64,000 nucleotides of DNA, from positions 186,001 through 250,000 of the forward strand of contig NZ_FOFI01000003.1 of assembly GCF_900110605.1 (NCBI RefSeq). The letters are read 5' to 3'. Position 1 is the first letter of the stretch. Each line of letters starts with the position of its first letter. The position numbers were made by a program, and so were the translations under genes. This DNA comes from Epilithonimonas lactis. Its GTDB lineage: Bacteria > Bacteroidota > Bacteroidia > Flavobacteriales > Weeksellaceae. Below the pieces are notes generated by a model. The model saw nothing but the letters and a program-made list of their open reading frames with translations. It was not told where the DNA came from and made no database searches. Shown one piece after another: positions 1 through 64,000 of the stretch.

Positions 1-321
1 GCTGACCTTTGTAATAATGCCAGAGGTTTTATGTTCTCACTTGGCTGCATCCAAGCTTTGCGATGCAATACCAACACTTGTCCGACGGGCGTGGCAACGC
101 AGGACAAAATGCTGATCAAAGGCCTTGATACCAATGATAAAACGGAACGTGTTTATCAATTCCATAAAAATACCTTGCACACTTGCAATGAGTTGATAGC
201 AGCCGCAGGAAGAGAAACTTATGACCAAGTTGATGCCTCAATGTTCATGCGAGGTGATGAGTTTGAGCATTTGTCTGACACTTACTTCCCAGATATTCTG
301 GAGAATGTGAGAAAGAGATAA
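1..321 (+). CDS. FMN-binding glutamate synthase family protein, C-terminal end (partial)
   Basis: The frame is open from base 1 to the TAA at 319-321, so only the last 106 residues are present. The segment CIQALRCNTNTCPTGVATQ has the cysteine spacing C-x5-C-x4-C that binds the 3Fe-4S cluster in the FMN/synthase domain of glutamate synthase large subunits and related FMN-binding proteins. After it comes a short helical tail ending in ENVRKR. The tail is too short to hold the GltB beta-helix (GXGXG) domain, so this is more likely the single-domain FMN-binding glutamate-synthase-like family than true GltB. A strong hairpin terminator follows within 60 bp. Family assignment is firm; substrate is unknown. 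Confidence 0.85.
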   Translation, partial: ADLCNNARGFMFSLGCIQALRCNTNTCPTGVATQDKMLIKGLDTNDKTERVYQFHKNTLHTCNELIAAAGRETYDQVDASMFMRGDEFEHLSDTYFPDILENVRKR

Positions 322-344
322 GCACATCTTTCACAATGAAGAAC

Positions 345-379
345 AAAGACCTATTCAAAACATGAATAGGTCTTTTTTT
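345..379 (+). terminator. Rho-independent terminator after the glutamate-synthase-like gene
   Basis: An 11-bp perfect stem (AGACCTATTCA at 347-357 with TGAATAGGTCT at 363-373) encloses a 5-base loop and runs into seven T residues at 373-379. It lies 25 bp after the stop codon. Confidence 0.85.
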
Positions 380-638
380 GGCTTCGGGAAATTCAGTTCT
401 GTGTTTTGGGACAAAGATGAAGCTCTGATGGTTATTGTCTTTTCAAAACTATAGATTCATCAGAATATACACAAATAATAAGAGTGGACATTGGATGGAC
501 AAATTAGCAATACAAATAAACTCCACTGATTACCAAAACATTACTAAACATACTCTTATAAAAAAAGACAACTTATCATTTTAATTCTAAATAAAAAATG
601 CTTGAAATTTTGTAGATTGCATTAGCATAAATCATTAT
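380..638. other. AT-rich intergenic region, no gene seen
   Basis: This stretch precedes the TPR/HTH regulator at 639. It becomes very A/T-rich towards the gene. I found no tRNA, small ORF or convincing TAnnTTTG box. It probably carries the regulator's promoter, but I cannot place it. Confidence 0.4.
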
Positions 639-2357
639 TTGAAACACATCTATTTTTTCTTATTGCTATTTCTAATCTTCGAAAATCTATTTTCGCAGCA
701 AATTGTCATCAAAAATAACCTAGATTCAAAGAGAAAACTAGAATCTGTCATTCTTCAAAACAAAAATTTTGGAAAGGACACGCTTGCTCTAAAAGCTTTC
801 CTATCGCCACTCCTCAAATCATCTGACAAGGATTTGCACGTGATTTACTACAATCTCCTCGCCAGTGGTTTTGCCTCTGCCAATGAAGCTCTGAATACCA
901 GCAGTAACCGTTACTTTTCAAAATCGCTAGAAATCGCAAAGTCTAATGTTAAGCCAGGATTGGAAATCTGGGTATTGGTCAATTATGCTTTCTACCTGTA
1001 TGATTATAAAAAAACATCAGAAGCGCTACAGGTCTATCTGGATGCGGACAACAGGATCAGGGACACAGACCATCATTCTATCGTGCTACCAAGTGACTGT
1101 TTCAAAAAAATAGGTTTCTTTATGGGAACAATTGGCGACACTACCGAAGCCATCGACTATCTCAAAATGGCACAGCAATTTGCAGATCCTAATTCCAAAG
1201 AACTGGCCGCAATCATAGACAATATTGGGTTTTATTATTTAGAACTCGATCAATTTGAAGATGCAAGGAAATATTTATCCCAAGCAGACAAAATCTCTAG
1301 ATCGATCAATGACCAGATCCGCTATGCAAAGGTTTTAGGAAATATGGGCTTGTTGGAATATAAAACAGGAAATCTTGAGAGAGCCATTGAGTTTTTAAAA
1401 CAAGACCTTGCGATCTCAGAAAAATTTCAAAGTCATTACAATACCAATTACGCCAGAATATTATTAAGTAAAATCCTTATTGACAAAGATCAGATCAATG
1501 AAGCAAAAGTATTGTTGACTGAAGCTCAGAAATTTGCTGAATCAAAACCCAATCTAAAAAAAGATGTTTTTGAAATCGAAGAACTGAAACTGAAAATTGC
1601 GCAACGCGAAAACAATCCTCAAAAAGAGTTATTAGCCTTAAGAAAACTCAAGTTCCTAGACGAACAACTCATCAATAGTGACAGCAAAAAAAATCTGGAA
1701 CGTAGTAACATCCGCGCCCAAAAGGAACGTTACGCGAGCAAACTGAGTCTTGCAAACGCTCAATTTGAAAAAGAACAATTCAAAAGCAAAGCGGTGATCG
1801 TGATCTCCATTCTCTTGTTTTGCCTTATAATCTTACTCATCATTTTCCACAAAAAGCAACTCAAAACAAGTCAGGACAAATATGACAAAACGGTTCTTCG
1901 ACTGCAATTGGAAAAGGTGCAATCTGAACAAAAACTATCCGAGACCAGCAACACGCTATCATCCTACAGCACTTATCTCTACGAAAAAAATGAGCAGATC
2001 GAAAAGCTCAACAATGAACTCTCCAAAACCCAAAGATCCGCCTCCTATCTTTCTATCGAAAAGGAAAAACAGCAGTTGCAAAAACTATTGGATTCCCATC
2101 TGATGACGGACGACAACTGGCGAAAATTCAAGGAGGTTTTCCAGCAGGAATATCCAGTCTATTTTGAAACTTTGGTGAATGACTTTCCGAATCTCACAGA
2201 ATCGAATCTGCGGATCATCACATTGATGAAATTGGGATTGTCCAACCAAGAGATCTCATCATTACTCGGAATTACAATCGAAGCGGTGAAAAAATCCAAG
2301 CAGAGATTGAAGAAAAGATTTGTTGAGAAATATGAAGATTTGTTTGTGGGGAATTAA
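639..2357 (+). CDS. Membrane-anchored TPR protein with C-terminal LuxR-type helix-turn-helix
   Basis: The 572-residue protein starts at a TTG codon giving MKHIYFFLLLFLIFENLFSQ, a typical signal sequence; no in-frame ATG gives a better start. Residues about 90-310 are helical repeats of TPR character (for example GNLERAIEFLKQDLAISEKF). A single membrane segment lies at about 385-406 (AVIVISILLFCLIILLIIF), then a charged coiled coil to about 480, then a helix-turn-helix at about 524-560 (LRIITLMKLGLSNQEISSLL) of the LuxR/sigma-70 region 4 type. This layout, a periplasmic sensor with a cytoplasmic DNA-binding end, is a recurrent Bacteroidota regulator family. The target is unknown. It is transcribed convergently with the next gene, whose stop is 1 bp away. 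Confidence 0.8.
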   Translation: MKHIYFFLLLFLIFENLFSQQIVIKNNLDSKRKLESVILQNKNFGKDTLALKAFLSPLLKSSDKDLHVIYYNLLASGFASANEALNTSSNRYFSKSLEIAKSNVKPGLEIWVLVNYAFYLYDYKKTSEALQVYLDADNRIRDTDHHSIVLPSDCFKKIGFFMGTIGDTTEAIDYLKMAQQFADPNSKELAAIIDNIGFYYLELDQFEDARKYLSQADKISRSINDQIRYAKVLGNMGLLEYKTGNLERAIEFLKQDLAISEKFQSHYNTNYARILLSKILIDKDQINEAKVLLTEAQKFAESKPNLKKDVFEIEELKLKIAQRENNPQKELLALRKLKFLDEQLINSDSKKNLERSNIRAQKERYASKLSLANAQFEKEQFKSKAVIVISILLFCLIILLIIFHKKQLKTSQDKYDKTVLRLQLEKVQSEQKLSETSNTLSSYSTYLYEKNEQIEKLNNELSKTQRSASYLSIEKEKQQLQKLLDSHLMTDDNWRKFKEVFQQEYPVYFETLVNDFPNLTESNLRIITLMKLGLSNQEISSLLGITIEAVKKSKQRLKKRFVEKYEDLFVGN

Positions 2358-2358
2358 T

Positions 2359-2733
2359 CTATAGATTTCTCTTTTTTGGAATTTTGAATAATAAAATCAA
2401 TGCCCAAATCTGCAAAACTGTCTGTAAAATATTAATGATTCCGACCACAGTATTGTTTTCCAAATTTTGAATAACAAACGGAATTCCCACGATTCCCAAA
2501 AATAAAATTACCGCAAGTAAAAACTTAATCCATTCCGTTCCTTTGCTAACAAGATAACCAATTCCAAAAACGAAACCGACAGAAATTAAAGCTGTAAATA
2601 TCTTCAGTCCATTGTCTAAAGTATCATACATCCAAATTACATTTCCAATTCCAAGTGCTCCCGAGAGATAAATTAAATCTGCTGCTTTTTTATAATTTGG
2701 ATGGATTTGGGATTCCTGATTACTTTCATTCAT
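2359..2733 (-). CDS. Small four-helix membrane protein of unknown function
   Basis: The protein has about 124 residues, counted from the ATG at 2733; a TTG one codon earlier is also possible. It starts with a polar segment (MNESNQESQIHPNYKKAADL) followed by four hydrophobic segments, roughly residues 20-40, 45-63, 68-88 and 95-117, and ends in KIPKKRNL. I see no catalytic motif and do not recognise the family. It reads towards the TPR/HTH gene and stops 1 bp from it, so it is not in its operon. The hairpin at 2777-2802 separates its promoter from guaA upstream. Confidence 0.65.
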   Translation of the reverse strand: MNESNQESQIHPNYKKAADLIYLSGALGIGNVIWMYDTLDNGLKIFTALISVGFVFGIGYLVSKGTEWIKFLLAVILFLGIVGIPFVIQNLENNTVVGIINILQTVLQIWALILLFKIPKKRNL

Positions 2734-2771
2734 CAATAATAATTTTAAAGGTCAAATATAATATTACCACA

Positions 2772-2802
2772 AACAAAAAACCAGTAAATAATTACTGGTT
2801 TT
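2772..2802 (-). terminator. Terminator downstream of guaA
   Basis: Arms AAAACCAGTAA (2777-2787) and TTACTGGTTTT (2792-2802) pair perfectly around a 4-base loop. On the minus strand the stem ends in a run of T (TTTTTTGTTT). It lies about 20 bp after the guaA stop. Confidence 0.85.
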
Positions 2803-2820
2803 GATATTTATTAATAGAAT

Positions 2821-4350
2821 TTACTCCCACTCGATCGTCGCAGGTGGTTTTGAACTGATGTCGTAAGCTACTCGGTTGATTCCACGAACTTCGTTGATGA
2901 TCCTGCTGGAAACTGTGTCCAAAAACTCATAAGGCAATCTGCTCCAAGTTGCAGTCATAAAGTCGATGGTGTTTGCAGAACGAACGACTGCTGTGTATTC
3001 GTAAGTTCTCTCGTCGCCCATTACGCCTACAGATTTTACCGGAAGCAAAACAACGAACGCTTGAGACACTTTTTCGTAAAGGTCATTTTTGTACAATTCC
3101 TCGATGAAAATATCGTCTGCTTCTTGTAAAATTCTTACTTTTTCTGCATCCACTTCACCCAAAACTCGGATTCCCAAACCTGGACCTGGAAATGGATGTC
3201 TGTAAACCAATTCGTGTGGAATGCCTAATTCCTCTCCTACTTTTCTCACTTCGTCTTTGAACAATTCTCTCAAAGGTTCCAACAATTCAAATTCCATTTC
3301 TTCTGGCAATCCGCCAACGTTGTGATGCGATTTGATCACCGCTGAAGGTCCTTTGACAGACTGAGATTCTATGACATCTGGATAGATTGTGCCTTGTGCT
3401 AAGAATTTTGCACCTTCAATTTTTTTGGATTCTTCGTCGAAAACGTGAACGAACTCGTTGCCGATGATCTTTCTTTTTTGTTCCGGATCTCCAACGCCAG
3501 CCAATTTGGATAAGAATCTTTCGGAAGCTTCTACCAATTTGATATTCATATGGAAATGCTTACCGTAATTTTCCATTACTTTTTTGTCTTCGTCTTTTCT
3601 CAAAAGTCCAGTGTCGACGAAAATGCAATTCAGTTGGTCACCGATGGCTTTATGAATTAGAACGGCAGCAACAGAAGAATCCACACCTCCGGAAAGTCCT
3701 AAAATCACTTTGTTGTCGCCAACTTTTTCCTTGATTTCTGCAACCGTTTTTTCAATGTAATTGGTCAGTTTCCAGTTCTTATCCGCTTTACAAATTTCGA
3801 AAACGAAATTCTCGATCATCTTTCCACCTTCCTCAGAATGAGAAACTTCAGGGTGAAATTGAACACCATATATTTTCTTTTCAGGATTAGAAATCGAAGC
3901 AATAACGCCAGATTTTGCATTGAGTTCAAAACCTGCTGGCAATTGGGAAACCTCATCGAAGTGGCTCATCCAAACGATGGAATTTTGGTAAACACCTTTC
4001 AGTAGATCATTTTCTTTTACGATTTCCAAATGTGCTTTTCCATACTCGCCTTTCTCGCCTTTAGCTACTTTTCCACCCAAAAGATGTGCGGTCAATTGCA
4101 TTCCGTAGCAGATTCCAAGAACGGGAATTCCTTGTTCGTAAATCTCTTTTTCTACCAAATGGGCGTTCTCTGCATTCACAGAACTTGGTCCGCCAGAAAG
4201 GATGATTCCTCTTGGTTTTTTCTCCAAGATCTCTGACAATGGCGTGTTGAAAGGTAATATTTCTGAATAGACTTCCATCTCACGGATCCTTCTTCCGATG
4301 AGTTGATTGTATTGGGAACCGAAGTCTAAAATGATAATTCCGTTGTGCAT
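2821..4350 (-). CDS. guaA: GMP synthase (glutamine-hydrolysing)
   Basis: The 509-residue protein makes GMP from XMP, glutamine and ATP, the last step of guanine nucleotide synthesis. It has an N-terminal class I glutamine amidotransferase domain with nucleophile Cys81 (GICYGMQ) and the His166/Glu168 pair (QFHPE). The ATP-pyrophosphatase domain carries the P-loop SGGVDSS at 220-226, and the C-terminal dimerisation domain ends in SSKPPATIEWE, the standard GuaA end. Length is normal. The gene starts 18 bp after the stop of the upstream methyltransferase gene, so the two are probably co-transcribed. purD, also a purine gene, lies further upstream. Confidence 0.97.
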   Translation of the reverse strand: MHNGIIILDFGSQYNQLIGRRIREMEVYSEILPFNTPLSEILEKKPRGIILSGGPSSVNAENAHLVEKEIYEQGIPVLGICYGMQLTAHLLGGKVAKGEKGEYGKAHLEIVKENDLLKGVYQNSIVWMSHFDEVSQLPAGFELNAKSGVIASISNPEKKIYGVQFHPEVSHSEEGGKMIENFVFEICKADKNWKLTNYIEKTVAEIKEKVGDNKVILGLSGGVDSSVAAVLIHKAIGDQLNCIFVDTGLLRKDEDKKVMENYGKHFHMNIKLVEASERFLSKLAGVGDPEQKRKIIGNEFVHVFDEESKKIEGAKFLAQGTIYPDVIESQSVKGPSAVIKSHHNVGGLPEEMEFELLEPLRELFKDEVRKVGEELGIPHELVYRHPFPGPGLGIRVLGEVDAEKVRILQEADDIFIEELYKNDLYEKVSQAFVVLLPVKSVGVMGDERTYEYTAVVRSANTIDFMTATWSRLPYEFLDTVSSRIINEVRGINRVAYDISSKPPATIEWE

Positions 4351-4368
4351 ATAGTTGTTGTAATATTT

Positions 4369-5133
4369 TTAAAATTTTGCGTAAATAACTGTTCTTTTGA
4401 ATGGATAGAAAACCGGCGAACCTGGAAACACTTTTTTAAGTTCTGCCTTGTAATCCGCTTTGTAGTTTTCTCTCAATTCTTCTGGTAATTTTTCTAAAAA
4501 AGGAATGATGGCTGTTCCGGAAGCCCATTCGAAAACGGCATCTGAATTTTCCATCACGTGTGGATAGACTTTCTCAAACACATTGATGTCATTTCCGTGG
4601 TTGTCATATAAAATCTTGGCGTACTCATCAATATTCAAAACTGGATATTCTCTGACCCAAGCTTTGAATTCTTTTTTATACGGTTCCATTTCTGCTACTT
4701 TCGATAGCAATTGATGTACGATAAAATTATGATTGGAAGGTACCTGAACTGCCAATTGTCCGTCTTGATTTAGTTTTGAAATGAGGTTTGGAAAAAGTTG
4801 CTGATGTTCTGTGCACCATTGCAAACTGGCGTTGGCGATGATGAGATCAAATTTCTCATCCAACTCCAACTGTTCTTCGACGCTTCTTTGAAAGAAATGT
4901 AGATTTTCTGTGGAATGTTTTTCTGCCTTTGCCAACATCTCGGCTGAAGAATCGATTCCAGTAATGTTTGGATTCTCCAGATAACCAAAAATCCCCGAAG
5001 TCAGTTCGCCTGTTCCGCAACCTAGATCGATGACAGACAAATTCGGTTTTGAATCTACGAGATTCAAAAGGTCAAAAAAGGGCGCTGAGCGTTCTGTTTT
5101 GAATTGGTCGTATGTTTCCGGATTCCAGGGCAT
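4369..5133 (-). CDS. Class I SAM methyltransferase, trans-aconitate 2-methyltransferase-like
   Basis: The 254-residue protein begins MPWNPETYDQF, as Tam proteins do, and has motif I VIDLGCGTGEL for S-adenosylmethionine, then the acidic ITGIDSS strand and NASLQW. Tam methylates trans-aconitate, an inhibitory by-product of aconitase; several close relatives methylate other small acids, so the substrate is inferred from overall similarity only. It is probably co-transcribed with guaA, which starts 18 bp downstream. Seven copies of a 7-bp repeat start 10 bp upstream of its ATG. Confidence 0.75.
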   Translation of the reverse strand: MPWNPETYDQFKTERSAPFFDLLNLVDSKPNLSVIDLGCGTGELTSGIFGYLENPNITGIDSSAEMLAKAEKHSTENLHFFQRSVEEQLELDEKFDLIIANASLQWCTEHQQLFPNLISKLNQDGQLAVQVPSNHNFIVHQLLSKVAEMEPYKKEFKAWVREYPVLNIDEYAKILYDNHGNDINVFEKVYPHVMENSDAVFEWASGTAIIPFLEKLPEELRENYKADYKAELKKVFPGSPVFYPFKRTVIYAKF

Positions 5134-5143
5134 CTTTTTATGG

Positions 5144-5192
5144 TTGATGGTTGATGGTTGATAGTTGATAGTTGATAGTTGATAGTTGATAG
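5144..5192. repeat. Seven tandem copies of a 7-bp repeat (TTGATRG)
   Basis: Units start at 5144, 5151, 5158, 5165, 5172, 5179 and 5186. The first two read TTGATGG and the other five TTGATAG. The array ends 10 bp upstream of the methyltransferase start codon at 5133, so a change in copy number would alter the promoter or 5' UTR spacing. Confidence 0.9.
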
Positions 5193-5214
5193 TGAAGTTA
5201 ATTCTTGTTTTTTT

Positions 5215-5320
5215 AAACGCAAAGTCCGCAAGATTTTTTTGAACTTATTGAAAACTTTTTAAGGTTCGCAAGGACACTTCGACAAGCTCAGTATAAACTA
5301 CAAACTCATCAAAGCTTTTA
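5215..5320. repeat. Dispersed intergenic repeat, copy A (partner at 10556-10640)
   Basis: The segment starts with CGCAAAGTCCGCAAGATTTTTT, continues with TTATTGAAAA and TTTTAAGGTTCGCAAGG, and ends near CTCATCAAAGCTTTTAA. The same blocks, in the same order and with scattered substitutions, recur at 10556-10640. No ORF is present. It may be a decayed mobile repeat or a common intergenic filler of the genome. Confidence 0.6.
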
Positions 5321-5466
5321 ACTCACCCTGTCATTCTGTAGAAGTCTCAACAAATTTTGGTTAGATTGCTACAGTGTGACAACATTATGTTTTGATTATA
5401 ATTCTATAATTTTAATATCTGTAAATGTTCTATTGATTAACAAAACTTCAATTTTTGTAGAAACCT

Positions 5467-5571
5467 ATAGCCCCGATTGCAACGGCATCCTTTTTTGCAT
5501 CTTCAGGCTTCGACTTCGCTCAGTCACCAAATGCAAAAAAGATATAGTGGAAAGCGGGATCAAGCTCCTAA
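5467..5571 (-). ncRNA. 3'-UTR structured repeat element, copy 1 (after purD)
   Basis: Read on the plus strand it begins ATAGCCCCGATTGCAACGG and ends GTGGAAAGCGGGATCAAGCT. Between these conserved ends is a hairpin whose arms are TTTTTTGCAT and ATGCAAAAAA. The end blocks can also pair (AGC with GCT, CCCG with CGGG). It begins about 40 bp after the purD stop, in purD's orientation. Four other copies or variants occur in the window, each just after a stop codon. The rest of the 5134-5609 gap holds only the repeats listed and AT-rich DNA. Confidence 0.6.
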
Positions 5572-5609
5572 AAAAAAGAGACGTTAGTTGCCCAACATCT
5601 CTTTATATT

Positions 5610-6848
5610 TTAAAATTTCGCAATATCGTCTCGGTAAAAGGCGTAGTCGAACTGAACCGGAACGGCGTCTTCGTACACTTTTTTGCGTGCCTCGTCATAG
5701 GTGTCGCCCAAAGCAACGATGTTCAACACTCGTCCGCCTGTGGAAACCACTCTGCTTCCTCTGTAATCTGCGCCAGCATAGAGAACTTTGCTGTTCTTTA
5801 CTTTTTCTACACCTGTGATCTCGTAGCCTGTCTCGTGGTTTTTTGGATAACCGCCAGAGCAAACGACCAAGCACACTGCTTTTTTGTCTTTGAACTTCAG
5901 ATCCAATTCTTTTCCATTAAGACAATCCTCGATGACATCTACCAAATTGTTTTCCAAAAGTGGCAAAAGCACCTGCGTTTCCGGATCGCCCAATCTCATA
6001 TTGTACTCCAAAAGGTAAGTTCCGTTTTTGGTGATCATCAATCCGAAAAAGATAAATCCTTTGAAGTTAAGGCCTTCTTTTTTAAGACCTTCCACGGTTG
6101 GATTCATAATATTCTGGATGAAATCCTGATTGTGAGCGTCTGTAAATTCCGGGCTTGGTGCCACAGAACCCATTCCGCCAGTGTTTGGCCCTTTGTCGCC
6201 GTTTCCAGCTTTCTTATAATCTTTTGCTGAAACGAAAGGGAATATCTCCTCACCGTTTGAAACTCCGATGATTGAAGCTTCAAAACCTTGAAGAAATTCC
6301 TCAATCACCACTTGGATCCCTGCATCTCCGAAGATCCTTTTGATCATAAAATCGTGGATCGTACCTTCTGCTTCTTCCAAATCCTCAGCAATCACAACGC
6401 CTTTTCCACCAGCAAGTCCACTTGCTTTGATCACGATAGGAAATTCCTGTGTCTGCAAATATTCTTTGGCTTCTACATAAGAGTCAAAAATAACGGCTTT
6501 CGCTGTTTTGATGCCGTAGGTCTGCATAAACTTCTTGGAGAAAGACTTGCTTCCTTCCAATGACGCAGCTTTCTTAGTTGGACCAAAAACTTTGAGATCA
6601 ACTTTTTTGAATTCGTCAACAATCCCTTCTACCAAAGGTGCCTCTGGGCCAACAATCGTTAAATCGACTTTGTTTTTGATGGCAAAATCTCTCAATGCCA
6701 ATATATCGGTTTCGTTGATATTTTCTCCTAATTTTTCGGTAGTGGCGTTTCCGGGCGCAAAGAACATTTTTGTAATCTTGCTATCTTCACTCAGCTTCAA
6801 TGCTAAAGCCGAAGCACGGCCACCATTGCCAACAATAAGTAATCTCAT
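5610..6848 (-). CDS. purD: Phosphoribosylamine-glycine ligase (GAR synthetase)
   Basis: The 412-residue protein catalyses the second step of de novo purine synthesis, joining glycine to phosphoribosylamine with ATP. It has the N-terminal domain MRLLIVGNGGRASAL, the TIVGPEAPL loop, an ATP-grasp domain with the glycine-rich IKASGLAGGKGVVIA, the substrate-binding GPNTGGMGSVAPSP, and the metal-binding EYNMRLGDPETQ near residue 285. Family members usually read GNGGREHA at the start; here it is GNGGRASA. Length is slightly short but complete. A TAAATTTG promoter box lies about 30 bp upstream, and a structured repeat follows the stop. Confidence 0.96.
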   Translation of the reverse strand: MRLLIVGNGGRASALALKLSEDSKITKMFFAPGNATTEKLGENINETDILALRDFAIKNKVDLTIVGPEAPLVEGIVDEFKKVDLKVFGPTKKAASLEGSKSFSKKFMQTYGIKTAKAVIFDSYVEAKEYLQTQEFPIVIKASGLAGGKGVVIAEDLEEAEGTIHDFMIKRIFGDAGIQVVIEEFLQGFEASIIGVSNGEEIFPFVSAKDYKKAGNGDKGPNTGGMGSVAPSPEFTDAHNQDFIQNIMNPTVEGLKKEGLNFKGFIFFGLMITKNGTYLLEYNMRLGDPETQVLLPLLENNLVDVIEDCLNGKELDLKFKDKKAVCLVVCSGGYPKNHETGYEITGVEKVKNSKVLYAGADYRGSRVVSTGGRVLNIVALGDTYDEARKKVYEDAVPVQFDYAFYRDDIAKF

Positions 6849-6875
6849 TTGTTTCAGTTTAACTTTTTAAAGTGT

Positions 6876-6883
6876 CAAATTTA
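6876..6883 (-). promoter_or_regulatory. Candidate -7 promoter box of purD (TAAATTTG)
   Basis: On the minus strand the bases read TAAATTTG, a full match to the Bacteroidota TAnnTTTG box, 28 bp upstream of the purD ATG. I see no TTG at the usual 19-21 bp further upstream. Confidence 0.5.
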
Positions 6884-6950
6884 AGATTTTTTGAGGACAA
6901 ATCTTATACCGAGTTCGAGGTATTTTTCTTAAAAAAATATAAAGTTTGGA

Positions 6951-7667
6951 TTACTCTGGCAATTGCATCGGAACTTCCATCAATAAAACTTCTGAATCCT
7001 TGATGGCTTCCAAGACAAAACTTTCTGTGTCCCAAATTCCGAATCCGTCTCTCTCATTCAAAACCTGACCTCCAATTTTTGCTGAACCTTTGATGACAAA
7101 AGCGTAAACGCCGTTTCCAGATCTGTTGATCTTATATTCTTTGGAAAAACCATTGTCAAACTTTGCCAAATTGAACCAAGCATCTTGATGGATCCAAACG
7201 CCTGCGTCATCTGCATTGGGTGATAATATCTGCTGAAAGTCATTCTTAACAGAATTTTCTTCGATGCTCACTTGGTCATATCTCGGTGTGACGTCGGTTT
7301 TGTTTGGGATGATCCAGATCTGAAGAAACTTCACAGGTTGTTCCGTTGCATTTTCTTCGCTGTGCATAATTCCCGTTCCTGCAGACATTACCTGGATGTC
7401 GCCATTTTTGATGATCCCAGAATTGCCCATATTGTCACCGTGACGCAACTCGCCTTCCAGAGGAATGGAGATGATCTCCATATCGCGGTGCGGATGTCTT
7501 CCGAATCCCATTCCGCCTTGAACAAAATCGTCATTCAAAACGCGAAGGACGCCGAAGTTCATTCTTTCCGGATTTTGATAACCTGCAAAACTGAAGGTGT
7601 GTTTGCTTTTCAACCAACCGTGGTCTGCGTGTCCTCTGCTGTCTGATTTATGATAAACTGTTTTCAT
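6951..7667 (-). CDS. Pirin family protein (bicupin)
   Basis: The 238-residue protein begins MKTVYHKSDSRGHADHGWLK. Its N-terminal cupin has the metal ligands of the pirin signature in GFGRHPHRDMEIISIPLEG and HSEEN (the His-His-His-Glu set). The second cupin half is degenerate. Pirins bind Fe(II) or Ni(II); some, such as YhaK and YhhW, show quercetin dioxygenase activity in vitro, others are redox sensors, so the role here is unknown. It stands alone between the ilvA terminator and purD. Confidence 0.9.
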   Translation of the reverse strand: MKTVYHKSDSRGHADHGWLKSKHTFSFAGYQNPERMNFGVLRVLNDDFVQGGMGFGRHPHRDMEIISIPLEGELRHGDNMGNSGIIKNGDIQVMSAGTGIMHSEENATEQPVKFLQIWIIPNKTDVTPRYDQVSIEENSVKNDFQQILSPNADDAGVWIHQDAWFNLAKFDNGFSKEYKINRSGNGVYAFVIKGSAKIGGQVLNERDGFGIWDTESFVLEAIKDSEVLLMEVPMQLPE

Positions 7668-7755
7668 TTTTTTAATGATTTAATTTGTTAGACTTTTTTA
7701 TTGACACAAATTTCCAGCTTTCAAAATCCTTGCGCATTGATGTACGATAAGAACG

Positions 7756-7790
7756 GAAAACTCCGACCATTGCCGGAGTTTTCTTTTTTT
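7756..7790 (-). terminator. Terminator downstream of ilvA, bidirectional in form
   Basis: Arms GAAAACTCCG (7756-7765) and CGGAGTTTTC (7774-7783) pair perfectly around an 8-base loop. T runs occur on both strands, longest on the plus strand (7784-7790). It lies just after the ilvA stop and probably ends the ilv transcript. Confidence 0.75.
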
Positions 7791-7795
7791 TAAAA

Positions 7796-9064
7796 TTAAA
7801 TCAACATATTAAGGACGTCAGGATTATCATTAAGGTACGATTCAAAATAACCGAGTTCTTGCATCCTTTGTTTTAAGCCGTCAAAATCTAAAGGATTGGA
7901 AAGCTCGATTCCGACGATAGCCAATGCGGTTTCCCGTGAGTTTTTCTTGGTATATTCGAAGTGCGTGATGTCGTCATTTGAGCCGAGGACATTGAGGACA
8001 AAATCTTTCAAAGAACCAGGACGTTGTGGGAATTTGACCATAAAATAATGCTTTAAACCATTGTACAGCAAAGCGCGCTCTTTGATTTCCTCCATTCTCG
8101 TAATGTCGTTGTTGCTTCCGCTTACGATGCAAACCACATTTTTCCCTTTGATTTGATTTCTATATTGTTCCAAAGCCGAGATAGAAAGGGCTCCGGCCGG
8201 TTCCAGAACAATCGCATCTTTATTATATAGTTGCAAAATCGTTTCACAAATCTTGCCTTCATCCACAGAAATACAATCTTCCAGTGCAGTTTTACAAATC
8301 TCAAAAGTCAAATCACCAACCCTTTTCACAGCCGCACCATCGACAAAACTATCAACTTCCGATAATTCTGTATTGATGTTGTTTTCGATGGATAATCTCA
8401 TTGAAGGTGCACCTTTTGGTTCTACTCCAATCAACTGAGTTTCTTTTGAAAGTTCCTTGAAGACCGTTGATATTCCTGAAGCCAAACCGCCGCCTCCAAT
8501 TGGAATGAAGATGAAATCGATATTCTCTTTTTGCTGTTCCAAAATTTCCAAAGCCAAAGTCGCCTGACCTTCAATAATCTGAACGTCATCAAATGGATGA
8601 ATGAAAGCGGCTCCCGAAGTTTCTGCAAATTCAAAAGCTGCAGTTTTTGAAGCATCAAAAGTATCGCCAACCAATCTGATTTCAGCGTAATTGCCGCCAA
8701 ACATTTCGACCTGTTCAAGCTTCTGTTTCGGTGTGGTGACCGGCATAAAAATCGTTCCTTTGATTTGAAGTTGCTTGCAGGAAAAAGCCACACCTTGCGC
8801 GTGATTTCCCGCACTGGCGCAGACAATGCCTTGAGAAACTTTGCCTTCGTTGAACAGCGTTTTGATTTTGTTATAAGCACCTCGCAATTTGTACGACCTC
8901 ACAGGTTGCAAATCTTCTCTTTTAAGGAAAATATTTGCTCCAAATTTTTCTGACAATCTCGCATTATATTGCAAAGGCGTGTAGTTCACAACATTTTCAA
9001 TACTTTTCCGGGCTTCTTTTACCGCTTCCAGCGTTGGAAATATGAGCGTTTCGTTCATCTTCAT
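7796..9064 (-). CDS. ilvA: Threonine ammonia-lyase (threonine dehydratase)
   Basis: The 422-residue protein deaminates threonine to 2-oxobutanoate, the committed step to isoleucine. The PLP lysine is Lys59 in SYKLRGAYN; the phosphate-binding loop is IGGGGLASG and the SGSNND segment follows. The C-terminal part (KHYFMVKFPQRPGSL) is an ACT-like regulatory domain, as in the shorter allosteric IlvA form. The start at 9064 (MKMNETLIF) or 9058 lies inside the end of the upstream ABC gene: the two reading frames overlap by 62-68 bp. It is the last gene of the ilv cluster. Confidence 0.95.
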   Translation of the reverse strand: MKMNETLIFPTLEAVKEARKSIENVVNYTPLQYNARLSEKFGANIFLKREDLQPVRSYKLRGAYNKIKTLFNEGKVSQGIVCASAGNHAQGVAFSCKQLQIKGTIFMPVTTPKQKLEQVEMFGGNYAEIRLVGDTFDASKTAAFEFAETSGAAFIHPFDDVQIIEGQATLALEILEQQKENIDFIFIPIGGGGLASGISTVFKELSKETQLIGVEPKGAPSMRLSIENNINTELSEVDSFVDGAAVKRVGDLTFEICKTALEDCISVDEGKICETILQLYNKDAIVLEPAGALSISALEQYRNQIKGKNVVCIVSGSNNDITRMEEIKERALLYNGLKHYFMVKFPQRPGSLKDFVLNVLGSNDDITHFEYTKKNSRETALAIVGIELSNPLDFDGLKQRMQELGYFESYLNDNPDVLNMLI

Positions 9065-10535
9065 TTATATTTATAGATTCTTTGATTTTGGTTTTAATTT
9101 TTGTGGTTCCGTTTTCCAGAACGAGTTTGTGGCTGAGTTTTTTTGGCAATTGTGATTCAAAATGTCCGACGTAAATCAACGATTGTCCCTGACTTGCCAA
9201 ATCATCAATCACCTGATTGAAATATTTCGTCTGTTCATTATCCATTCCCTGACAAGGCTCATCCAGAATCAGAAGTTTTGGCTTTTTAATCAATGTTCTT
9301 GCGAGTAAAGCCAAGCGTTGTTTTCCGAGTGGTAACGTATTTAACTTCTTATTTTTATCGGTCTTCAAATCGAAGAAATAGAGAATCTGTTCCAATTGTT
9401 GCTGTTGGTCAAAACTCAATTTCTGATACAAACTCATCGAATCGAAAAAACCAGAAGCAATGGTTTGTCCGACGTTCGCATTCATATCGAAATACCAGTG
9501 CAACTCGGGCGAAATCATTCCGATTTTTTGTTTAATATCCCAAATACTTTCTCCACTTCCCCGCTTCTGTCCGAAAAGATGAATTTCATTAGCATAAGCC
9601 TGCGGATGGTCGCCATTCAGTAAACTTAATAATGTAGATTTTCCTGAACCATTCTGACCTTGCAACAGCCACTGTTCGCCGGAATTCACTTCCCAATCGA
9701 TGTTTTTCAGGACTTGTTTTTCGCCGTAGGAAATATTGACATTTTCTAATTTGATTAAGTTTTCTCTCTGACTTTCATTATTGTTTTGAAGAAAAAAAGG
9801 AAGTGATTTTGATGTTCTTTCCTTGCCTTTAGAAAAGTCTTTTGGCGAATTTCTGTGAACTAATTTTCCATTTTCTATCTCAACAAAATATTGAACATTT
9901 TCGGGATATTCGTCATCATTATTAATAAAAATCAGTGTGACATTTTCTTGAATTAAATCATCAAACGCCTGATTCAAGAACTGTCTTGATTTCACATCCA
10001 AACCTGTGTAAGGTTGGTCGATAATCAGAACCTGAGGTTTTAACCAAAGCGCCTTTAACAATTGTAATTTTTTATGCTCACCGCTGGAAAGTTCTATCAG
10101 TTGTTGATTTTTGAAATTTTCAAATCCAAAAGATTCTAAGTGTGATTCTAAAATTTTAAAATCCAGATTTTCTTCTTTTGCGAAATGATTGAGTTCCGCA
10201 AAAACAGTTAATGTATCATTTTTAGCAGATTGATTATAACGTTGTTGATAGTAAAAATTGCGGTCACCTTCCAGATTGCTGAACTGAAACCAGTTGGAAA
10301 CGTACAGAATTTTCCTTGCCAACTTTGAAGTTTCATCAAAACTGACCTTAACTTTTCCTTCGAAATTTTTGATTTCGCCGGAAATGATTTTGGCTAAAGT
10401 TGTTTTTCCGCTTCCACTCAGACCGCCAAGCATCCAACATTCGCCGGAAGATATTTCCCAGTCAAAATCTTTCAGTACGACTTGGTTGCCGTACTGAAAG
10501 TTTAGATTTGAAATTTGGATGATTGGGGTTGACAT
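8997..10535 (-). CDS. ABC-type ATPase with two nucleotide-binding domains, ModF-like
   Basis: The protein has 512 residues from the preferred ATG at 10535 (MSTPIIQISNLNFQYG); an ATG eight codons earlier gives an unlikely N-terminus. It has two ABC domains and no membrane segment. Domain 1 has Walker A GGLSGSGKTT, signature LSSGEHKK and Walker B VLIIDQP. Domain 2 has Walker A GQNGSGKST, a degenerate signature LPLGKQRL and Walker B LLILDEPCQGMD. The layout matches ModF/PhrA, proteins of unclear function linked to molybdate transport genes. No permease or binding protein is nearby. It sits between ilvC and ilvA, and its last 22 residues overlap the start of ilvA. Confidence 0.85.
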   Translation of the reverse strand: MSTPIIQISNLNFQYGNQVVLKDFDWEISSGECWMLGGLSGSGKTTLAKIISGEIKNFEGKVKVSFDETSKLARKILYVSNWFQFSNLEGDRNFYYQQRYNQSAKNDTLTVFAELNHFAKEENLDFKILESHLESFGFENFKNQQLIELSSGEHKKLQLLKALWLKPQVLIIDQPYTGLDVKSRQFLNQAFDDLIQENVTLIFINNDDEYPENVQYFVEIENGKLVHRNSPKDFSKGKERTSKSLPFFLQNNNESQRENLIKLENVNISYGEKQVLKNIDWEVNSGEQWLLQGQNGSGKSTLLSLLNGDHPQAYANEIHLFGQKRGSGESIWDIKQKIGMISPELHWYFDMNANVGQTIASGFFDSMSLYQKLSFDQQQQLEQILYFFDLKTDKNKKLNTLPLGKQRLALLARTLIKKPKLLILDEPCQGMDNEQTKYFNQVIDDLASQGQSLIYVGHFESQLPKKLSHKLVLENGTTKIKTKIKESININEDERNAHISNAGSGKRSPEKY

Positions 10536-10555
10536 TATTTTTGGATTAATTTTGA

Positions 10556-10640
10556 ACACAAAGGGCGCAAAGATTTTTTTTTATTTTTATTGAAAATATT
10601 TTAAGGTTCACAAAGGCGTAAAACTCATCAAAGATTTTAA
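10556..10640. repeat. Dispersed intergenic repeat, copy B
   Basis: It shares ordered blocks with 5215-5320: CGCAAAGATTTTTTTT, TTATTGAAAA, TTTTAAGGTTCACAAAGG and CTCATCAAAGATTTTAA. It lies directly upstream of the ModF-like gene. As at copy A, it sits a short distance beyond a structured 3' element. Confidence 0.6.
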
Positions 10641-10685
10641 TAGTCAGTTTGAATTTAGAACAAACTTTATTTTTATGACAAATCC

Positions 10686-10790
10686 CATAGCCCCGATTGC
10701 AACGGCATCCTTTTTCTTTTCCGTTAACTTCGGCTACGCTCAGGCAACGGAAAAGAAAAAGATATAGTGGAAAGCGGGATTAGCTCCTAA
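10686..10790 (-). ncRNA. 3'-UTR structured repeat element, copy 2 (after ilvC)
   Basis: The ends match copy 1 (ATAGCCCCGATTGCAACGG and GTGGAAAGCGGGATTAGCT) while the internal stem has a different sequence: CTTTTTCTTTTCCGTT pairs with AACGGAAAAGAAAAAG. The stem is therefore kept by compensatory change. The element starts 1 bp after the ilvC stop codon, in ilvC's orientation. Confidence 0.65.
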
Positions 10791-10791
10791 T

Positions 10792-12273
10792 TTAAACTGT
10801 TTTGATAGACTTCATCGCCGTCATTGCCTGACGTAATTTTTTGCCGACAACCTCAACGGGATGATTTCTCAAAATATCGTTGACGTGAACCAATTGCGCG
10901 TTGTCAACCGATGTATTTTTCCCTTCGTTAAAGTCATTTCCGACCAAATCTGTGTCCACTGATTTCATAAAATCCGCCAGCAAAGGTTTGCAAGCCTGGT
11001 CGAAAAGGTAACAGCCGTACTCTGCGGTGTCGGAAATCACGCGATTCATCTCGAAGAGTTTTTTTCTGGCAATAGTGTTGGCAATCAAAGGCGTTTCGTG
11101 AAGCGATTCGTAATAAGCGGATTCCGGTTTGATGCCGGCTTCAACCATCGTTTCGAACGCCAGTTCCACGCCGGCTCTGATGAAAGCTGACATCAAAAGA
11201 TAGTTGTCAAAATAGTCCTGTTCATCGATTTTCACATCGCCGGCAGGTGTTTTTTCGAAAGCAGTTTCTCCTGTTTCTGCACGCCATTTCAGGAGGTTTT
11301 TGTCGCCGTTTGCCCAGTCTTCCATCATTGTTTTGGAGAACTCGCCGGAGATGATATCGTCCTGATGTTTTTGGAAAAGCGGACGCATAATGTCTTTCAA
11401 TTCCTCGGACAATTCGAAGGCTTTCAGTTTGGCAGGATTGGAAAGTCGGTCCAACATTCCGCTGACACCGCCGTGTTTCAGGGCTTCTGTGATAACCTCG
11501 ACGCCGTATTGAACCAATTTGGATGCGTAACCTGCGTCGATTCCTTTCTCCACCATTTTGTCGAACGAAAGGATAGAGCCCGTTTGTAAAAGTCCGCACA
11601 AAATGGTTTGTTCGCCCATCAAATCGGACTTCACCTCAGCTACAAAAGATGATTTCAAAACGCCGGCTTTGTGACCGCCAGTTCCTACGCAATAAGCTTT
11701 TGCCTCTGCCCAGCCTTTGTCTTGCGGGTCATTTTCGGGATGAACGGCAATCAAGGTTGGAACGCCGAAACCACGCAGATATTCGGCACGAACTTCGGAA
11801 CCTGGGCATTTTGGAGCGACCATAATTACCGTAATATCTTTACGGATTTGCATTCCTTCTTCCACGATGTTGAATCCGTGGGAATACGATAAAGTCGCAC
11901 CTTGCTTCATCAAAGGCTGAACGGCATTAATCACGGAAGTATGTTGTTTGTCGGGCGTCAGATTGATGACCAAATCTGCTGTCGGAATCAGTTCTTCGTA
12001 AGTGCCGACTTTGAAGTTATTGTCGGTTGCATTTTTCCACGAATCTCTCTTCTGGTCGATGGCTTCCTGACGCAATGTGTAAGAAACATCCAGTCCGCTG
12101 TCACGAAGATTCAGACCTTGATTGAGGCCTTGAGCGCCACATCCTACAACTACGATTTTCTTTCCTTTCAAAGCAGAAACGCCATCAGAAAACTCTGAAC
12201 TGTCCATAAAATCTGCCTGTCCTAACTGATGCAATTGGTCTCTGAGTGATAAGGTATTGAAATAATTTGCCAT
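10792..12273 (-). CDS. ilvC: Ketol-acid reductoisomerase, long (class II) form
   Basis: The 493-residue protein rearranges and reduces acetolactate and acetohydroxybutyrate with NADPH in valine and isoleucine synthesis. The Rossmann motif is [20 protein letters not shown], followed by the phosphate-binding TLRQEAI loop, which favours NADPH. The length and the duplicated C-terminal knotted domain match the class II enzyme of enteric bacteria and plants, not the 330-residue class I form. It follows ilvN after 103 bp that contain a hairpin, and its stop codon touches a structured repeat. Confidence 0.96.
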
Positions 12274-12291
12274 ATTTTTTTTGTAAAATGT

Positions 12292-12339
12292 AAAAAGTAC
12301 GATGTACTATGTAGTGAGAATTACTGTACTACTTTTTAG
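12292..12339 (-). terminator. Hairpin between ilvN and ilvC, possible partial terminator
   Basis: AAAAAGTA (from 12292) can pair with TACTTTTT or the related TACTACTTTTT near 12328-12337, with GTAGT/ACTAC pairing inside. On the minus strand the stem is followed by TTTTTACATTTT. It could lower expression of ilvC relative to ilvBN, but the stem is imperfect and may only protect RNA ends. Confidence 0.35.
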
Positions 12340-12376
12340 GATTAATATTTTTTTAATTTTAAATTTTTCTTTGAAA

Positions 12377-12967
12377 CTACATTGTGAAGACGTCGTCTCG
12401 TTTGTCCAGGAATTCATTTTCTACGATTTCGGCGGAAGGTTCTCTTTTTTCAAATTCGAGGACTTTATCGTGGATTCCTTTGCTGTTTTTGATGATGGCG
12501 ATTCTTGCGCCTCGTACAAATTCGATGAGTCCATACTTGTTGAGTTCTTCAGTTAATCGGTCGATTTCTTCACGATGTCCTGCAGTTTCGAAGACGATGT
12601 AATCCTGACGAATCACAACTGTAGATGCGCCGTATTGACGAAGCAATCTTTCGACGTAAACCTTTTCTGTCACCACACTTGCCGGAACTTTGTAAAGCGC
12701 CTGTTCCTGCCAGACAATCTCGTCGTCTGTGTTGAAATAAGCTTTCATAATGTCAATCTGCTTCTCGAGTTGTCGACAAAGTTTTCTTACGACCTCATCA
12801 TTTTCATTAATGACAATCGTAAACCTGTGAATGCCATCCACCTCGGAAGGCGACGTGTTCAAACTCTCGATATTGATTTTTCTGCGTGAGAAAATTCCTG
12901 ATATTCTGCCGATTAATCCTACAGAATTTTCGGTGTATAAGGTGATGGTAAATTCTTGTTTTTCCAT
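12377..12967 (-). CDS. ilvN: Acetolactate synthase small (regulatory) subunit
   Basis: The 196-residue protein has an N-terminal ACT domain (ITLYTENSVGLIGRISGIF), which in this family binds valine for feedback inhibition and activates the large subunit, and a C-terminal ALS_ss_C-type domain (GLIEFVRGARIAIIKNSKG). It lies 7 bp after ilvB, so the subunits are made from one message. Length is within the family range; it is sometimes named ilvH. Confidence 0.94.
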   Translation of the reverse strand: MEKQEFTITLYTENSVGLIGRISGIFSRRKINIESLNTSPSEVDGIHRFTIVINENDEVVRKLCRQLEKQIDIMKAYFNTDDEIVWQEQALYKVPASVVTEKVYVERLLRQYGASTVVIRQDYIVFETAGHREEIDRLTEELNKYGLIEFVRGARIAIIKNSKGIHDKVLEFEKREPSAEIVENEFLDKRDDVFTM

Positions 12968-12974
12968 TTCTTTT

Positions 12975-14717
12975 TTATTTAAGTCTGATTTCGGAAACCG
13001 ATGAACCTTGCGTTACCATTGGGAATACATTATTTTCTTTTCCAACCATTACTTCCAGAAGATAAGCGCCGTCGTGGTTGAGCATTGTTTCCAAAGCAGG
13101 TTTTAGATTTTCTCTTTCAGAAATCCTTTGTCCATCGATGTAATAAGCTTTTGCCACTGCGACGAAATCTGGACTTGTGATATTCACGAAAGAATAGCGT
13201 CTTTCATTGAACAATTGTTGCCACTGCCTTACCATTCCCAGAAACTCGTTGTTGAGAATCATAATTTTGACCTTCGCTCCGAACTGCATAATCGTTCCCA
13301 ACTCCTGCAAGGTCATTTGGAATCCGCCATCTCCGATAATGGCAACAACTGTTTTTTCCGGTGCGCCATACCAAGCGCCAATTGCAGCTGGCAAACCAAA
13401 TCCCATCGTTCCCAAACCACCTGATGTTACGCTAGATTTTGATTGATTGAATTTTGCATATCGGCAAGTGACCATCTGATGCTGGCCAACGTCTGTTGCG
13501 ATGATTGCGTCGCCGTTCGTTAAATCATTCAGAACTTTGATGACCTCTCCCATCGTCAAAACTTCAGATGTTGGATTGAGTTCTTCCTGGATAACTTCTT
13601 TGATTTCGTCTTTTTCCAATTCACGGAATTCGTTTAGCCAAGCTGAATGGTCATTTTCTGTGAGAAGCGCCGTCAACATCGGTAAAGTCTTTTTGCAATT
13701 TCCCCAAACCGGAACTGTGGTTTTCACATTTTTATCGATTTCGGCTGGGTCAATATCAAGATGAATGATTTTGGCTTGTTTCGCATATTTGTCCAAACGT
13801 CCCGTCACTCTATCATCGAAACGCATTCCGACCGCAATCAGAACATCGCATTCGTTGGTCATTACGTTTGGTGCGTAATTGCCGTGCATTCCCAACATTC
13901 CGACGTGTAAAGGATGAGTTGTTTCCAAAGCACTTAATCCCATTACAGTCGCTGCGGCTGGAAGATTTGTTTTTTCAATAAATGCTTTGAATTCCTCTTC
14001 TGCTTTTCCTAAAATCACGCCTTGTCCGAAAATGACAAATGGTTTTTTGGCTTGGTTAATGAGTTCTGCAGCTTGCTCGATATATTCGTTTCTAATTTCC
14101 GGTTCGGGGCGATAACTTCTAATATGATTGCATTTCTTATATCCCAGATATTCGAATAATTGGATTTGAGCATTTTTGGTAATGTCAATCAAAACCGGAC
14201 CTGGACGACCTGTGCTTGCGATGTGAAATGCTTTGGCAATCGCTTCAGGAATTTCTGTAGCATCCGTGACTTGGTAATTCCATTTTGTGACTGGCGTTGT
14301 GATGTTGATAACATCTGTTTCCTGGAAAGCATCCGTTCCCAAAAGTGATGCGAAAACCTGACCTGTGATGCACACAATCGGATTGCTGTCTATCATTGCA
14401 TCGGCCAAGCCTGTCACCAAATTCGTGGCGCCCGGACCACTCGTTGCAAACACAACGCCCGTTTTCCCAGAAGTTCTCGCAAATCCCTGAGCTGCGTGGA
14501 TTGCGCCTTGCTCGTGGCGAACCAAAATGTGTTTCAGTTTGTCGGAATAGTCGTACAGAGCATCATAGATTGGCATAATTGCACCACCAGGATAACCGAA
14601 AACAGTATGTACATTTTCCTGCAACAACGCTTCTAAAACAGCTTTTGAGCCACTGATTTCTATCGCTTTCTGAGACTCTGATTCTGTGTTTTTTATTTTT
14701 GAAATGGTATCATTCAT
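12975..14717 (-). CDS. ilvB: Acetolactate synthase large (catalytic) subunit
   Basis: The 580-residue thiamine-diphosphate enzyme forms acetolactate or acetohydroxybutyrate from pyruvate and a second 2-oxoacid. It has the catalytic glutamate in RHEQGAIHAAQGFAR, the FAD/central domain with VAVGMRFDDRVTG, and the ThDP-Mg motif from GDGGFQMTLQELGT to ILNNEFLGMVRQWQ. Length is typical. It is separated from ilvD by 214 bp that hold a variant structured repeat, and is followed after 7 bp by ilvN. Confidence 0.96.
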   Translation of the reverse strand: MNDTISKIKNTESESQKAIEISGSKAVLEALLQENVHTVFGYPGGAIMPIYDALYDYSDKLKHILVRHEQGAIHAAQGFARTSGKTGVVFATSGPGATNLVTGLADAMIDSNPIVCITGQVFASLLGTDAFQETDVINITTPVTKWNYQVTDATEIPEAIAKAFHIASTGRPGPVLIDITKNAQIQLFEYLGYKKCNHIRSYRPEPEIRNEYIEQAAELINQAKKPFVIFGQGVILGKAEEEFKAFIEKTNLPAAATVMGLSALETTHPLHVGMLGMHGNYAPNVMTNECDVLIAVGMRFDDRVTGRLDKYAKQAKIIHLDIDPAEIDKNVKTTVPVWGNCKKTLPMLTALLTENDHSAWLNEFRELEKDEIKEVIQEELNPTSEVLTMGEVIKVLNDLTNGDAIIATDVGQHQMVTCRYAKFNQSKSSVTSGGLGTMGFGLPAAIGAWYGAPEKTVVAIIGDGGFQMTLQELGTIMQFGAKVKIMILNNEFLGMVRQWQQLFNERRYSFVNITSPDFVAVAKAYYIDGQRISERENLKPALETMLNHDGAYLLEVMVGKENNVFPMVTQGSSVSEIRLK

Positions 14718-14810
14718 TTTAAAGTCTTTTTATTTTTACCGTAGATTTTCTCTACAATTACTTATCTTGAATCCTTTGAATTCTTTGAGATTAATTATTT
14801 TTAGAACGCC

Positions 14811-14908
14811 ATACGATTGCAGCCCGACCTGAGTGGAAATCCTTTTTTTGCGATGGAAAAAGCCAAGGCAAAAAGATTGGGAACGGAGGGCGGAAATAGC
14901 TGCCCAAA
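14811..14908 (-). ncRNA. Variant 3'-UTR structured element (after ilvD)
   Basis: On the plus strand it runs from GATTGCAGCCCGACCTGAG to GGGCGGAAATAGCTGCCC. GGGC and GCCC ends pair with the AGCCCG block. It shares GATTGCA, CCTTTTT and GGAAATAGCT with the other copies but has its own consensus. It starts about 24 bp after the ilvD stop, in the same orientation. Confidence 0.5.
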
Positions 14909-14931
14909 ATAATATTTCATCTATTATAATT

Positions 14932-16617
14932 TTACAAATCGGTGACGCAACCTTGTGATGCGTCTGCTACAGATTTGGCATATTTGTACAACACGCCACG
15001 TTTTACTTTATAGTCTGGTTGTTGGAATTCGGCTTTTCTTTTATTAATTTCTTCGTCTGAGAGAAGTGCGTTGATGGTATTTTTTTCCGCATCCAATTCT
15101 ATCACATCGCCATCTTTTATCAAGCCAATCAATCCTCCAGAAAAAGCTTCCGGCGTAATGTGACCAACAACAAAACCGTGCGTTCCTCCGGAAAATCTGC
15201 CATCTGTAATCAAGGCTACATTTTTGCCTAAACCAGAACCCATCAAGGCAGACGTTGGTTTGAGCATTTCCGGCATTCCTGGTGCGCCTTTAGGACCTTC
15301 GTTTTTTATAACGACGACGTTTCCTTCTTTGATTTTTTTATCTTCGATGCCTTTGATGAATTCTTTTTCGCCGTCGAAAACGATGGCTGTTCCTTTGAAA
15401 TAATCACCTTCTTTACCTGTAATTTTTGCAACAGAGCCTTTCTCAGCAATATTTCCGTACAAAATTCTGATATGGCCTGTCGCTTTGATTGGGTCTTTGA
15501 TATCGTGAATGATATTTTGTTGTCTATCGATAATCGAAGTGACGTGTTCCAGATTTTCAGCAATTGTTTTTCCTGTTACTGTCAAACAATCTCCGTGAAG
15601 CAAGCCTAAATCCAACAGATATTTCATCACTGCCGGAACGCCACCAACATTATGAAGGTCTTCCATCAGGTATTTTCCGCTTGGTTTGAGGTCAGCCAAA
15701 AATGGTGTTTCATCACTTATTTTTTGAAAATCGTCTAAAGTCAAATCATAGCCGATGGACTTTGCGATGGCGATAAAATGGAGAACTGCATTGGTACTTC
15801 CACCAAGAATCATAATCAACCTCAACGCATTTTCGAACGCTTTTGGCGTCATTATATCGGATGGTTTGATGTCTTTTTCCAAAAGGATTTTTACGTAATG
15901 TCCAGCGAACTGGCATTCTTCTTTTTTCTCTTTGCTTAAAGCTGGATAAGATGACGAATAGGGTAAACTCATTCCGAGTGCTTCGATTGCTGAAGCCATT
16001 GTGTTGGCTGTGTACATTCCGCCGCACGCACCGGCGCTTGGACAGGAGTTTTTTATCACACCTTTGAAATCTTCGTCAGAAATTTTACCTGCGATTTTGT
16101 TTCCCAAAGCTTCGAAAGCGGAAACGATGTTCAAATCCTGACCTTTGTAATGTCCAGGCGCAATACTTCCGCCATAAACCATTATCGAAGGTCTGTCTAA
16201 TCTCGCCATTGCCATCAAAGAACCCGGCATATTTTTGTCGCAACCCGGAACGGTAATCAATCCGTCATAATATTGACCGGCACAAACTGCCTCGATAGAG
16301 TCTGCAATGATGTCGCGACTTACGAGCGAATAACGCATTCCGTCGGTTCCATTGGTCATTCCGTCGCTAATTCCGATGGTGTGGAACATTAAGCCAACTA
16401 AGTTTTGCTCTTTGACTCCTTTTTTTACGATTTCCGCCAAACCATTCAGGTGCATATTGCAAGTGTTGCCGTCGTAGCCCATACTTGCGATTCCAATTTG
16501 TGCCTTGTCGAAATCCTCTTCTTCAAAACCGATTCCGTAAAACATTGCCTGAGTTGCAGGTTGCGTCGGGTCTTTGGTAAGTGTTTTGGAATATTTATTA
16601 AGTTCTACGTTACACAT
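14932..16617 (-). CDS. ilvD: Dihydroxy-acid dehydratase
   Basis: The 561-residue Fe-S enzyme dehydrates dihydroxy acids to the 2-oxoacids of valine and isoleucine. Signatures are [25 protein letters not shown] with cluster-ligand cysteines, and [20 protein letters not shown] near the C-terminus. Length is normal for the family. Its ATG lies 8 bp inside the end of ilvE (16610-16617), so translation of the two is probably coupled. Confidence 0.96.
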
Positions 16618-17512
16618 ATTGCAGGTTTGATTTCAGGTATGAATAATCTTCTTCTAACACCAAATGACGATAAGCTGTCTGAACTTTCGATGCTAAACTC
16701 TCTTCCCAATTCAGTTTGAAAGGAACATCATCAAGAGAACCCAATGCTACAATTTCGGCTGCTGTTCCACAGAAAAAACCGGCGTCTGCACCTTTCATTT
16801 CTTCTGGTTTGAAGAATTTTTCCTCGTAAGGAATTCCCAGTTGGTCACAGATTTCAAAAACTGTTGCTCGTGTGATTCCGGGAAGAATGCTTCCTTTCGC
16901 AGGTGTGAAAAGTTTGCCGTCTCTTTCGAAGAAGATATTAGCGCCGGAACTTTCTGCCACATTTCCATCGGCATCCAAAACCAGAGCTTCATCGAAACCT
17001 TTGTCCTTTGCTTCCTGACAAGCCAAAATCGAGTTTACATAATGACCGCTCACTTTTGCTTCCACTTTGAAAGCTTTCGGATTTGGACGTTCGAATGATG
17101 AAGTCATAATTCTCATTTGATTGGCCATATAACCATTGTCCCAATTCCAAACTTCAATGACGAGAAAACTTTTTTGTCCCTTTGACAGAGCCATATTGGG
17201 AGAACAAATGACGAGTGGACGAATGTATGCGTTTGATAAATTATTAATTTCCAATAATTTGTAAGTTGCTTCCACCATTTCTTCGGTAGAATAATCGAAA
17301 GGCATCATCATCGTTTGGGCAGACCTTCTTAGTCTGTCGTAATGTTCTTCCGCTTTGAAGATTTTGGTTCCATTTGCGGTTTTATAAGATTTAATCCCTT
17401 CGAAAACAGCATATCCGTAGTGTAGCGATTGACCGTACAAATCGGTCTTGGCTTCTTTTGCTTTTACATATTCCCCATCAAAAAAGAGAACACTGTCGTC
17501 ATTGTAATACAT
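16610..17512 (-). CDS. ilvE: Branched-chain amino acid aminotransferase
   Basis: The 300-residue fold-type IV PLP enzyme transfers the amino group in the last step of isoleucine, leucine and valine synthesis. It starts [20 protein letters not shown]; the PLP lysine is in the [12 protein letters not shown] segment, with the cofactor loop [10 protein letters not shown] and the [11 protein letters not shown] motif after it. It is the first full gene of the ilv operon, 108 bp after the leader peptide stop, beyond the attenuator terminator. Confidence 0.95.
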
Positions 17513-17550
17513 TTTGTATCGATTTTATATTTGTTTGTTAGATTTAGGAA

Positions 17551-17583
17551 AATAAAAAACCATCCTCGCAGTGAGAATGGTCT
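17551..17583 (-). terminator. ilv attenuator terminator
   Basis: On the minus strand ACCATTCTC (17581-17573) pairs with GAGGATGGT (17567-17559) around a 5-base loop, followed by TTTTTTATTTT. It lies between the leader peptide and ilvE, where a terminator would stop all ilv transcription. Its 5' arm (CCATTCTCAC) can instead pair with GTGAGTGATGG at 17624-17614, which overlaps the leader stop codon, giving an antiterminator. Confidence 0.8.
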
Positions 17584-17620
17584 GTATTATTTCAATTCAA
17601 TAATTAGTACAAGCCATCAC

Positions 17621-17677
17621 TCACCACCGGAATCCGATAATGACAAGAATGACAAGAATAATGATTGTGCTATTCAT
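17621..17677 (-). CDS. ilvL: ilv operon leader peptide (attenuation)
   Basis: This 18-codon ORF encodes MNSTIIILVILVIIGFRW and ends in TGA. Residues 5-14 are ten consecutive Ile, Leu or Val codons (six Ile, two Leu, two Val), exactly the end products of the downstream operon. Its stop codon lies within the strand that would form the antiterminator. A ribosome stalled for lack of charged branched-chain tRNA would leave that strand free and prevent termination; a ribosome reaching the stop would cover it and allow the terminator. Too short to be found by length alone; the call rests on composition and context. Confidence 0.82.
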   Translation of the reverse strand: MNSTIIILVILVIIGFRW

Positions 17678-17696
17678 CTGTTTGTTTTCAACGGTA

Positions 17697-17704
17697 CAAA
17701 TGTA
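17697..17704 (-). promoter_or_regulatory. Candidate -7 promoter box of the ilv leader (TACATTTG)
   Basis: The minus strand reads TACATTTG, a full TAnnTTTG match, 20 bp upstream of the leader ATG, giving a 5' UTR of about 13 bases. No clear -33 TTG lies 19-21 bp upstream. The remaining DNA to 17934 is AT-rich and holds no recognised gene. Confidence 0.5.
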
Positions 17705-17934
17705 TAAACTAATTCCAATAAACATTGATTTTTTCACAAAAATTTCTTTTTAAAAGTATTGAAAATATATAAAATATTTGATTTTATACGATATTCGTCA
17801 AAACCGAAATCTGAGATAAAGTATTGATTTTCAAGTTTTGAAAGCTAAAAAAAATACGATGCCTAAAATTTTACTTTGAATCCAAAATTTTTGTTTTGAA
17901 TTTTAATTTTTGATGAAATTTTAATCATTAAAAA

Positions 17935-17964
17935 CGAAAAATCCACCGATTGGTGGATTTTTCG
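17935..17964 (-). terminator. Terminator of the Sus-locus MFS gene
   Basis: Arms CGAAAAATCCACC (17935-17947) and GGTGGATTTTTCG (17952-17964) pair perfectly with a GATT loop; the minus strand continues TTTTTAATG. It lies 18 bp after the MFS stop and separates the sugar locus from the ilv operon. Confidence 0.88.
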
Positions 17965-17982
17965 CTTTTACTTATATCAACT

Positions 17983-19311
17983 CTAATTATTTTCTTGAGG
18001 AATCTTATTTTCTCTAATAATAAATACACTAACAGCGCCTAAGAAAAGTAATGCTCCTGCAATGCCTAGCATTGCAATAGAGCTTCCCATCGCAAGATAT
18101 TTAAACAAAATACCTCCCAATATTGCAGCAACAATCTGAGGAAGACAAATAGTTCCATTAAACAAACCCAAATATGCTCCCATGTTATCGCCTTTCAAAG
18201 CATTGGTCAAAAGAGTAAATGGCAAGGCCAACATAGCTGCCCACGCACATCCAATCAATAAATAGGGAATGAAAAGAAGATACTGATTGTGTACAAACAT
18301 TGTGGAAACAAATCCAATTCCGCCTAAAACCAAACTCACAACATATGCCATTTTGTAAGATTTGAACTGTGGAATTACCATTGCCCAAATCACAGAACCA
18401 ATTGCCTGAACCGCAAACACAACACCTACCCAGTTACCCGCTTCCTGATAAGCGGAAGATTTGACATCAGTCGTATTCCAAATAGTTTCCGCAATTCCTC
18501 CATTTGTGTAGGTCCACATATACATAAACGCCCCCCAACTGAAAAACTGAACCAAACCAACAGACCAAAAAGCAGATGGCGCTTTGGCTAGTAATTGGAA
18601 AACATTTGGTGATTTTTTGGTTTCTGATACTTCTTCGATGCCGTGGAATTCCGCATATTCTTTCGGAGGCATTTCCTTCACTTTAAAAATTGTATATAGA
18701 ACACAAAGAATTAGAATCGCAGCTCCAACGTAAAAGGAATATATCACAGAATCCGGCACTACTCCTGCTTCCGCAATATTAGAAATTCCGATATAGGTAA
18801 AAATGATTGGGAACAGATAACCTACCAAACTTCCAGCATTACACAGAAAACTTTGAATAGAATAGGCTTTTCCTTTTTGCTTTTCATTAACCATATCACC
18901 AACCATCATTTTGAATGGTTGCATTGCCATATTGATAGATGTATCCAAGAGCATCAAGGATATAAGTCCAAAAACCATCGCCGCAGAAACAGCTAGTTTG
19001 AAACTTCCTGCATTAGGCAATAGACACATTACGATGACAGAAATGATAGAGCCAATTAACAAATACGGAACTCGTCTTCCAAGTCTATTCCACGTTCTAT
19101 CGCTCATTACACCAACAATTGGCTGGACTAACATTCCCATCAATGGTGGTAAAATCCAAAAGTAACTCAAATTGTGTGGATCTGCTCCTAAGGTTGCAAA
19201 AATCCTGCTGATATTGGCACTTTGCAAAGAATACGCAATTTGAACTCCAAAAAATCCAAAACTGATATTCCATAGTTGAGAGAATGGTAAATCTCTTTTA
19301 TTTAAATTCAT
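17983..19311 (-). CDS. MFS sugar transporter, SLC45/maltose-permease-like
   Basis: The 442-residue protein has 12 predicted membrane segments. The N-terminal half carries RIFATLGADPHNLSYFWILP and VGVMSDRTWNRLGRRVPYLL, a version of the MFS loop 2-3 signature typical of the glycoside/SLC45-type sugar permeases often found in Bacteroidota starch loci. It probably moves maltose or maltodextrins from periplasm to cytoplasm after GH13 and GH97 digestion; this is from context. It is the last gene of the locus, 18 bp after the SnoaL-like gene. Confidence 0.85.
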   Translation of the reverse strand: MNLNKRDLPFSQLWNISFGFFGVQIAYSLQSANISRIFATLGADPHNLSYFWILPPLMGMLVQPIVGVMSDRTWNRLGRRVPYLLIGSIISVIVMCLLPNAGSFKLAVSAAMVFGLISLMLLDTSINMAMQPFKMMVGDMVNEKQKGKAYSIQSFLCNAGSLVGYLFPIIFTYIGISNIAEAGVVPDSVIYSFYVGAAILILCVLYTIFKVKEMPPKEYAEFHGIEEVSETKKSPNVFQLLAKAPSAFWSVGLVQFFSWGAFMYMWTYTNGGIAETIWNTTDVKSSAYQEAGNWVGVVFAVQAIGSVIWAMVIPQFKSYKMAYVVSLVLGGIGFVSTMFVHNQYLLFIPYLLIGCAWAAMLALPFTLLTNALKGDNMGAYLGLFNGTICLPQIVAAILGGILFKYLAMGSSIAMLGIAGALLFLGAVSVFIIRENKIPQENN

Positions 19312-19329
19312 TATTTTAATTGTATTTTT

Positions 19330-19845
19330 TTATTTTAATTTCTGAATCAACGCATCCTCAATTGGTGATTTGATTTTCACTACTTCGTCCACGACTTCAT
19401 TTGGAACCGTTACCGACAGAACATATTGTTTCACTTTCCATTTTCCACCGATTTTTTCGACAACGCCGGAACCTCGGCAGATTTTCATCTGGGTATCAAG
19501 GATTTCATCAAACCAAGCGTAATTTCCGTCTTTGCTGAAATAGATATTTCGTTTTAAAGATTTGAAATTCCAAGTTGTTTTTTTATCGAAAAATGGTTTT
19601 GCCCAATCTTTGAATTCCTTTTTGTTCCATACTTCAGTCGCGTCTGTGCCGATGAAAGTAGATTCTTCCGCAAAGCAATCGAAGTATTTATCGAAATCTG
19701 CATTGGCGGCAAGGGTGTTAAAATCGTCTAATAATTTGTTGATATTCTTCTTCTGAACATTTTCGTAGAAACCTTTTTTCTGGGCAGAAAGTGAACCTGA
19801 AAATATTAAAAACGTGAGGATGAAAAGTGAAACTATTTTTTTCAT
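19330..19845 (-). CDS. Secreted SnoaL-like (NTF2-fold) protein
   Basis: The 171-residue protein has a signal peptide (MKKIVSLFILTFLIFSGSLSAQ) and one NTF2-like domain of the SnoaL type, recognisable from the FDKYFDCFAEESTFIGTDAT and WFDEILDTQMKICRGSGVVE patterns. NTF2-fold proteins range from enzymes to ligand-binding proteins; no catalytic set can be assigned here. It lies 7 bp after the GH13 gene and 18 bp before the MFS gene, so it is co-transcribed with sugar-processing genes, but a role in starch use is only inferred. Confidence 0.75.
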   Translation of the reverse strand: MKKIVSLFILTFLIFSGSLSAQKKGFYENVQKKNINKLLDDFNTLAANADFDKYFDCFAEESTFIGTDATEVWNKKEFKDWAKPFFDKKTTWNFKSLKRNIYFSKDGNYAWFDEILDTQMKICRGSGVVEKIGGKWKVKQYVLSVTVPNEVVDEVVKIKSPIEDALIQKLK

Positions 19846-19852
19846 TTTAATT

Positions 19853-21700
19853 TTATTTAAGTTCTAAAATTAATGAAGATTTTCCAGCGACAGACAAATT
19901 TGTTTTCAAATCAAAATCTTTGTCAGAAAGGATGTCCTTTCCTTTTGTCAAATTATTCAGACCTTCGGAAAAGCGCTTCAACTCCAGGTTTTGAGTTTCC
20001 TTATTATTATTGATAACCACCATTACTCTTTTGTTATCGGTGTAACGGAAATAAACATAGACATTATTATTCGGAATATAATGCAAGGTTTTCCCTTTGT
20101 GAATCGCTTCGTTTCCTTTTCTCCAGTTCAGGATTTTTTTGGTGTAATCGAAGTATTCACTTTGAGACGCCGTTCTACCGGATTTTGTAAAAGCGTTGTT
20201 TTTGTCGCCAGCCCAACCGCCTGGGAAATCCTGACGAATCTCGCCGTCGCCGCCTTTTCCTTTGTCGCCCGCCATTCCGATTTCGGAACCGTAATACAGT
20301 TGTGGAATTCCACGAACGGTCAGGATTAAACTCATCGCCAGTTTGTAATCTGCAACATTTGGATAAGTTTGATTCAATCTGTTCGTATCGTGATTTTCTG
20401 CGAAGACCAAGATATTATTGATGTCGGGATAAAGGAAATCATTCGTAAAATTGCCATAAACTCTTTGCATTCCTGCGTCCCATCCGGGTTCTTCTTTGAA
20501 AGCCTGACCAACAGCATCAAACAATGTAAAATCCATTACAGAAGGCAAATGGGAATTATAACCTTCAATCGCTGCGATTTTGGAATCCTTCTGCCAATAC
20601 GCCATTTGAGCCTGGTCTTGCATCCAAACCTCACCAACGATATTGAATTTCGGATATTCGTCTGTGATGCGTTTTGTCCATTCTGCGATTCCTTTTTTGT
20701 CGTTGTAAGAATACGTGTCAACTCGAAGTCCGTCAAGTCCAGCAAATTCTATCCACCAAATTGCGTTCTGAGCCATATAATTAACAACCATTGGATTACC
20801 TTGATTCATATCCGGCATTGTGGTGTCAAACCAGCCGTCCATACAAGCGGCTTCGTCCACTTTTGCAGCGTTGGTGTCGAATTGTGTGGTCATTCTGTAA
20901 TTGCTTCTCTGGAAACCGTTTTTCCCTTCTTCCCAATAATGAATCCAATCTTTGGAAGGCAAATCCTGAATAATCCAACTTTTTGAACCCCAATGATTGG
21001 TGACATAATCCATCACAAGTTTCATTTTGCGTTTGTGAAGTTCGTCCGCCAGATTTTTGTAATCATCATTGGTTCCGTAACGCGGGTCGATTTTGTAATA
21101 ATCGCTTTGTGCGTAGCCGTGATACGAATAACTTGGTTCGTTATCTTCCAACAAAGGTGTGTTCCAAAGTGTGGTAACGCCCAGTTCGCTAAGATAATCG
21201 AGGTTTTTTACAATTCCGGCAATATCGCCGCCGTGACGGCCGCCCGTTTTTGTTCTGTCAGATTTCTCGGCTGTGTCTGGCGTGTTGTCATTCTTCGGAT
21301 TTCCGTTGGCGAAACGGTCCGGCATTACCAGATACATTACGTCTGACGAAGTGTAAGAATCTCTGTTGGCAGAATTCTGTTGTCTTTGTTTGAATTCGTA
21401 ATCGATGGTTTTGACGGTTTTGTTTCCGTTTTTGAAATTCAGTTTTGTTTTTCCGGGCTGAATTCCGCTTGTGTCGATGGTTACGAAAAGGTAGTTGGGA
21501 TTTTCAACTTTTTTGACTTCTTTGATTTTGATGCCGTTGGAGAATTCTGGTTGAAGGTTGTTGATGTCTTTTCCGTACACCAAAAGCTGAAGTTCCGGAT
21601 TCTTCATTCCGCTCCACCAGAATGCGGGTTCTACTTTCTGAACCTGAGAATAGAAAATGGAGGAAAGGATGATTGAAGAAAATGTGATTATTTTTTTCAT
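19853..21700 (-). CDS. susA: Secreted GH13 alpha-amylase family enzyme (SusA/neopullulanase-like)
   Basis: The protein has 615 residues from the ATG at 21700 (MKKIITFSSIILSSIFYSQV, a signal peptide); an ATG twelve codons earlier lacks this feature. An N-terminal beta-sandwich (EPAFWWSGMKNPELQLLVYG) of the cyclomaltodextrinase type is followed by the TIM barrel with the GH13 nucleophile region GLRVDTYSYN, acid/base GEVW and FAENHDTNR, then a C-terminal sandwich domain. It should hydrolyse alpha-1,4 bonds of starch fragments in the periplasm, like SusA. Symbol is by analogy with the Bacteroides Sus system. Confidence 0.88.
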   Translation of the reverse strand: MKKIITFSSIILSSIFYSQVQKVEPAFWWSGMKNPELQLLVYGKDINNLQPEFSNGIKIKEVKKVENPNYLFVTIDTSGIQPGKTKLNFKNGNKTVKTIDYEFKQRQQNSANRDSYTSSDVMYLVMPDRFANGNPKNDNTPDTAEKSDRTKTGGRHGGDIAGIVKNLDYLSELGVTTLWNTPLLEDNEPSYSYHGYAQSDYYKIDPRYGTNDDYKNLADELHKRKMKLVMDYVTNHWGSKSWIIQDLPSKDWIHYWEEGKNGFQRSNYRMTTQFDTNAAKVDEAACMDGWFDTTMPDMNQGNPMVVNYMAQNAIWWIEFAGLDGLRVDTYSYNDKKGIAEWTKRITDEYPKFNIVGEVWMQDQAQMAYWQKDSKIAAIEGYNSHLPSVMDFTLFDAVGQAFKEEPGWDAGMQRVYGNFTNDFLYPDINNILVFAENHDTNRLNQTYPNVADYKLAMSLILTVRGIPQLYYGSEIGMAGDKGKGGDGEIRQDFPGGWAGDKNNAFTKSGRTASQSEYFDYTKKILNWRKGNEAIHKGKTLHYIPNNNVYVYFRYTDNKRVMVVINNNKETQNLELKRFSEGLNNLTKGKDILSDKDFDLKTNLSVAGKSSLILELK

Positions 21701-21772
21701 AAAATAATTTTTAAGGTCTATATTAAATTTAAACAAAATTCAGATACTATTGAAAATTAAATTATTACAAAT

Positions 21773-22768
21773 TTAAATTACAGAGACATCTGCTGTTTTT
21801 GCGATTTTGTTGGCGAGCCAACTGACGTAGAATAATTGGAAGCTGTGATAAATCATTACCGGCAGTAAAAACAAAACTTTCTGCTCATCCGGAATTCCTA
21901 AAACCAAGAGGAATAAACTTCCGTGAACCAATGATTTCTTTGAACCACAGAATGTAGTCGTGATGACATCTTTTGGTTTGAAGTTCAGTTTCTCGGCAAT
22001 GAATTTCAAAATGTAATAGGTAGCGAAAAACAAAAAGACAACGCTTAAAGCCAAAGCAACAAAAACAAATGAAGGCACAGAAACGAAGATGTTTTCTATA
22101 AATGCTGTTGAAAAACTTTCGTAAACAATCAATAAAATTATCAGTCTGTCGAATTCTGAAATGACATTTGCATATTTGGTTACCCATTTTTTGAAGATTG
22201 GATTAAGCAAAATTCCTAAGATAATTGGGAGCAAAACTTTCAATAATAGTTGCTGGATGATTTCAGATTGATTGCCACCTTCTCCATTAGATGTCAAGAA
22301 AAAGCTCATTAAAAGTGGCGTCATCGCGATTCCGATAATTCCAGAAATCGATGCATTGAAAATCGCTGAAGTGACGTTTCCTTTTGCAATGGAAACCATA
22401 ACGACCGATGATGAAACTGTGGAAGGTAAACTTGCCAAAAAGAATACAGAAAGCCAGATGTTGTAATACGATGTGTCTTTTAAAAACGGATAAAACATTA
22501 GCGCCAACAACGGAAAAATAATGAAAGTTCCCGATTGAATCAGCAAATGTAGTTTCCAGTTGGAGACGTCTTTTACAACTTCTTTTAGATTAAGTTTGAG
22601 TCCGTAAAGCAGAAAAATTCCTGCGATTCCCCAATCTATGAATCCGGCCAGATTGAAATACTGGTTGTAGGATTCGTGGAAGGGAATGACTTTCGCCAAT
22701 AGGACCATTCCTATCAATAGGAAAAGAAAAATGTTTTGTTTGTTGAAAAGTTTGGAAATCCAATTCAT
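21773..22768 (-). CDS. Bile acid:sodium symporter family protein
   Basis: The protein has 331 residues from the ATG at 22768 (MNWISKLFNKQNIFLFLLIG), preferred because an upstream ATG at 22828 would put its start inside a terminator hairpin. It has nine or ten hydrophobic segments and the SBF pattern GIFLLYGLKLNLKE, LPSTVSSSVVM, and FCGSKKSLVHGSLF. The family moves organic anions with sodium, but the bacterial YfeH-like branch has no settled substrate. Its place inside the starch locus, 72 bp before GH13, is unusual. Confidence 0.85.
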   Translation of the reverse strand: MNWISKLFNKQNIFLFLLIGMVLLAKVIPFHESYNQYFNLAGFIDWGIAGIFLLYGLKLNLKEVVKDVSNWKLHLLIQSGTFIIFPLLALMFYPFLKDTSYYNIWLSVFFLASLPSTVSSSVVMVSIAKGNVTSAIFNASISGIIGIAMTPLLMSFFLTSNGEGGNQSEIIQQLLLKVLLPIILGILLNPIFKKWVTKYANVISEFDRLIILLIVYESFSTAFIENIFVSVPSFVFVALALSVVFLFFATYYILKFIAEKLNFKPKDVITTTFCGSKKSLVHGSLFLLVLGIPDEQKVLFLLPVMIYHSFQLFYVSWLANKIAKTADVSVI

Positions 22769-22797
22769 ATCAGAGGATTTTGAAAAAAAATTTAAGA

Positions 22798-22834
22798 AAA
22801 ACTTTGTCAAAGCGTTAAACTCTGACAAAGTTTT
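22798..22834 (-). terminator. Terminator after the GH97 gene
   Basis: Arms AAAACTTTGTCA (22798-22809) and TGACAAAGTTTT (22823-22834) pair perfectly; the minus strand continues into a T-rich run. It comes after the structured element that follows GH97 and 30 bp before the symporter ATG, so the symporter-GH13 group would need read-through or its own promoter. Confidence 0.75.
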
Positions 22835-22850
22835 GATTGAAGTAGAAACC

Positions 22851-22941
22851 CATAGCCCCGATTGCAGCGGTTACCCCACAGCAAGCCTTGGGAAAAGCTT
22901 TGGCGCGAGGAGTAATAGCGGAAAGCGGGAAATAGCTCCTA
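22851..22941 (-). ncRNA. 3'-UTR structured repeat element, copy 4 (after GH97)
   Basis: It has the conserved ends CATAGCCCCGATTGCAGCGG and GCGGAAAGCGGGAAATAGCT, with an inner part TTACCCCACAGCAAGCC to GCGCGAGGAGTAA that differs from copies 1 and 2 but closely matches the copy at 46756. It follows the GH97 stop by about 65 bp and precedes a terminator. Confidence 0.62.
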
Positions 22942-23006
22942 AAAAAACTACCCCCGAGTTCCGAACGAGTTCGAAAATCTCGCCTTCAGGGAAGGGGAAT
23001 TTTTTA

Positions 23007-25163
23007 TTATTTTATGGGTTTCAGGGAAATGGCGTAACCACCGCTTCTTACTAAGTGGATTGGAAGTTTGGTCTTGCTGTCCACTGTCTTTTTGTAGATT
23101 TTGTAACTCTGCGGATTGTTGATGTAATCGGCATCTTTACCGTCTTCGTAAACCGTTGCTTCGTACTTTTTGCCTTTGTCAAGAAATGAGAAATCTACGG
23201 TGTAATCTCTTGGATTTTCATCGGTCACACCGCCTACGAACCAGTTTTCGGTTCCTTTTGCTTTACGAGCCGTGTGGATGTAGTCGCCAGGTTCCGCTGA
23301 AAGGATTTTGGTATCGTCCCAATCTGCCGCAACGTCCTTGATGAACTGGAATGCGTCCATATGTTTGGCGTAGTTTTCTGGTAAATCTGCCGCCATTTGA
23401 AGAGGCATATACATCACGACATAAAGTGCCAATTGCTTAGCCAAAGTCGTCTGAACGAAACGCTTGTCGCCTGGGAAATAGTAGTCCAATTTGGTTTGGA
23501 AAATCCCCGGCGTGTAGTCCATAGAACCACCCATCCATCTTGTAAAAGGCAGAATTGTCTGATGGTCTGGCTTGTTTCCGCCGAACGCTTCGTACTCTGT
23601 TCCACGCGCGGCTTCAGCAGAAATATAATTTGGGTAAGTGCGGCTTTCTCCACCCGGACGAACGGATTCGTGGGAGTTGACCATAATTTTGTAGTCGTTT
23701 GCTTTCTCTACAATTCTGTAATAATGGTTGATGGTCCACTGCGAATAATGATGCTCGCCTCTTGGGATGATGTCGCCCACGTAACCTGTTTTCACGGATT
23801 TGTAACCGTATTTGTTCATCGTTTCGAAGGCTTTGTCAGACCATCTTTCGTAGTTTGAAGCGGAACCTGAGGTCTCGTGGTGCATAATCAAATCTACGTT
23901 TTTGGAATGTGCATAGTCATTCAACATCTTCAAATCGAAATCCGGGTAAGGCGTGATGAAGTCGAAAACGAATTCTTTGGAATGTCCAAACCAATCTTCC
24001 CAGCCTGTGTTCCAGCCTTCTATCAACAAGCCTTGGAAACCATTTGCCGAAGCGAAGTCGATGTATTCTTTAACTTTTGTATTGTTCGCGGCGTGTTTTC
24101 CGTTAGGTGTCAATTTAGAAAAATCGGTTTTTCCGATGTGAACATTTTCTGCTGTAGAGTACGCCCACTGGGATTTTCCGATAATCATTTCCCACCAAAC
24201 GCCCATATATTTGGTTGGTTTGATGTAAGATGTGTCTTTGTATTTTGTAGGTTCGTTCAGGTTGAACATCATTTTGGAATCCATTAACACTTCCGCTTTT
24301 GGCGAAACGATGATGGTTCTCCAAGGTGTTGTAGAAGGTGTTTGGATGTAACCTTTTGCACCTTGTCTGTCGGCGGTCAAGTGTGTTTTGAATTTGAAAT
24401 TCTGAGCGTCCACTTCCAAATGAGAAGCCGGATAATCCAGAACTGCCGCCTCGCCAACATTCACGTAAAGAGGTTCTTTGCCTTCTTTTTTCAACATCAA
24501 AGGTGACTGAACTGCATTTTTGATTAAAGTCTGAGAAGCGTTTGAGTCAAAAGCTTTTGGCCATTGCGTTGGAATCTCGGAGATTTTTGTAGTTTGATAT
24601 TGGTATTCCTGAGAATCGTAATCTGCAACAATCCACCAAGCCTTCATATCTGTTGGGAAATCGATTTCGGAATCTTCCTCTCTGATGACGAAATAATTCA
24701 GGTTTTTCTGTTGAGGAAACTCATATCTGAAACCTAGTCCGTCGTTGAACAATCTAAATTTGATAACGATGCTTCTGTCAGACGAAGTTTGGTTAAGAGT
24801 TACCGCCAATTCATTATAATCATTGATGTAATTCTTTTTCTCGCCGAGAATTGGTTGCCAGGTTTCGTTTTTGGAATCTCTTTTTTCGGCAGTTTTTGTA
24901 AAGCCATTATTAAGGTCAAAACTTGCATCTTCCGGCTTGGCAATTTCGGAAGCGAACTTGATGGATGAGTCCTTGAAAAGTCTCAATCCTAATTTGGAAT
25001 CTTCTACAACAACATTTCCATTGTATTTTAAATTATAAAATGGAACGCCGTTCTTCAGTTGAAAATTTGCTTCGAATTTGCCGTCCGGAGACTTCAAACT
25101 TTGGGCATTGATCCCTGTAAACATCATAGAGAGCAGAGCTGCTCCAATGGTGAATTTTTTCAT
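23007..25163 (-). CDS. susB: GH97 alpha-glucosidase (SusB-like)
   Basis: The protein has 718 residues from the ATG at 25163 (MKKFTIGAALLSMMFTGINAQ, a signal peptide). The N-terminal beta-sandwich begins SLKSPDGKFEANFQL; the central barrel has GVWWEMIIG, LIEGWNTGWEDW, LIMHHETSGS and NSHESVRPGGESRTYPN, and the C-terminal domain follows. The glutamates in the HHET and SHES segments fit the inverting, Glu-based GH97 subgroup of SusB rather than the retaining Asp-nucleophile type. It would release glucose from the ends of maltodextrins in the periplasm. It has its own 5' gap downstream of the susF terminator. Confidence 0.9.
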   Translation of the reverse strand: MKKFTIGAALLSMMFTGINAQSLKSPDGKFEANFQLKNGVPFYNLKYNGNVVVEDSKLGLRLFKDSSIKFASEIAKPEDASFDLNNGFTKTAEKRDSKNETWQPILGEKKNYINDYNELAVTLNQTSSDRSIVIKFRLFNDGLGFRYEFPQQKNLNYFVIREEDSEIDFPTDMKAWWIVADYDSQEYQYQTTKISEIPTQWPKAFDSNASQTLIKNAVQSPLMLKKEGKEPLYVNVGEAAVLDYPASHLEVDAQNFKFKTHLTADRQGAKGYIQTPSTTPWRTIIVSPKAEVLMDSKMMFNLNEPTKYKDTSYIKPTKYMGVWWEMIIGKSQWAYSTAENVHIGKTDFSKLTPNGKHAANNTKVKEYIDFASANGFQGLLIEGWNTGWEDWFGHSKEFVFDFITPYPDFDLKMLNDYAHSKNVDLIMHHETSGSASNYERWSDKAFETMNKYGYKSVKTGYVGDIIPRGEHHYSQWTINHYYRIVEKANDYKIMVNSHESVRPGGESRTYPNYISAEAARGTEYEAFGGNKPDHQTILPFTRWMGGSMDYTPGIFQTKLDYYFPGDKRFVQTTLAKQLALYVVMYMPLQMAADLPENYAKHMDAFQFIKDVAADWDDTKILSAEPGDYIHTARKAKGTENWFVGGVTDENPRDYTVDFSFLDKGKKYEATVYEDGKDADYINNPQSYKIYKKTVDSKTKLPIHLVRSGGYAISLKPIK

Positions 25164-25274
25164 TTGATTAAAATTATTTTTTAAGGCCAAATGGAATCGC
25201 TTGGAATCGTTTGCATTTCATACAAATTTGTCGTAGCAATCTCATTTTTTCTAAGGTTTATATATGTTCTACAA

Positions 25275-25307
25275 TATAAAAAAAGTGTTGCAACTAGGCA
25301 ACACTTT
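25275..25307 (-). terminator. Terminator after susF
   Basis: AAAGTGTTGC (25282-25291) and GCAACACTTT (25298-25307) form a perfect 10-bp stem with a 6-base loop; the minus strand continues TTTTTTTATA. It divides the susCDEF unit from the GH97 gene, suggesting two levels of expression. Confidence 0.85.
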
Positions 25308-25329
25308 ATGATAATTACTCAACTAAAAA

Positions 25330-26766
25330 TTAGTTCATTTTTGTGAGTTTGTAAGTTCCTCTTTTCAAATCAACTGTAATGGTGTAAAAACTATCACCAC
25401 CGTTGAATTTAATATTACCGTTGTGATCTTTTGGACCTATAAATCCGGTATTACCAGCTGATGTAATATTACCGTAATCCAAATTGCCCCAAGCCTGTTG
25501 CCCGATAAATTTAAATTCAGCATTATCAGGAATTTGTCTGATCATTTCAAACTTTCCATTTCCAATCGGATTGAATTGTTCTGCAACTTCTGGCTTCCAA
25601 TCTTGTATAGAACCAACAAGATAAAGGTTAGGGATATCCCATTCTGCCGTAGTCGCTGTAACAGTCAAAGATTTAACTCCGAAATCTGCATCAACTACTA
25701 CTTTGTAGATTCCCGCAGCTCCTGTGAATTTCATGTTTTCATGATCTCCAAACTCAACATTCGAGGATACCGTTTTGAAATATCTTTTTTCTGCATCCGT
25801 CGCAGGCAAATCAATACTGTAATTCAAAGGATTCCAATCTGCTTGTCCTAAAAATCTGAAGTTATCTGGCTGTAGATAAGTGTAGATCTCCGAGATATTA
25901 TCGTGCTTGTACAAATTGATTGATCCTGCAGCATCCCATCCAGCAGCTGAAGCAGCTCCTACAAGGAAGAAATTAGGATAATCTACTTGGTAAGGTGTCA
26001 CTTTGAAAGTTACAATTGCAGACTTCAAAACGATAGAACCACCTGTGGAAGTCGTAGAAGCAGTTACTCTAACATCGATATCGTTGGCCTGACTCATCGC
26101 TGCACCAGAGTTTACTACTGCAGTGTTCAGGTCTTTGTTTGTAACCGCCAAAGATTTAACATTGGTCACCTCTCCTAGTGAGGTAAAAGTTGTAGTCCCT
26201 GCTTTCGCTACTTCTACCAAATACTTAACATCGACGCCATAATTAGAATAGTCATTCCAAGTGATTGTCGTTGCAACCGCAGTTTGATCGGCAGAATTAA
26301 GTACCAAAGCACTTCCTGCTGTTGGCGCAGTGATGATCGGTCCCGCAATCGGATAAACAGTAACTGTAAAGTTGATCGCATTCGAAATTTCTGATCCAGA
26401 TTCTACTCTTACATACACTGTCTTTGAAGCATAAGGTGAGAACCCAGCTTGAAGAAGCTTACCATTAAAGTCACCAACTGTAGTAAGAAAAGTGTTTGTT
26501 GAAGCTGTTCCTAAAGTTACTTTGTTTGCAAAATCCTCTGTTGAAGAAAAAACAACTGTGTATTCTGATGCACCAGTTTTGTCCCAAGTTAAAACGAAAG
26601 GATTGTTCTTCATAGTTTCATACAGCACATTGCTTCCTAGAGAAGTGTCATGCAATTTGAAGCTGGCCTCCGGTGTCGTCCAGTCCCTGTCGGCATCATT
26701 ATCACAGGCAGTGATAACGAAAGCCGCAACTAGAGCCACTATAAAATATTTAAATATATTTTTCAT
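25330..26766 (-). CDS. susF: SusF/SusE family outer-membrane lipoprotein
   Basis: The 478-residue lipoprotein has a signal ending in VITAC followed by DNDADRDW, an acidic stretch after the lipid cysteine that favours export to the cell surface in this phylum. An N-terminal SusE-type domain (NNPFVLTWDKTGASEYTVVF) is followed by Ig-like modules and two similar C-terminal domains, beginning near NFFLVGAASAAGWDA and NLYLVGSIQDWKPE, which match the carbohydrate-binding SusE/SusF modules. These bind starch at the surface. It lies 37 bp after susE. Confidence 0.88.
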   Translation of the reverse strand: MKNIFKYFIVALVAAFVITACDNDADRDWTTPEASFKLHDTSLGSNVLYETMKNNPFVLTWDKTGASEYTVVFSSTEDFANKVTLGTASTNTFLTTVGDFNGKLLQAGFSPYASKTVYVRVESGSEISNAINFTVTVYPIAGPIITAPTAGSALVLNSADQTAVATTITWNDYSNYGVDVKYLVEVAKAGTTTFTSLGEVTNVKSLAVTNKDLNTAVVNSGAAMSQANDIDVRVTASTTSTGGSIVLKSAIVTFKVTPYQVDYPNFFLVGAASAAGWDAAGSINLYKHDNISEIYTYLQPDNFRFLGQADWNPLNYSIDLPATDAEKRYFKTVSSNVEFGDHENMKFTGAAGIYKVVVDADFGVKSLTVTATTAEWDIPNLYLVGSIQDWKPEVAEQFNPIGNGKFEMIRQIPDNAEFKFIGQQAWGNLDYGNITSAGNTGFIGPKDHNGNIKFNGGDSFYTITVDLKRGTYKLTKMN

Positions 26767-26803
26767 AAAATGTTAATTATTATTTAATGGAATATTTGTG
26801 AGA

Positions 26804-27889
26804 TTATTCAGTAGGGATCAACGTGTAATTTCCTGTAACATCATTGAAATAAACATCATAGGTCCATTCTGCTGACAACGGAATATCTGCTCCGCCAGCT
26901 ACGCCTACTCCAAAATACTCACTGTTTGTACCCCAGTTCACATCCCAGGCATTATTAGCTCTGAATTTGAAAACGCCTGTTTTCATGCTTATTTTTTTCG
27001 CCATCCATAAGTGCGCATCAAAAGTTGATTTAGTAAGCTGAACATCCGCACCATCTGTAGAGGTTCCGATCATTGAAATTTTCTCGTAAGTTGTTCCAGG
27101 ATTGGTTACCGGCACAAATGTGTACGTAAGATTCGCAGTATCCACAGTCAGTTTGTAGTAACCTTCTGTCAGAACTTTGATATCTCCCGATCCTCCATCT
27201 GTACTTAGCACACCTGTTGCTGAGCCTAGACCAAATTGAGCAGTCCAATCACCTTTAACTTTGATCATTTTGAAGCCTCCAGCTTTAAATAGTCCGGTAA
27301 ACTCGTATTTGCCGGCTTCTGATTTTTTCAGCATTGGAAGCAAATTACCGTTGGTTGCAAAATTATCCCATCCACCAGCAGTTGCATCGCCGATCAGATA
27401 AAGATCGGTATAAGTATAAATCGGTCTGGCCAAATATGGTTTTACTGATAATGATGTAACATTTGATTTTTGCAACAAATCACTATTTGTTCCTGTAAAC
27501 GATGATACTCGGAAATACATCTTTTGAACAACATCTGGAACCAAACCTATCAATTTTGCCGCATTATTCATTTCAAGCGTAGTAAATGATTTGAAAGTTT
27601 CTAATGTAGACACTACTAAAACTTGCGGATCTGTAAATGTTTCAGAAGCGCTTATTTCAACTTGGTATTTTACTTCTACAGGAACAGTAAAAGTAGCTGC
27701 GTCCCAATTGATCGTAAGTGCTGGGTTTGCTGGAAAATTGGAATCTAAAACCAAATTCTGAGCAGAAAGATCCATCACTATCGGAGCAGACTGATTTTCT
27801 ATGGTTATAATTTCACGATCTTCACAAGACGATAATCCCAAAATGGTTACCGTCGCCAGAAAAAAGTGTTTTAATATATTATTTTTCAT
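26804..27889 (-). CDS. susE: SusE family outer-membrane lipoprotein
   Basis: The 361-residue lipoprotein has a signal ending in LGLSSC followed by the acidic EDREI surface signal. The N-terminal SusE domain (PALTINWDAATFTVPVEVKY) is followed by two glucan-binding-like modules (LYLIGDATAGGWDNFAT and the DGADVQLTKSTFDAHLWMAK region). It would help hold starch at the surface. It is 19 bp from the susD gene and 37 bp from susF, so susCDEF form one operon. Confidence 0.88.
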   Translation of the reverse strand: MKNNILKHFFLATVTILGLSSCEDREIITIENQSAPIVMDLSAQNLVLDSNFPANPALTINWDAATFTVPVEVKYQVEISASETFTDPQVLVVSTLETFKSFTTLEMNNAAKLIGLVPDVVQKMYFRVSSFTGTNSDLLQKSNVTSLSVKPYLARPIYTYTDLYLIGDATAGGWDNFATNGNLLPMLKKSEAGKYEFTGLFKAGGFKMIKVKGDWTAQFGLGSATGVLSTDGGSGDIKVLTEGYYKLTVDTANLTYTFVPVTNPGTTYEKISMIGTSTDGADVQLTKSTFDAHLWMAKKISMKTGVFKFRANNAWDVNWGTNSEYFGVGVAGGADIPLSAEWTYDVYFNDVTGNYTLIPTE

Positions 27890-27908
27890 TATTTATAAAA
27901 TTAAGGGA

Positions 27909-29471
27909 TTAATAACCAGGATTCTGTTTCAGATTTGGATTTACAGCCAAATCATTATTAGGAATTGGGAAAATGTTACGGTATTCGCCAACAGCCGTAC
28001 CTTCTTTAACATTTCCTTTCCATGGCCATAGATAGGCTGAAGATGTGAATTTTCCGAAACGGATAAGATCCGTTCTTCTTGTCATCTCCCAAGATAGTTC
28101 TCTAGCTCTTTCATCAAGAATAAAATCCAGATTAAGTACAGAAACCGTAGATGCGCTGGCTCTGGTTCTAAGTGCGTTCACATAACCAACAGCAGTACTC
28201 ATACTTCCGCCACCGCCTCGGACAACAGCCTCTGCATACATTAGATAAACATCAGCAAGTCTGTACATTGGGAGATCTGTATCTACCCAGTTTAAATCTT
28301 GACCAGCAGAACCATTGCTTTTAATATTTTTATATTTAATAAATGCATAACCGTCGTTAAAGTTTCCTAAATCATTGATTTCCAATGTTTGTCCATCTGT
28401 ATAGAAACGACCTCTCTTGTCACTTGGTTCAAACTTGTTCACAAACGCTTTCGTCGTTCTAAGACCACCCCAACCACCGTTTACGCCAAATTCGGACGGA
28501 ACCATTGAGCCCCCGATTGAAGCGTGAACCAAATATGAAGTTCCACCATTGGTCTGTGTTCTTGCGCCATCATAGACCACTGAAAATATATTCTCAGGAT
28601 TGTTAAGATTATTATCTGCTAAAAACAGATTGGCATACGTTGGATGTAAACTGAATCCTGCCGCAATCACTTTTTCACAATTAGCAATTACATCTGCATT
28701 TCTTTCGGTTCCGTTGTAAACTTTCGCATTGAGATACAAACGAGCCAAAAGACTCCATGCAGCAGCTTTATCCAGTCTGCCGTATTCATTTGTTCTTGGC
28801 GCTTTTAGTTCAGCTTCAGATTCTTTCAATTGTGCTTCCACATAGTTAAAAAGATCTGCTCTCATAATCTGTTTGGGTAATGTTCCAAATGTACTTTCAT
28901 CTACAAATGGTACGTTTCCGTACATATCCAACAGATGATAATAAGACTGCGCTCTTAGAAATTTAGCCTCGGCTCTCATTGCTTTCGCTTCGTCCAGGTT
29001 AGCCCCGGAAATTCCGTTTGAACTGAGTTTTTCATCAGTGGTATTCTTGATAAATTCATTACAATATGCTATTTCAGTATATAATCTGAAATACATTGCA
29101 TTATTAAATTCATTTGCAGGTGTCCATATCATTTTGTGGAACTCATGCAGGGAACCATCGTTCCAAGCTATCACAGATTCATCAGTCGTGATAACCTGCA
29201 TCGTGTAAAGCAAACGTGTGTAGATAGAAAAACCACCATCGATACCAGAAATATCACCTGCACCGTCACCGCCTTCTTGTCCACCTACTGCTAATCCACC
29301 GTATAATTTTGCTAACAAATTTTTATACTTCCCAAAGTCCTTATATAAACTGGCAGCAGTTTCTTCTGTATTTGGTACTTGCTTCAAGTCGTCTACACAA
29401 GAACTTACAGTTAGTGTAAGAGCTAAAAATGCTGTTGCTATAGATGTTTTTTTTATTCTGAAATTTTTCAT
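27909..29471 (-). CDS. susD: SusD/RagB family surface lipoprotein
   Basis: The 520-residue lipoprotein has a signal ending in TVSSC, then VDDLKQVPNTEE. TPR-like helices hold the typical SusD blocks (EAKAMRAEAKFLRAQSYYHL, DMYGNVPFVDE, LYLNAKVYNG), and the C-terminus carries YRLADVYLMYAEAVVRGGG and the family end LSWEMTRRTDLIRFGKF. SusD forms the lid over the SusC porin and binds the glycan. It is 12 bp after susC. Confidence 0.93.
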   Translation of the reverse strand: MKNFRIKKTSIATAFLALTLTVSSCVDDLKQVPNTEETAASLYKDFGKYKNLLAKLYGGLAVGGQEGGDGAGDISGIDGGFSIYTRLLYTMQVITTDESVIAWNDGSLHEFHKMIWTPANEFNNAMYFRLYTEIAYCNEFIKNTTDEKLSSNGISGANLDEAKAMRAEAKFLRAQSYYHLLDMYGNVPFVDESTFGTLPKQIMRADLFNYVEAQLKESEAELKAPRTNEYGRLDKAAAWSLLARLYLNAKVYNGTERNADVIANCEKVIAAGFSLHPTYANLFLADNNLNNPENIFSVVYDGARTQTNGGTSYLVHASIGGSMVPSEFGVNGGWGGLRTTKAFVNKFEPSDKRGRFYTDGQTLEINDLGNFNDGYAFIKYKNIKSNGSAGQDLNWVDTDLPMYRLADVYLMYAEAVVRGGGGSMSTAVGYVNALRTRASASTVSVLNLDFILDERARELSWEMTRRTDLIRFGKFTSSAYLWPWKGNVKEGTAVGEYRNIFPIPNNDLAVNPNLKQNPGY

Positions 29472-29483
29472 TTTCTTAAATTA

Positions 29484-32255
29484 TTAAAATTGAAAGTTTA
29501 ACCCTAATGAATAGATCTTTGGTCTTTGATAAAAACCATTATCAATATTTCCAAAAATCTCTGGATCTACACCATTATAATCTGTGATTACAAATACATT
29601 TTGAGCCATACCGTAAACTCTTATTTTACTTCCCTTGTTGAATACATCTCCAAAGTCATAGCCTAGAGTCAGGTTATCCATTCTGAAGAATGATGCATCT
29701 TCTACGAAAATATCGCTCCAGAATTGGACATTTTTAAAGCCATACTCTGCCGAAGTGGTAGAAAGATTCTGCATAAAATCATTGGAAGTGACACTTAGAA
29801 CATTAGAGTTGGAAGCAGCATTGTTGTAGACATAATTTCCTAAAACTGCTCTTACTGATGTTGAAAGATCCCAATTTTTATATTTGAATTTTGTTGAGAA
29901 ACCAAAAGTCGCATCAGGTGTCGTAGATTTATAATAATACTTGTCATTAACATCTGTCCTTCCATCGCCATTTCTGTCAACATATACACCTTCTAATGGT
30001 TTTCCATTGATATCGTAAGCTTGTTGATACACCTTAAAACTGAAAGGAGTGTAACCAACGGCATGAGCCTGCACTTGATTACCAACACCTCCGGTGATAT
30101 CACCTGTTGAAATAAAATAACCTTCTGCAACATCATCAAAATGTTTAACTGTTGGATTGTAATGTGCCACATTAAAACTGAAGTCCCAAGTAAAATCCTG
30201 TGTTTTGATAGGGTTTACATTAATCAAAAATTCAATACCATCCGTTTTCAGAGTTCCTACATTCTTATAATTCCTGTTTGAAAACTCTCCCGCTGGTATG
30301 TCAATATAGGCCTGAAGTTTTTTAGTGTCTTTTTGAAACCAATCTATTGATCCTGTAATTCTGTTGTTCCAGAATCCAAAATCTAATCCTGCATTTACAG
30401 TTTCTGTAGTCTCCCAAGTCAATTGGTCATTGTATTGCGTTGGACGGTACATCAAATAAAACTGTTCTGCAAATCCATAAGAAGCGCCCGGATTAGAAAC
30501 ATTATAGGATGCAAATGAATTATAATAATCACCTATTTCTGCGTTTCCAGTTTGTCCCCAACCTCCTCTCAATTTCAAATCAGAAAAAAGATTTGAATCT
30601 TTTAGGAAAGCTTCATTTTTAATTTTCCATGCTCCGGATGCTGCAGCGAATGTTCCCCACATATTGCTGGTATCATCTGTACCATTGTAAAATCTTGAAG
30701 TACCATCCCTTCTTATAGATCCTGTTAAGATATATTTGTCTGCAATTGTGAAAATACCTCTTCCGTAGAAACTTAGCATCACAAGATCATCATTTACAAC
30801 GTTGCTTGGCACCAATGGTTTTTCTAAATTGCCGTAAAAAGTGGTTGCAGTGGGCTTTTTAGTATTAAATGCTTGATACGAATATCCAGCCATCACATCC
30901 ACTTTTGTATCAATAGCGGATATTTCTTTCACGTAATTTAGGTAAGTTTCTAAAAGCGTATTGGATTTTGTTTCTTGATAATCTCTGCGCGAGCTGATGT
31001 CACCAGATCTTACCACTCCAGCATAATTAGGGAACTGTGTTACCGCGCCATTTCCTTTCTGGTAATCATAGCCTGCATTTACATTAAAATGTAGATCTGG
31101 AAGGAAATGCAATTTATAATCAAGCTGTAGTCCACCAATTGCGCGGAAAACAGTTGAAACATCTCTCTTACCATACAACAAACCTAAAGGATTGAGAGTT
31201 CCATTTACGTTCATTGCATCGGTAAAAACACCATCCGATGTTGGTAGATACCATTCCCAATAGTTACGTACTCTATTGCCTTTTTCAGAATAATCATAAA
31301 TAGATTGTGAAGGATCAAATTGTTGCGCTGCACGAACAACACCACCATCATTAAATCTATTCTCCGTCATAGATCCTTTGATATTAGCGTTCACACTTAA
31401 GTGATTATCGAAAAATTTGGGAGTCAGATTCAAACCAACAGATGTTCTTCTAAATTCATTGGTTTTTACAATACCATTTTGTTCTGTGTAACCTATAGAC
31501 AATCTGTATGGCAACTTTTTGATACCACCAGACAATGAGATATTATTATCTGTTCCCCAAGCTGCCTGATAAATTTCGTCCTGCCAATTGGTATTAGCAG
31601 TACCAAGCATATTGATATATTTTTGCTGGGTCGCATTCTGTTTCACATATTCTCTGAATTCATCAGCTGATAACACAGATTGGTTTGCCATCTTAGTGGA
31701 AACAGATGCTACACTAGAAAAATTAACCTTTAATTTCCCCGCAGAACCTTTTTTGGTCGTAATTAAAATTACACCGTTAGAGGCTCTGTTACCATAGATA
31801 GCAGCAGCGGAGGCGTCTTTCAAAACATCAAATGATTCGATATCATTAGGATTGATTAGTGCTAAAGCATTGGAAGCTCCAGAAATACCTCCAAAATCCA
31901 TCGGAATTCCGTCTATAACAATTAACGGATCATTACTAGCTGTTAACGAAGCACCACCTCTGATTCTAATGGTTGCTCCAGACCCTGGATTACCACCATT
32001 ACCAGTTACAGTAACACCCGGCGCTTTACCAATGATCAACTGATCTGCTGATGTAGAACCACCATTAAAATCTTTTGAAGTAATCGAAGATATTGACCCT
32101 GTTAGATCCTCTTTCTTCTGCTTACCATAACCGATCAGCACAACCTGCTCGATCTCGGTTTCTTTTTTCGCCGTATCGGTGGTCTGTTGTGCATGTAGCA
32201 TTGATCCGAGCAATAGGAATGCGGGAGCAATTTTTAGTACATTATAGTTTCTCAC
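29484..32255 (-). CDS. susC: SusC/RagA family TonB-dependent outer-membrane receptor
   Basis: The 923-residue protein starts at GTG (an in-frame stop lies just upstream and the next ATG would cut the signal peptide). It has a signal peptide (MRNYNVLKIAPAFLLLGSML), a TonB-box-like EIEQVVLIGYGKQKKEDL, the plug domain (PGSGATIRIRGGASLTAS, GNRASNGVILITTKKG) and a C-terminal beta-barrel ending in SLGLNFQF. The usual N-terminal carboxypeptidase-D-like domain of SusC proteins is absent. It imports oligosaccharides across the outer membrane together with susD and is the first gene of the locus. Confidence 0.93.
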   Translation of the reverse strand: MRNYNVLKIAPAFLLLGSMLHAQQTTDTAKKETEIEQVVLIGYGKQKKEDLTGSISSITSKDFNGGSTSADQLIIGKAPGVTVTGNGGNPGSGATIRIRGGASLTASNDPLIVIDGIPMDFGGISGASNALALINPNDIESFDVLKDASAAAIYGNRASNGVILITTKKGSAGKLKVNFSSVASVSTKMANQSVLSADEFREYVKQNATQQKYINMLGTANTNWQDEIYQAAWGTDNNISLSGGIKKLPYRLSIGYTEQNGIVKTNEFRRTSVGLNLTPKFFDNHLSVNANIKGSMTENRFNDGGVVRAAQQFDPSQSIYDYSEKGNRVRNYWEWYLPTSDGVFTDAMNVNGTLNPLGLLYGKRDVSTVFRAIGGLQLDYKLHFLPDLHFNVNAGYDYQKGNGAVTQFPNYAGVVRSGDISSRRDYQETKSNTLLETYLNYVKEISAIDTKVDVMAGYSYQAFNTKKPTATTFYGNLEKPLVPSNVVNDDLVMLSFYGRGIFTIADKYILTGSIRRDGTSRFYNGTDDTSNMWGTFAAASGAWKIKNEAFLKDSNLFSDLKLRGGWGQTGNAEIGDYYNSFASYNVSNPGASYGFAEQFYLMYRPTQYNDQLTWETTETVNAGLDFGFWNNRITGSIDWFQKDTKKLQAYIDIPAGEFSNRNYKNVGTLKTDGIEFLINVNPIKTQDFTWDFSFNVAHYNPTVKHFDDVAEGYFISTGDITGGVGNQVQAHAVGYTPFSFKVYQQAYDINGKPLEGVYVDRNGDGRTDVNDKYYYKSTTPDATFGFSTKFKYKNWDLSTSVRAVLGNYVYNNAASNSNVLSVTSNDFMQNLSTTSAEYGFKNVQFWSDIFVEDASFFRMDNLTLGYDFGDVFNKGSKIRVYGMAQNVFVITDYNGVDPEIFGNIDNGFYQRPKIYSLGLNFQF

Positions 32256-32666
32256 AAAAAATAATTTTTTTAAGGTTTATATTATTTTCAAATTTGTTTC
32301 AGAACCACACTGGATCCTGTTTCGCAATTTATAAAAAAAACAACATTCTGTTAAAATATTTTTAAAATTGTTATTATCACTCATAAAATATAATAAAAAT
32401 CATCAAATAACAGACTTCAAAACATTAAAAATCAGCATTTTATAACAATTAACATTTTTTTATCAAATGTGAAATTTTAACATTTTTTCAAACGATTGTT
32501 TAACGTTTTCTTCTCCTAAATTAACCATTATTAATCCTATATTAATGAAAAATGAAATTAAAACCAACAAATGTTAAAATTTGAATTATTGATATCCAAA
32601 CACTTTTTAATATTCTTGATCAAATTAATAATAAAAGAACTGACCCGATTTTTACAGGGAAAATTG
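32256..32666. promoter_or_regulatory. Divergent susC/metG promoter region
   Basis: This 411-bp A/T-rich gap separates the two divergent genes. A 12-bp direct repeat TTAACATTTTTT occurs at 32449-32460 and 32477-32488 (28 bp apart), each followed by TCAAA within four bases, and an AAACGATTGTTT near-palindrome lies at about 32490-32501. These could be regulator sites for the Sus locus. I found no exact TAnnTTTG box for susC and no ORF. Confidence 0.4.
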
Positions 32667-32674
32667 TATTTTTG
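32667..32674 (+). promoter_or_regulatory. Candidate -7 promoter box of metG (TATTTTTG)
   Basis: A full TAnnTTTG match 21 bp before the metG ATG. No TTG at 19-21 bp upstream, so recognition of a -33 box is not shown. Confidence 0.5.
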
Positions 32675-32695
32675 CAAATCTAATTTCAGATTATA

Positions 32696-34783
32696 ATGTC
32701 AGACAGAAAATTGATCACCGCAGCGTTGCCTTATGCAAACGGACCGGTTCATATAGGACATTTGGCGGGAGTTTATATTCCAGCAGATGTCTACGCAAGA
32801 TTCCAAAGAAGATCAGGGAAAGATGTTGCTTTCATTTGCGGAAGCGATGAGCATGGCATCCCGATCACCATTCGTGCAAAAAAAGAAGGCGTGACGCCTC
32901 AAGATATCGTAGACAAATATCATGGTATTATCAAAAAATCATTTGCCGACCTAGGTATTTCTTTCGACGAATATTCCAGAACGACCTCAGCAAAGCATTA
33001 CGACGTCAGTCAGGATTTTTTCAAGACACTATATAATAAGGAGAAATTCACGGAAGAAGTTTCCGAACAATATTTTGATGAGCAGGCCAACGAATTTTTG
33101 GCAGACCGATATATCGTGGGAACTTGCCCGAATTGTGGCAATGTGAATGCATACGGTGACCAATGCGAAAATTGTGGTTCTACCCTTTCTCCATCAGAAT
33201 TGATCAATCCACACTCGATGTTGAGCGGAAATGTTCCTGTACTGAAAGAAACCAAAAACTGGTATCTACCTCTGAATGATTACGAAACATTCCTAAATCA
33301 ATGGATCATCGAAGGTCATAAAGACGATTGGAAAACCAATGTGTACGGACAGGTAAAATCTTGGCTGAACGACGGTCTAAAACCAAGAGCAATGACGCGC
33401 GACCTCAACTGGGGCGTTCCTGTTCCATTGCCGAATGCAGAAGGAAAAGTACTTTACGTTTGGTTTGATGCGCCAATTGGCTACATCTCTTTTACCCAGG
33501 AATGGGCGGAGAAAACCGGAAAGAACTGGAAAGATTACTGGCAAGACCCAAAATCTGACCTGATCCATTTTATCGGAAAGGATAATATTGTTTTCCATTG
33601 TATCATTTTCCCTGCGATGATGAAGGCGCATGGCGATTACATCATGCCAACCAATGTTCCCGCATTCGAATTTCTAAATTTGGAAAACGAAAAAATATCG
33701 ACATCAAGAAATTGGGCGGTTTGGGCACACGAATATGTAGAAGAATTCCCTGGACAGCAGGACGTCTTGCGTTATGCACTACTTTCTTCGGCGCCGGAAA
33801 CTAAAGATAATAACTTTACTTGGAAGGATTTCCAGACGAAGAACAATTCAGAACTGGTAGGAATCTTCGGAAACTTTATCAATAGAGTTGCGGTTTTGAT
33901 CCACAAATATTACGACGGCGTTATTCCAGCTGGAAATGCAGATGCTGAAGAATTGTTGGAGATCAAACGATCAGCTGCAGAGATTGCTCAGTATCTAGAG
34001 AACTTCGAGTTCCGAAATTCTTTGACAGCGTTGATGAACCTGGCAAGATTTGGAAACCAATATCTTCAGGTTGAAGAGCCTTGGAAAACCATCAAAGACA
34101 ATCCTGAGAAGGCGGCACATTCATTATTTGTTGGCGCTCAGATTGCTGTGGCTTTGGCTCAGTTGTCAGAACCATTCATGCCATTCAGTTCAGAGAAATT
34201 GCTGACGATGTTCAATCTTGAAAAACTCAACTGGAGTGATATTGAAACTAAAGATATTTTGATTGAAACTGGACATCAGATTAACGAAGCTTCTCTTCTT
34301 TTCTCAAAAATCGAGGATGCGACGATAGAGTTCCAAATTCAAAAATTGGAGAATACAAAAGAGGAAAACAAAAAAGCAGTCGCTCTTCAAACCGTTTCTC
34401 AATCGGAAGGCGCAGAAGCTGAGGCTCAAATTCCTAAAATTTTGTTACCTGCAAAAGATGAGATCCAGTTTGATGATTTTACCAAAATCGATTTGAGAAC
34501 CGCAACCATTCTTACTGCAGAAAAAGTAGAAAAAGCAGATAAACTTCTGAAATTCACAGTTGATACTGGCGTTGACGTAAGAACGGTGGTTTCCGGTGTG
34601 GCAGAGAGTTTCAAACCAGAAGAATTGATTGGAAAGCAGGTGATGATCTTATTAAACCTTGCACCAAGAAAGATTCGTGGCATTGTTTCTCAAGGTATGT
34701 TTTTATTAACGACAAAAGCGGACGGAAAATTAACTTTTGTAACGCCTGACGAAGATGTTGCCAACGGCATTGAAATAGGGTAA
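32696..34783 (+). CDS. metG: Methionyl-tRNA synthetase
   Basis: The 695-residue enzyme charges tRNA-Met. It has the class I HIGH motif at 19-22 (PVHIGHLAG), a zinc knuckle with four cysteines ([19 protein letters not shown]), the KMSKS-equivalent KISTS followed by RNWAVW, an anticodon-binding helical domain, and a C-terminal OB-fold dimerisation/tRNA-binding domain ([20 protein letters not shown]) at about residue 590 onward. This is the long bacterial form. It is the only clearly housekeeping plus-strand gene in this part of the window, divergent from susC and followed by a strong terminator. Confidence 0.97.
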
Positions 34784-34807
34784 AATTAAATTTTTACTGA
34801 ATAAATT

Positions 34808-34844
34808 AAAAAGATCTTTTAGAATCACTAAAAGATCTTTTTTT
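34808..34844 (+). terminator. Terminator after metG
   Basis: A 15-bp stem (AAAAAGATCTTTTAG at 34808-34822 with CTAAAAGATCTTTTT at 34828-34842), a 5-base loop and further T residues; 24 bp after the metG stop. Confidence 0.9.
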
Positions 34845-34885
34845 CGAATAATTATTGTTATCAATTCACAAATTAAAAACAATCT

Positions 34886-35710
34886 ATGCGAAATTTATAT
34901 TTATTAACTTTAATTCTCTTTATTTCTTGCGGAAAACAAGATCAATATAATGAGGCATTTTCTATGGATGCTGCTCTAGTTTCTGTAATGGACGAAAAAG
35001 AAGTTGATAACCAACTTCCATCACCAATCGTATTTCAGAAAAATCAGCTTCTCCATCTGCACCTCAATCAACATCAAGCAAAATCATCAAGAACGGAAGA
35101 ATAGAAATAGAAGTTGGAGACATTGATAAGTCTTAAAAAATAATTTCAGAAAATCTTAAAAAAAATAATGCCTACAAACAGGGCGAATTTTTCAACAACA
35201 GCGAAGATCAAGAAATGCTGAAGATGACGATCAGAGTTCCAAATCAGAATTTTGATAACCTTCTGCAATCGATGGATCATGGCCTTGGAAATATTATTTC
35301 AAAAAATATAGGATGTCTCTATCAGGCTTGAAAACAAATTAACATATTTAGAAAAGTACAGAGATCTTCTCAAAAAAAGCAATTCTACAAAAGACATCCT
35401 TGAAATACAAGAGAACATCCGTGCATTGGAAGAGGAAATAGAATCGTCAAAAGGAAGATTGAAATTCATAGATGATAAGGTAAAATACAGCATCATTTAA
35501 CTGACTTTAATAAAAAACAAACCAAGAGATTCTGTGACTTCAAAAATTGGATTCGGAAGTCAGTTTGCAGATTCGGTTGCTGCCGGATGGAATAATTTTA
35601 TAGGATTTGTTCTGGGATCGATTTCATATTGGCCATTTTTATTAATCATACCAATCCTGATCATCCTATTCAGAAAATGGAGAAAGCGAAAAGTACAATC
35701 TCCAAAATGA
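34886..35710 (+). pseudogene. Broken DUF4349-type lipoprotein gene
   Basis: An intact lipoprotein start (MRNLYLLTLILFISC) runs in frame to a TAG at 35104, but from about 35025 the meaningful frame is a neighbouring one, giving SEKSASPSAPQSTSSK and IIKNGRIEIEVGDIDKS. That frame has a TAA at 35134-35136, continues KKNNAYKQGEFFNNSEDQEM to a TGA at 35329, then shifts again to DVSIRLENKLTYLEKYRDLL and ALEEEIESSKGRLKFIDDK. It meets a TAA at 35498 and ends with a membrane segment (FVLGSISYWPFLLIIPILI) and TGA at 35708-35710. The pieces in order give the DUF4349 layout: lipoprotein, coiled coil, C-terminal membrane helix. At least four lesions make it a pseudogene. Confidence 0.82.
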
Positions 35711-35720
35711 GATAAAAATT

Positions 35721-35757
35721 AAAATCGCTGAAGTTTTGAACCTCAGCGATTTTTTTA
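35721..35757. terminator. Shared terminator between the DUF4349 pseudogene and the 89-residue gene
   Basis: AAAATCGCTGA (35721-35731) pairs with TCAGCGATTTT (35743-35753); T runs on the plus strand and AT-rich sequence on the minus strand. It lies between convergent genes and could act in both directions. Confidence 0.8.
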
Positions 35758-35763
35758 ATTTTA

Positions 35764-36033
35764 CTAATAAGGATGCGGACCAATATCTTCTGTATCTCTG
35801 GCAATCGGGACGCCTTCCGGATCTAGAATCATCGCTTCCTGAATATCTGTCTGATGAAGTGTAGAACCACTCGCGATCATCCTATAACCATTTTCATATT
35901 CTGTAAAATAGCCGCTGGGAAATGCATGGTAGCCATTTGGCAAAAGGACTTTTGTCTGACGCTGAAAACCCCAGCCGACAACCTTCTGATTAAGAATGTA
36001 CTTTTGAAAAGCTTCATTGAAAGTCATATTCAT
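35764..36033 (-). CDS. Small hypothetical protein (89 residues)
   Basis: Starts MNMTFNEAFQKYILNQKVVG (a second ATG two codons in) and ends EGVPIARDTEDIGPHPY. No signal peptide, membrane segment or known motif is visible. Aromatic- and glycine-rich middle (GWGFQRQTKVLLPNGYHAFP) suggests a small globular beta-rich protein. It is an isolated gene between a terminator and a larger secreted-protein gene in the same orientation 94 bp upstream. I do not recognise the family. Confidence 0.55.
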   Translation of the reverse strand: MNMTFNEAFQKYILNQKVVGWGFQRQTKVLLPNGYHAFPSGYFTEYENGYRMIASGSTLHQTDIQEAMILDPEGVPIARDTEDIGPHPY

Positions 36034-36127
36034 AAAAATAGTTTTTATTTTAGAAATTTAGCCAAAAGTAATCTGAACTTCTTACTACTAGAATAACCTG
36101 ATATTTTTACATATTAATGTGCTGAAA

Positions 36128-37648
36128 TTACTTTTCCGGCCAAAAATTAAAACTTATACCTCCTGTATATTCTGGATTTTTCAAATTAACAAAGGACACA
36201 CCACCATTGATGGCAATTCTTCGCCCCAGTTTTATCAGAAGCCCAACATCGGTAGAAGCTCCATAATACGATTCATCTATTTGTAACACTTCCGGCTTAT
36301 TGTACTCCACCATACGCTGATTAGAAAAAGTATTCACTAATGCAAATCCAACTCCAGCATAAACAAATAAAGGCTTATAAATGTGATAGCTCGTACCAAG
36401 CGATAGCATAAATTTACCTTGTTCTTGTTTAGTTGCTTCACTAAGATATGTATATGTAGTTCCATTTCCGGTAGTGTAGACATCCCTATTCTTAGATACA
36501 CCCTCACGTTCAGTGTAGGTAGTGAATGCTTTATCTGATAATCTAAAAAGCATAAAGAAACCGAAATTATCCGTTGTCTGAAAAAAACTCAGACCATAAG
36601 GAGAAATCTCGCCATACTGATAGCCTATAAACATTGCTTTTGGACTTTTACGCTCCAACTTCTTTTCCGCTTTAAAAAGAGAAGCATTACCTGTAGAATA
36701 AGCTAATTTTCTATAATATCTGGCATCTGAAGGGAATGAGTACTGGTAAGCTAAATAGATATCATAATAACTTTGATCGTCGCCATTTTTAGCCGCTTCT
36801 ATTTTGCTTTCCAGCGATTTATCCAGTACTGCTTTATATTCCATTTTCTGAACATACTCTCTACTCTTCCTCTCTGACTCTTCAGCTGAAGGTGTGAAAA
36901 GATCGAACACACCTTTTACTACATCCTGATATGCTTTTTCTTCCTGTTGCTTTCTGGCAGCTTCTGCCAAAAATATATTGTTATAAATAGTAGCTTCGCT
37001 TTCAGACGAACTTGAAGATGTGGATGTGGAAGATGATGATGATGATGATGCCGAAGTCCCAGAATCAGCTGTTGAACTAGTAACGGATTCATTTTTTTGA
37101 GATTTTTTCTCCTGGGATTTTTTCTCGCTTTCCTTTTTACTTTTTATCAAGTCCTCAGTTTCACCTTCACCGCCCAAATTAGCATGAAAACTATTATAGC
37201 CGGAGGGCACGTTAAAATGACTCAAACTGTAATTTTTCACGTTTACCTTATCTATTATGTAGGTCCTATCACACGTTCCATTTGCATCACAAAAACCAGA
37301 AACATCATAATTATTATATCCATCTGTTACTGTAACAGCTACTTGCATAGCATAAGGGAGTTGATTGCTCTGAGGCCACGAAGAAAGACCAATATCACTC
37401 AAGGAATACATTTCTCCATAAAAGTTATACTTTGAGTAATTAGGCACACTGATTTTAGGATTGAAAAATCTGATATACACAAGTCTTTCGTCTTCTTCAA
37501 AAGTGTAAGAAACCTGCCATTTGACATCTGTATAATAAGAACCGGTTGATGATCCGCTATTTTTATATACACCGCTTAATGTCTGTGCATTTAGCATGCT
37601 TATAAAAATTACTAAACTCAATAAGGATAATAAGAATTTTGTCTTCAT
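36128..37648 (-). CDS. Secreted protein with serine-rich linker and possible barrel-like C-terminus
   Basis: The 506-residue protein has a signal peptide (MKTKFLLSLLSLVIFISMLNAQ), an N-terminal region rich in aromatics (SYTFEEDERLVYIRFFNP), then a lysine- and glutamate-rich stretch and a run of serines near residues 190-215, then a helical segment, and from about residue 340 a region of alternating hydrophobic strands with aromatic residues (GLSFFQTTDNFGFFMLFRLS, LFVYAGVGFALVNTFS) ending in the F-W-P-E-K tail. The last part could be a small outer-membrane beta-barrel. Function unknown. It follows the PQQ-like gene by 10 bp and is probably co-transcribed. Confidence 0.6.
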   Translation of the reverse strand: MKTKFLLSLLSLVIFISMLNAQTLSGVYKNSGSSTGSYYTDVKWQVSYTFEEDERLVYIRFFNPKISVPNYSKYNFYGEMYSLSDIGLSSWPQSNQLPYAMQVAVTVTDGYNNYDVSGFCDANGTCDRTYIIDKVNVKNYSLSHFNVPSGYNSFHANLGGEGETEDLIKSKKESEKKSQEKKSQKNESVTSSTADSGTSASSSSSSSTSTSSSSSESEATIYNNIFLAEAARKQQEEKAYQDVVKGVFDLFTPSAEESERKSREYVQKMEYKAVLDKSLESKIEAAKNGDDQSYYDIYLAYQYSFPSDARYYRKLAYSTGNASLFKAEKKLERKSPKAMFIGYQYGEISPYGLSFFQTTDNFGFFMLFRLSDKAFTTYTEREGVSKNRDVYTTGNGTTYTYLSEATKQEQGKFMLSLGTSYHIYKPLFVYAGVGFALVNTFSNQRMVEYNKPEVLQIDESYYGASTDVGLLIKLGRRIAINGGVSFVNLKNPEYTGGISFNFWPEK

Positions 37649-37658
37649 CGTATTTATT

Positions 37659-38831
37659 TTAATTTGTTTTTAACTTCTTCTGAATCTCCTTCGCTGCATC
37701 TATTTTCTCTTGGTCCGGCAGATTGCATTTGTAATGATTTTCAATCGCTTTTTCTCTTGCCATTTTTTCTGCAACTGCTCCATCGGACTCAAAATCCAAA
37801 GCGTAAAGCTGTCCGTCATTGGAGGAAATCAGCCAGATGGTTCTTTCATCTAAAATCAGTTGATACGGTTTCCAATTTGAGAGAGAGACATCGCGCAGAA
37901 GTTTTTTGTTTTTAAAATCATAATGGATAAGGTGATTTTGGTAGACTATCCAAATCGTTTCATCACCAACTTTCACAATCTTCCTTAACGCATGATAATC
38001 CTCCAAATCAGGGGAAACCAGAGTTTCCAAATCAAGATTCAAAACAACTTTCCGCCCTTTCCCTATAATCAAAAGACGTCTTTCGTCCAGTAGGACTGTA
38101 TGCTTTTCTGTGCTTTCTTTTGTAAAATCCCAGCCACTCACTTTCTTTCTTCTTAAAAATTTTTCCGTGATTTCTTTGCCGTCGTGGGTAGGAAACTCAT
38201 AGTGGTCAACGTTGTACTCCGTTGAATCGATGGTGATAGTTTTCTTGGACTTACTTGGGATTTGTTTCCCATTGTAATCCATTTCTGTCCATTGTTTATC
38301 CTCTACATCCAAAATGATTTTATCTTTCAAATAAACAGTTTGTGCAGTTCCCATACCCAGCTGTTTTTCCCAAACGATTTGGTTTTGATCAATATCGTAA
38401 GCCAGCATCTTAGCCCCATCCATCAAACCCGTGAAATACATTGTACCATTTACATAAAAAGGCTTTGACCAAATACTTTCGAATGGCAGCTCTTTTATCA
38501 GTTTACCAGTTTTAACATCGTACTGCGCCATACTGCTGCGCTCGCCCTTTTTTGTGGCGTAAAAAAAAGAATCTTTGTAGAAATAGGGAGATGTATTGGA
38601 GTCTAGTCCTACCTGAATCTCCCAAAGTGTTTCATAATTATTTTTACTTAAAGCCCTCAGCCGGTAGTTTGTCATATTGACAATAATCGCATTCCCCACC
38701 ATCGTTATAGAATTGTAGATATCTTCATCTTTCGTACTACGAACGACTGGCTCAGATTTGTAGATCCGGGTCTGCGAAAAAGTTTGGGTAGCATAGAAAA
38801 TCAAAATGAACAGAGTCAATTTAGTTTTCAT
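37659..38831 (-). CDS. Secreted PQQ-like beta-propeller protein
   Basis: The protein has 390 residues from the ATG at 38831 (MKTKLTLFILIFYATQTFSQ, signal peptide); an ATG twenty codons earlier lies in the terminator and is unlikely. Repeated blade-like segments, such as ALSKNNYETLWEIQVGLDSN, MLAYDIDQNQIVWEKQLGMG and LISSNDGQLYALDFES, fit a quinoprotein-type beta-propeller. No PQQ-binding residues can be assigned, so it may only bind another protein. It precedes the 506-residue gene by 10 bp. Confidence 0.72.
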   Translation of the reverse strand: MKTKLTLFILIFYATQTFSQTRIYKSEPVVRSTKDEDIYNSITMVGNAIIVNMTNYRLRALSKNNYETLWEIQVGLDSNTSPYFYKDSFFYATKKGERSSMAQYDVKTGKLIKELPFESIWSKPFYVNGTMYFTGLMDGAKMLAYDIDQNQIVWEKQLGMGTAQTVYLKDKIILDVEDKQWTEMDYNGKQIPSKSKKTITIDSTEYNVDHYEFPTHDGKEITEKFLRRKKVSGWDFTKESTEKHTVLLDERRLLIIGKGRKVVLNLDLETLVSPDLEDYHALRKIVKVGDETIWIVYQNHLIHYDFKNKKLLRDVSLSNWKPYQLILDERTIWLISSNDGQLYALDFESDGAVAEKMAREKAIENHYKCNLPDQEKIDAAKEIQKKLKTN

Positions 38832-38877
38832 GAGTATTAGTTTTAGTTCTAGCAAAGCTATGCAGTTACAAAACACA

Positions 38878-38905
38878 AAAAAATACTCCAAAAGGAGTAT
38901 TTTTT
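38878..38905 (-). terminator. Terminator, AAAAATACTCC hairpin
   Basis: AAAAATACTCC (38879-38889) pairs with GGAGTATTTTT (38894-38904) around AAAA, with T runs on both strands. Nearly the same hairpin occurs at 40112-40139. It ends transcription coming from the 164-residue gene and tandem array upstream. Confidence 0.8.
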
Positions 38906-39014
38906 AAGGGTTAATTATCCGTGGTTAATTGTTATGAAACTGTGAAAAATTTAGCTATAGAAGTATTTTACGACCATTATTTAATGATCCGCTGGTATTT
39001 GTAACATATCCGTC

Positions 39015-39205
39015 GGGGTCTTCTACTGGTTGGTCGGGGTTCTGAACCTTGCGTTCGGGGTTCAAGACCGCAACTTTGGGGTTGGACAACCCCGTCGTTC
39101 GGGTTGCGGACGGCAAAATGGGGGTTCGGAACCGCAAATTTGGGGTTAGACAACCCCACCGCCGGGGTCCCGGACCGCGAGCTCGGGGTTCGGAACCGCA
39201 ACAGA
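39015..39205. repeat. GC-rich 21-bp tandem array with GGGGTT core
   Basis: GGGGTT or a close variant starts at 39015, 39036, 39057, 39078, 39100, 39121, 39142, 39164 and 39185, so units are 21 bp with two of 22 bp. The array is much richer in G and C than its surroundings. On the minus strand it lies just after the stop of the 164-residue gene, and in each of the three frames it encodes heptads with an Asn-Pro core, such as NPKFAVP, NPHFAVR, NPKVAVL, NPERKVQ and NPDQPVE. The 22-bp units shift the frame. Confidence 0.9.
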
Positions 39206-39213
39206 GGCATCTT

Positions 39214-39708
39214 CTACACCTTTGGATAAACAGGTTTGTCTTTCGGTGCCGGTTTTAAGAAGAATTGCTTCAGCTCTTCCATCTTGGTTTCGAAACCGGG
39301 TGCGCCAGTTCCAGCCATAAAACTTGTGTAACCATAATCTGTAAGCGATGCCTGATAATTGTCGTAGTCGTGCAAGATCTTGGCATTTTCCAGTCTTTTC
39401 ATCAGACTTGCAAGTCGGTTGATGATGTTTTCCATCAGAAGACGGCTGGCATAGTCGTCTGCAAACTCGTCCCAGTCTACCTGATCCGTATCAAGCTGAG
39501 GTTGGTTTTGGTGGAAATCATTCACTTTGTTGACAAGCAATTTATTCTGCTCATTGATGCTGCCGTATTTTTGACGGTCATCTGGCGTAAGTGATACATT
39601 GATGGTTGACAGTGCACTTTCCAATGCAGTGACTGCATCTTTTGCCGCAGTTACCTGTGCTGCGGAAAGGTGGTTGTTGTTTAAATTTGTAATTGGCATT
39701 TGCGTCAT
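39214..39708 (-). CDS. Hypothetical alpha-helical protein (164 residues)
   Basis: Starts MTQMPITNLNNNHLSAAQVT and is mainly long amphipathic helices (AAKDAVTALESALSTIN, ENIINRLASLMKRLENAKIL), ending in PKDKPVYPKV. No signal peptide or known motif. Its stop codon is followed within 10 bp by the 21-bp tandem array, whose encoded NP-heptads look like a former or alternative C-terminal extension. Family not recognised. Confidence 0.62.
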   Translation of the reverse strand: MTQMPITNLNNNHLSAAQVTAAKDAVTALESALSTINVSLTPDDRQKYGSINEQNKLLVNKVNDFHQNQPQLDTDQVDWDEFADDYASRLLMENIINRLASLMKRLENAKILHDYDNYQASLTDYGYTSFMAGTGAPGFETKMEELKQFFLKPAPKDKPVYPKV

Positions 39709-40108
39709 TTTTTAATGCTAATAATGATATCAGCTCGTCTGATATCTTGATTTTAAAATTAAAAAATATTACACTACAAACTAATTTTTACATATATTTT
39801 TCACCACAAAAACAATTATTAAAACTTATTTACCTAATAAAATCATCAAATAAAAAATAATATTTTTAATAAAAACCAGAACATAATTGAAAAACAAATG
39901 CATTGAAAAGTATTATTTTAGATTATGATTTATAAATTACTAAATCAAAAAAAAGTTTTTTTCCAAAAATTTTCTGTTCGCACACAATTCATTTGAATCA
40001 TAAGTGTGAGTCATGCTATTATTACTAAAATGGCTTTAAAGATTAAAATAGCTGTATTAAAATTAAAAATTAGTAGATCTTATCACAAAGTTATATCGTT
40101 TTAAAAAC
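39709..40108. other. AT-rich intergenic region, no gene seen
   Basis: Very A/T-rich DNA between the 164-residue gene and the LuxR-type gene. I see no ORF with coding character, RNA gene or repeat beyond poly-A/T runs. It probably holds the 164-residue gene's promoter. Confidence 0.35.
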
Positions 40109-40140
40109 AAAAAAAAATACACCAAAAGGAGTGTTTTTTC
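40109..40140 (-). terminator. Terminator after the LuxR-type gene
   Basis: AAAAAATACACC (40112-40123) and GGAGTGTTTTTT (40128-40139) pair around AAAA with one A-A mismatch; T runs follow on the minus strand. It is a near copy of the hairpin at 38878-38905. Confidence 0.7.
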
Positions 40141-40165
40141 TGAAAATATTTGATAGAAAAATGAG

Positions 40166-40930
40166 TTACAGAATCCCCTGCTGAATGCAGTTTTTAATAA
40201 GCTGTGCGGTATTGCTACATTCAGCTTTTTCCAAAATATTGCTTCTATGTTTCTTCACCGTGAGCGGACTGATGACAAGTTCCTGACCAATTTGCTCATT
40301 GCTTTTTCCGTTACTTATGAGCCTGATAATGTCTATCTCACGTTTGGAAAATTCGATTGTATTCTTTCCGTTGTCTTCCAGACTGATATTCATAAAGGAT
40401 GGCTCACCATTAAGACCAATTAATGAAATTTTGTAGGTATTATGATTACTCAGATGGTCGATATGGGTATGGATATTTAGCGATTTTCCGTAGCCGCCAT
40501 CTTCATCCATCGTCAACATCAAAGCCTGATGGTTGAACAATCCATAATTTCCATTTCTCAACTTGGACCTGAAACAGTAACTGATTTTGTACGTGAGTAG
40601 TTTTTCACGGTGAATGTTATTAGAAAAGAATTTGGTCAAAAATGCTTCCGCTTTCACCACAAAATCCACGTCTTCAGGATGCATTGCTTTCAGAACATCA
40701 TCAAAAGTTGCTTTCCGGCCTTCAATATCATGAATATCATAAATTGAATCACTCACATTGGAAATTGACATATCAAAAAAATCGATGATGTAATAATAAA
40801 AAGGACCACTGTTCATAATTGAGTTGGTCAATTCATCAAATTTGATTTTATTGTAAGCAGAGAATTTTTTAGGTTTGGCGACAGACCACACTTCGTGTAG
40901 ATTCTCTAAGTTTTTTAGATTTTCTTTCAT
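40166..40930 (-). CDS. LuxR-family transcriptional regulator
   Basis: The 254-residue protein has a C-terminal LuxR HTH (EFSKREIDIIRLISNGKSNE, ISPLTVKKHRSNILEKAECS) at about residues 185-250. The N-terminal part (SGPFYYYIIDFFDMSISNVS, MHPEDVDFVVKAEAFLTKFF) resembles PAS-fold regulators common in Flavobacteria and may bind a ligand. Targets unknown. It is a single gene with its own terminator; no neighbour gives a clear role. Confidence 0.82.
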   Translation of the reverse strand: MKENLKNLENLHEVWSVAKPKKFSAYNKIKFDELTNSIMNSGPFYYYIIDFFDMSISNVSDSIYDIHDIEGRKATFDDVLKAMHPEDVDFVVKAEAFLTKFFSNNIHREKLLTYKISYCFRSKLRNGNYGLFNHQALMLTMDEDGGYGKSLNIHTHIDHLSNHNTYKISLIGLNGEPSFMNISLEDNGKNTIEFSKREIDIIRLISNGKSNEQIGQELVISPLTVKKHRSNILEKAECSNTAQLIKNCIQQGIL

Positions 40931-41102
40931 AATTTTAGTTTCAAGTAAAGATAATATTAATTATCTAATATTTCAAAATAAATTAAATTTAAATATTATT
41001 AATCATAAATAACATTAAAAACGAATTAATATGATAACGTATAATGATTATTATAAATTAAACAACAATTTAATATTTTAAATCCAACTTATCAATTTGC
41101 CT

Positions 41103-41145
41103 AAAAAAGTAAAGCCCCGCTTTGAAAAACAAAACGAGACTTTAC
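41103..41145 (-). terminator. Terminator of the EmrAB/TolC-type operon
   Basis: GTAAAGCCCCGCTTTG (41109-41124) and CAAAACGAGACTTTAC (41130-41145) form a 16-bp stem with G-T pairs and a 5-base loop; the minus strand continues TTTTTTA. It lies 20 bp after the MFS stop. Confidence 0.85.
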
Positions 41146-41164
41146 GGGTAAAAACAAGGTTTCT

Positions 41165-42754
41165 TTATAAGGCCGGACCGGTGGCGCCTTTGAGGTCTTC
41201 TTCTAATTTTTTTCTTTCACGGGCTCTGCGTCTGGCGATAACCGATTTTCCGTTGAGGATTCTGATGACTCTTAAATATTCTGTCCGTTTTCCGAAATGA
41301 TGGGTGATTACATACAACATCACTCCGAAACCGGCAACGATAATATAGCCAAATATCTTTTTGTTGGCGGAGATGATGGCGTTGAGCTGAATGGTTTTCA
41401 TATTGATGGCAACCGTTTGTGGCGTGATGGTCATTCCGTCCATATAGACTGCCAAATCTCCTAAACTGACGATTTGAAACTGATACTGAAACCACGAAAA
41501 CAGGGCTGAAAAAAATCCTACGGCAAGGAAGGTTCGCCATACCAAAACCAATCCGATGGCCGCCAGCATTTCGTTGAGTTCCAATTTGTCTAACGTGTAA
41601 TACCAGACCGAGATGAAGAGCGAACACATTCCGTAGCCTTTCAGGAACATCGGTAAGTACCAGTTTTCGTAATTAAATTCCAATACCATTGAAAAATACA
41701 TTATAATCGCATAAGCCGTCATTGATGCGAAGCCTGAAAAGATGAACATTTTGAGCGGTCTTTCTTTTTTAAACCAAAATACAGCGATAACTCCGGCTAA
41801 AAATAATCCGGGCGTCATCATCACATTCAGTTTGGCATTCGTCAGTTGGTCGTAGCCCAAAACTCCGACAGAATAGATGTTTTGAAGCGATGTTGTTCCC
41901 AAAAACATTCCCAGCCACAGGAGCATAAACAGTCCGTTCAGCACATTGCTTTTGGTAAAAATATGAAAGGAAATATACGGTCTTTTCAAAGTCAGCTGTC
42001 GGATGGCCAATAAAGCGAAACTCACAAATGCGGCGATGCTTGCGTTGATAATGTTTTTTGAATTGAGCCAATCCTGCTGTTTCCCAAACGAAAATACGTA
42101 CGCGGAAAACATAAACGTTGAGACAAACAAAATGACGCTGAGCCAATCGATGTAATGCAACGGAACTTTTAAAGCAAAATATTTATCGTGCATCAAAATC
42201 CAACACAATAATGCCAGGACGAAACACAACACCGCTGCCAAAATAAAGAACTGCTGGAAGTTGTACAGTATTGAAACTTCCACGGCATAATAAGCGGAAA
42301 CCTGATTTAATATTAAAACAAATGTATAGAAAACGCCGTAAAAAATCCCACGTCCGCCCAGCATTGCCATTAACGGTAAAAATAATTCAATGGTAATCAT
42401 CATTTTTAAAAATCCGATAACCAAAGAGGTCATTACAATAACCATCGGTTCGAAAGTGGTTGCGTTGAAATAACTTAGTGCACCGAGAAGCACCAATAAA
42501 ATCACCAATTTATCACGGACTTTGAACCGCATTTTCATTCTTAAAACCACAGGCATACACGCTCCCATCCCAATAGTGGTGGCATAATTTGCCCATAGGA
42601 AATATTCTTGCATCACGCCGGTTCCGCCCACCATAAAACTGATGTTTCCGGTGTAAACGCCTCCCAACGGCATCACCACGATAAGCAGTAAAACCATCAT
42701 CAGAAGCTGTACGGGTTTCGGAACCCAATCGCTGAAAAGACCTTTATTATACAT
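41165..42754 (-). CDS. DHA2/EmrB-type MFS multidrug efflux transporter
   Basis: The 529-residue protein has about 14 hydrophobic segments, matching the drug:H+ antiporter-2 family. Its N-terminus reads MYNKGLFSDWVPKPVQLLMM and its cytoplasmic tail is highly charged (ARRRARERKKLEEDL). It is encoded with an EmrA-like adaptor and a TolC-like outer-membrane protein, so a three-part pump spanning both membranes is expected. Substrates are unknown. Confidence 0.85.
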   Translation of the reverse strand: MYNKGLFSDWVPKPVQLLMMVLLLIVVMPLGGVYTGNISFMVGGTGVMQEYFLWANYATTIGMGACMPVVLRMKMRFKVRDKLVILLVLLGALSYFNATTFEPMVIVMTSLVIGFLKMMITIELFLPLMAMLGGRGIFYGVFYTFVLILNQVSAYYAVEVSILYNFQQFFILAAVLCFVLALLCWILMHDKYFALKVPLHYIDWLSVILFVSTFMFSAYVFSFGKQQDWLNSKNIINASIAAFVSFALLAIRQLTLKRPYISFHIFTKSNVLNGLFMLLWLGMFLGTTSLQNIYSVGVLGYDQLTNAKLNVMMTPGLFLAGVIAVFWFKKERPLKMFIFSGFASMTAYAIIMYFSMVLEFNYENWYLPMFLKGYGMCSLFISVWYYTLDKLELNEMLAAIGLVLVWRTFLAVGFFSALFSWFQYQFQIVSLGDLAVYMDGMTITPQTVAINMKTIQLNAIISANKKIFGYIIVAGFGVMLYVITHHFGKRTEYLRVIRILNGKSVIARRRARERKKLEEDLKGATGPAL

Positions 42755-42859
42755 AGTTTTAGGTTTGTAAGAGCCAAGTAAAAAGGCAAAAGAGCCAGGG
42801 TGTTGGAAGTACTTAATAATTAAATCATCGATTACTAAAACTTTCTCTTTAACAAAATC

Positions 42860-42910
42860 TTTTTACTTCGACCGCACTACTTTTTACTTGATTCTTTTTA
42901 CTTTTTACTT
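42860..42910. repeat. Short repeats of TTTTTACTT between MFS and adaptor genes
   Basis: TTTTTACTT occurs at 42860-42868, 42881-42889, 42895-42903 and 42902-42910, the last two overlapping. It runs into the 3' end of the adaptor gene, where it encodes the end of the protein. The gap between the MFS and adaptor genes (42755-42897) holds no gene. Confidence 0.6.
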
Positions 42911-44031
42911 GCTACGCTCACATTCATATTCATCCCCGCGCTCAGTTTCGTCACATCTTCTTTTTTATTGGCATCTGTAAACTCGATTCTTACGGGAATT
43001 CTTTGTTGTACTTTGATGAAGTTTCCGGTTGAATTATCCGTTGGAACGCTTGAATATCTTGAACCGGTTGCGGCTGAAACTGCGGTGACTTTTCCTTCAA
43101 ACTGTTTTCCGCCTAAAGCATCTGCAGTCATCATTAGTTTTTCACCGATTTTAATATTTGGCATCTGGCTTTCAAGGAAATTAGCGGTTACCCATTTTTG
43201 ATTGTTTAAAACGATGGTAGCAACCTGCTGTCCAGGCTGAATTAACTGCCCTTCAGAAATTGTCCTTCTTCCCATCACGCCATCGTACGGCGCAGTAATT
43301 ACTGTATATGAAAGATTGATTTTCGCCATATCCAAAGCAGCTTTTGTTCTTTTGATTTCGGCATCGTTGATGCCTAATTTGCTTTTCACTTCGGTTGTCG
43401 AAAGGTTGGCCGACTGCTTCTGATTGACCAAAGTTTCGTAGGCTGCTTTTTGCGCATCGTATTCTGTTTTGGCCTGGTCAAATTGCTGTCTCGTCACCGC
43501 TTCTGCTGCCAAAAGGTTTTTGTATCGGCCTAAATTCTGTTCGGCATTCCACAATCTTGCTTTTGCTCCGGCGATGTTGGATTCCATCACGCTGACGTTG
43601 TTGGAAACGGTATTGATTGAAGAACCTGTAGCCGAACGTTGAGCCAAAGCATTCTGATAAGCCGCTTCCGCCTGTCCGAGTTGCGTAATGATTTCACGGT
43701 CATCCAAAATGGCCAATGTATCGCCTTTTTTCACCTCCTGATGCTCAATGAATTTTATTTCTTTAATATAAGCCGAAACTCTGGTGTTGATTGGATTGAT
43801 AAATTCTTCCACCTGAGCCGCTTCCGTATAGGTTTTGTCGCCGATGTGAAAGTACTGACGAATCAGCCAAAACAATCCGAAACCTATCACCGCAAAAACG
43901 ATAACGTTTGAAATGATGGCTCTGATTTTATTCTTTCTGTTTTGTTTTTTCTTGGCTTCAGCACTTGAAACCACAGGTTTTACCGGCGCTTGTGGTTGTG
44001 TATCCTGAGTATTTTGTTCCTTGTTTTCCAT
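42898..44031 (-). CDS. HlyD/EmrA family membrane fusion (adaptor) protein
   Basis: The protein has 377 residues from the ATG at 44031 (MENKEQNTQDTQPQ); an upstream ATG at 44097 gives a basic extension that is less likely. A single N-terminal membrane helix (IISNVIVFAVIGFGLFWLI) is followed by a biotinyl-lipoyl-like domain split by a coiled coil (VSAYIKEIKFIEHQEVKKG, then the AEAAYQNALAQRSATG and AAYETLVNQKQSA helices) and a beta-barrel domain. It links the MFS pump to the TolC-like channel. Confidence 0.9.
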   Translation of the reverse strand: MENKEQNTQDTQPQAPVKPVVSSAEAKKKQNRKNKIRAIISNVIVFAVIGFGLFWLIRQYFHIGDKTYTEAAQVEEFINPINTRVSAYIKEIKFIEHQEVKKGDTLAILDDREIITQLGQAEAAYQNALAQRSATGSSINTVSNNVSVMESNIAGAKARLWNAEQNLGRYKNLLAAEAVTRQQFDQAKTEYDAQKAAYETLVNQKQSANLSTTEVKSKLGINDAEIKRTKAALDMAKINLSYTVITAPYDGVMGRRTISEGQLIQPGQQVATIVLNNQKWVTANFLESQMPNIKIGEKLMMTADALGGKQFEGKVTAVSAATGSRYSSVPTDNSTGNFIKVQQRIPVRIEFTDANKKEDVTKLSAGMNMNVSVASKK

Positions 44032-44104
44032 TGTTTTTATATTTTTTTGAACATAAAGTTCAGAGAGTTTTTTTATTAAATGTTTTGAGCTTCGCAATGC
44101 TTTT

Positions 44105-44163
44105 TTTTAAAACGCAAAGATTTCATTTGAAACCGCTTAATTTTAAGAGTGCAAAGGCAAATA
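44105..44163. repeat. Possible third, decayed copy of the CGCAAAG intergenic repeat
   Basis: AACGCAAAGATTTCATTTGAAA and TTTTAAGAGTGCAAAGGC resemble the start and middle of the repeats at 5215 and 10556, in the same order, but similarity is weak. It lies in the 347-bp gap between the adaptor start and the TolC gene. Confidence 0.3.
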
Positions 44164-44278
44164 AATTTGCTTCGCGAAGCTTACGTACAAGCTTAGTAAA
44201 ATCAACTTGTTGAATTTATGTTTATTTATTTTTTTCTATTATTACTTTTAGTCATTTAAAAATTGTTCAAAATTATTT

Positions 44279-44343
44279 CCCCAGCCCTAAAGCGTAATTT
44301 TGACCAATTTTCAAGAGAATTTTTCCTCCCTTTAGGGTTGGGG
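44279..44343. repeat. 14-bp inverted repeat upstream of the adaptor gene
   Basis: CCCCAGCCCTAAAG (44279-44292) pairs with CTTTAGGGTTGGGG (44330-44343) with one G-T, around a 37-bp loop. No T run follows on the minus strand, so it is not an obvious terminator. It may be a small mobile-repeat remnant or a structure regulating the operon. Confidence 0.6.
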
Positions 44344-44378
44344 CAAAGAAAAATTCTTTTGAAAATTTACATTTGAAA

Positions 44379-45689
44379 TCAAAGTGTTCCAGTAGATTTC
44401 AATAAGTTAAAGTATTGATACAGCACATTGATTTCCCCATTCGCAAAGTCTAGTTCTGACTGAAGTTTCTGGTTTTGCGCATCAATCATTTCTGCCTGTA
44501 CCGCCAATTGATTGAGGTACTTTGCTTCAGTGATTTTATAGTTTTCTTCCGCCAGTCTTTTCGCATCATTTAATATATCGGCCTGCTGAATCGCCTCCTG
44601 ATATTTTACATACGAAGCATTGACATTCATATCAATATTCTGTTGGGTCAAAGTCAAAGCGTCATTAGCCTGCATTTTCTGGAATTCGCCCAGCTTTACT
44701 TTTTCTTTGGTTTTATACAGATTATCGATGTTGTAACTTAAAGAAATTCCACCTTGCCAACCGCTCGCATACATATCCAATACAGGATTTCTATTGGTAA
44801 TCGGTCTTTGCAGACTGTAACCACCGAAACCTGAAAGCGTCGGCATTCTGTCTGTTTTAATGATTTCAATATTCTTGTCCGCAACACCGATATTGGTTTG
44901 TGCAGATTTCAATTGTGGATTGCTGTCGTGAGCGAGATTTAAATAATAATCCATCCCAATTCCCGATTCTTTATTTTCTAAATTTTCGACCGGAATAATT
45001 TCGGTGTCGGCAGGCAATCCTAAACCGATATTTAAATTGTAATTGAGGATTTTTCTGTTGTTCGCTAAAGTCAAAATGCTTTGGTCTAGATTTTTAATAG
45101 CCAGTTCCCCACGGATGACTTCATTTCTTGTTACCATTCCCTGTTTGTAGAAATCGTTGATGTTCTTCAAACGTTGCTGAGCCAGTTTTTTATTATTATC
45201 AAAAACCGATTGTTGGTTGATGATTTTATAAACATCCAGATAATTTGAAATCACTAAAAATTTTACATCCTGCTCATTCTTTTCTAAATCCAGTTCAGAA
45301 AGCTGTTCACGAAGTCCGGCCAATTCGATAGATTTATTAACCAATCCACCTTTGAAAATCAGTTGAGTAGCCTGCACACCATACGTACTTCCGTAATGAG
45401 GCATCGGAATCGCGGTTGAGTTGGAAAAATCTTTGTCGATTGCCACCACATTTCCCAAATAAAATTGAGTTGTTGAAGCTGTGATGGAAGGGAGTTTCTG
45501 AAGTTTTGTAATATCAGTCTGTTGTTTGGCAATATTGATATTCTGTGCCGAAACCTTCAATTGGTAGTGGTTCTGAAGCGCCAGTTCGGCAACTTCATTT
45601 GCTGTCATCTGTTTTATTTCTTGTGAAAAAAACAGCGCGGGAAAGATAGCCATCACGAGTGACAGTGCTGTTTTTATGTTTTTTGTCAT
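44379..45689 (-). CDS. TolC family outer-membrane efflux channel
   Basis: The 436-residue protein has a signal peptide (MTKNIKTALSLVMAIFPALF) and two similar halves of long alpha-helices typical of the TolC barrel-tunnel (LQNHYQLKVSAQNINIAKQQ and LAHDSNPQLKSAQTNIGVAD). It is the first gene of the operon that continues with the EmrA- and EmrB-like genes. Its promoter carries a perfect palindrome over the -33 box. Confidence 0.9.
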   Translation of the reverse strand: MTKNIKTALSLVMAIFPALFFSQEIKQMTANEVAELALQNHYQLKVSAQNINIAKQQTDITKLQKLPSITASTTQFYLGNVVAIDKDFSNSTAIPMPHYGSTYGVQATQLIFKGGLVNKSIELAGLREQLSELDLEKNEQDVKFLVISNYLDVYKIINQQSVFDNNKKLAQQRLKNINDFYKQGMVTRNEVIRGELAIKNLDQSILTLANNRKILNYNLNIGLGLPADTEIIPVENLENKESGIGMDYYLNLAHDSNPQLKSAQTNIGVADKNIEIIKTDRMPTLSGFGGYSLQRPITNRNPVLDMYASGWQGGISLSYNIDNLYKTKEKVKLGEFQKMQANDALTLTQQNIDMNVNASYVKYQEAIQQADILNDAKRLAEENYKITEAKYLNQLAVQAEMIDAQNQKLQSELDFANGEINVLYQYFNLLKSTGTL

Positions 45690-45708
45690 TTTACCTTGTT
45701 TAACGAAG

Positions 45709-45739
45709 CAAAGTTACGACGGATGCAATCTCAAACAAA
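45709..45739 (-). promoter_or_regulatory. Promoter of the tolC-emrA-emrB operon
   Basis: On the minus strand TTTG (45739-45736) and TAACTTTG (45716-45709) are separated by 19 bp, a full match to the Bacteroidota TTTG-N19-TAnnTTTG promoter. The -7 box lies 20 bp before the tolC ATG. Confidence 0.75.
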
Positions 45740-45749
45740 TGTTTGAGAT
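45728..45749. promoter_or_regulatory. Palindromic operator over the tolC -33 box
   Basis: Perfect 10-bp arms ATCTCAAACA and TGTTTGAGAT flank AA. The -33 TTTG of the promoter lies inside it, so a bound protein would block RNA polymerase. Its inner 16 bp recur exactly at 53693-53708 and 13 of 16 bp at 53544-53559, upstream of the RND operon. A dyad of this size suits a TetR- or MarR-type repressor; none is encoded in the window. Confidence 0.7.
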
Positions 45750-45777
45750 TTGGAAAAAGATGTTCAAATGTAGTATT

Positions 45778-46623
45778 CTAACTTTCGAACTGATTTCGGT
45801 ACTGTGAAGGACTTACTTCTAAATGTTTTTTAAAAAAGTGGGAAAATGAATACTGGTCGCTGAAACCAAGGATGGTAGAAATCTCTGAAACAGGCTTATT
45901 AGAAGAGTTCAATAACACTTTTGCTTCATTGATTACAATTAAAGCAATAATCTGACTCGCCGACTTTCCTGTAATAGTTTTTACCACTGACGAAAGATGT
46001 CTGGTTGTAATCGACTGTCGTTCGGCGTAGAACTCTACCGTTCTGTCATTATGATGATGAGAAGCCAAATCATTGAGAAAAACGAAAACAATTTCCTCCT
46101 GTCTCGACATCTGATTCATTGAGTTGCTGTCCTCACTGGATATAATTCCTGCCATTTGGTAACAGAAAACCGAGAAAAGGTGCTCCACCATTTCCTTTTT
46201 ATATGTCATCTCTGTCTGAGAATCGAGAATATATTTTAAAAAATTGACACTTTTCCAAACTACATCCATATCATCCTGATGAAAAGGAACGCCCACATTC
46301 ATCTGCTGACGGAAATATCGGTACGTTATTAACCGATTAAATTTCAAAGACAAAGCCGAAATAAATTCCCGTTTGTAAGAAACCATCCTCGACTGAAAAT
46401 CGTCGCTTACAGAAATGAGTTCGTAAACGGTCTGCGGGTCGGTCACCATAAACATATTAGCCGACAGTTCGAGGTCGCTGAAATGCTGTCGCAGTTTGAT
46501 AGAACCGCTTCTGATAAAGATAAAAGCAGGATTATCGGGACGGAAAGGTTTGTCGGCGGAGATTCTTTCAAAGATATTGTGTTGCGTAAAAATCTCAACC
46601 CCGAATTTTTCTAAAGCAGACAT
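45778..46623 (-). CDS. AraC-family transcriptional regulator
   Basis: The 281-residue protein has a C-terminal AraC double HTH (HHNDRTVEFYAERQSITTRH, SEISTILGFSDQYSFSHFFK) and an N-terminal ligand-type domain. It is in the same orientation as the tolC operon, 88 bp before it, and may control it; the perfect palindrome in between is not the usual AraC site. A TAAATTTG box lies at 46628-46635, 4 bp before the start codon, implying a nearly leaderless transcript. Confidence 0.85.
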   Translation of the reverse strand: MSALEKFGVEIFTQHNIFERISADKPFRPDNPAFIFIRSGSIKLRQHFSDLELSANMFMVTDPQTVYELISVSDDFQSRMVSYKREFISALSLKFNRLITYRYFRQQMNVGVPFHQDDMDVVWKSVNFLKYILDSQTEMTYKKEMVEHLFSVFCYQMAGIISSEDSNSMNQMSRQEEIVFVFLNDLASHHHNDRTVEFYAERQSITTRHLSSVVKTITGKSASQIIALIVINEAKVLLNSSNKPVSEISTILGFSDQYSFSHFFKKHLEVSPSQYRNQFES

Positions 46624-46627
46624 AGGG

Positions 46628-46635
46628 CAAATTTA
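46628..46635 (-). promoter_or_regulatory. Candidate -7 box of the AraC gene (TAAATTTG)
   Basis: Full TAnnTTTG match immediately upstream of the ATG at 46623. If used, transcription would begin at or just inside the start codon, so it may be fortuitous. Confidence 0.35.
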
Positions 46636-46718
46636 ACGATTCTAATTTTTAAAAGAAATTAGAGATTAGATTTTAGAAATTAGAGAATTCATTTGTTTTA
46701 ATAAGAAAAGTCAAACAA

Positions 46719-46746
46719 AAAACCTCAGAGAAAATTCCCTGAGGTT
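46719..46746 (-). terminator. Terminator after the AIM24 gene
   Basis: AACCTCAG (46721-46728) and CTGAGGTT (46739-46746) form the stem; the minus strand continues TTTTTTGTTT. It follows the structured element of 46756-46846, giving the order stop, element, terminator. Confidence 0.8.
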
Positions 46747-46755
46747 GTAGTCATT

Positions 46756-46846
46756 CATAGCCCCGATAGTAACGGTTACCCCACAGCAAACCTTGGGAAA
46801 AGCTTTGGCGCGAGGAGTAATAGTGGATAGCGGGATTAAGCTCCTA
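46756..46846 (-). ncRNA. 3'-UTR structured repeat element, copy 5 (after AIM24)
   Basis: Conserved ends CATAGCCCCGATAGTAACGG and GTGGATAGCGGGATTAAGCT; the inner part (TTACCCCACAGCAAACCTTG to GCGCGAGGAGTAA) matches copy 4 closely. It starts 5 bp after the AIM24 stop and lies before that gene's terminator, so it would be part of the message. Confidence 0.65.
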
Positions 46847-46851
46847 AAAAT

Positions 46852-47544
46852 TTATTTTGTTACGATGTAAACTTCCTCGTATGGCTGAATCAACACCCAA
46901 CCGTTGCCGGAAAATTTCATTTGGAATTCTTCGCCACTTCCTCTGCCGATGAGGCTTTTGAGGGAAACGTTGGTTTTAAGTTCTGGTGTCAGGTTTCCGG
47001 ACCACGCGACTGTTGCGTTTGGGTCTGTGAAAACTGGCGCATCTGGCGTTACCAAAAGCGTCAATGGATGGCCGTGCGTGGTGATGGCGATGTGGCCGGT
47101 TCCCGTAAGTTTCACTTGGAAAAGTCCGCCTGCCATTACACCTGCAATGCTTTTCAGCATTTTGATGTCGCTTTTGATGCTTTGGTCGTGCGCCAAAACG
47201 TCGTTTCCGTTGACGGAGATGGATTCATTTTCTAGGTAAAGGATTCTCACTTTTTTGCCGTTGTCTGCAACGTACAATCTGCCGGTTCCTTCGGCTTTCA
47301 TCAGTTTTGTGCCTTCGCCCGAAATTGCTTTTTTGAGAAGGTTGCCCAGTCCGCCGGAAAGCATTCCTTGTCTTTCGAAATTGACGTTTCCAACGTAGCC
47401 GACCATACTTCCGGCCTTGGTCCAAACCGCCTGATTGTTTAGGTTGATTTCCAAAAGTTCTGGTTTCTCCAGCTCGAAATAGTCTTTTTCCTGTGAATTT
47501 TCTTTGGTCTCGTTGACGAAAGCTTCGATTGAAAATTTGCTCAT
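46852..47544 (-). CDS. AIM24 family protein
   Basis: The 230-residue protein has the AIM24 fold pattern AVWTKAGSMVGYVGNVNFER, EGTGRLYVADNGKKVRILYL, LFQVKLTGTGHIAITTHG and GSGEEFQMKFSGNGWVLIQP. Mitochondrial AIM24 affects inner-membrane organisation; the bacterial function is unknown. It lies 116 bp downstream of the RND outer-membrane gene in the same direction and may be part of that transcript. Confidence 0.85.
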   Translation of the reverse strand: MSKFSIEAFVNETKENSQEKDYFELEKPELLEINLNNQAVWTKAGSMVGYVGNVNFERQGMLSGGLGNLLKKAISGEGTKLMKAEGTGRLYVADNGKKVRILYLENESISVNGNDVLAHDQSIKSDIKMLKSIAGVMAGGLFQVKLTGTGHIAITTHGHPLTLLVTPDAPVFTDPNATVAWSGNLTPELKTNVSLKSLIGRGSGEEFQMKFSGNGWVLIQPYEEVYIVTK

Positions 47545-47660
47545 ACTTTATTTTTTTTGGTCTTACCAAACTACTGATTTTTTTGATAGGATTGATATTA
47601 AATAAAGAAAAACCCAACAAAACTGTCAGGTTTTAAATATAATAGGTAAAAATTTGGTCT

Positions 47661-49058
47661 CTAAAATTGTCCGCCACCAAGCGCTCTGTAGAATTCGGTA
47701 ACGGCTTGCAATTGTTGTAATTTGTCATTCACGCCGGAAAGTCTTGCTTGTAATAAGGATTGCTCGGACGTCAACACATTCACGTAATTGGTATTGGATG
47801 AGTAGGTTAATAACTCCTTGTTGTATTCCAACGCTTTTTCCAAAGACTGGATTTGAAGTTGTCTTGTGGTTTCTTTTTCTTTTGCTTTTTGATAAGACAG
47901 TAATGAGTTTGAAACTTCGGAACCAGCCGTTAACAAGGTCTTTTCAAATGTATAATAGGCCTGCATTTTTCGGGCTTCCATTATTCTGACCTGGGCTTTT
48001 CTGGTTCCCATTTGGAAGATATTCTGCGTTACCGTTCCTCCAAGCGTGTAGAACAAAGAATTGGTGAAAAAACTTTCCAAGGTTCTGGATGACAAGCCCA
48101 AAGTTCCTGTGATGCTGATGGTAGGATAAACCTGTGCCATTGCCATATTTTTGTTTTCGAAAGCTTGTCGGAAGGTCAATTCTGCAGCTTGAACATCGGG
48201 ACGGTTTTTCAGTAATGATGCCGGAACGCCGGTTTTCAAATCGGTGTAAACGACTTGGGAATCGATGGAATTTCTCTCGATGGATTGCGGATTGTCATTC
48301 ATCAAAATAGTCAAGGCATTTTCTGTCTGCTGGATTTGCAATTCCAAATCCGGAACGGTCAACTGCGCTGAATAAAGATTGGCCTTGCTCTGCTCCACGT
48401 CTGCTCCAGTCAAATAAGCGGCGTCCATCAAAAGCTCGACAGTTTCCACATCTTTTTTACGGAGTTCGATGGTTTGTTTTGTGATTTCCAATTGTTTATC
48501 CAAAGAAATCAATTGATAATACAAACTGGCGGCCTGAGCAACCATTTGTGTCTGGACAGCACGTTTCGCTGCGTCGGTCTGAAGAAATCCTGCGTACGCT
48601 GAGTTTTTAAGCGCTTTGATTCTTCCCCAAACATCTATTTCCCAACCAGTGGAAATCCCCAATCTGTAAACCAACAAATCAGGCATTACAAAATTACCAC
48701 CTTGCGCTGCGCCACTATTTTTAGTTTCCGTGATAGAAGCAATACCATCTACACTTGGAAGATTTTGAAGTTTGGATTGTTTAAAAACTGCGCTGGCTTC
48801 CTGAATCCTGGTCACGGCTATTTTTAAATCCAGATTGTTCTGAATGGTTTTATTGATAATCCCTTGAAGTTTTTCATCGGTGAAAATCTGCTTCCACTGC
48901 ACATTTGCGACAGACGTGCTGTCGTTGTTGGTTTTTTGTCGGAAGAGATTGTCTTTTCGGCTTTGCTCGACCTCTGGAGTTTTATAAGTATCTGTGACTT
49001 TACAAGAGTAAAAGAAACCAGCGACACCTGCTAATATGATTAGATTTTTTAAATTCAT
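47661..49058 (-). CDS. RND efflux outer-membrane lipoprotein (OprM/NodT family)
   Basis: The 465-residue lipoprotein has a signal ending in FFYSCKVTDTYKTP and the two OEP repeats (QNNLDLKIAVTRIQEASAVF, LLKNRPDVQAAELTFRQAFE). The pattern LLKNRPDVQAAE is characteristic of the NodT/OprM family. It completes the three-part RND pump encoded by the next two genes. Confidence 0.92.
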   Translation of the reverse strand: MNLKNLIILAGVAGFFYSCKVTDTYKTPEVEQSRKDNLFRQKTNNDSTSVANVQWKQIFTDEKLQGIINKTIQNNLDLKIAVTRIQEASAVFKQSKLQNLPSVDGIASITETKNSGAAQGGNFVMPDLLVYRLGISTGWEIDVWGRIKALKNSAYAGFLQTDAAKRAVQTQMVAQAASLYYQLISLDKQLEITKQTIELRKKDVETVELLMDAAYLTGADVEQSKANLYSAQLTVPDLELQIQQTENALTILMNDNPQSIERNSIDSQVVYTDLKTGVPASLLKNRPDVQAAELTFRQAFENKNMAMAQVYPTISITGTLGLSSRTLESFFTNSLFYTLGGTVTQNIFQMGTRKAQVRIMEARKMQAYYTFEKTLLTAGSEVSNSLLSYQKAKEKETTRQLQIQSLEKALEYNKELLTYSSNTNYVNVLTSEQSLLQARLSGVNDKLQQLQAVTEFYRALGGGQF

Positions 49059-49123
49059 CTGTTAGATTTAATTTTAAAGAGGTCATATGGAACGCTATGC
49101 GTTTCATTGTTCTCAACTTTTGG

Positions 49124-52100
49124 TTATTCGCTTAGTTCGCCTTCGTATTTATCAGACACTTTTTTGCTGCTCACTTTCTCTTGCAAATACATAAAGATTG
49201 CAAACAAAATCGGAATAAAAAATACCCCGAATATAGTTCCGAAAAGCATTCCTCCAATCGCTCCAATTCCGATGGATTGGTTACCTACCGCTCCTGCTCC
49301 AGTTGAAATCGCCAATGGAATCAAACCGAAAATGAACGCGAATGAGGTCATCAAAATCGGACGAAGCCTTTGTTTAGCGCCACTGATTGCTGCGTGTGCA
49401 ATGGTATAACCTTTTTTCCTTGCATCTAGGGCAAATTCTACAATTAGAATCGCATTTTTCGCCAAGAGTCCGATTAGCATTATTAATGAAATCTGCGTGT
49501 AGATATTATTAGAACCACCAATCCAGCTGCTGAACATCATTACACCAGCCAAACCAACCGGCAATGACAGCATTACCGCAAAAGGTAAAATATAACTCTC
49601 GTACTGCGCTGCCAAAAGGAAATAAACGAATACACAACACAAGATGAAGATGTAAACCGTTTGTCCTCCCGCGGTAACTTCCTCTCTCGTCAATCCAGAA
49701 AACTCGAAGCCGTAACCTTGAGGTAAAGTTTCCTTCGCCACTCTTTCTACGGTGTTGATTGCGTCTCCAGAAGAGAAACCAGGATTTGGTGTTCCGTTCA
49801 GAGAGATTGCTGTAAATAGATTGAATCGGCCGATTGCCTGCGGTCCGTAAACTCTTTTTGCTGTGATGAATCTGCTCAAAGGAGCCATTTCGCCATTTGC
49901 ATTTCGAACCTGAATCATATTGAAACTTTCCAGATTTTCTCGGTCTTCGAAAGGCGCTTGATAAATCACACGATATTGTTTACCGAAAAGATTGACATTG
50001 GAAGCGTAAACACCACCGTAATAACCTTGCATTGTCGTCAAGATATCATTAACAGAGAATCCTGCGGCTTTCGTTGCGGCAATATCAATATCAATCATAT
50101 ATTGCGGATAGTTCGGATTGAAAGATGTGAACGTTCTTTGAATGTCCGGTTGCTGATTCATTTTATCGATGAAATCATTGGTCACTTTGGTCAAGTCGGC
50201 GATGCTTCCACCTTTCTGGTCCTGAATCTGCATTTCGAAACCGGCGGCATTACCAAAACCTTGCAAAGTTGGTCTTCCGAAGAAGGTCATTTTTGCATCC
50301 TTGATTCCTGCAGTTTCTTTGTACATTCTCGCAACGAAAGATTGAAGGTCGGTGCCTTTATCGGTTCTGTCTTTCCAGTCTTTTAGTTTTACGATGAGCA
50401 TTCCGTTGTTGGAACCACTTCCACTTATCATTCCACGACCAGAAACTTTAAAGATGTGAAGCACTTCCGGTTGTTTTTTGACGATGTTTTCCACCTTTTG
50501 CATCACTTCCTTCGTCCTGTTTTCATTAGAACCGATTGGAAGCGAGATATCCATAAAAATCCCACCCATATCTTCACTTGGAACGAAGGATTTCGGTGTC
50601 GTATTCATTAACCAAACGAAGATTCCAGCGAAAACCGCGAGACCTGCGAAAGCAATCCATTTTTTCTTTAATAAAAATAAAATCCCTCTCGTATATTTCT
50701 TGACCATCGCATCAAAAATGATGTTGAAATTGGTAAAGAATCTTTCGAGGAAATTCTTTTTTTTCTCTTCGTGAGAATGAGGCTTAAGGAAAATCGCACA
50801 TAGAGCCGGACTTAATGTCAATGCATTTACGGCTGATAAGATAATCGAAATCGCCAAGGTCAATCCAAACTGTTTGTAGAAAACCCCGGCCGAACCAGAG
50901 ATAAAACTCACCGGAATGAAAACCGCCGCCATTACCAACGTAATACTGATAATCGCACCACTGATCTCGTCCATCGCAGTTACCGAAGCTCGAAGTGGTG
51001 ATTTTTCGCCGTTTTCAAGTTTACTGTGAACGGCTTCTACGACCACAATCGCATCATCGACCACAATACCTACCGCCAAAATCAAGGCGAATAGCGTCAA
51101 TAGATTAATGGTAAATCCGAAAATACTTAAAAAGAAAAACGTTCCCACAATCGCCACCGGAACCGAAATCGCCGGAATCAAAGTCGAACGCCAATCCTGA
51201 AGGAAAAGGAAAACCACGATGAATACAAGGATAAACGCTTCAAACAATGTGTGAATTACCTTTTCAATGGACGCATCCAAAAAGTCGTTGGCGTTGACTA
51301 GTGCAACATATTTCACACCTTTCGGAAAAGATTCCTGTGCTTTATCAAGAACCGCAATCGATTGGTCGATCACTTCCTGCGCATTGGAACCCGCCGTCTG
51401 CGCCACTGCCATACCGATGGAAGGACTTCCGTCTGTAAAACTGCTTCCTGTATAATCCTGCGCACCGAGTTCTACTCTGGCAACGTCTTTTAACTTTAAA
51501 GTTTGTCCGTTCTCAGTCGCTTTGATGATGATATTGTCAAATTCTGGAAGTTCGGTCAATCTACCTTTATATTTCAAGGTGTATCGGAAACTCTGGTCAC
51601 TTTCGTCACCTAAACTTCCCGGCGCGGCCTCGATATTCTGTTCAGCCAAAAGTGTGCTGATATCGGAAGGAACCAAGCCATAGGAAGCCATCTTGTTTGG
51701 GTCCAGCCAAATTCTTATCGAATAATCCTTGGAGCCGAAAACCGTCACATCACCAACACCCGTTACCCTTTTGATCTGTGGAACGATGTTGATATTGGTG
51801 TAATTTTGAAGGAAGGTCATATCGTAATTCGGGTTCTCACTATAAAGCGAGAAGATCAAAACGTTGGAACTTTGTCTCTTCAAAACCGTAACTCCCGCTT
51901 GCGTCACCTCTCTTGGTAAAAGTGAGTTGGCTCTGGAAACCCTGTTCTGAACGTTTACCGCCGCGATATCTGGGTCAACACCCTGCTTGAAATAAACTGT
52001 CACCGAACCAGAACCGTCATTGGTGGCGGAAGAGGTCATATACGTCATTCCCTCTACCCCATTGATCTGCTCTTCCAGCGGAACAATAACACTTTTGAGA

Positions 52101-52270
52101 ATAACATCGGCGTTTGCACCTTGGTAACTTGTATTCACCACGACCGTTGGCGGTGCAATATCTGGATATTGGGAAACCGGTAAGGTCACAATCCCCAAAA
52201 CACCGAGAATCACGATGATAATGGAAATTACGGTGGATAATACCGGACGTTCTATAAATTTTTTAAACAT
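49124..52270 (-). CDS. RND family multidrug efflux pump, AcrB-type (HAE1)
   Basis: The 1048-residue inner-membrane protein has 12 membrane segments and two large periplasmic loops. It starts MFKKFIERPVLSTVISIIIV, and has the VLPVSQYPDIAPP-type motif (LPVSQYPDIAPPTVVVNTSY), the ILAVGIVVDDAIVVVE segment with the proton-relay aspartates in helix 4, and AAQYESYILPFAVMLSLPVG. This is the HAE1 class that exports hydrophobic and amphiphilic compounds. It lies 99 bp after the adaptor gene and 65 bp before the outer-membrane gene. Confidence 0.95.
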   Translation of the reverse strand: MFKKFIERPVLSTVISIIIVILGVLGIVTLPVSQYPDIAPPTVVVNTSYQGANADVILKSVIVPLEEQINGVEGMTYMTSSATNDGSGSVTVYFKQGVDPDIAAVNVQNRVSRANSLLPREVTQAGVTVLKRQSSNVLIFSLYSENPNYDMTFLQNYTNINIVPQIKRVTGVGDVTVFGSKDYSIRIWLDPNKMASYGLVPSDISTLLAEQNIEAAPGSLGDESDQSFRYTLKYKGRLTELPEFDNIIIKATENGQTLKLKDVARVELGAQDYTGSSFTDGSPSIGMAVAQTAGSNAQEVIDQSIAVLDKAQESFPKGVKYVALVNANDFLDASIEKVIHTLFEAFILVFIVVFLFLQDWRSTLIPAISVPVAIVGTFFFLSIFGFTINLLTLFALILAVGIVVDDAIVVVEAVHSKLENGEKSPLRASVTAMDEISGAIISITLVMAAVFIPVSFISGSAGVFYKQFGLTLAISIILSAVNALTLSPALCAIFLKPHSHEEKKKNFLERFFTNFNIIFDAMVKKYTRGILFLLKKKWIAFAGLAVFAGIFVWLMNTTPKSFVPSEDMGGIFMDISLPIGSNENRTKEVMQKVENIVKKQPEVLHIFKVSGRGMISGSGSNNGMLIVKLKDWKDRTDKGTDLQSFVARMYKETAGIKDAKMTFFGRPTLQGFGNAAGFEMQIQDQKGGSIADLTKVTNDFIDKMNQQPDIQRTFTSFNPNYPQYMIDIDIAATKAAGFSVNDILTTMQGYYGGVYASNVNLFGKQYRVIYQAPFEDRENLESFNMIQVRNANGEMAPLSRFITAKRVYGPQAIGRFNLFTAISLNGTPNPGFSSGDAINTVERVAKETLPQGYGFEFSGLTREEVTAGGQTVYIFILCCVFVYFLLAAQYESYILPFAVMLSLPVGLAGVMMFSSWIGGSNNIYTQISLIMLIGLLAKNAILIVEFALDARKKGYTIAHAAISGAKQRLRPILMTSFAFIFGLIPLAISTGAGAVGNQSIGIGAIGGMLFGTIFGVFFIPILFAIFMYLQEKVSSKKVSDKYEGELSE

Positions 52271-52369
52271 ATTTTTTAGACTAAAAGAAAAAAGAGGAAA
52301 GATAAAAGACTTCCAAAATTAAAAGCTTTCAAATTCTCACTTTAGACATTGATGAAATAATTTGAAAGG

Positions 52370-53518
52370 CTACTTTCTCGCGATCACGTTTTGAAGCGTC
52401 GTTTCCTTTGGGACAACCACGGTTTCATCTTTCAGAAGACCAATGCCTTCTACCACGATCTTATCACCTTGTTTCAATCCTGAAGTCACGGCGTAAGTCA
52501 TTCCGTCTGGAAGATCTTCAACTTTGATCTCGGTAGATTTCACTTTGTTATCAGCGCCGATCAGATAAACCAAAACTTTACCTTGAAGTTCGTACGTCGC
52601 TGCTTGTGGAATGATGATGACATTCTCCATATTGTTCGGCAATTGAACCGTTGCACTGTAACCACTTCGGATCAACCCTTTTGGATTTGGGAAAGTGGCA
52701 CGCATTGAGAACGAACCTGTGTTCGGGTCTACCAATCCGCTGATGGATTCTATTTTACCTTTTTCGTCGTATTTGCTTCCATCGGAAAGAAGCAATTCTA
52801 CCAATGGAGAATTTTTCAATTTTTCCTTAATTGTCGCACCTTCTGCGTGTTTGAAGAATTCCAGCTGTTGTTTTTCATTAATTGAAAAATAAGCGAATAT
52901 TTTTGAAACATTCGAAACCGTAGTTAAAGGTTGTGCTGTAGCTGTGCTGATGTAACTTCCAGCCTTGTACGGTAAAGTCCCAACCACACCACTCACAGGA
53001 CTGTAAAGTTTCGTGTAACCTGCATTCACTTGAGCGTTAGTCAATTGAGCCTGAGTCTCTGCCAATGAGGCTTTCGCAGATTTGAGCGCCAATTCTGCAG
53101 ACTGTAGTTCGTAAGCGGAGATGATCTTTTTGTCAACCAAAGGTTTGGTCTTAGTGACTTGCATTTGTGCGGTCGCAACTGCTGCTCTTGCGCTGTTTAC
53201 TGTTGCCTGTGCTGCTAAAACTGATTGTTCGTACTGAGGATTTCTAATGAGAAAAAGCAATTGTCCTTTGCTGACCTGGCTGCCTTCATCGACGTAGATC
53301 TTTTCTACGAAACCGTCTATTTTCGGACGGATCTCTACATTTTCAATCCCTTCCAGTCTGGCAGGATATTGTGTCAAATTTTCAGCGGGACCACTTTTTG
53401 CAACGATATATTGATATGGTTGAGGCGGTAATTCTTTTTTCTCGTCTTTGTTCTCTGACTTGGAACATGATGTCAAAAGACCTAAAACAACAAAAAAGCT
53501 AAGCGCGATATTCCTCAT
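52370..53518 (-). CDS. RND efflux membrane fusion (periplasmic adaptor) lipoprotein
   Basis: The protein has 382 residues from the ATG at 53518 (MRNIALSFFVVLGLLTSC, a lipoprotein signal); the ATG 32 codons upstream gives no signal and is rejected. The order of domains is lipoyl-like (VEIRPKIDGFVEKIYVDEGS), coiled-coil hairpin (AAQATVNSARAAVATAQMQV), and beta-barrel. It is the first gene of the RND operon and its promoter region holds two copies of the palindromic operator. Confidence 0.93.
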   Translation of the reverse strand: MRNIALSFFVVLGLLTSCSKSENKDEKKELPPQPYQYIVAKSGPAENLTQYPARLEGIENVEIRPKIDGFVEKIYVDEGSQVSKGQLLFLIRNPQYEQSVLAAQATVNSARAAVATAQMQVTKTKPLVDKKIISAYELQSAELALKSAKASLAETQAQLTNAQVNAGYTKLYSPVSGVVGTLPYKAGSYISTATAQPLTTVSNVSKIFAYFSINEKQQLEFFKHAEGATIKEKLKNSPLVELLLSDGSKYDEKGKIESISGLVDPNTGSFSMRATFPNPKGLIRSGYSATVQLPNNMENVIIIPQAATYELQGKVLVYLIGADNKVKSTEIKVEDLPDGMTYAVTSGLKQGDKIVVEGIGLLKDETVVVPKETTLQNVIARK

Positions 53519-53543
53519 AAATACTAATTTTTTAGATGTGTTT

Positions 53544-53564
53544 TCAAACAAACGTTCAAATTTA
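53544..53564. promoter_or_regulatory. RND promoter with degenerate operator
   Basis: TCAAACAAACGTTCAA (53544-53559) matches 13 of 16 positions of the tolC operator. It overlaps CAAATTTA (53557-53564), read TAAATTTG on the minus strand, a TAnnTTTG box about 40 bp before the adaptor ATG. Confidence 0.55.
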
Positions 53565-53692
53565 TTGATTAAATATAAAATACACATTATGTATCCAATA
53601 ATAAAATCTATCAAATATAATCAAGAAAAACTATTATTACTGAAATCCAATCAGTTAAAAAAATATTTTAATGAATATTTAACATAATACAA

Positions 53693-53708
53693 TCAAACAA
53701 ATGTTTGA
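53693..53708. promoter_or_regulatory. Second palindromic operator upstream of the RND operon
   Basis: TCAAACA-AA-TGTTTGA, identical to the core of the tolC operator at 45731-45746. It lies 175 bp upstream of the adaptor ATG. A half-site ATCTCAAAC lies further out at about 53770. Confidence 0.6.
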
Positions 53709-54020
53709 AACACTTTTGTCGATTTGATTTAAATGGTAAAGAAAAACAACTTTGGTTTGCTTCAAAAATGATCTCAAACGTGCATCACAAATTTGGTACT
53801 TTTAATTACAACAAAAATATGTTCTAATTTTCACAAGCAACTTACCTGAATTACAGACTGGATTACCAATTCTACTGATTAGTTTTTACTAAAAATAGAT
53901 TGCAAAGTAAGTGAATTGGTGGAGTCGAAATTTATTTTGATATTTGATACCATAAAGATTTATGATAACTTTGACATAGTAAGAAAAGTAATTTTCGTAA
54001 TTTGACTAAACAGAAAATCT
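53709..54020. other. AT-rich intergenic region, no gene seen
   Basis: The gap between the divergent adaptor gene and the 188-residue membrane protein gene holds a half-site ATCTCAAAC near 53770 and AT-rich DNA, with no ORF, RNA gene or terminator recognised. Confidence 0.35.
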
Positions 54021-54587
54021 ATGGCAGGAATGAATAAGAAAAATAAATATTTACCAATCTTCTACACGCTCAATTCCTTCTACCTTTCCTTCCTTTACTT
54101 CAGGTTATTCTGGACCTCTGATGGAGAGGAAACGCCGGAATTATTGATCTACAAGTATATGTTGTACTCGGTATTTTTGGTTTATCCGCTTTTTATTTTT
54201 TCCATTCTAATTTTCTCGAAAAGCTTCAAAGGCGGAATGTTTCTGAAATTTCTAATCTTTGGTCTGGTCTCTTTGGGTGCAATCGGCTACTTCTACACAT
54301 TTGATCTTTTCCAGCAAGAAGAATTGACCTGTGGCTATCTTGTGATGTTGATACAATGTCTGATCCAATCTCAAACGGTGAAAGATGAGGAAATGGTTGC
54401 CAGAGTTGCAGGCGTTTATGCGGGAAAATTGCTCTTGTGGTTTTTCATCCTTCTGTTGTCCATGCTCTACCTCATCAACTCAGATAAAGATATTTTGATG
54501 AATATGATGTTTGGCGGAATCTATTATCTATGCGTCGGGATCTTCGATTATTGGGTCAACCGTTCGACGTTTCTGACAGAGAAGTAA
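54021..54587 (+). CDS. Hypothetical multi-pass membrane protein (188 residues)
   Basis: Starts MAGMNKKNKYLPIFYTLNSF and has five or six hydrophobic segments (for example YLSFLYFRLFW, YMLYSVFLVYPLFIFSILIF, FLKFLIFGLVSLGAIGYF, LLLWFFILLLSMLYLI). No catalytic or transport signature is visible. It is one of few plus-strand genes here, divergent from the RND operon and convergent with the methyltransferase. An ATG three codons in (54030) is also possible. Family not recognised. Confidence 0.65.
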   Translation: MAGMNKKNKYLPIFYTLNSFYLSFLYFRLFWTSDGEETPELLIYKYMLYSVFLVYPLFIFSILIFSKSFKGGMFLKFLIFGLVSLGAIGYFYTFDLFQQEELTCGYLVMLIQCLIQSQTVKDEEMVARVAGVYAGKLLLWFFILLLSMLYLINSDKDILMNMMFGGIYYLCVGIFDYWVNRSTFLTEK

Positions 54588-54605
54588 TTAAAGTGAAAAC
54601 AGTGA

Positions 54606-55370
54606 CTATTTCCTTACGACAGGAAGAATCTCATTTTTGTTAAGACCAAATCTCTTGATCTCCGCGTCCGAGTATTTTTGAGAATAGAAATTAGCATCAG
54701 CTTCAAAACCAACACTTTTCAATCGATCGAAATAATCCATTCCATACCAACGCACGTGATCGTACTGCCCAAAGTGCTTTTGACGTTCCTTAGGATCTGT
54801 AATTGTGAAATCTTCGTAAGTTGTTTCGAGCGAATTTTTCATCGGAACTTGCACGATTCCCCAGCCTTTTGGTTTCATCACTCGGTAAAGTTCGGACATT
54901 GCTTTTCTATCATCAATAATATGTTCCAAAACGTGGTTGCAGATGATGACATCATAAGTATTATCTTCAAAAGGCAAATCCAAAATATCCGCTTTCACAT
55001 CCACAATTGGCGAGAAAAGATCGGCCGAAGTGTAATCCAGATTTTTCATTTTTTTGAATTTTCTCAAAAATTCCTGCTCTGGTGCAATGTGAAGAACCTT
55101 TAATTTCGCTGTAAAAAAATCAGTTTCGTTTTGAAGATAAAGCCACATTTGGCGGTGTCTTTCTAATGACAAAGTTCCTGGCGAAAGCGCATTCGCACGT
55201 TGTTTTCCGTAGCCGTACGGTAAAAATTTGCGGTAAGATTTACCATCGATCGGATCGGTGAAATTATCACCTTTGAAAAAGAGAACAATCAACGGACGCA
55301 AAAAAATGCTTAAGTTAATAAGCATTGGTCTTGGGATTTTGTTCAGTAAAAACTTGGTGAATTTTTTCAA
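54606..55370 (-). CDS. Class I SAM-dependent methyltransferase
   Basis: The 254-residue protein starts at TTG, 1 bp after the stop of the upstream oxidoreductase gene, so translation is probably coupled. SAM-binding positions are LKVLHIAPEQEFLRKF (motif I, atypical, without GxGxG), TSADLFSPIVDVKADI and the FEDNTYDVIICNHVLEHI motif of the Methyltransf_11 type. Substrate unknown. Confidence 0.75.
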   Translation of the reverse strand: MKKFTKFLLNKIPRPMLINLSIFLRPLIVLFFKGDNFTDPIDGKSYRKFLPYGYGKQRANALSPGTLSLERHRQMWLYLQNETDFFTAKLKVLHIAPEQEFLRKFKKMKNLDYTSADLFSPIVDVKADILDLPFEDNTYDVIICNHVLEHIIDDRKAMSELYRVMKPKGWGIVQVPMKNSLETTYEDFTITDPKERQKHFGQYDHVRWYGMDYFDRLKSVGFEADANFYSQKYSDAEIKRFGLNKNEILPVVRK

Positions 55371-55371
55371 T

Positions 55372-56034
55372 TTATTTTTTCGATAACGATTTAATATCAG
55401 CTACTTCCAGAATATTTTTATAATAGCCTTTTGTAACACTGTTCACCATTGCTCGTCCAACTTCATCGAGTGTACAAACGGATTTTGGTAAGATTAATTT
55501 GAAAATCGGAGTCAGCAGCAACAAGATCTTGAAAAATGGTTTGATATTTTTCTGTCCTTTTACAGGCTCCATAAAACCGGGACGAAAATTATAGACCGCT
55601 TTGAAAGGTAATTTCAACAAGTCATTTTCAGTTTTCCCTTTTACTCTAGCCCACATTATTTTTCCGTTTTCGGAACTGTCGGTGCTTTGTCCAGAAATAT
55701 AATTGAAAACCAGGTCTGGATTTTGCTTGGAAAGAAATTCGGCAACAGATAATGTCATGTCGTAAGTCACTTTCGTGTAATCTGCTTCGTTCATTCCAAC
55801 AGAACTTATACCAGCACAGAAAAAACACGCGTCAAAATCTTTTACCTTCTCAATTATTGAATTTAAATCAAAGAAATCTTTAATTAGAATCTCTTCCAAT
55901 TTTGGATCAGAAATCGAATAGGATTTTCTGTTGAGAATCAATACTTTTTCTACATCCGAATTTTGAAGACATTCCAAAAGAACACCTTCGCCAACCATTC
56001 CTGTAGATCCGGTAATTATAACTTTGATTCCCAT
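55372..56034 (-). CDS. NAD(P)-binding SDR-type oxidoreductase/epimerase-like protein
   Basis: The 220-residue Rossmann protein begins MGIKVIITGSTGMVGEGVL, a GxxGxxG-type dinucleotide loop, with FFCAGISSVGMNEADYTKVT, YISGQSTDSSENGKIMWARV and FRPGFMEPVKGQ as later positions. It resembles the short HTATIP2/NmrA-like group; the Tyr-x3-Lys catalytic pair is not clear. It sits 11 bp after map and 1 bp before the methyltransferase. Confidence 0.75.
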   Translation of the reverse strand: MGIKVIITGSTGMVGEGVLLECLQNSDVEKVLILNRKSYSISDPKLEEILIKDFFDLNSIIEKVKDFDACFFCAGISSVGMNEADYTKVTYDMTLSVAEFLSKQNPDLVFNYISGQSTDSSENGKIMWARVKGKTENDLLKLPFKAVYNFRPGFMEPVKGQKNIKPFFKILLLLTPIFKLILPKSVCTLDEVGRAMVNSVTKGYYKNILEVADIKSLSKK

Positions 56035-56045
56035 ATATTTTGAAA

Positions 56046-56855
56046 TTAAAAATCCAGCTGAAACGCTTTTTCCTCATCCGATTTAATTCCCAAAGCTTCG
56101 TAGATGTAATCGTAAGTGGAAAGCAAAACCGGTTTTCCGTTGATGATGCAAACGTCGTGTTCGAAATGTGCAGATGTTTTGTTGTCCAAAGTCGTCACTG
56201 TCCAACCGTCATTGTGAAACTTCACTTTCTCGGTTCCAAGATTGATCATGGGTTCGATAGCAAGTGCAATTCCGTCTTTAAGAACTTTTCCACTTCCAGG
56301 TTTTCCGTAGTTTGGAACCTGAGGATCTTCATGCATTTTTCTACCAACGCCGTGACCGACCAATTCACGGACCACGCCGTAGCCTTCTTTCTCACAATGT
56401 TTTTGGATCGCGTTGGAAATATCACCAACACGTTTTCCTCTCACACATTGTTCTATGCCTTTGTACAAAGATTCTTTCGCAACTTTTAACAATTTTTTGT
56501 CTTCAGCAGAAACTTCCCCGACTTCAAAAGTGTAAGCATGATCGCCCACAAATCCGTTCCAGAAAACGCCGCAATCTACAGACAAAATCGTCCCTTCTTT
56601 TACTGGTTCTGTGTTTGGAATGCCGTGAACAACTTGGTCATTCGGAGAAATGCAAAGCGAGGCAGGAAATCCGCCATAACCTAAAAATGCTGGTTCTGCA
56701 CCGTGATCTTTGATAAAATCGTAAGCTAATTTGTCAAGATGTAAAGTTGTAACGCCCGGCTTTATTTCCTTGGCCAACATTCCCAAAGTCTGGGAAACCA
56801 ATCTTGCACTTTGCTTCATCAACCGAAGCTCCTCTATTGTTTTGAGTTGAATCAT
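56046..56855 (-). CDS. map: Methionine aminopeptidase, type I
   Basis: The 269-residue enzyme removes the initiator methionine. The metal site is made by DCGVFWNGFVGDHAYTFEVG (two Asp), GHGVGRKMHEDPQVPNYG (His) and AIEPMINLGTEKV (Glu) with a final Glu/His in the C-terminal FEHDVCI strand; the substrate pocket includes VVHGIPN. Length is typical of the short bacterial form. It precedes the oxidoreductase gene by 11 bp. Confidence 0.95.
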   Translation of the reverse strand: MIQLKTIEELRLMKQSARLVSQTLGMLAKEIKPGVTTLHLDKLAYDFIKDHGAEPAFLGYGGFPASLCISPNDQVVHGIPNTEPVKEGTILSVDCGVFWNGFVGDHAYTFEVGEVSAEDKKLLKVAKESLYKGIEQCVRGKRVGDISNAIQKHCEKEGYGVVRELVGHGVGRKMHEDPQVPNYGKPGSGKVLKDGIALAIEPMINLGTEKVKFHNDGWTVTTLDNKTSAHFEHDVCIINGKPVLLSTYDYIYEALGIKSDEEKAFQLDF

Positions 56856-56942
56856 TGTTCTTTAATATACCAATGTATGAATGTAATAGTGTAACAATTT
56901 TCCATTGGTAGATTGTTACATTATTAAATTGTTAGATTTATT

Positions 56943-57377
56943 TTACCAAAAAAGACCTTTCTTCTTTTCTTTTTTCATTTTTGAGTAAGCAAAGACTTCG
57001 CCTCCAGCTACTTGAAACTCAATTTTCTCATTGATGATCTGGTAGATCTCGCCCCAACCTGGGAATCCGCCAAGATTTCTATCGTCTATGAAAAGGTCGG
57101 CGTCCAATTTTCTGGATTGTGTTTCGTGGTCGAAAACTTCACCTTCGAAACTTGAGTTCACTGCGTAAAATTCCAAGCCGTTCTTTCTGCAGAATTCTAC
57201 AGCATCTTCTAAAGATTTACCGTGTCTGTACGTCCAAAGAATCAGTCTATAACCTTCACCTTGAAGTTTTTTCAGGGTTTCGAATGCAAAGGTTTTTGTT
57301 TTGCCAATTCCCGGATAAGCGTCGTCCACTATGGTTCCGTCAAAATCGATTGCTAATTTTTTATTACTTTTTATCAT
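56943..57377 (-). CDS. HAD-like hydrolase, BT0820 type
   Basis: The 144-residue protein has the HAD motif I LAIDFDGTIVDDAYPGIG, motif II LILWTYR, and the acidic DADLFIDDRNLGG segment. This matches the small Bacteroidota HAD family represented by BT_0820. Substrate unknown. A TATATTTG box lies at 57404-57411, about 27 bp upstream. Confidence 0.82.
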   Translation of the reverse strand: MIKSNKKLAIDFDGTIVDDAYPGIGKTKTFAFETLKKLQGEGYRLILWTYRHGKSLEDAVEFCRKNGLEFYAVNSSFEGEVFDHETQSRKLDADLFIDDRNLGGFPGWGEIYQIINEKIEFQVAGGEVFAYSKMKKEKKKGLFW

Positions 57378-57403
57378 CGTTATTATTAAAAAAAATAAGT
57401 CTG

Positions 57404-57411
57404 CAAATATA
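57404..57411 (-). promoter_or_regulatory. Candidate -7 box of the HAD gene (TATATTTG)
   Basis: Full TAnnTTTG match 27 bp upstream of the ATG at 57377; no TTG seen at -33. Confidence 0.45.
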
Positions 57412-57505
57412 CGAATTATATAAATTCCTTTTGAAGATAGAAACTAAGATATTAAACCAAACAAAATACATCGATTGTAATCTTAGTATTATTGCTCATC
57501 ATTCA

Positions 57506-57531
57506 TGAAAAATGCGCTGAGACAGCGCATT
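57506..57531 (-). terminator. Terminator after the acyl-ACP desaturase
   Basis: AATGCGCTG (57511-57519) pairs with CAGCGCATT (57523-57531) around a 3-base loop; the minus strand continues TTTTTCATG. It lies 6 bp after the desaturase stop. Confidence 0.75.
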
Positions 57532-57536
57532 CTATT

Positions 57537-58514
57537 TTAACTTTTCACCCATTTGAAACTGTAAGGCAGTTCCGGTGTTTTGATCCTGTCTGAGATCCTT
57601 TGCAATCTGTCTGGCAGTTTCATCAGATAATCTCTCGCTCTTTCTGCTTGGTCATTCAGGTTTTTCATTTGGTCGATTTTCCATTCATCCAAAAGATCAG
57701 ATAGAATATTGATATAATCTTGCGCTGTGTAAACCATAGCTCTCTGAGCAGCATCGGAAAAATGTTCCCAAAGTTCGCCGGCTTTTTGACCAGATTCCCT
57801 GAGCAGATGTGCTGGCATCACGATTTTCCTTTTCATCATATCTTCGAAGGCGAGCATCATTCCGCTGGCGTCCATCTCGAAAATCCTTGATGAGAAATCC
57901 TTGTAAGCCTTGGCGTGTCTAGCTTCATCTGCTGCGATGACGCCACACATTTGTGCTAATTTTTTATTTCCGGACTGCTTTGCCAAAGTCCCTACTCTTC
58001 TGTGCGAAATATTGGTTGCGGTTTCCTGAAAACTGGTGTAAACGAAATTTTTATAAGGGTCTGAACTGGTTCCGATGTCGAAACCATCGCTGATGAGATG
58101 TTGTGTTGTGATCTCCATCTCGCGCATATTCACGCGACCGCAGAGGTAAAGATATTTTCCGAGAAGGTCGCCGTGACGGTTTTCTTCTGCGGTCCAGGCT
58201 CTGATCCATTTGGTCCAGCCTGTATTTTTTTCTTGATTTACGCCATCGAGGTTCATCAACCAAGATTCATAAGTTGGTAATGCTTCTTCTGTGATGCAAT
58301 CGCCTATCAATGTTACGAAAAGATCATAAGGCATTTCTCTGGCAAACGTTTGCAGTTCCTCGATTTCATCTTTGAAATTATCGCTGGAACTGTCCGGAAG
58401 GAAATCCGAAGGTTGCCATATTTTCTCGATCGGTGTAAGATATGACGCGATGAACTCGTCCATATTCTTTTCCATCGATCTCATTACCTCTATCTGTAAC
58501 TCTTTTTCGTGCAT
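57537..58514 (-). CDS. Acyl-ACP desaturase
   Basis: The 325-residue protein has the di-iron motifs EENRHG and DEARHA with the surrounding helices (TAEENRHGDLLGKYLYLCGR, IAADEARHAKAYKDF) of soluble acyl-ACP desaturases, which introduce a double bond into a saturated acyl chain. Length and motif spacing are normal for the bacterial members. A TATATTTG box at 58540-58547 probably starts its transcription. Confidence 0.9.
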   Translation of the reverse strand: MHEKELQIEVMRSMEKNMDEFIASYLTPIEKIWQPSDFLPDSSSDNFKDEIEELQTFAREMPYDLFVTLIGDCITEEALPTYESWLMNLDGVNQEKNTGWTKWIRAWTAEENRHGDLLGKYLYLCGRVNMREMEITTQHLISDGFDIGTSSDPYKNFVYTSFQETATNISHRRVGTLAKQSGNKKLAQMCGVIAADEARHAKAYKDFSSRIFEMDASGMMLAFEDMMKRKIVMPAHLLRESGQKAGELWEHFSDAAQRAMVYTAQDYINILSDLLDEWKIDQMKNLNDQAERARDYLMKLPDRLQRISDRIKTPELPYSFKWVKS

Positions 58515-58539
58515 TAAATTGAATCTTATTTTATGGTTT

Positions 58540-58547
58540 CAAATATA
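58540..58547 (-). promoter_or_regulatory. Candidate -7 box of the desaturase gene (TATATTTG)
   Basis: Full TAnnTTTG match 26 bp before the ATG at 58514; no clear -33 TTG. Confidence 0.45.
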
Positions 58548-58670
58548 GCAAAATCATACCAATGCCTATTGATCTACCGAAGTTTGTGATACTTTAAGAA
58601 ATTAATTAGAAGGTGAAAATAACTTTAAATTTATAAATAATTTTAAAAAATTACAACTAATAATATAAAT

Positions 58671-58696
58671 AAAAACCAGCAAAAATGCTGGTTTTT
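58671..58696 (-). terminator. Terminator after the type IX secreted protein gene
   Basis: AAAAACCAGC (58671-58680) and GCTGGTTTTT (58687-58696) pair perfectly around 6 bases; the minus strand continues TTTTTATTT. It lies 25 bp after the stop. Confidence 0.85.
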
Positions 58697-58720
58697 ATTA
58701 AAAGATTATGTGTAAACAAA

Positions 58721-60088
58721 TTATTGTTTTATAATCTTTACGGACTCTGTTTTACCGTTTTTAAGCATCACTTTACCAATATAATTACCTGAAGTAAGAT
58801 TTGATACATTAATTTTATTGTTACTAACCGTAGCATCTTTCACTAGCTGCCCTGCGGTGTTGTAAATCAGAATTCTTTCTGCTTCTTGGTTGGAAACGAT
58901 TGTCATTTCATTCTTCACAGGATTTGGATAGAAACTGAAATTGTTTTTATTGAAATCATTTACTGCCAAGCTAGATTTGGAATATCCAATCGCCTGAAAA
59001 ACATAATTATATCCATCATTGATCTCCCAAGATTCTCCGTCGTCATAAGAAGTGTAAGAATATCCGCCGATGCCATCTTGAGACGTGGCTTCCCACTGCA
59101 GATAATCCGTGAAAGGAACCTGCTTTGCCTTAACCTCAACAAAATATTTTCCTTGGGTCAATTCCACAGCCTGAGGCAATTCGAAATCCAGATCCACAGC
59201 AACCACTTCCAATGGATATCCTGGAACTGGCCAATAACCGAAATAATTCTCAGTCTTCGGACCAATATTATCAAAAGAAAACAAAATTTCTCCTGGCGCA
59301 TCCTCTACAGAAGAACGGATGTTAATTGTCGCATTCTCAATATTTCCTAATTGTAATGTTGAAATTTTAAAGTTTGTAAGCGTAAACTTTGTATTGTCGG
59401 GAACAATGATATCATCTGCCAGTGATCTTCCCGGCATGCTGGCTCCGACTTCATGCGCTTCGGAAACATTGCCTTGACTGATTGCTGTGCCATAATCGGG
59501 TTGAGTTTCGCCAGTGGAAGTACAAATACCTGAAACCTGGAAAACATGATCATAATAAGAATAACCGCCAAACCAATCGTCGGAATCAAATTTCGAATAG
59601 CCAAATCTGCCTAACTTGGTAGTTTCCTGATTATTGATTTCCCAGCTTGCAGAAGTAGCATCTCCAGGCTTCGCTTTTACGGACAGGTAATATTTTCCTT
59701 TCGGCAGATCGAATGTTGAAGGAAGATTCACACTGATCTCATACGCTGAATTATTTTCCAATGTATATTTGAAAGTTTGAGAAGCGGGAACCACATTTTC
59801 AAATGACTTGATGAGATCTCCGGGCCTGCCAGCATTGTCTTTATAAAAATAAAGATTGACATAAGTGAGATCGGCCGAACCTTTCAGCGCATTAAACTTC
59901 ACATTATTCACAGTGAGGATCTTCCCAAACTCCACATCAAAATCTGAAGCAGATGTATATTCGTAGTTTCCGCCTGTGGTAATATTTTCGCCATTTCCAG
60001 TAGTGTCAGATGAAACACCATAAACGCAGTTTTGAGAAAATGACATCACACCGGACAGCATCATCAAAAAAATCAAATTTTTCTTCAT
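58721..60088 (-). CDS. Secreted protein with type IX sorting domain and two tandem modules
   Basis: The 455-residue protein has a signal peptide (MKKNLIFLMMLSGVMSFSQ), two similar modules of about 155 residues (YVNLYFYKDNAGRPGDLIKS with GKYYLSVKAKPGDATSASWE; INIRSSVEDAPGEILFSFDN with GKYFVEVKAKQVPFTDYLQW), and a C-terminal type A sorting domain (NFSFYPNPVKNEMTIVSNQE, then NLTSGNYIGKVMLKNGKTES, ending in KIIKQ) that sends it through the type IX system to the surface. Module function is unknown. Confidence 0.85.
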   Translation of the reverse strand: MKKNLIFLMMLSGVMSFSQNCVYGVSSDTTGNGENITTGGNYEYTSASDFDVEFGKILTVNNVKFNALKGSADLTYVNLYFYKDNAGRPGDLIKSFENVVPASQTFKYTLENNSAYEISVNLPSTFDLPKGKYYLSVKAKPGDATSASWEINNQETTKLGRFGYSKFDSDDWFGGYSYYDHVFQVSGICTSTGETQPDYGTAISQGNVSEAHEVGASMPGRSLADDIIVPDNTKFTLTNFKISTLQLGNIENATINIRSSVEDAPGEILFSFDNIGPKTENYFGYWPVPGYPLEVVAVDLDFELPQAVELTQGKYFVEVKAKQVPFTDYLQWEATSQDGIGGYSYTSYDDGESWEINDGYNYVFQAIGYSKSSLAVNDFNKNNFSFYPNPVKNEMTIVSNQEAERILIYNTAGQLVKDATVSNNKINVSNLTSGNYIGKVMLKNGKTESVKIIKQ

Positions 60089-60236
60089 AAAACAGATATT
60101 ATAATTATTAGATGCTAAACTAGTTTACATTATCATCAAATCCAACGACAAGGCTTTCAAAATCCTTGATTTTTAAAGTGGAAATTAACTTTAAATAACT
60201 GATTTAATATTACTTAAAATTTAAAAACTCAATTTA

Positions 60237-61703
60237 TCAAGTTTGAGATTTCGAAGCTTCACGGATGAAGACGGAAGGTGAGATCCCGGTGATATTTCTA
60301 AAAACGGTCGCAAAAGAACTGTGCGAAGCGAAGCCACATTCCTCCGCGAGATAACTTATTTTATAATTTTGATACTCCTTATGATTATAAATTTTTTGAC
60401 AGATGTAAGCGATTCTCAACTCATTAATGTAAGTATTGAAATTCTTGCCTTTGTATTTATTGATGACTTCGGAAAGATAACTCGTATTGGTTTTCAGCTG
60501 TAGGGCAAGACTTGAGATCGTGAGTTTTGGATTGGTAAATTTTTCTGATTCCTCAAATTTCTTGAGTTTGTCCAACAGGTCCTGTTCTACCGAATTAGGA
60601 ATCTGGAGCGTTACTTCTTTGGGTGTCTTCTCCAGAGATTCTGGCAACCTGCTTTTTTCCGCGTTATCAGATTCTAATTTACTAATGATATTCTCAAAAA
60701 CCTTCCTTTCCTTTTTTCTGCGATATAGCAAATAAATAATCGCTCCAGCCAGAAACAAACCAAAGATAATTGCTATGACAACGACGCTCTTTTTAGAACT
60801 ATCTGCGTACGAAATAGCTTCCTTGTAATCTTTCTGCTCTGCATCGATGGCAGAAGAGATTGCCTGCATTTCTTTTTCCTTGGTTGACTTGTCCAGCTTA
60901 ATATATGCCTCATTGTAGAAAGAATATTGAGATTGGTCTTCCAAAAATTTGTAATTCTGCGAAAGATTATAGTAAATATCAGAAAGAAGACGCTTGTCCA
61001 GATTATTTTTATGTTCCAAGACAACCTTCAAAGTATCAATTGCCCTTTGATATTCTTTCCTGCCAGAGTAAACCTGAGACAACGAATTATATATAAAATG
61101 GTCAAGCTCTTTGTTATAATTATTTTTAATAGCCAAAGCCTTTTTCAGATAGATCTCTGCAGAATCATTTTTCAGATAATGATAGGAGTTTCCGATATTG
61201 TACAAAGAGCGTCTGTGGTTGTAAACAGCCTGATCATCTGGATTTTTCACCAACTCAATTTCGTGTAGAGATTTTTTGTAATATTCGTTAGCTTTTTGAT
61301 AGTTTTCTTCGTCAAAATCGATATTTCCGATTTCCAGATAAGAGAGTGTTTTCAGAGATCTTTTCTTATCACTTTCTGGCAGTTTATTAATTTGTTTGAT
61401 GGCATTGTCCAGATAGAATTTGGCTTTATCATTTAAATTGAGTTGCACATATTGGTGAGCGATGGATCCATTCATCCTTGCAATCAGTTCATAATCGTCG
61501 GTTTTCTCTGCATATTCTTTGGCTTTGAAAAGCAGTTCGGTCGATTTTTTCAGGTCATTATTTTTGAAATAGGAAACCGCCGAAGAAGCCAATTCCTCAC
61601 TTTTCTTTTTATTGTAAGCATCATCATTGGACAAAATATTTTGGCCGGATGCTAGACTTACCATCAAAAAACAACAGAAAAAAAATTTGTTGAACATCTT
61701 CAT
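60237..61703 (-). CDS. Membrane-anchored TPR protein with C-terminal AraC HTH
   Basis: The 488-residue protein has a signal peptide (MKMFNKFFFCCFLMVSLASG), TPR-like repeats to about residue 290 (DYELIARMNGSIAHQYVQLN, YQKANEYYKKSLHEIELVKN), a membrane segment at about 308-328 (VVVIAIIFGLFLAGAIIYLL), a linker, and an AraC-type HTH (KISYLAEECGFASHSSFATV, ITGISPSVFIREASKSQ). It has the same logic as the gene at 639, periplasmic TPRs with a cytoplasmic DNA-binding end, but an AraC instead of a LuxR end. Target unknown. Confidence 0.82.
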   Translation of the reverse strand: MKMFNKFFFCCFLMVSLASGQNILSNDDAYNKKKSEELASSAVSYFKNNDLKKSTELLFKAKEYAEKTDDYELIARMNGSIAHQYVQLNLNDKAKFYLDNAIKQINKLPESDKKRSLKTLSYLEIGNIDFDEENYQKANEYYKKSLHEIELVKNPDDQAVYNHRRSLYNIGNSYHYLKNDSAEIYLKKALAIKNNYNKELDHFIYNSLSQVYSGRKEYQRAIDTLKVVLEHKNNLDKRLLSDIYYNLSQNYKFLEDQSQYSFYNEAYIKLDKSTKEKEMQAISSAIDAEQKDYKEAISYADSSKKSVVVIAIIFGLFLAGAIIYLLYRRKKERKVFENIISKLESDNAEKSRLPESLEKTPKEVTLQIPNSVEQDLLDKLKKFEESEKFTNPKLTISSLALQLKTNTSYLSEVINKYKGKNFNTYINELRIAYICQKIYNHKEYQNYKISYLAEECGFASHSSFATVFRNITGISPSVFIREASKSQT

Positions 61704-61735
61704 TTTATGAATTGACGAAACTAATTTACATCAAA

Positions 61736-61760
61736 AAAGCCGGCTGTAAAAACCGACTTT
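61736..61760 (-). terminator. Terminator after gpmI
   Basis: AAAGCCGG (61736-61743) pairs with CCGACTTT (61753-61760), including one G-T pair; the minus strand continues TTTTTTG. It lies between gpmI and the TPR-AraC gene. Confidence 0.7.
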
Positions 61761-61813
61761 CTATTTTAAATTTTCTTTGCCAACCCTACCGCGAGGAAAA
61801 GTTATATTTTATT

Positions 61814-63340
61814 TTAATTGGCTAGAACATTTCCTGTCATCTCTTCTGGAATATCAACGCCCATCACTTTCAAAATGGTTGGTGCAACGTCGCCTAATTT
61901 TCCTGGTGTCAAATTCCAAGTATGTTCTTTATCCATCACGATGAACGGAACCAAATTGGTGGAATGTTGCGTGTTTGGAGAGCCATCTGGATTGATCATC
62001 ACATCCGAGTTTCCGTGGTCTGCCAAGATGAAAACCGCGTAACCATTGTCGTAAGCCGTAGTTGCTACTTTTTGGATGCACTCGTCCACAACTTCCGCTG
62101 CTTTGACAGCCGCCGAGAAAACGCCTGTGTGACCTACCATATCTGTGTTTGCAAAATTAAGAACCACAAAATCTGCTGTTCCATTTTCCAATTCTGGAAC
62201 AATTGAGTTTGTGATGTCGTAAGCGGACATTTCTGGTTTCAAATCGTAGGTTGCCACGTCTTTCGGACTTGGGCAAAGCAATCTTCGTTCTTGAACAAAT
62301 TCTGCCTCGCGACCGCCTGAGAAGAAAAACGTCACGTGTGGATATTTTTCTGTTTCAGCAATTCTGATCTGGGATTTGCCTGCAGATTCCAAAACTTCGC
62401 CCATTGTTTTTTGAAGGACATTCTCATCGAAAACAACTTTTACATTTTGGAAGGATTTATCGTAGTTTGTCAAAGTCACATAATACAGATCCAGTTTTTT
62501 CATTCCATATTCTGGGAAATCGTGTTGTGTCAAAACTTCTGTGATTTCGCGACCTCTGTCTGTACGGAAATTGAAGGAAATCACAACGTCGTGGTCCTCA
62601 ATCTTACCAATCGGAAAATGGTTTTGAATCGCTACTATCGGTTGGATAAACTCATCCGTCACATCTTCGTTATAAGAATCCTGAATCGATTGTACAAAAT
62701 CTTTGGATTCTTTCCCAACGCCGTTTACCATCAGGTCATATGCCAACTTCACGCGCTCCCAACGTCTGTCTCTATCCATCGCGTAGTAGCGACCAATCAA
62801 AGATGCCAGTTTTCCCGTGGTTGCATTCATATGCGCCAAAAGTTCCTCGATGAAGCCTTTTCCAGATTTTGGGTCGCAATCTCTGCCGTCTGTGAAAGCG
62901 TGAACGAAGACATTTTTGTCCAAGCCAAACTCGTGCGCGGCGGTCAATAAACCTTTCAAGTGATTGATATGAGAATGCACACCACCGTTGGAAACCAAAC
63001 CGATGAAATGTACTTTTTTATTGTTTGCTCTTGCGTATTCGAAAGCGTTTTGGATGACGTGCTCTCTGCCTAGACTTCCCGTTTCCACCGCCATATTAAG
63101 TCTTACCAGATTTTGGTAAACGACTCTACCGGCGCCAAGATTCATATGTCCAACTTCGGAATTTCCCATTTGTCCGGCGGGAAGACCAACGGCCAAACCA
63201 CTTGCTTCGAGGGTTGTGCTTGGAAAAGTTTGAAGGGCGTAATCTATAAAAGGCGTTTTGGCTTGTTTGAGAGCGGAAACTTCGTCATTGAGACCGATTC
63301 CCCAGCCGTCTAATATTGCAAGGATTGCTTTTTTTGACAT
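61814..63340 (-). CDS. gpmI: 2,3-bisphosphoglycerate-independent phosphoglycerate mutase
   Basis: The 508-residue enzyme interconverts 3- and 2-phosphoglycerate in glycolysis. It has the metal-binding ILDGWGIG start, the phosphoserine segment with Ser61 (GNSEVGHMNLGAGRVVYQ), the DRDRRWERVKLAYDLMVNG block, NFRTDRGREITEVLT, and the C-terminal metal site (NFANTDMVGHTG, ILADHGNSD and NTQHSTNLVPF). Length is standard. A TAAATTTG box lies 24 bp upstream. Confidence 0.96.
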   Translation of the reverse strand: MSKKAILAILDGWGIGLNDEVSALKQAKTPFIDYALQTFPSTTLEASGLAVGLPAGQMGNSEVGHMNLGAGRVVYQNLVRLNMAVETGSLGREHVIQNAFEYARANNKKVHFIGLVSNGGVHSHINHLKGLLTAAHEFGLDKNVFVHAFTDGRDCDPKSGKGFIEELLAHMNATTGKLASLIGRYYAMDRDRRWERVKLAYDLMVNGVGKESKDFVQSIQDSYNEDVTDEFIQPIVAIQNHFPIGKIEDHDVVISFNFRTDRGREITEVLTQHDFPEYGMKKLDLYYVTLTNYDKSFQNVKVVFDENVLQKTMGEVLESAGKSQIRIAETEKYPHVTFFFSGGREAEFVQERRLLCPSPKDVATYDLKPEMSAYDITNSIVPELENGTADFVVLNFANTDMVGHTGVFSAAVKAAEVVDECIQKVATTAYDNGYAVFILADHGNSDVMINPDGSPNTQHSTNLVPFIVMDKEHTWNLTPGKLGDVAPTILKVMGVDIPEEMTGNVLAN

Positions 63341-63363
63341 TTTGATTTCTTATTTTGTTTATA

Positions 63364-63371
63364 CAAATTTA
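63364..63371 (-). promoter_or_regulatory. Candidate -7 box of gpmI (TAAATTTG)
   Basis: Full TAnnTTTG match 24 bp before the ATG at 63340; no clear -33 TTG. Confidence 0.5.
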
Positions 63372-63458
63372 CGAAATGAAAATGCGTTCTAATAAATTTT
63401 TGAGGATTTTTTTGGATTGATTAATTTAAAATTCAAATATAACTAAGACCAGCAAAGT

Positions 63459-63890
63459 CTATTTTTTATATTTAGTAAAAATCAAAATTCCTTCAAAATT
63501 CCCTCTTTTTGTTCCTTGTAAAATAATAGAATCTTTATTCATAAAAAGGATTTTTCTATTAAACTTTTGATAATAACCAGTCTTAGTATTTAAGACAGAT
63601 TCAATAGAAACAGTAGAATCGCTTGTCACAAACCATCTTTCTGTATTCCACATATTATCTTTTGGTAGTAACTCTAATTTACCGGTCGAACTTACATTAA
63701 TATAATCTTTCATTTTTCCATCACTGTAAAATTCACGAACACGATATGGATAAAATTGATGAGAACTATCAATTGAATAACAATACCATTTTTTTCCTTT
63801 AATATCAGAAAATGTTGTGATTATTTTATCTTCTTGTGATTCACACGAAGAAATAATTAGCAATAAGATTAAAAGAGTAAATATTCTCAT
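63459..63890 (-). CDS. Hypothetical lipoprotein (143 residues)
   Basis: Lipoprotein signal MRIFTLLILLLIISSC followed by ESQEDKII. The mature part is beta-rich (DIKGKKWYCYSIDSSHQFYP, VREFYSDGKMKDYINVSST, ILFMNKDSIILQGTKRGNF) and resembles the lipocalin-like small lipoproteins common in Flavobacteria; no family is firmly recognised. A TAAATTTG box is seen at 63922-63929. Confidence 0.65.
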   Translation of the reverse strand: MRIFTLLILLLIISSCESQEDKIITTFSDIKGKKWYCYSIDSSHQFYPYRVREFYSDGKMKDYINVSSTGKLELLPKDNMWNTERWFVTSDSTVSIESVLNTKTGYYQKFNRKILFMNKDSIILQGTKRGNFEGILIFTKYKK

Positions 63891-63921
63891 CTTTTTTGTC
63901 TCGTTAAATATGATTTGATTT

Positions 63922-63929
63922 CAAATTTA
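63922..63929 (-). promoter_or_regulatory. Candidate -7 box of the lipoprotein gene (TAAATTTG)
   Basis: Full TAnnTTTG match 32 bp before the ATG at 63890. Confidence 0.4.
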
Positions 63930-64000
63930 CATAATCAAACTAATATATTTAATTTCCCAGAATAATAATTATCACTACCTTTAAAACCCTTATTTAAATT

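Follow-up and report, generated by a model that had tools for sequence, protein, structure and literature searches.

A probable ribosome-mediated transcription attenuator ahead of the ilv operon of Epilithonimonas lactis

Introduction

The ilv operon of Epilithonimonas lactis is very probably controlled by a ribosome-mediated transcription attenuator. On the minus strand of the window (the whole stretch of 64,000 nucleotides that was analysed), a promoter box is followed by an 18-codon leader ORF, an intrinsic terminator and the genes ilvE-ilvD-ilvB-ilvN-ilvC (Table 1); these elements are conserved in relatives, and the pairings that they allow on paper are mutually exclusive, while translation of the leader, stalling of the ribosome, termination and a response to amino acids are what we infer from this arrangement. 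In the proposed mechanism, transcription would start just upstream of the leader ORF, as judged from the promoter box, and a ribosome would enter the leader at once. With charged Ile-tRNA and Val-tRNA it would reach the stop codon and cover segment 2, upon which segments 3 and 4 would form the terminator and transcription would end before ilvE; if Ile-tRNA or Val-tRNA were short, the ribosome would wait near codons 9-13 and cover segment 1, and the free segment 2 would pair with segment 3 before segment 4 is made, blocking the terminator and allowing the operon to be transcribed.

Leader-peptide attenuators are best known from enteric bacteria as ilvL, ivbL, leuL, thrL, hisL and trpL, and the initial annotation had recognized their layout in this locus, a comparison that the sequence and the pairing now support well. 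The likeness lies in a short ORF rich in codons for the products of the pathway, in alternative stems, the third of which is a possible one here, and in an intrinsic terminator before the first structural gene; unlike its enteric counterparts, the Epilithonimonas leader has other sequences, another gene order and a promoter box of the TAnnTTTG type, shows no Shine-Dalgarno site ahead of its ATG that is evident by eye, and matches no Rfam family at gathering score. The mechanism type is already known from textbooks, and the survey of Vitreschak et al. from 2004 is said to mention such attenuators in Bacteroidetes; the part that we did not find in print is the arrangement of like attenuators in series, which occurs in relatives and is described in the last section. 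Within the same phylum, clues have already been reported, namely predicted leader-peptide attenuators of amino-acid biosynthesis operons in Flavobacterium psychrophilum (PMC9723704) and small ORFs reminiscent of leader peptides in Bacteroides thetaiotaomicron (PMC7366714), and no ilv leader sequence is named in the passages of these two papers that were compared.

What makes the locus of wider value is the demand that this kind of control places on the cell. Leader-peptide attenuation requires that the leading ribosome keep pace with RNA polymerase, and the close coupling of the two that had been suggested for this genome would follow from the attenuation mechanism, as read from the layout. 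An enteric-style set of leaders (ilv, his, trp and thr) in one Bacteroidota genome, the ilv leader having no evident Shine-Dalgarno site, would provide natural reporters of transcription-translation coupling in the phylum.

Leader ORF and terminator

Table 1. Features of the ilv locus in the window, in order of transcription
Feature	Position	Strand	Basis or remark
Promoter-box match TACATTTG (TAnnTTTG of flavobacteria)	17697..17704	-	consensus from PMC9723704
Leader ORF MNSTIIILVILVIIGFRW, including stop codon	17621..17677	-	ATG at 17677, stop TGA 17623-17621
Predicted control codons 9-13 (V I L V I)	17639..17653	-	ribosome-position folding
Segment 1; could pair with 17630-17621 (possible pause or anti-antiterminator stem)	17634..17643	-	folding
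Segment 2, across the leader stop codon	17614..17628	-	folding, pairing statistics, alignment
Segment 3, terminator 5' arm and loop; partner of segment 2	17568..17580	-	folding, alignment
Terminator stem-loop, arms ACCATTCTC / GAGGATGGT and flanking pairs, T run behind	17557..17583	-	terminator scan, folding, alignment
ilvE, first gene after the attenuator	16610..17512	-	TIGR01122, 254.3 bits (cut-off 245.55)
ilvD	14932..16617	-	TIGR00110 above cut-off
ilvB	12975..14717	-	TIGR00118 above cut-off
ilvN	12377..12967	-	TIGR00119 above cut-off
ilvC	10792..12273	-	NF003557 above cut-off
ilvA	7796..9064	-	NF006390 above cut-off; downstream of a double ABC ATPase gene (8997-10559)

The leader ORF had been singled out for ten consecutive Ile/Leu/Val codons, and this run, at codons 5-14, turns out to be unique among the 905 short ORFs of the window (8-45 codons with an ATG start, both strands), where only this leader, counted also with a longer in-frame start, reaches ten out of ten. 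Among 72,753 short ORFs in 60 windows simulated with a second-order Markov model none did so and five reached nine out of ten, and this null, together with the conservation of the leader, rules out a chance ORF. The promoter box lies 19 nt upstream of the leader ATG, and a TAnnTTTG box is found 10-60 nt ahead of the first leader in 87 of 132 leader-bearing regions, with about 0.09 expected per 50-nt window. The terminator ahead of ilvE is likewise borne out, with 11 counted pairs rather than the 9 bp first given, a loop of 5 and a T tail; the 600-nt stretch contains two terminator-like sites (the other at 17935-17964 on the plus strand) against a mean of 0.1 in shuffled sequences, while folding of the leader as a whole is only moderately above shuffles (z -2.1, with 6 of 200 shuffles equally good). 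Further downstream, ilvA may belong to the ilvE-ilvC transcript.

A structured 5' leader of an amino-acid operon might also be a T-box, a riboswitch or an attenuator bound by a protein, all of which would work without translation, and we regard this as the least probable of the readings considered, with next to no chance. No Rfam family reaches gathering score in the leader, the only matches in the whole window being four to Flavo-1 located elsewhere, and the feature that is kept across lineages is a coding run of Ile and Val codons; a T-box or riboswitch was rejected for want of an Rfam match in the leader.

The four Flavo-1 RNA matches (Rfam RF01705) are all on the plus strand, at 5465-5565, 10685-10785, 22850-22936 and 46755-46841, and the second of them lies across from the intergenic space that separates ilvC from the ABC ATPase gene.

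Alternative structures and the position of the ribosome

The switch that attenuation calls for is present as a set of overlapping complementary segments. The segment GTGAGTGATGG (17624-17614), which runs across the leader stop codon, is able to pair with CCATTCTCAC (17580-17571), as had been proposed, and the duplex is longer than first described: 17628-17614 pairs with 17580-17568 over 13 bp with one bulged base and extends into the terminator loop. At -15.6 kcal/mol, this duplex of segments 2 and 3 compares with -12.7 for the core terminator. A third possible stem of 10 pairs, 17643-17634 with 17630-17621, completes the classical three-stem set, in which segment 1 contains the last two Ile codons of the leader and its partner is the start of segment 2.

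The movement of a ribosome through the leader was simulated by equilibrium folding of the uncovered RNA at each codon in turn, the ribosome being taken to mask 12 nt counted from the first A-site base. With the ribosome at codons 9-13 (9-12 under a slightly different criterion) the final structure is the antiterminator, which at codon 11 is favored by 3.3 kcal/mol over the terminator; with no ribosome, or with one at codons 1-8 or at any codon from 14 through the stop, it is the terminator. Every footprint from 8 to 19 nt gives a five-codon antiterminator block and the terminator at the stop codon, and the block lies inside the Ile/Leu/Val run (codons 7-14) for footprints of 9-19 nt and at codons 11-15 for 8 nt, with one extra isolated antiterminator codon upstream (codons 3-7) for 8 of the 12 footprints. 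When folding is stopped before arm 4 (segment 4) is made, the antiterminator also forms without a ribosome and at codons 1-16, so the protective role of the stem between segments 1 and 2 is not secured. By folding, then, the antiterminator excludes the terminator, is freed at the predicted control codons and is hidden at the stop codon, a behavior that is less selective before arm 4.

Conservation of the leader and of its pairing

Within the genus, an ortholog of this ilvE is present in 16 of 23 Epilithonimonas genomes, and a leader with a terminator is found at the same position in all 16. A search for the core motif TCATTATCGGATTCCGRTGGTGAG that tolerated two mismatches gave one hit per genome in these 16 and none in the other seven, so that, as judged from these searches, the leader and ilvE are kept or lost together within the genus. 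The seven genomes that have neither this ilvE nor the motif are G001, G008, G009, G011, G014, G016 and G020; their one remaining match is to a distant aminotransferase, which suggests that these strains have lost the ilv operon.

Pairing statistics were gathered over 151 of 157 distinct leaders, six spurious ones being excluded. The duplex of segments 2 and 3 has a mean energy of -14.4 kcal/mol against -7.6 with the spacer shuffled, and in 100 of the 151 leaders none of 40 shuffles equalled the real duplex. In folding before arm 4, segment 3 is paired upstream in 109 of 151 leaders with the ribosome in the run (45/45 of those that share with the window an IIG-like motif at the end of the run, and 64/106 of the others), in 80 of 151 without a ribosome and in only 3 of 151 with the ribosome at the stop codon. 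Shuffled sequences satisfy the ribosome-in-run test in 47% of cases for the window-like group and 21% for the others, and real leaders were tried at every Ile/Leu/Val codon and shuffles at the last four only, which favors the real leaders in the pairing fraction and not in the duplex energies; the comparison of duplex energies is therefore the more telling one. In the simulation of the final structure, leaders of the window type mostly switch, and many relatives with stronger terminators give the terminator at all positions.

Across lineages, the partners appear to have been kept matched. For 22 hand-picked lineage representatives, cognate segments 2 and 3 have a mean duplex energy of -16.1 kcal/mol against -10.6 when permuted, and none of 100,000 permutations was as low; taken singly, 10 of the 22 find their best partner in the cognate segment 3, and for 12 a non-cognate one scores better. 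In several Chryseobacterium the leader stop codon lies further downstream, which makes segment 2 coding, and its sequence is still kept.

Closer to home, an alignment of 37 sequences (37 of 38 references, L140 being omitted as distant) has 97.5% of cells paired in the antiterminator, 97.0% in the terminator and 99.5% in the 10-bp stem of segments 1 and 2, with 30-70% in controls slid by 1-3 columns. Covariation in the alternative stems had been put forward as a check, and the outcome is divided: the pairing is kept across lineages, but two-sided changes are thin in close relatives, amounting to one antiterminator pair, two terminator pairs and none in the stem of segments 1 and 2, a stretch that is also coding. 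The covarying antiterminator pair (A-U in 15, G-U in 14, G-C in 8) is located in the terminator loop and therefore cannot be accounted for by the terminator. Shuffles reached the covariation score in 3, 11 and 404 of 500 trials for antiterminator, terminator and stem of segments 1 and 2, respectively, and the number of two-sided pairs is not unusual (256, 132 and 500 of 500).

The same alignment bears on the idea that translation of the leader acts not through an intrinsic hairpin, and instead through Rho-dependent termination or access to the ilvE start, for which there is a precedent in the leader peptides without intrinsic terminators predicted for cys operons of Mycobacterium (PMC1262725). 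In the present locus, an intrinsic terminator with a T run stands between the leader and ilvE, its arms are kept in the 37 close relatives and so is the partner segment, and we consider control of this kind very improbable beside attenuation at the hairpin.

Distribution in Bacteroidota and the amino acids sensed

The initial annotation had set conservation of the leader in relatives as a test beforehand, and beyond the 16 of 16 genomes of the genus, the leader is found ahead of ilvE in 103 of 108 sampled Bacteroidota regions. These 108 regions comprise the own genome, 15 others of the genus, 74 further family members and 18 from a phylum search, and were supplemented with 36 named records (of 38; two were too short), partly from the same strains; the sample is not random, as 137 of 296 genomes searched had a good ilvE match and 90 of these 137 were chosen, some by rank and others by hand, and the phylum search gave such a match in only 22 of 296 genomes. 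The detector, which asked for an ORF with at least five I/L/V in 10 residues and a terminator behind it, gave a leader no more than 600 nt from ilvE in 97 of the 108 regions, after removal of hits with nine peptide prefixes that were mostly C-terminal ends of the upstream gene before its own terminator (the hit at position -560 in the own genome is an example). Five Chryseobacterium-like genomes have their leader further upstream (G267, G174, G221, G210 and G276; those of G221 and G210 were established through the twin records L142 and L132, that of G276 by eye), and G578 has a leader too. In G057 and G327, ilvE lies directly downstream of a gene that we take to be leuB from gene order and sequence, and detector and inspection together found no trustworthy leader ahead of ilvE in G415, G297 and G366.

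A Chryseobacterium group (L131, L132, L142, L171, L172, L174 and L175) has several hundred extra bases between the ilv terminator and ilvE, which in most members contain no long ORF.

Turning to the codons themselves, Ile is invariant at codons 6, 7, 10 and 13 in all 32 usable rows, and Val is found at codon 9 in 30 of 32 and at codon 12 in 25 (with Ile in five more). At codon 8 the rows are split between Leu (15), Ile (15) and Phe (2), and at codon 11 between Leu (16), Ser (10), Phe (4) and Ile (2), so that conservation does not extend to the Leu codons. Of 19 alternative codon states at codons 5-14, 12 still specify Ile, Leu or Val; single-base changes would be expected to do so about half the time, and this count by itself therefore proves little. 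Because Ile and then Val are conserved across leaders and Leu codons are not, the attenuator would sense mainly Ile and Val, which this operon makes, rather than all three branched-chain residues alike; this narrows the branched-chain sensing first proposed.

Small hydrophobic toxins of similar length are known, and with eighteen very hydrophobic residues the product of the ORF might be a membrane peptide with a function of its own, such as a type I toxin, and the terminator would then do no more than end its transcript. In 124 distinct leader peptides, the stretch selected for I/L/V consists of 57% Ile, 18% Val and 7% Leu with only 4% F/M/A/W/C/Y, a make-up that argues against a membrane peptide, as do the loss of the core motif along with ilvE in the genus, the lineage-specific ways in which the stop-codon region pairs with the terminator arm, and the presence in the same genome of leaders rich in His, Trp or Thr ahead of the his, trp and thr genes. 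A membrane peptide or toxin was rejected on residue make-up, loss with the operon and these parallel leaders, and we give it a very slim chance against an attenuator.

Other leaders in the genome and attenuators in series

The ilv leader has company of like design in its own genome, where His-, Trp- and Thr/Ile-rich leader ORFs precede hisG (MTTQFMHHHHHFLAQTGR, locus L164), trpE (MKSMNKNNWWWLSNSLSGLKGLSVF, L165) and thrA (MNLTITTTISTTTTTVCRGKVCM, L169). A terminator accompanies each of them, and a TAnnTTTG box starts 26, 13 and 30 nt upstream, respectively. Folding before arm 4 yields the antiterminator for a ribosome at codons 3-11 of the hisG leader (His at 7-11), codons 6-13 of the trpE leader (Trp at 9-11) and codons 1-15 of the thrA leader, and in none of the three for a ribosome at the stop codon; the final structure is the terminator at every position in all three. 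No leader with a terminator was found ahead of pheA in this genome. The genome also gave no match to the LeuA dimerisation domain (PF08502), which is present in 14 of 14 control genomes, and leucine synthesis may be absent or may proceed via another enzyme form.

Among the relatives, 45 of the 108 regions contain two leader-plus-terminator units within 600 nt upstream of ilvE, a count that becomes 46 of 144 once the named records are added, and in all 46 the stretch from the first terminator to the second leader is free of a TAnnTTTG box. Examples with Ile/Val-rich leaders are L150 (G549), L071 (G222), L091 (G097) and L162 (G360). In the literature on tandem leaders we found no published case of Ile/Val attenuators in series ahead of ilv. 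The nearest system is the mgtCBR leader of Salmonella, in which tandem attenuators with two leader ORFs in one leader RNA respond to ATP and proline (PMC3641672); two leader ORFs with attenuators per leader RNA are also what many of the relatives have, the difference being that mgtCBR senses different signals, the units in series of the relatives would sense the same residues, and the window has one unit. It is an even call whether Bacteroidota ilv operons often stand under two or three same-residue attenuators in series behind a single promoter. In that case a polymerase would have to clear every unit in turn, the effects of the units would roughly multiply to give the total repression, and Epilithonimonas with its one unit would represent a reduced form; the arrangement would then offer a natural example of similar sensors multiplying their control. 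All 16 Epilithonimonas genomes have one unit each, and in G549 three can be read by eye, the first with a TTG start and the last two nearly identical.
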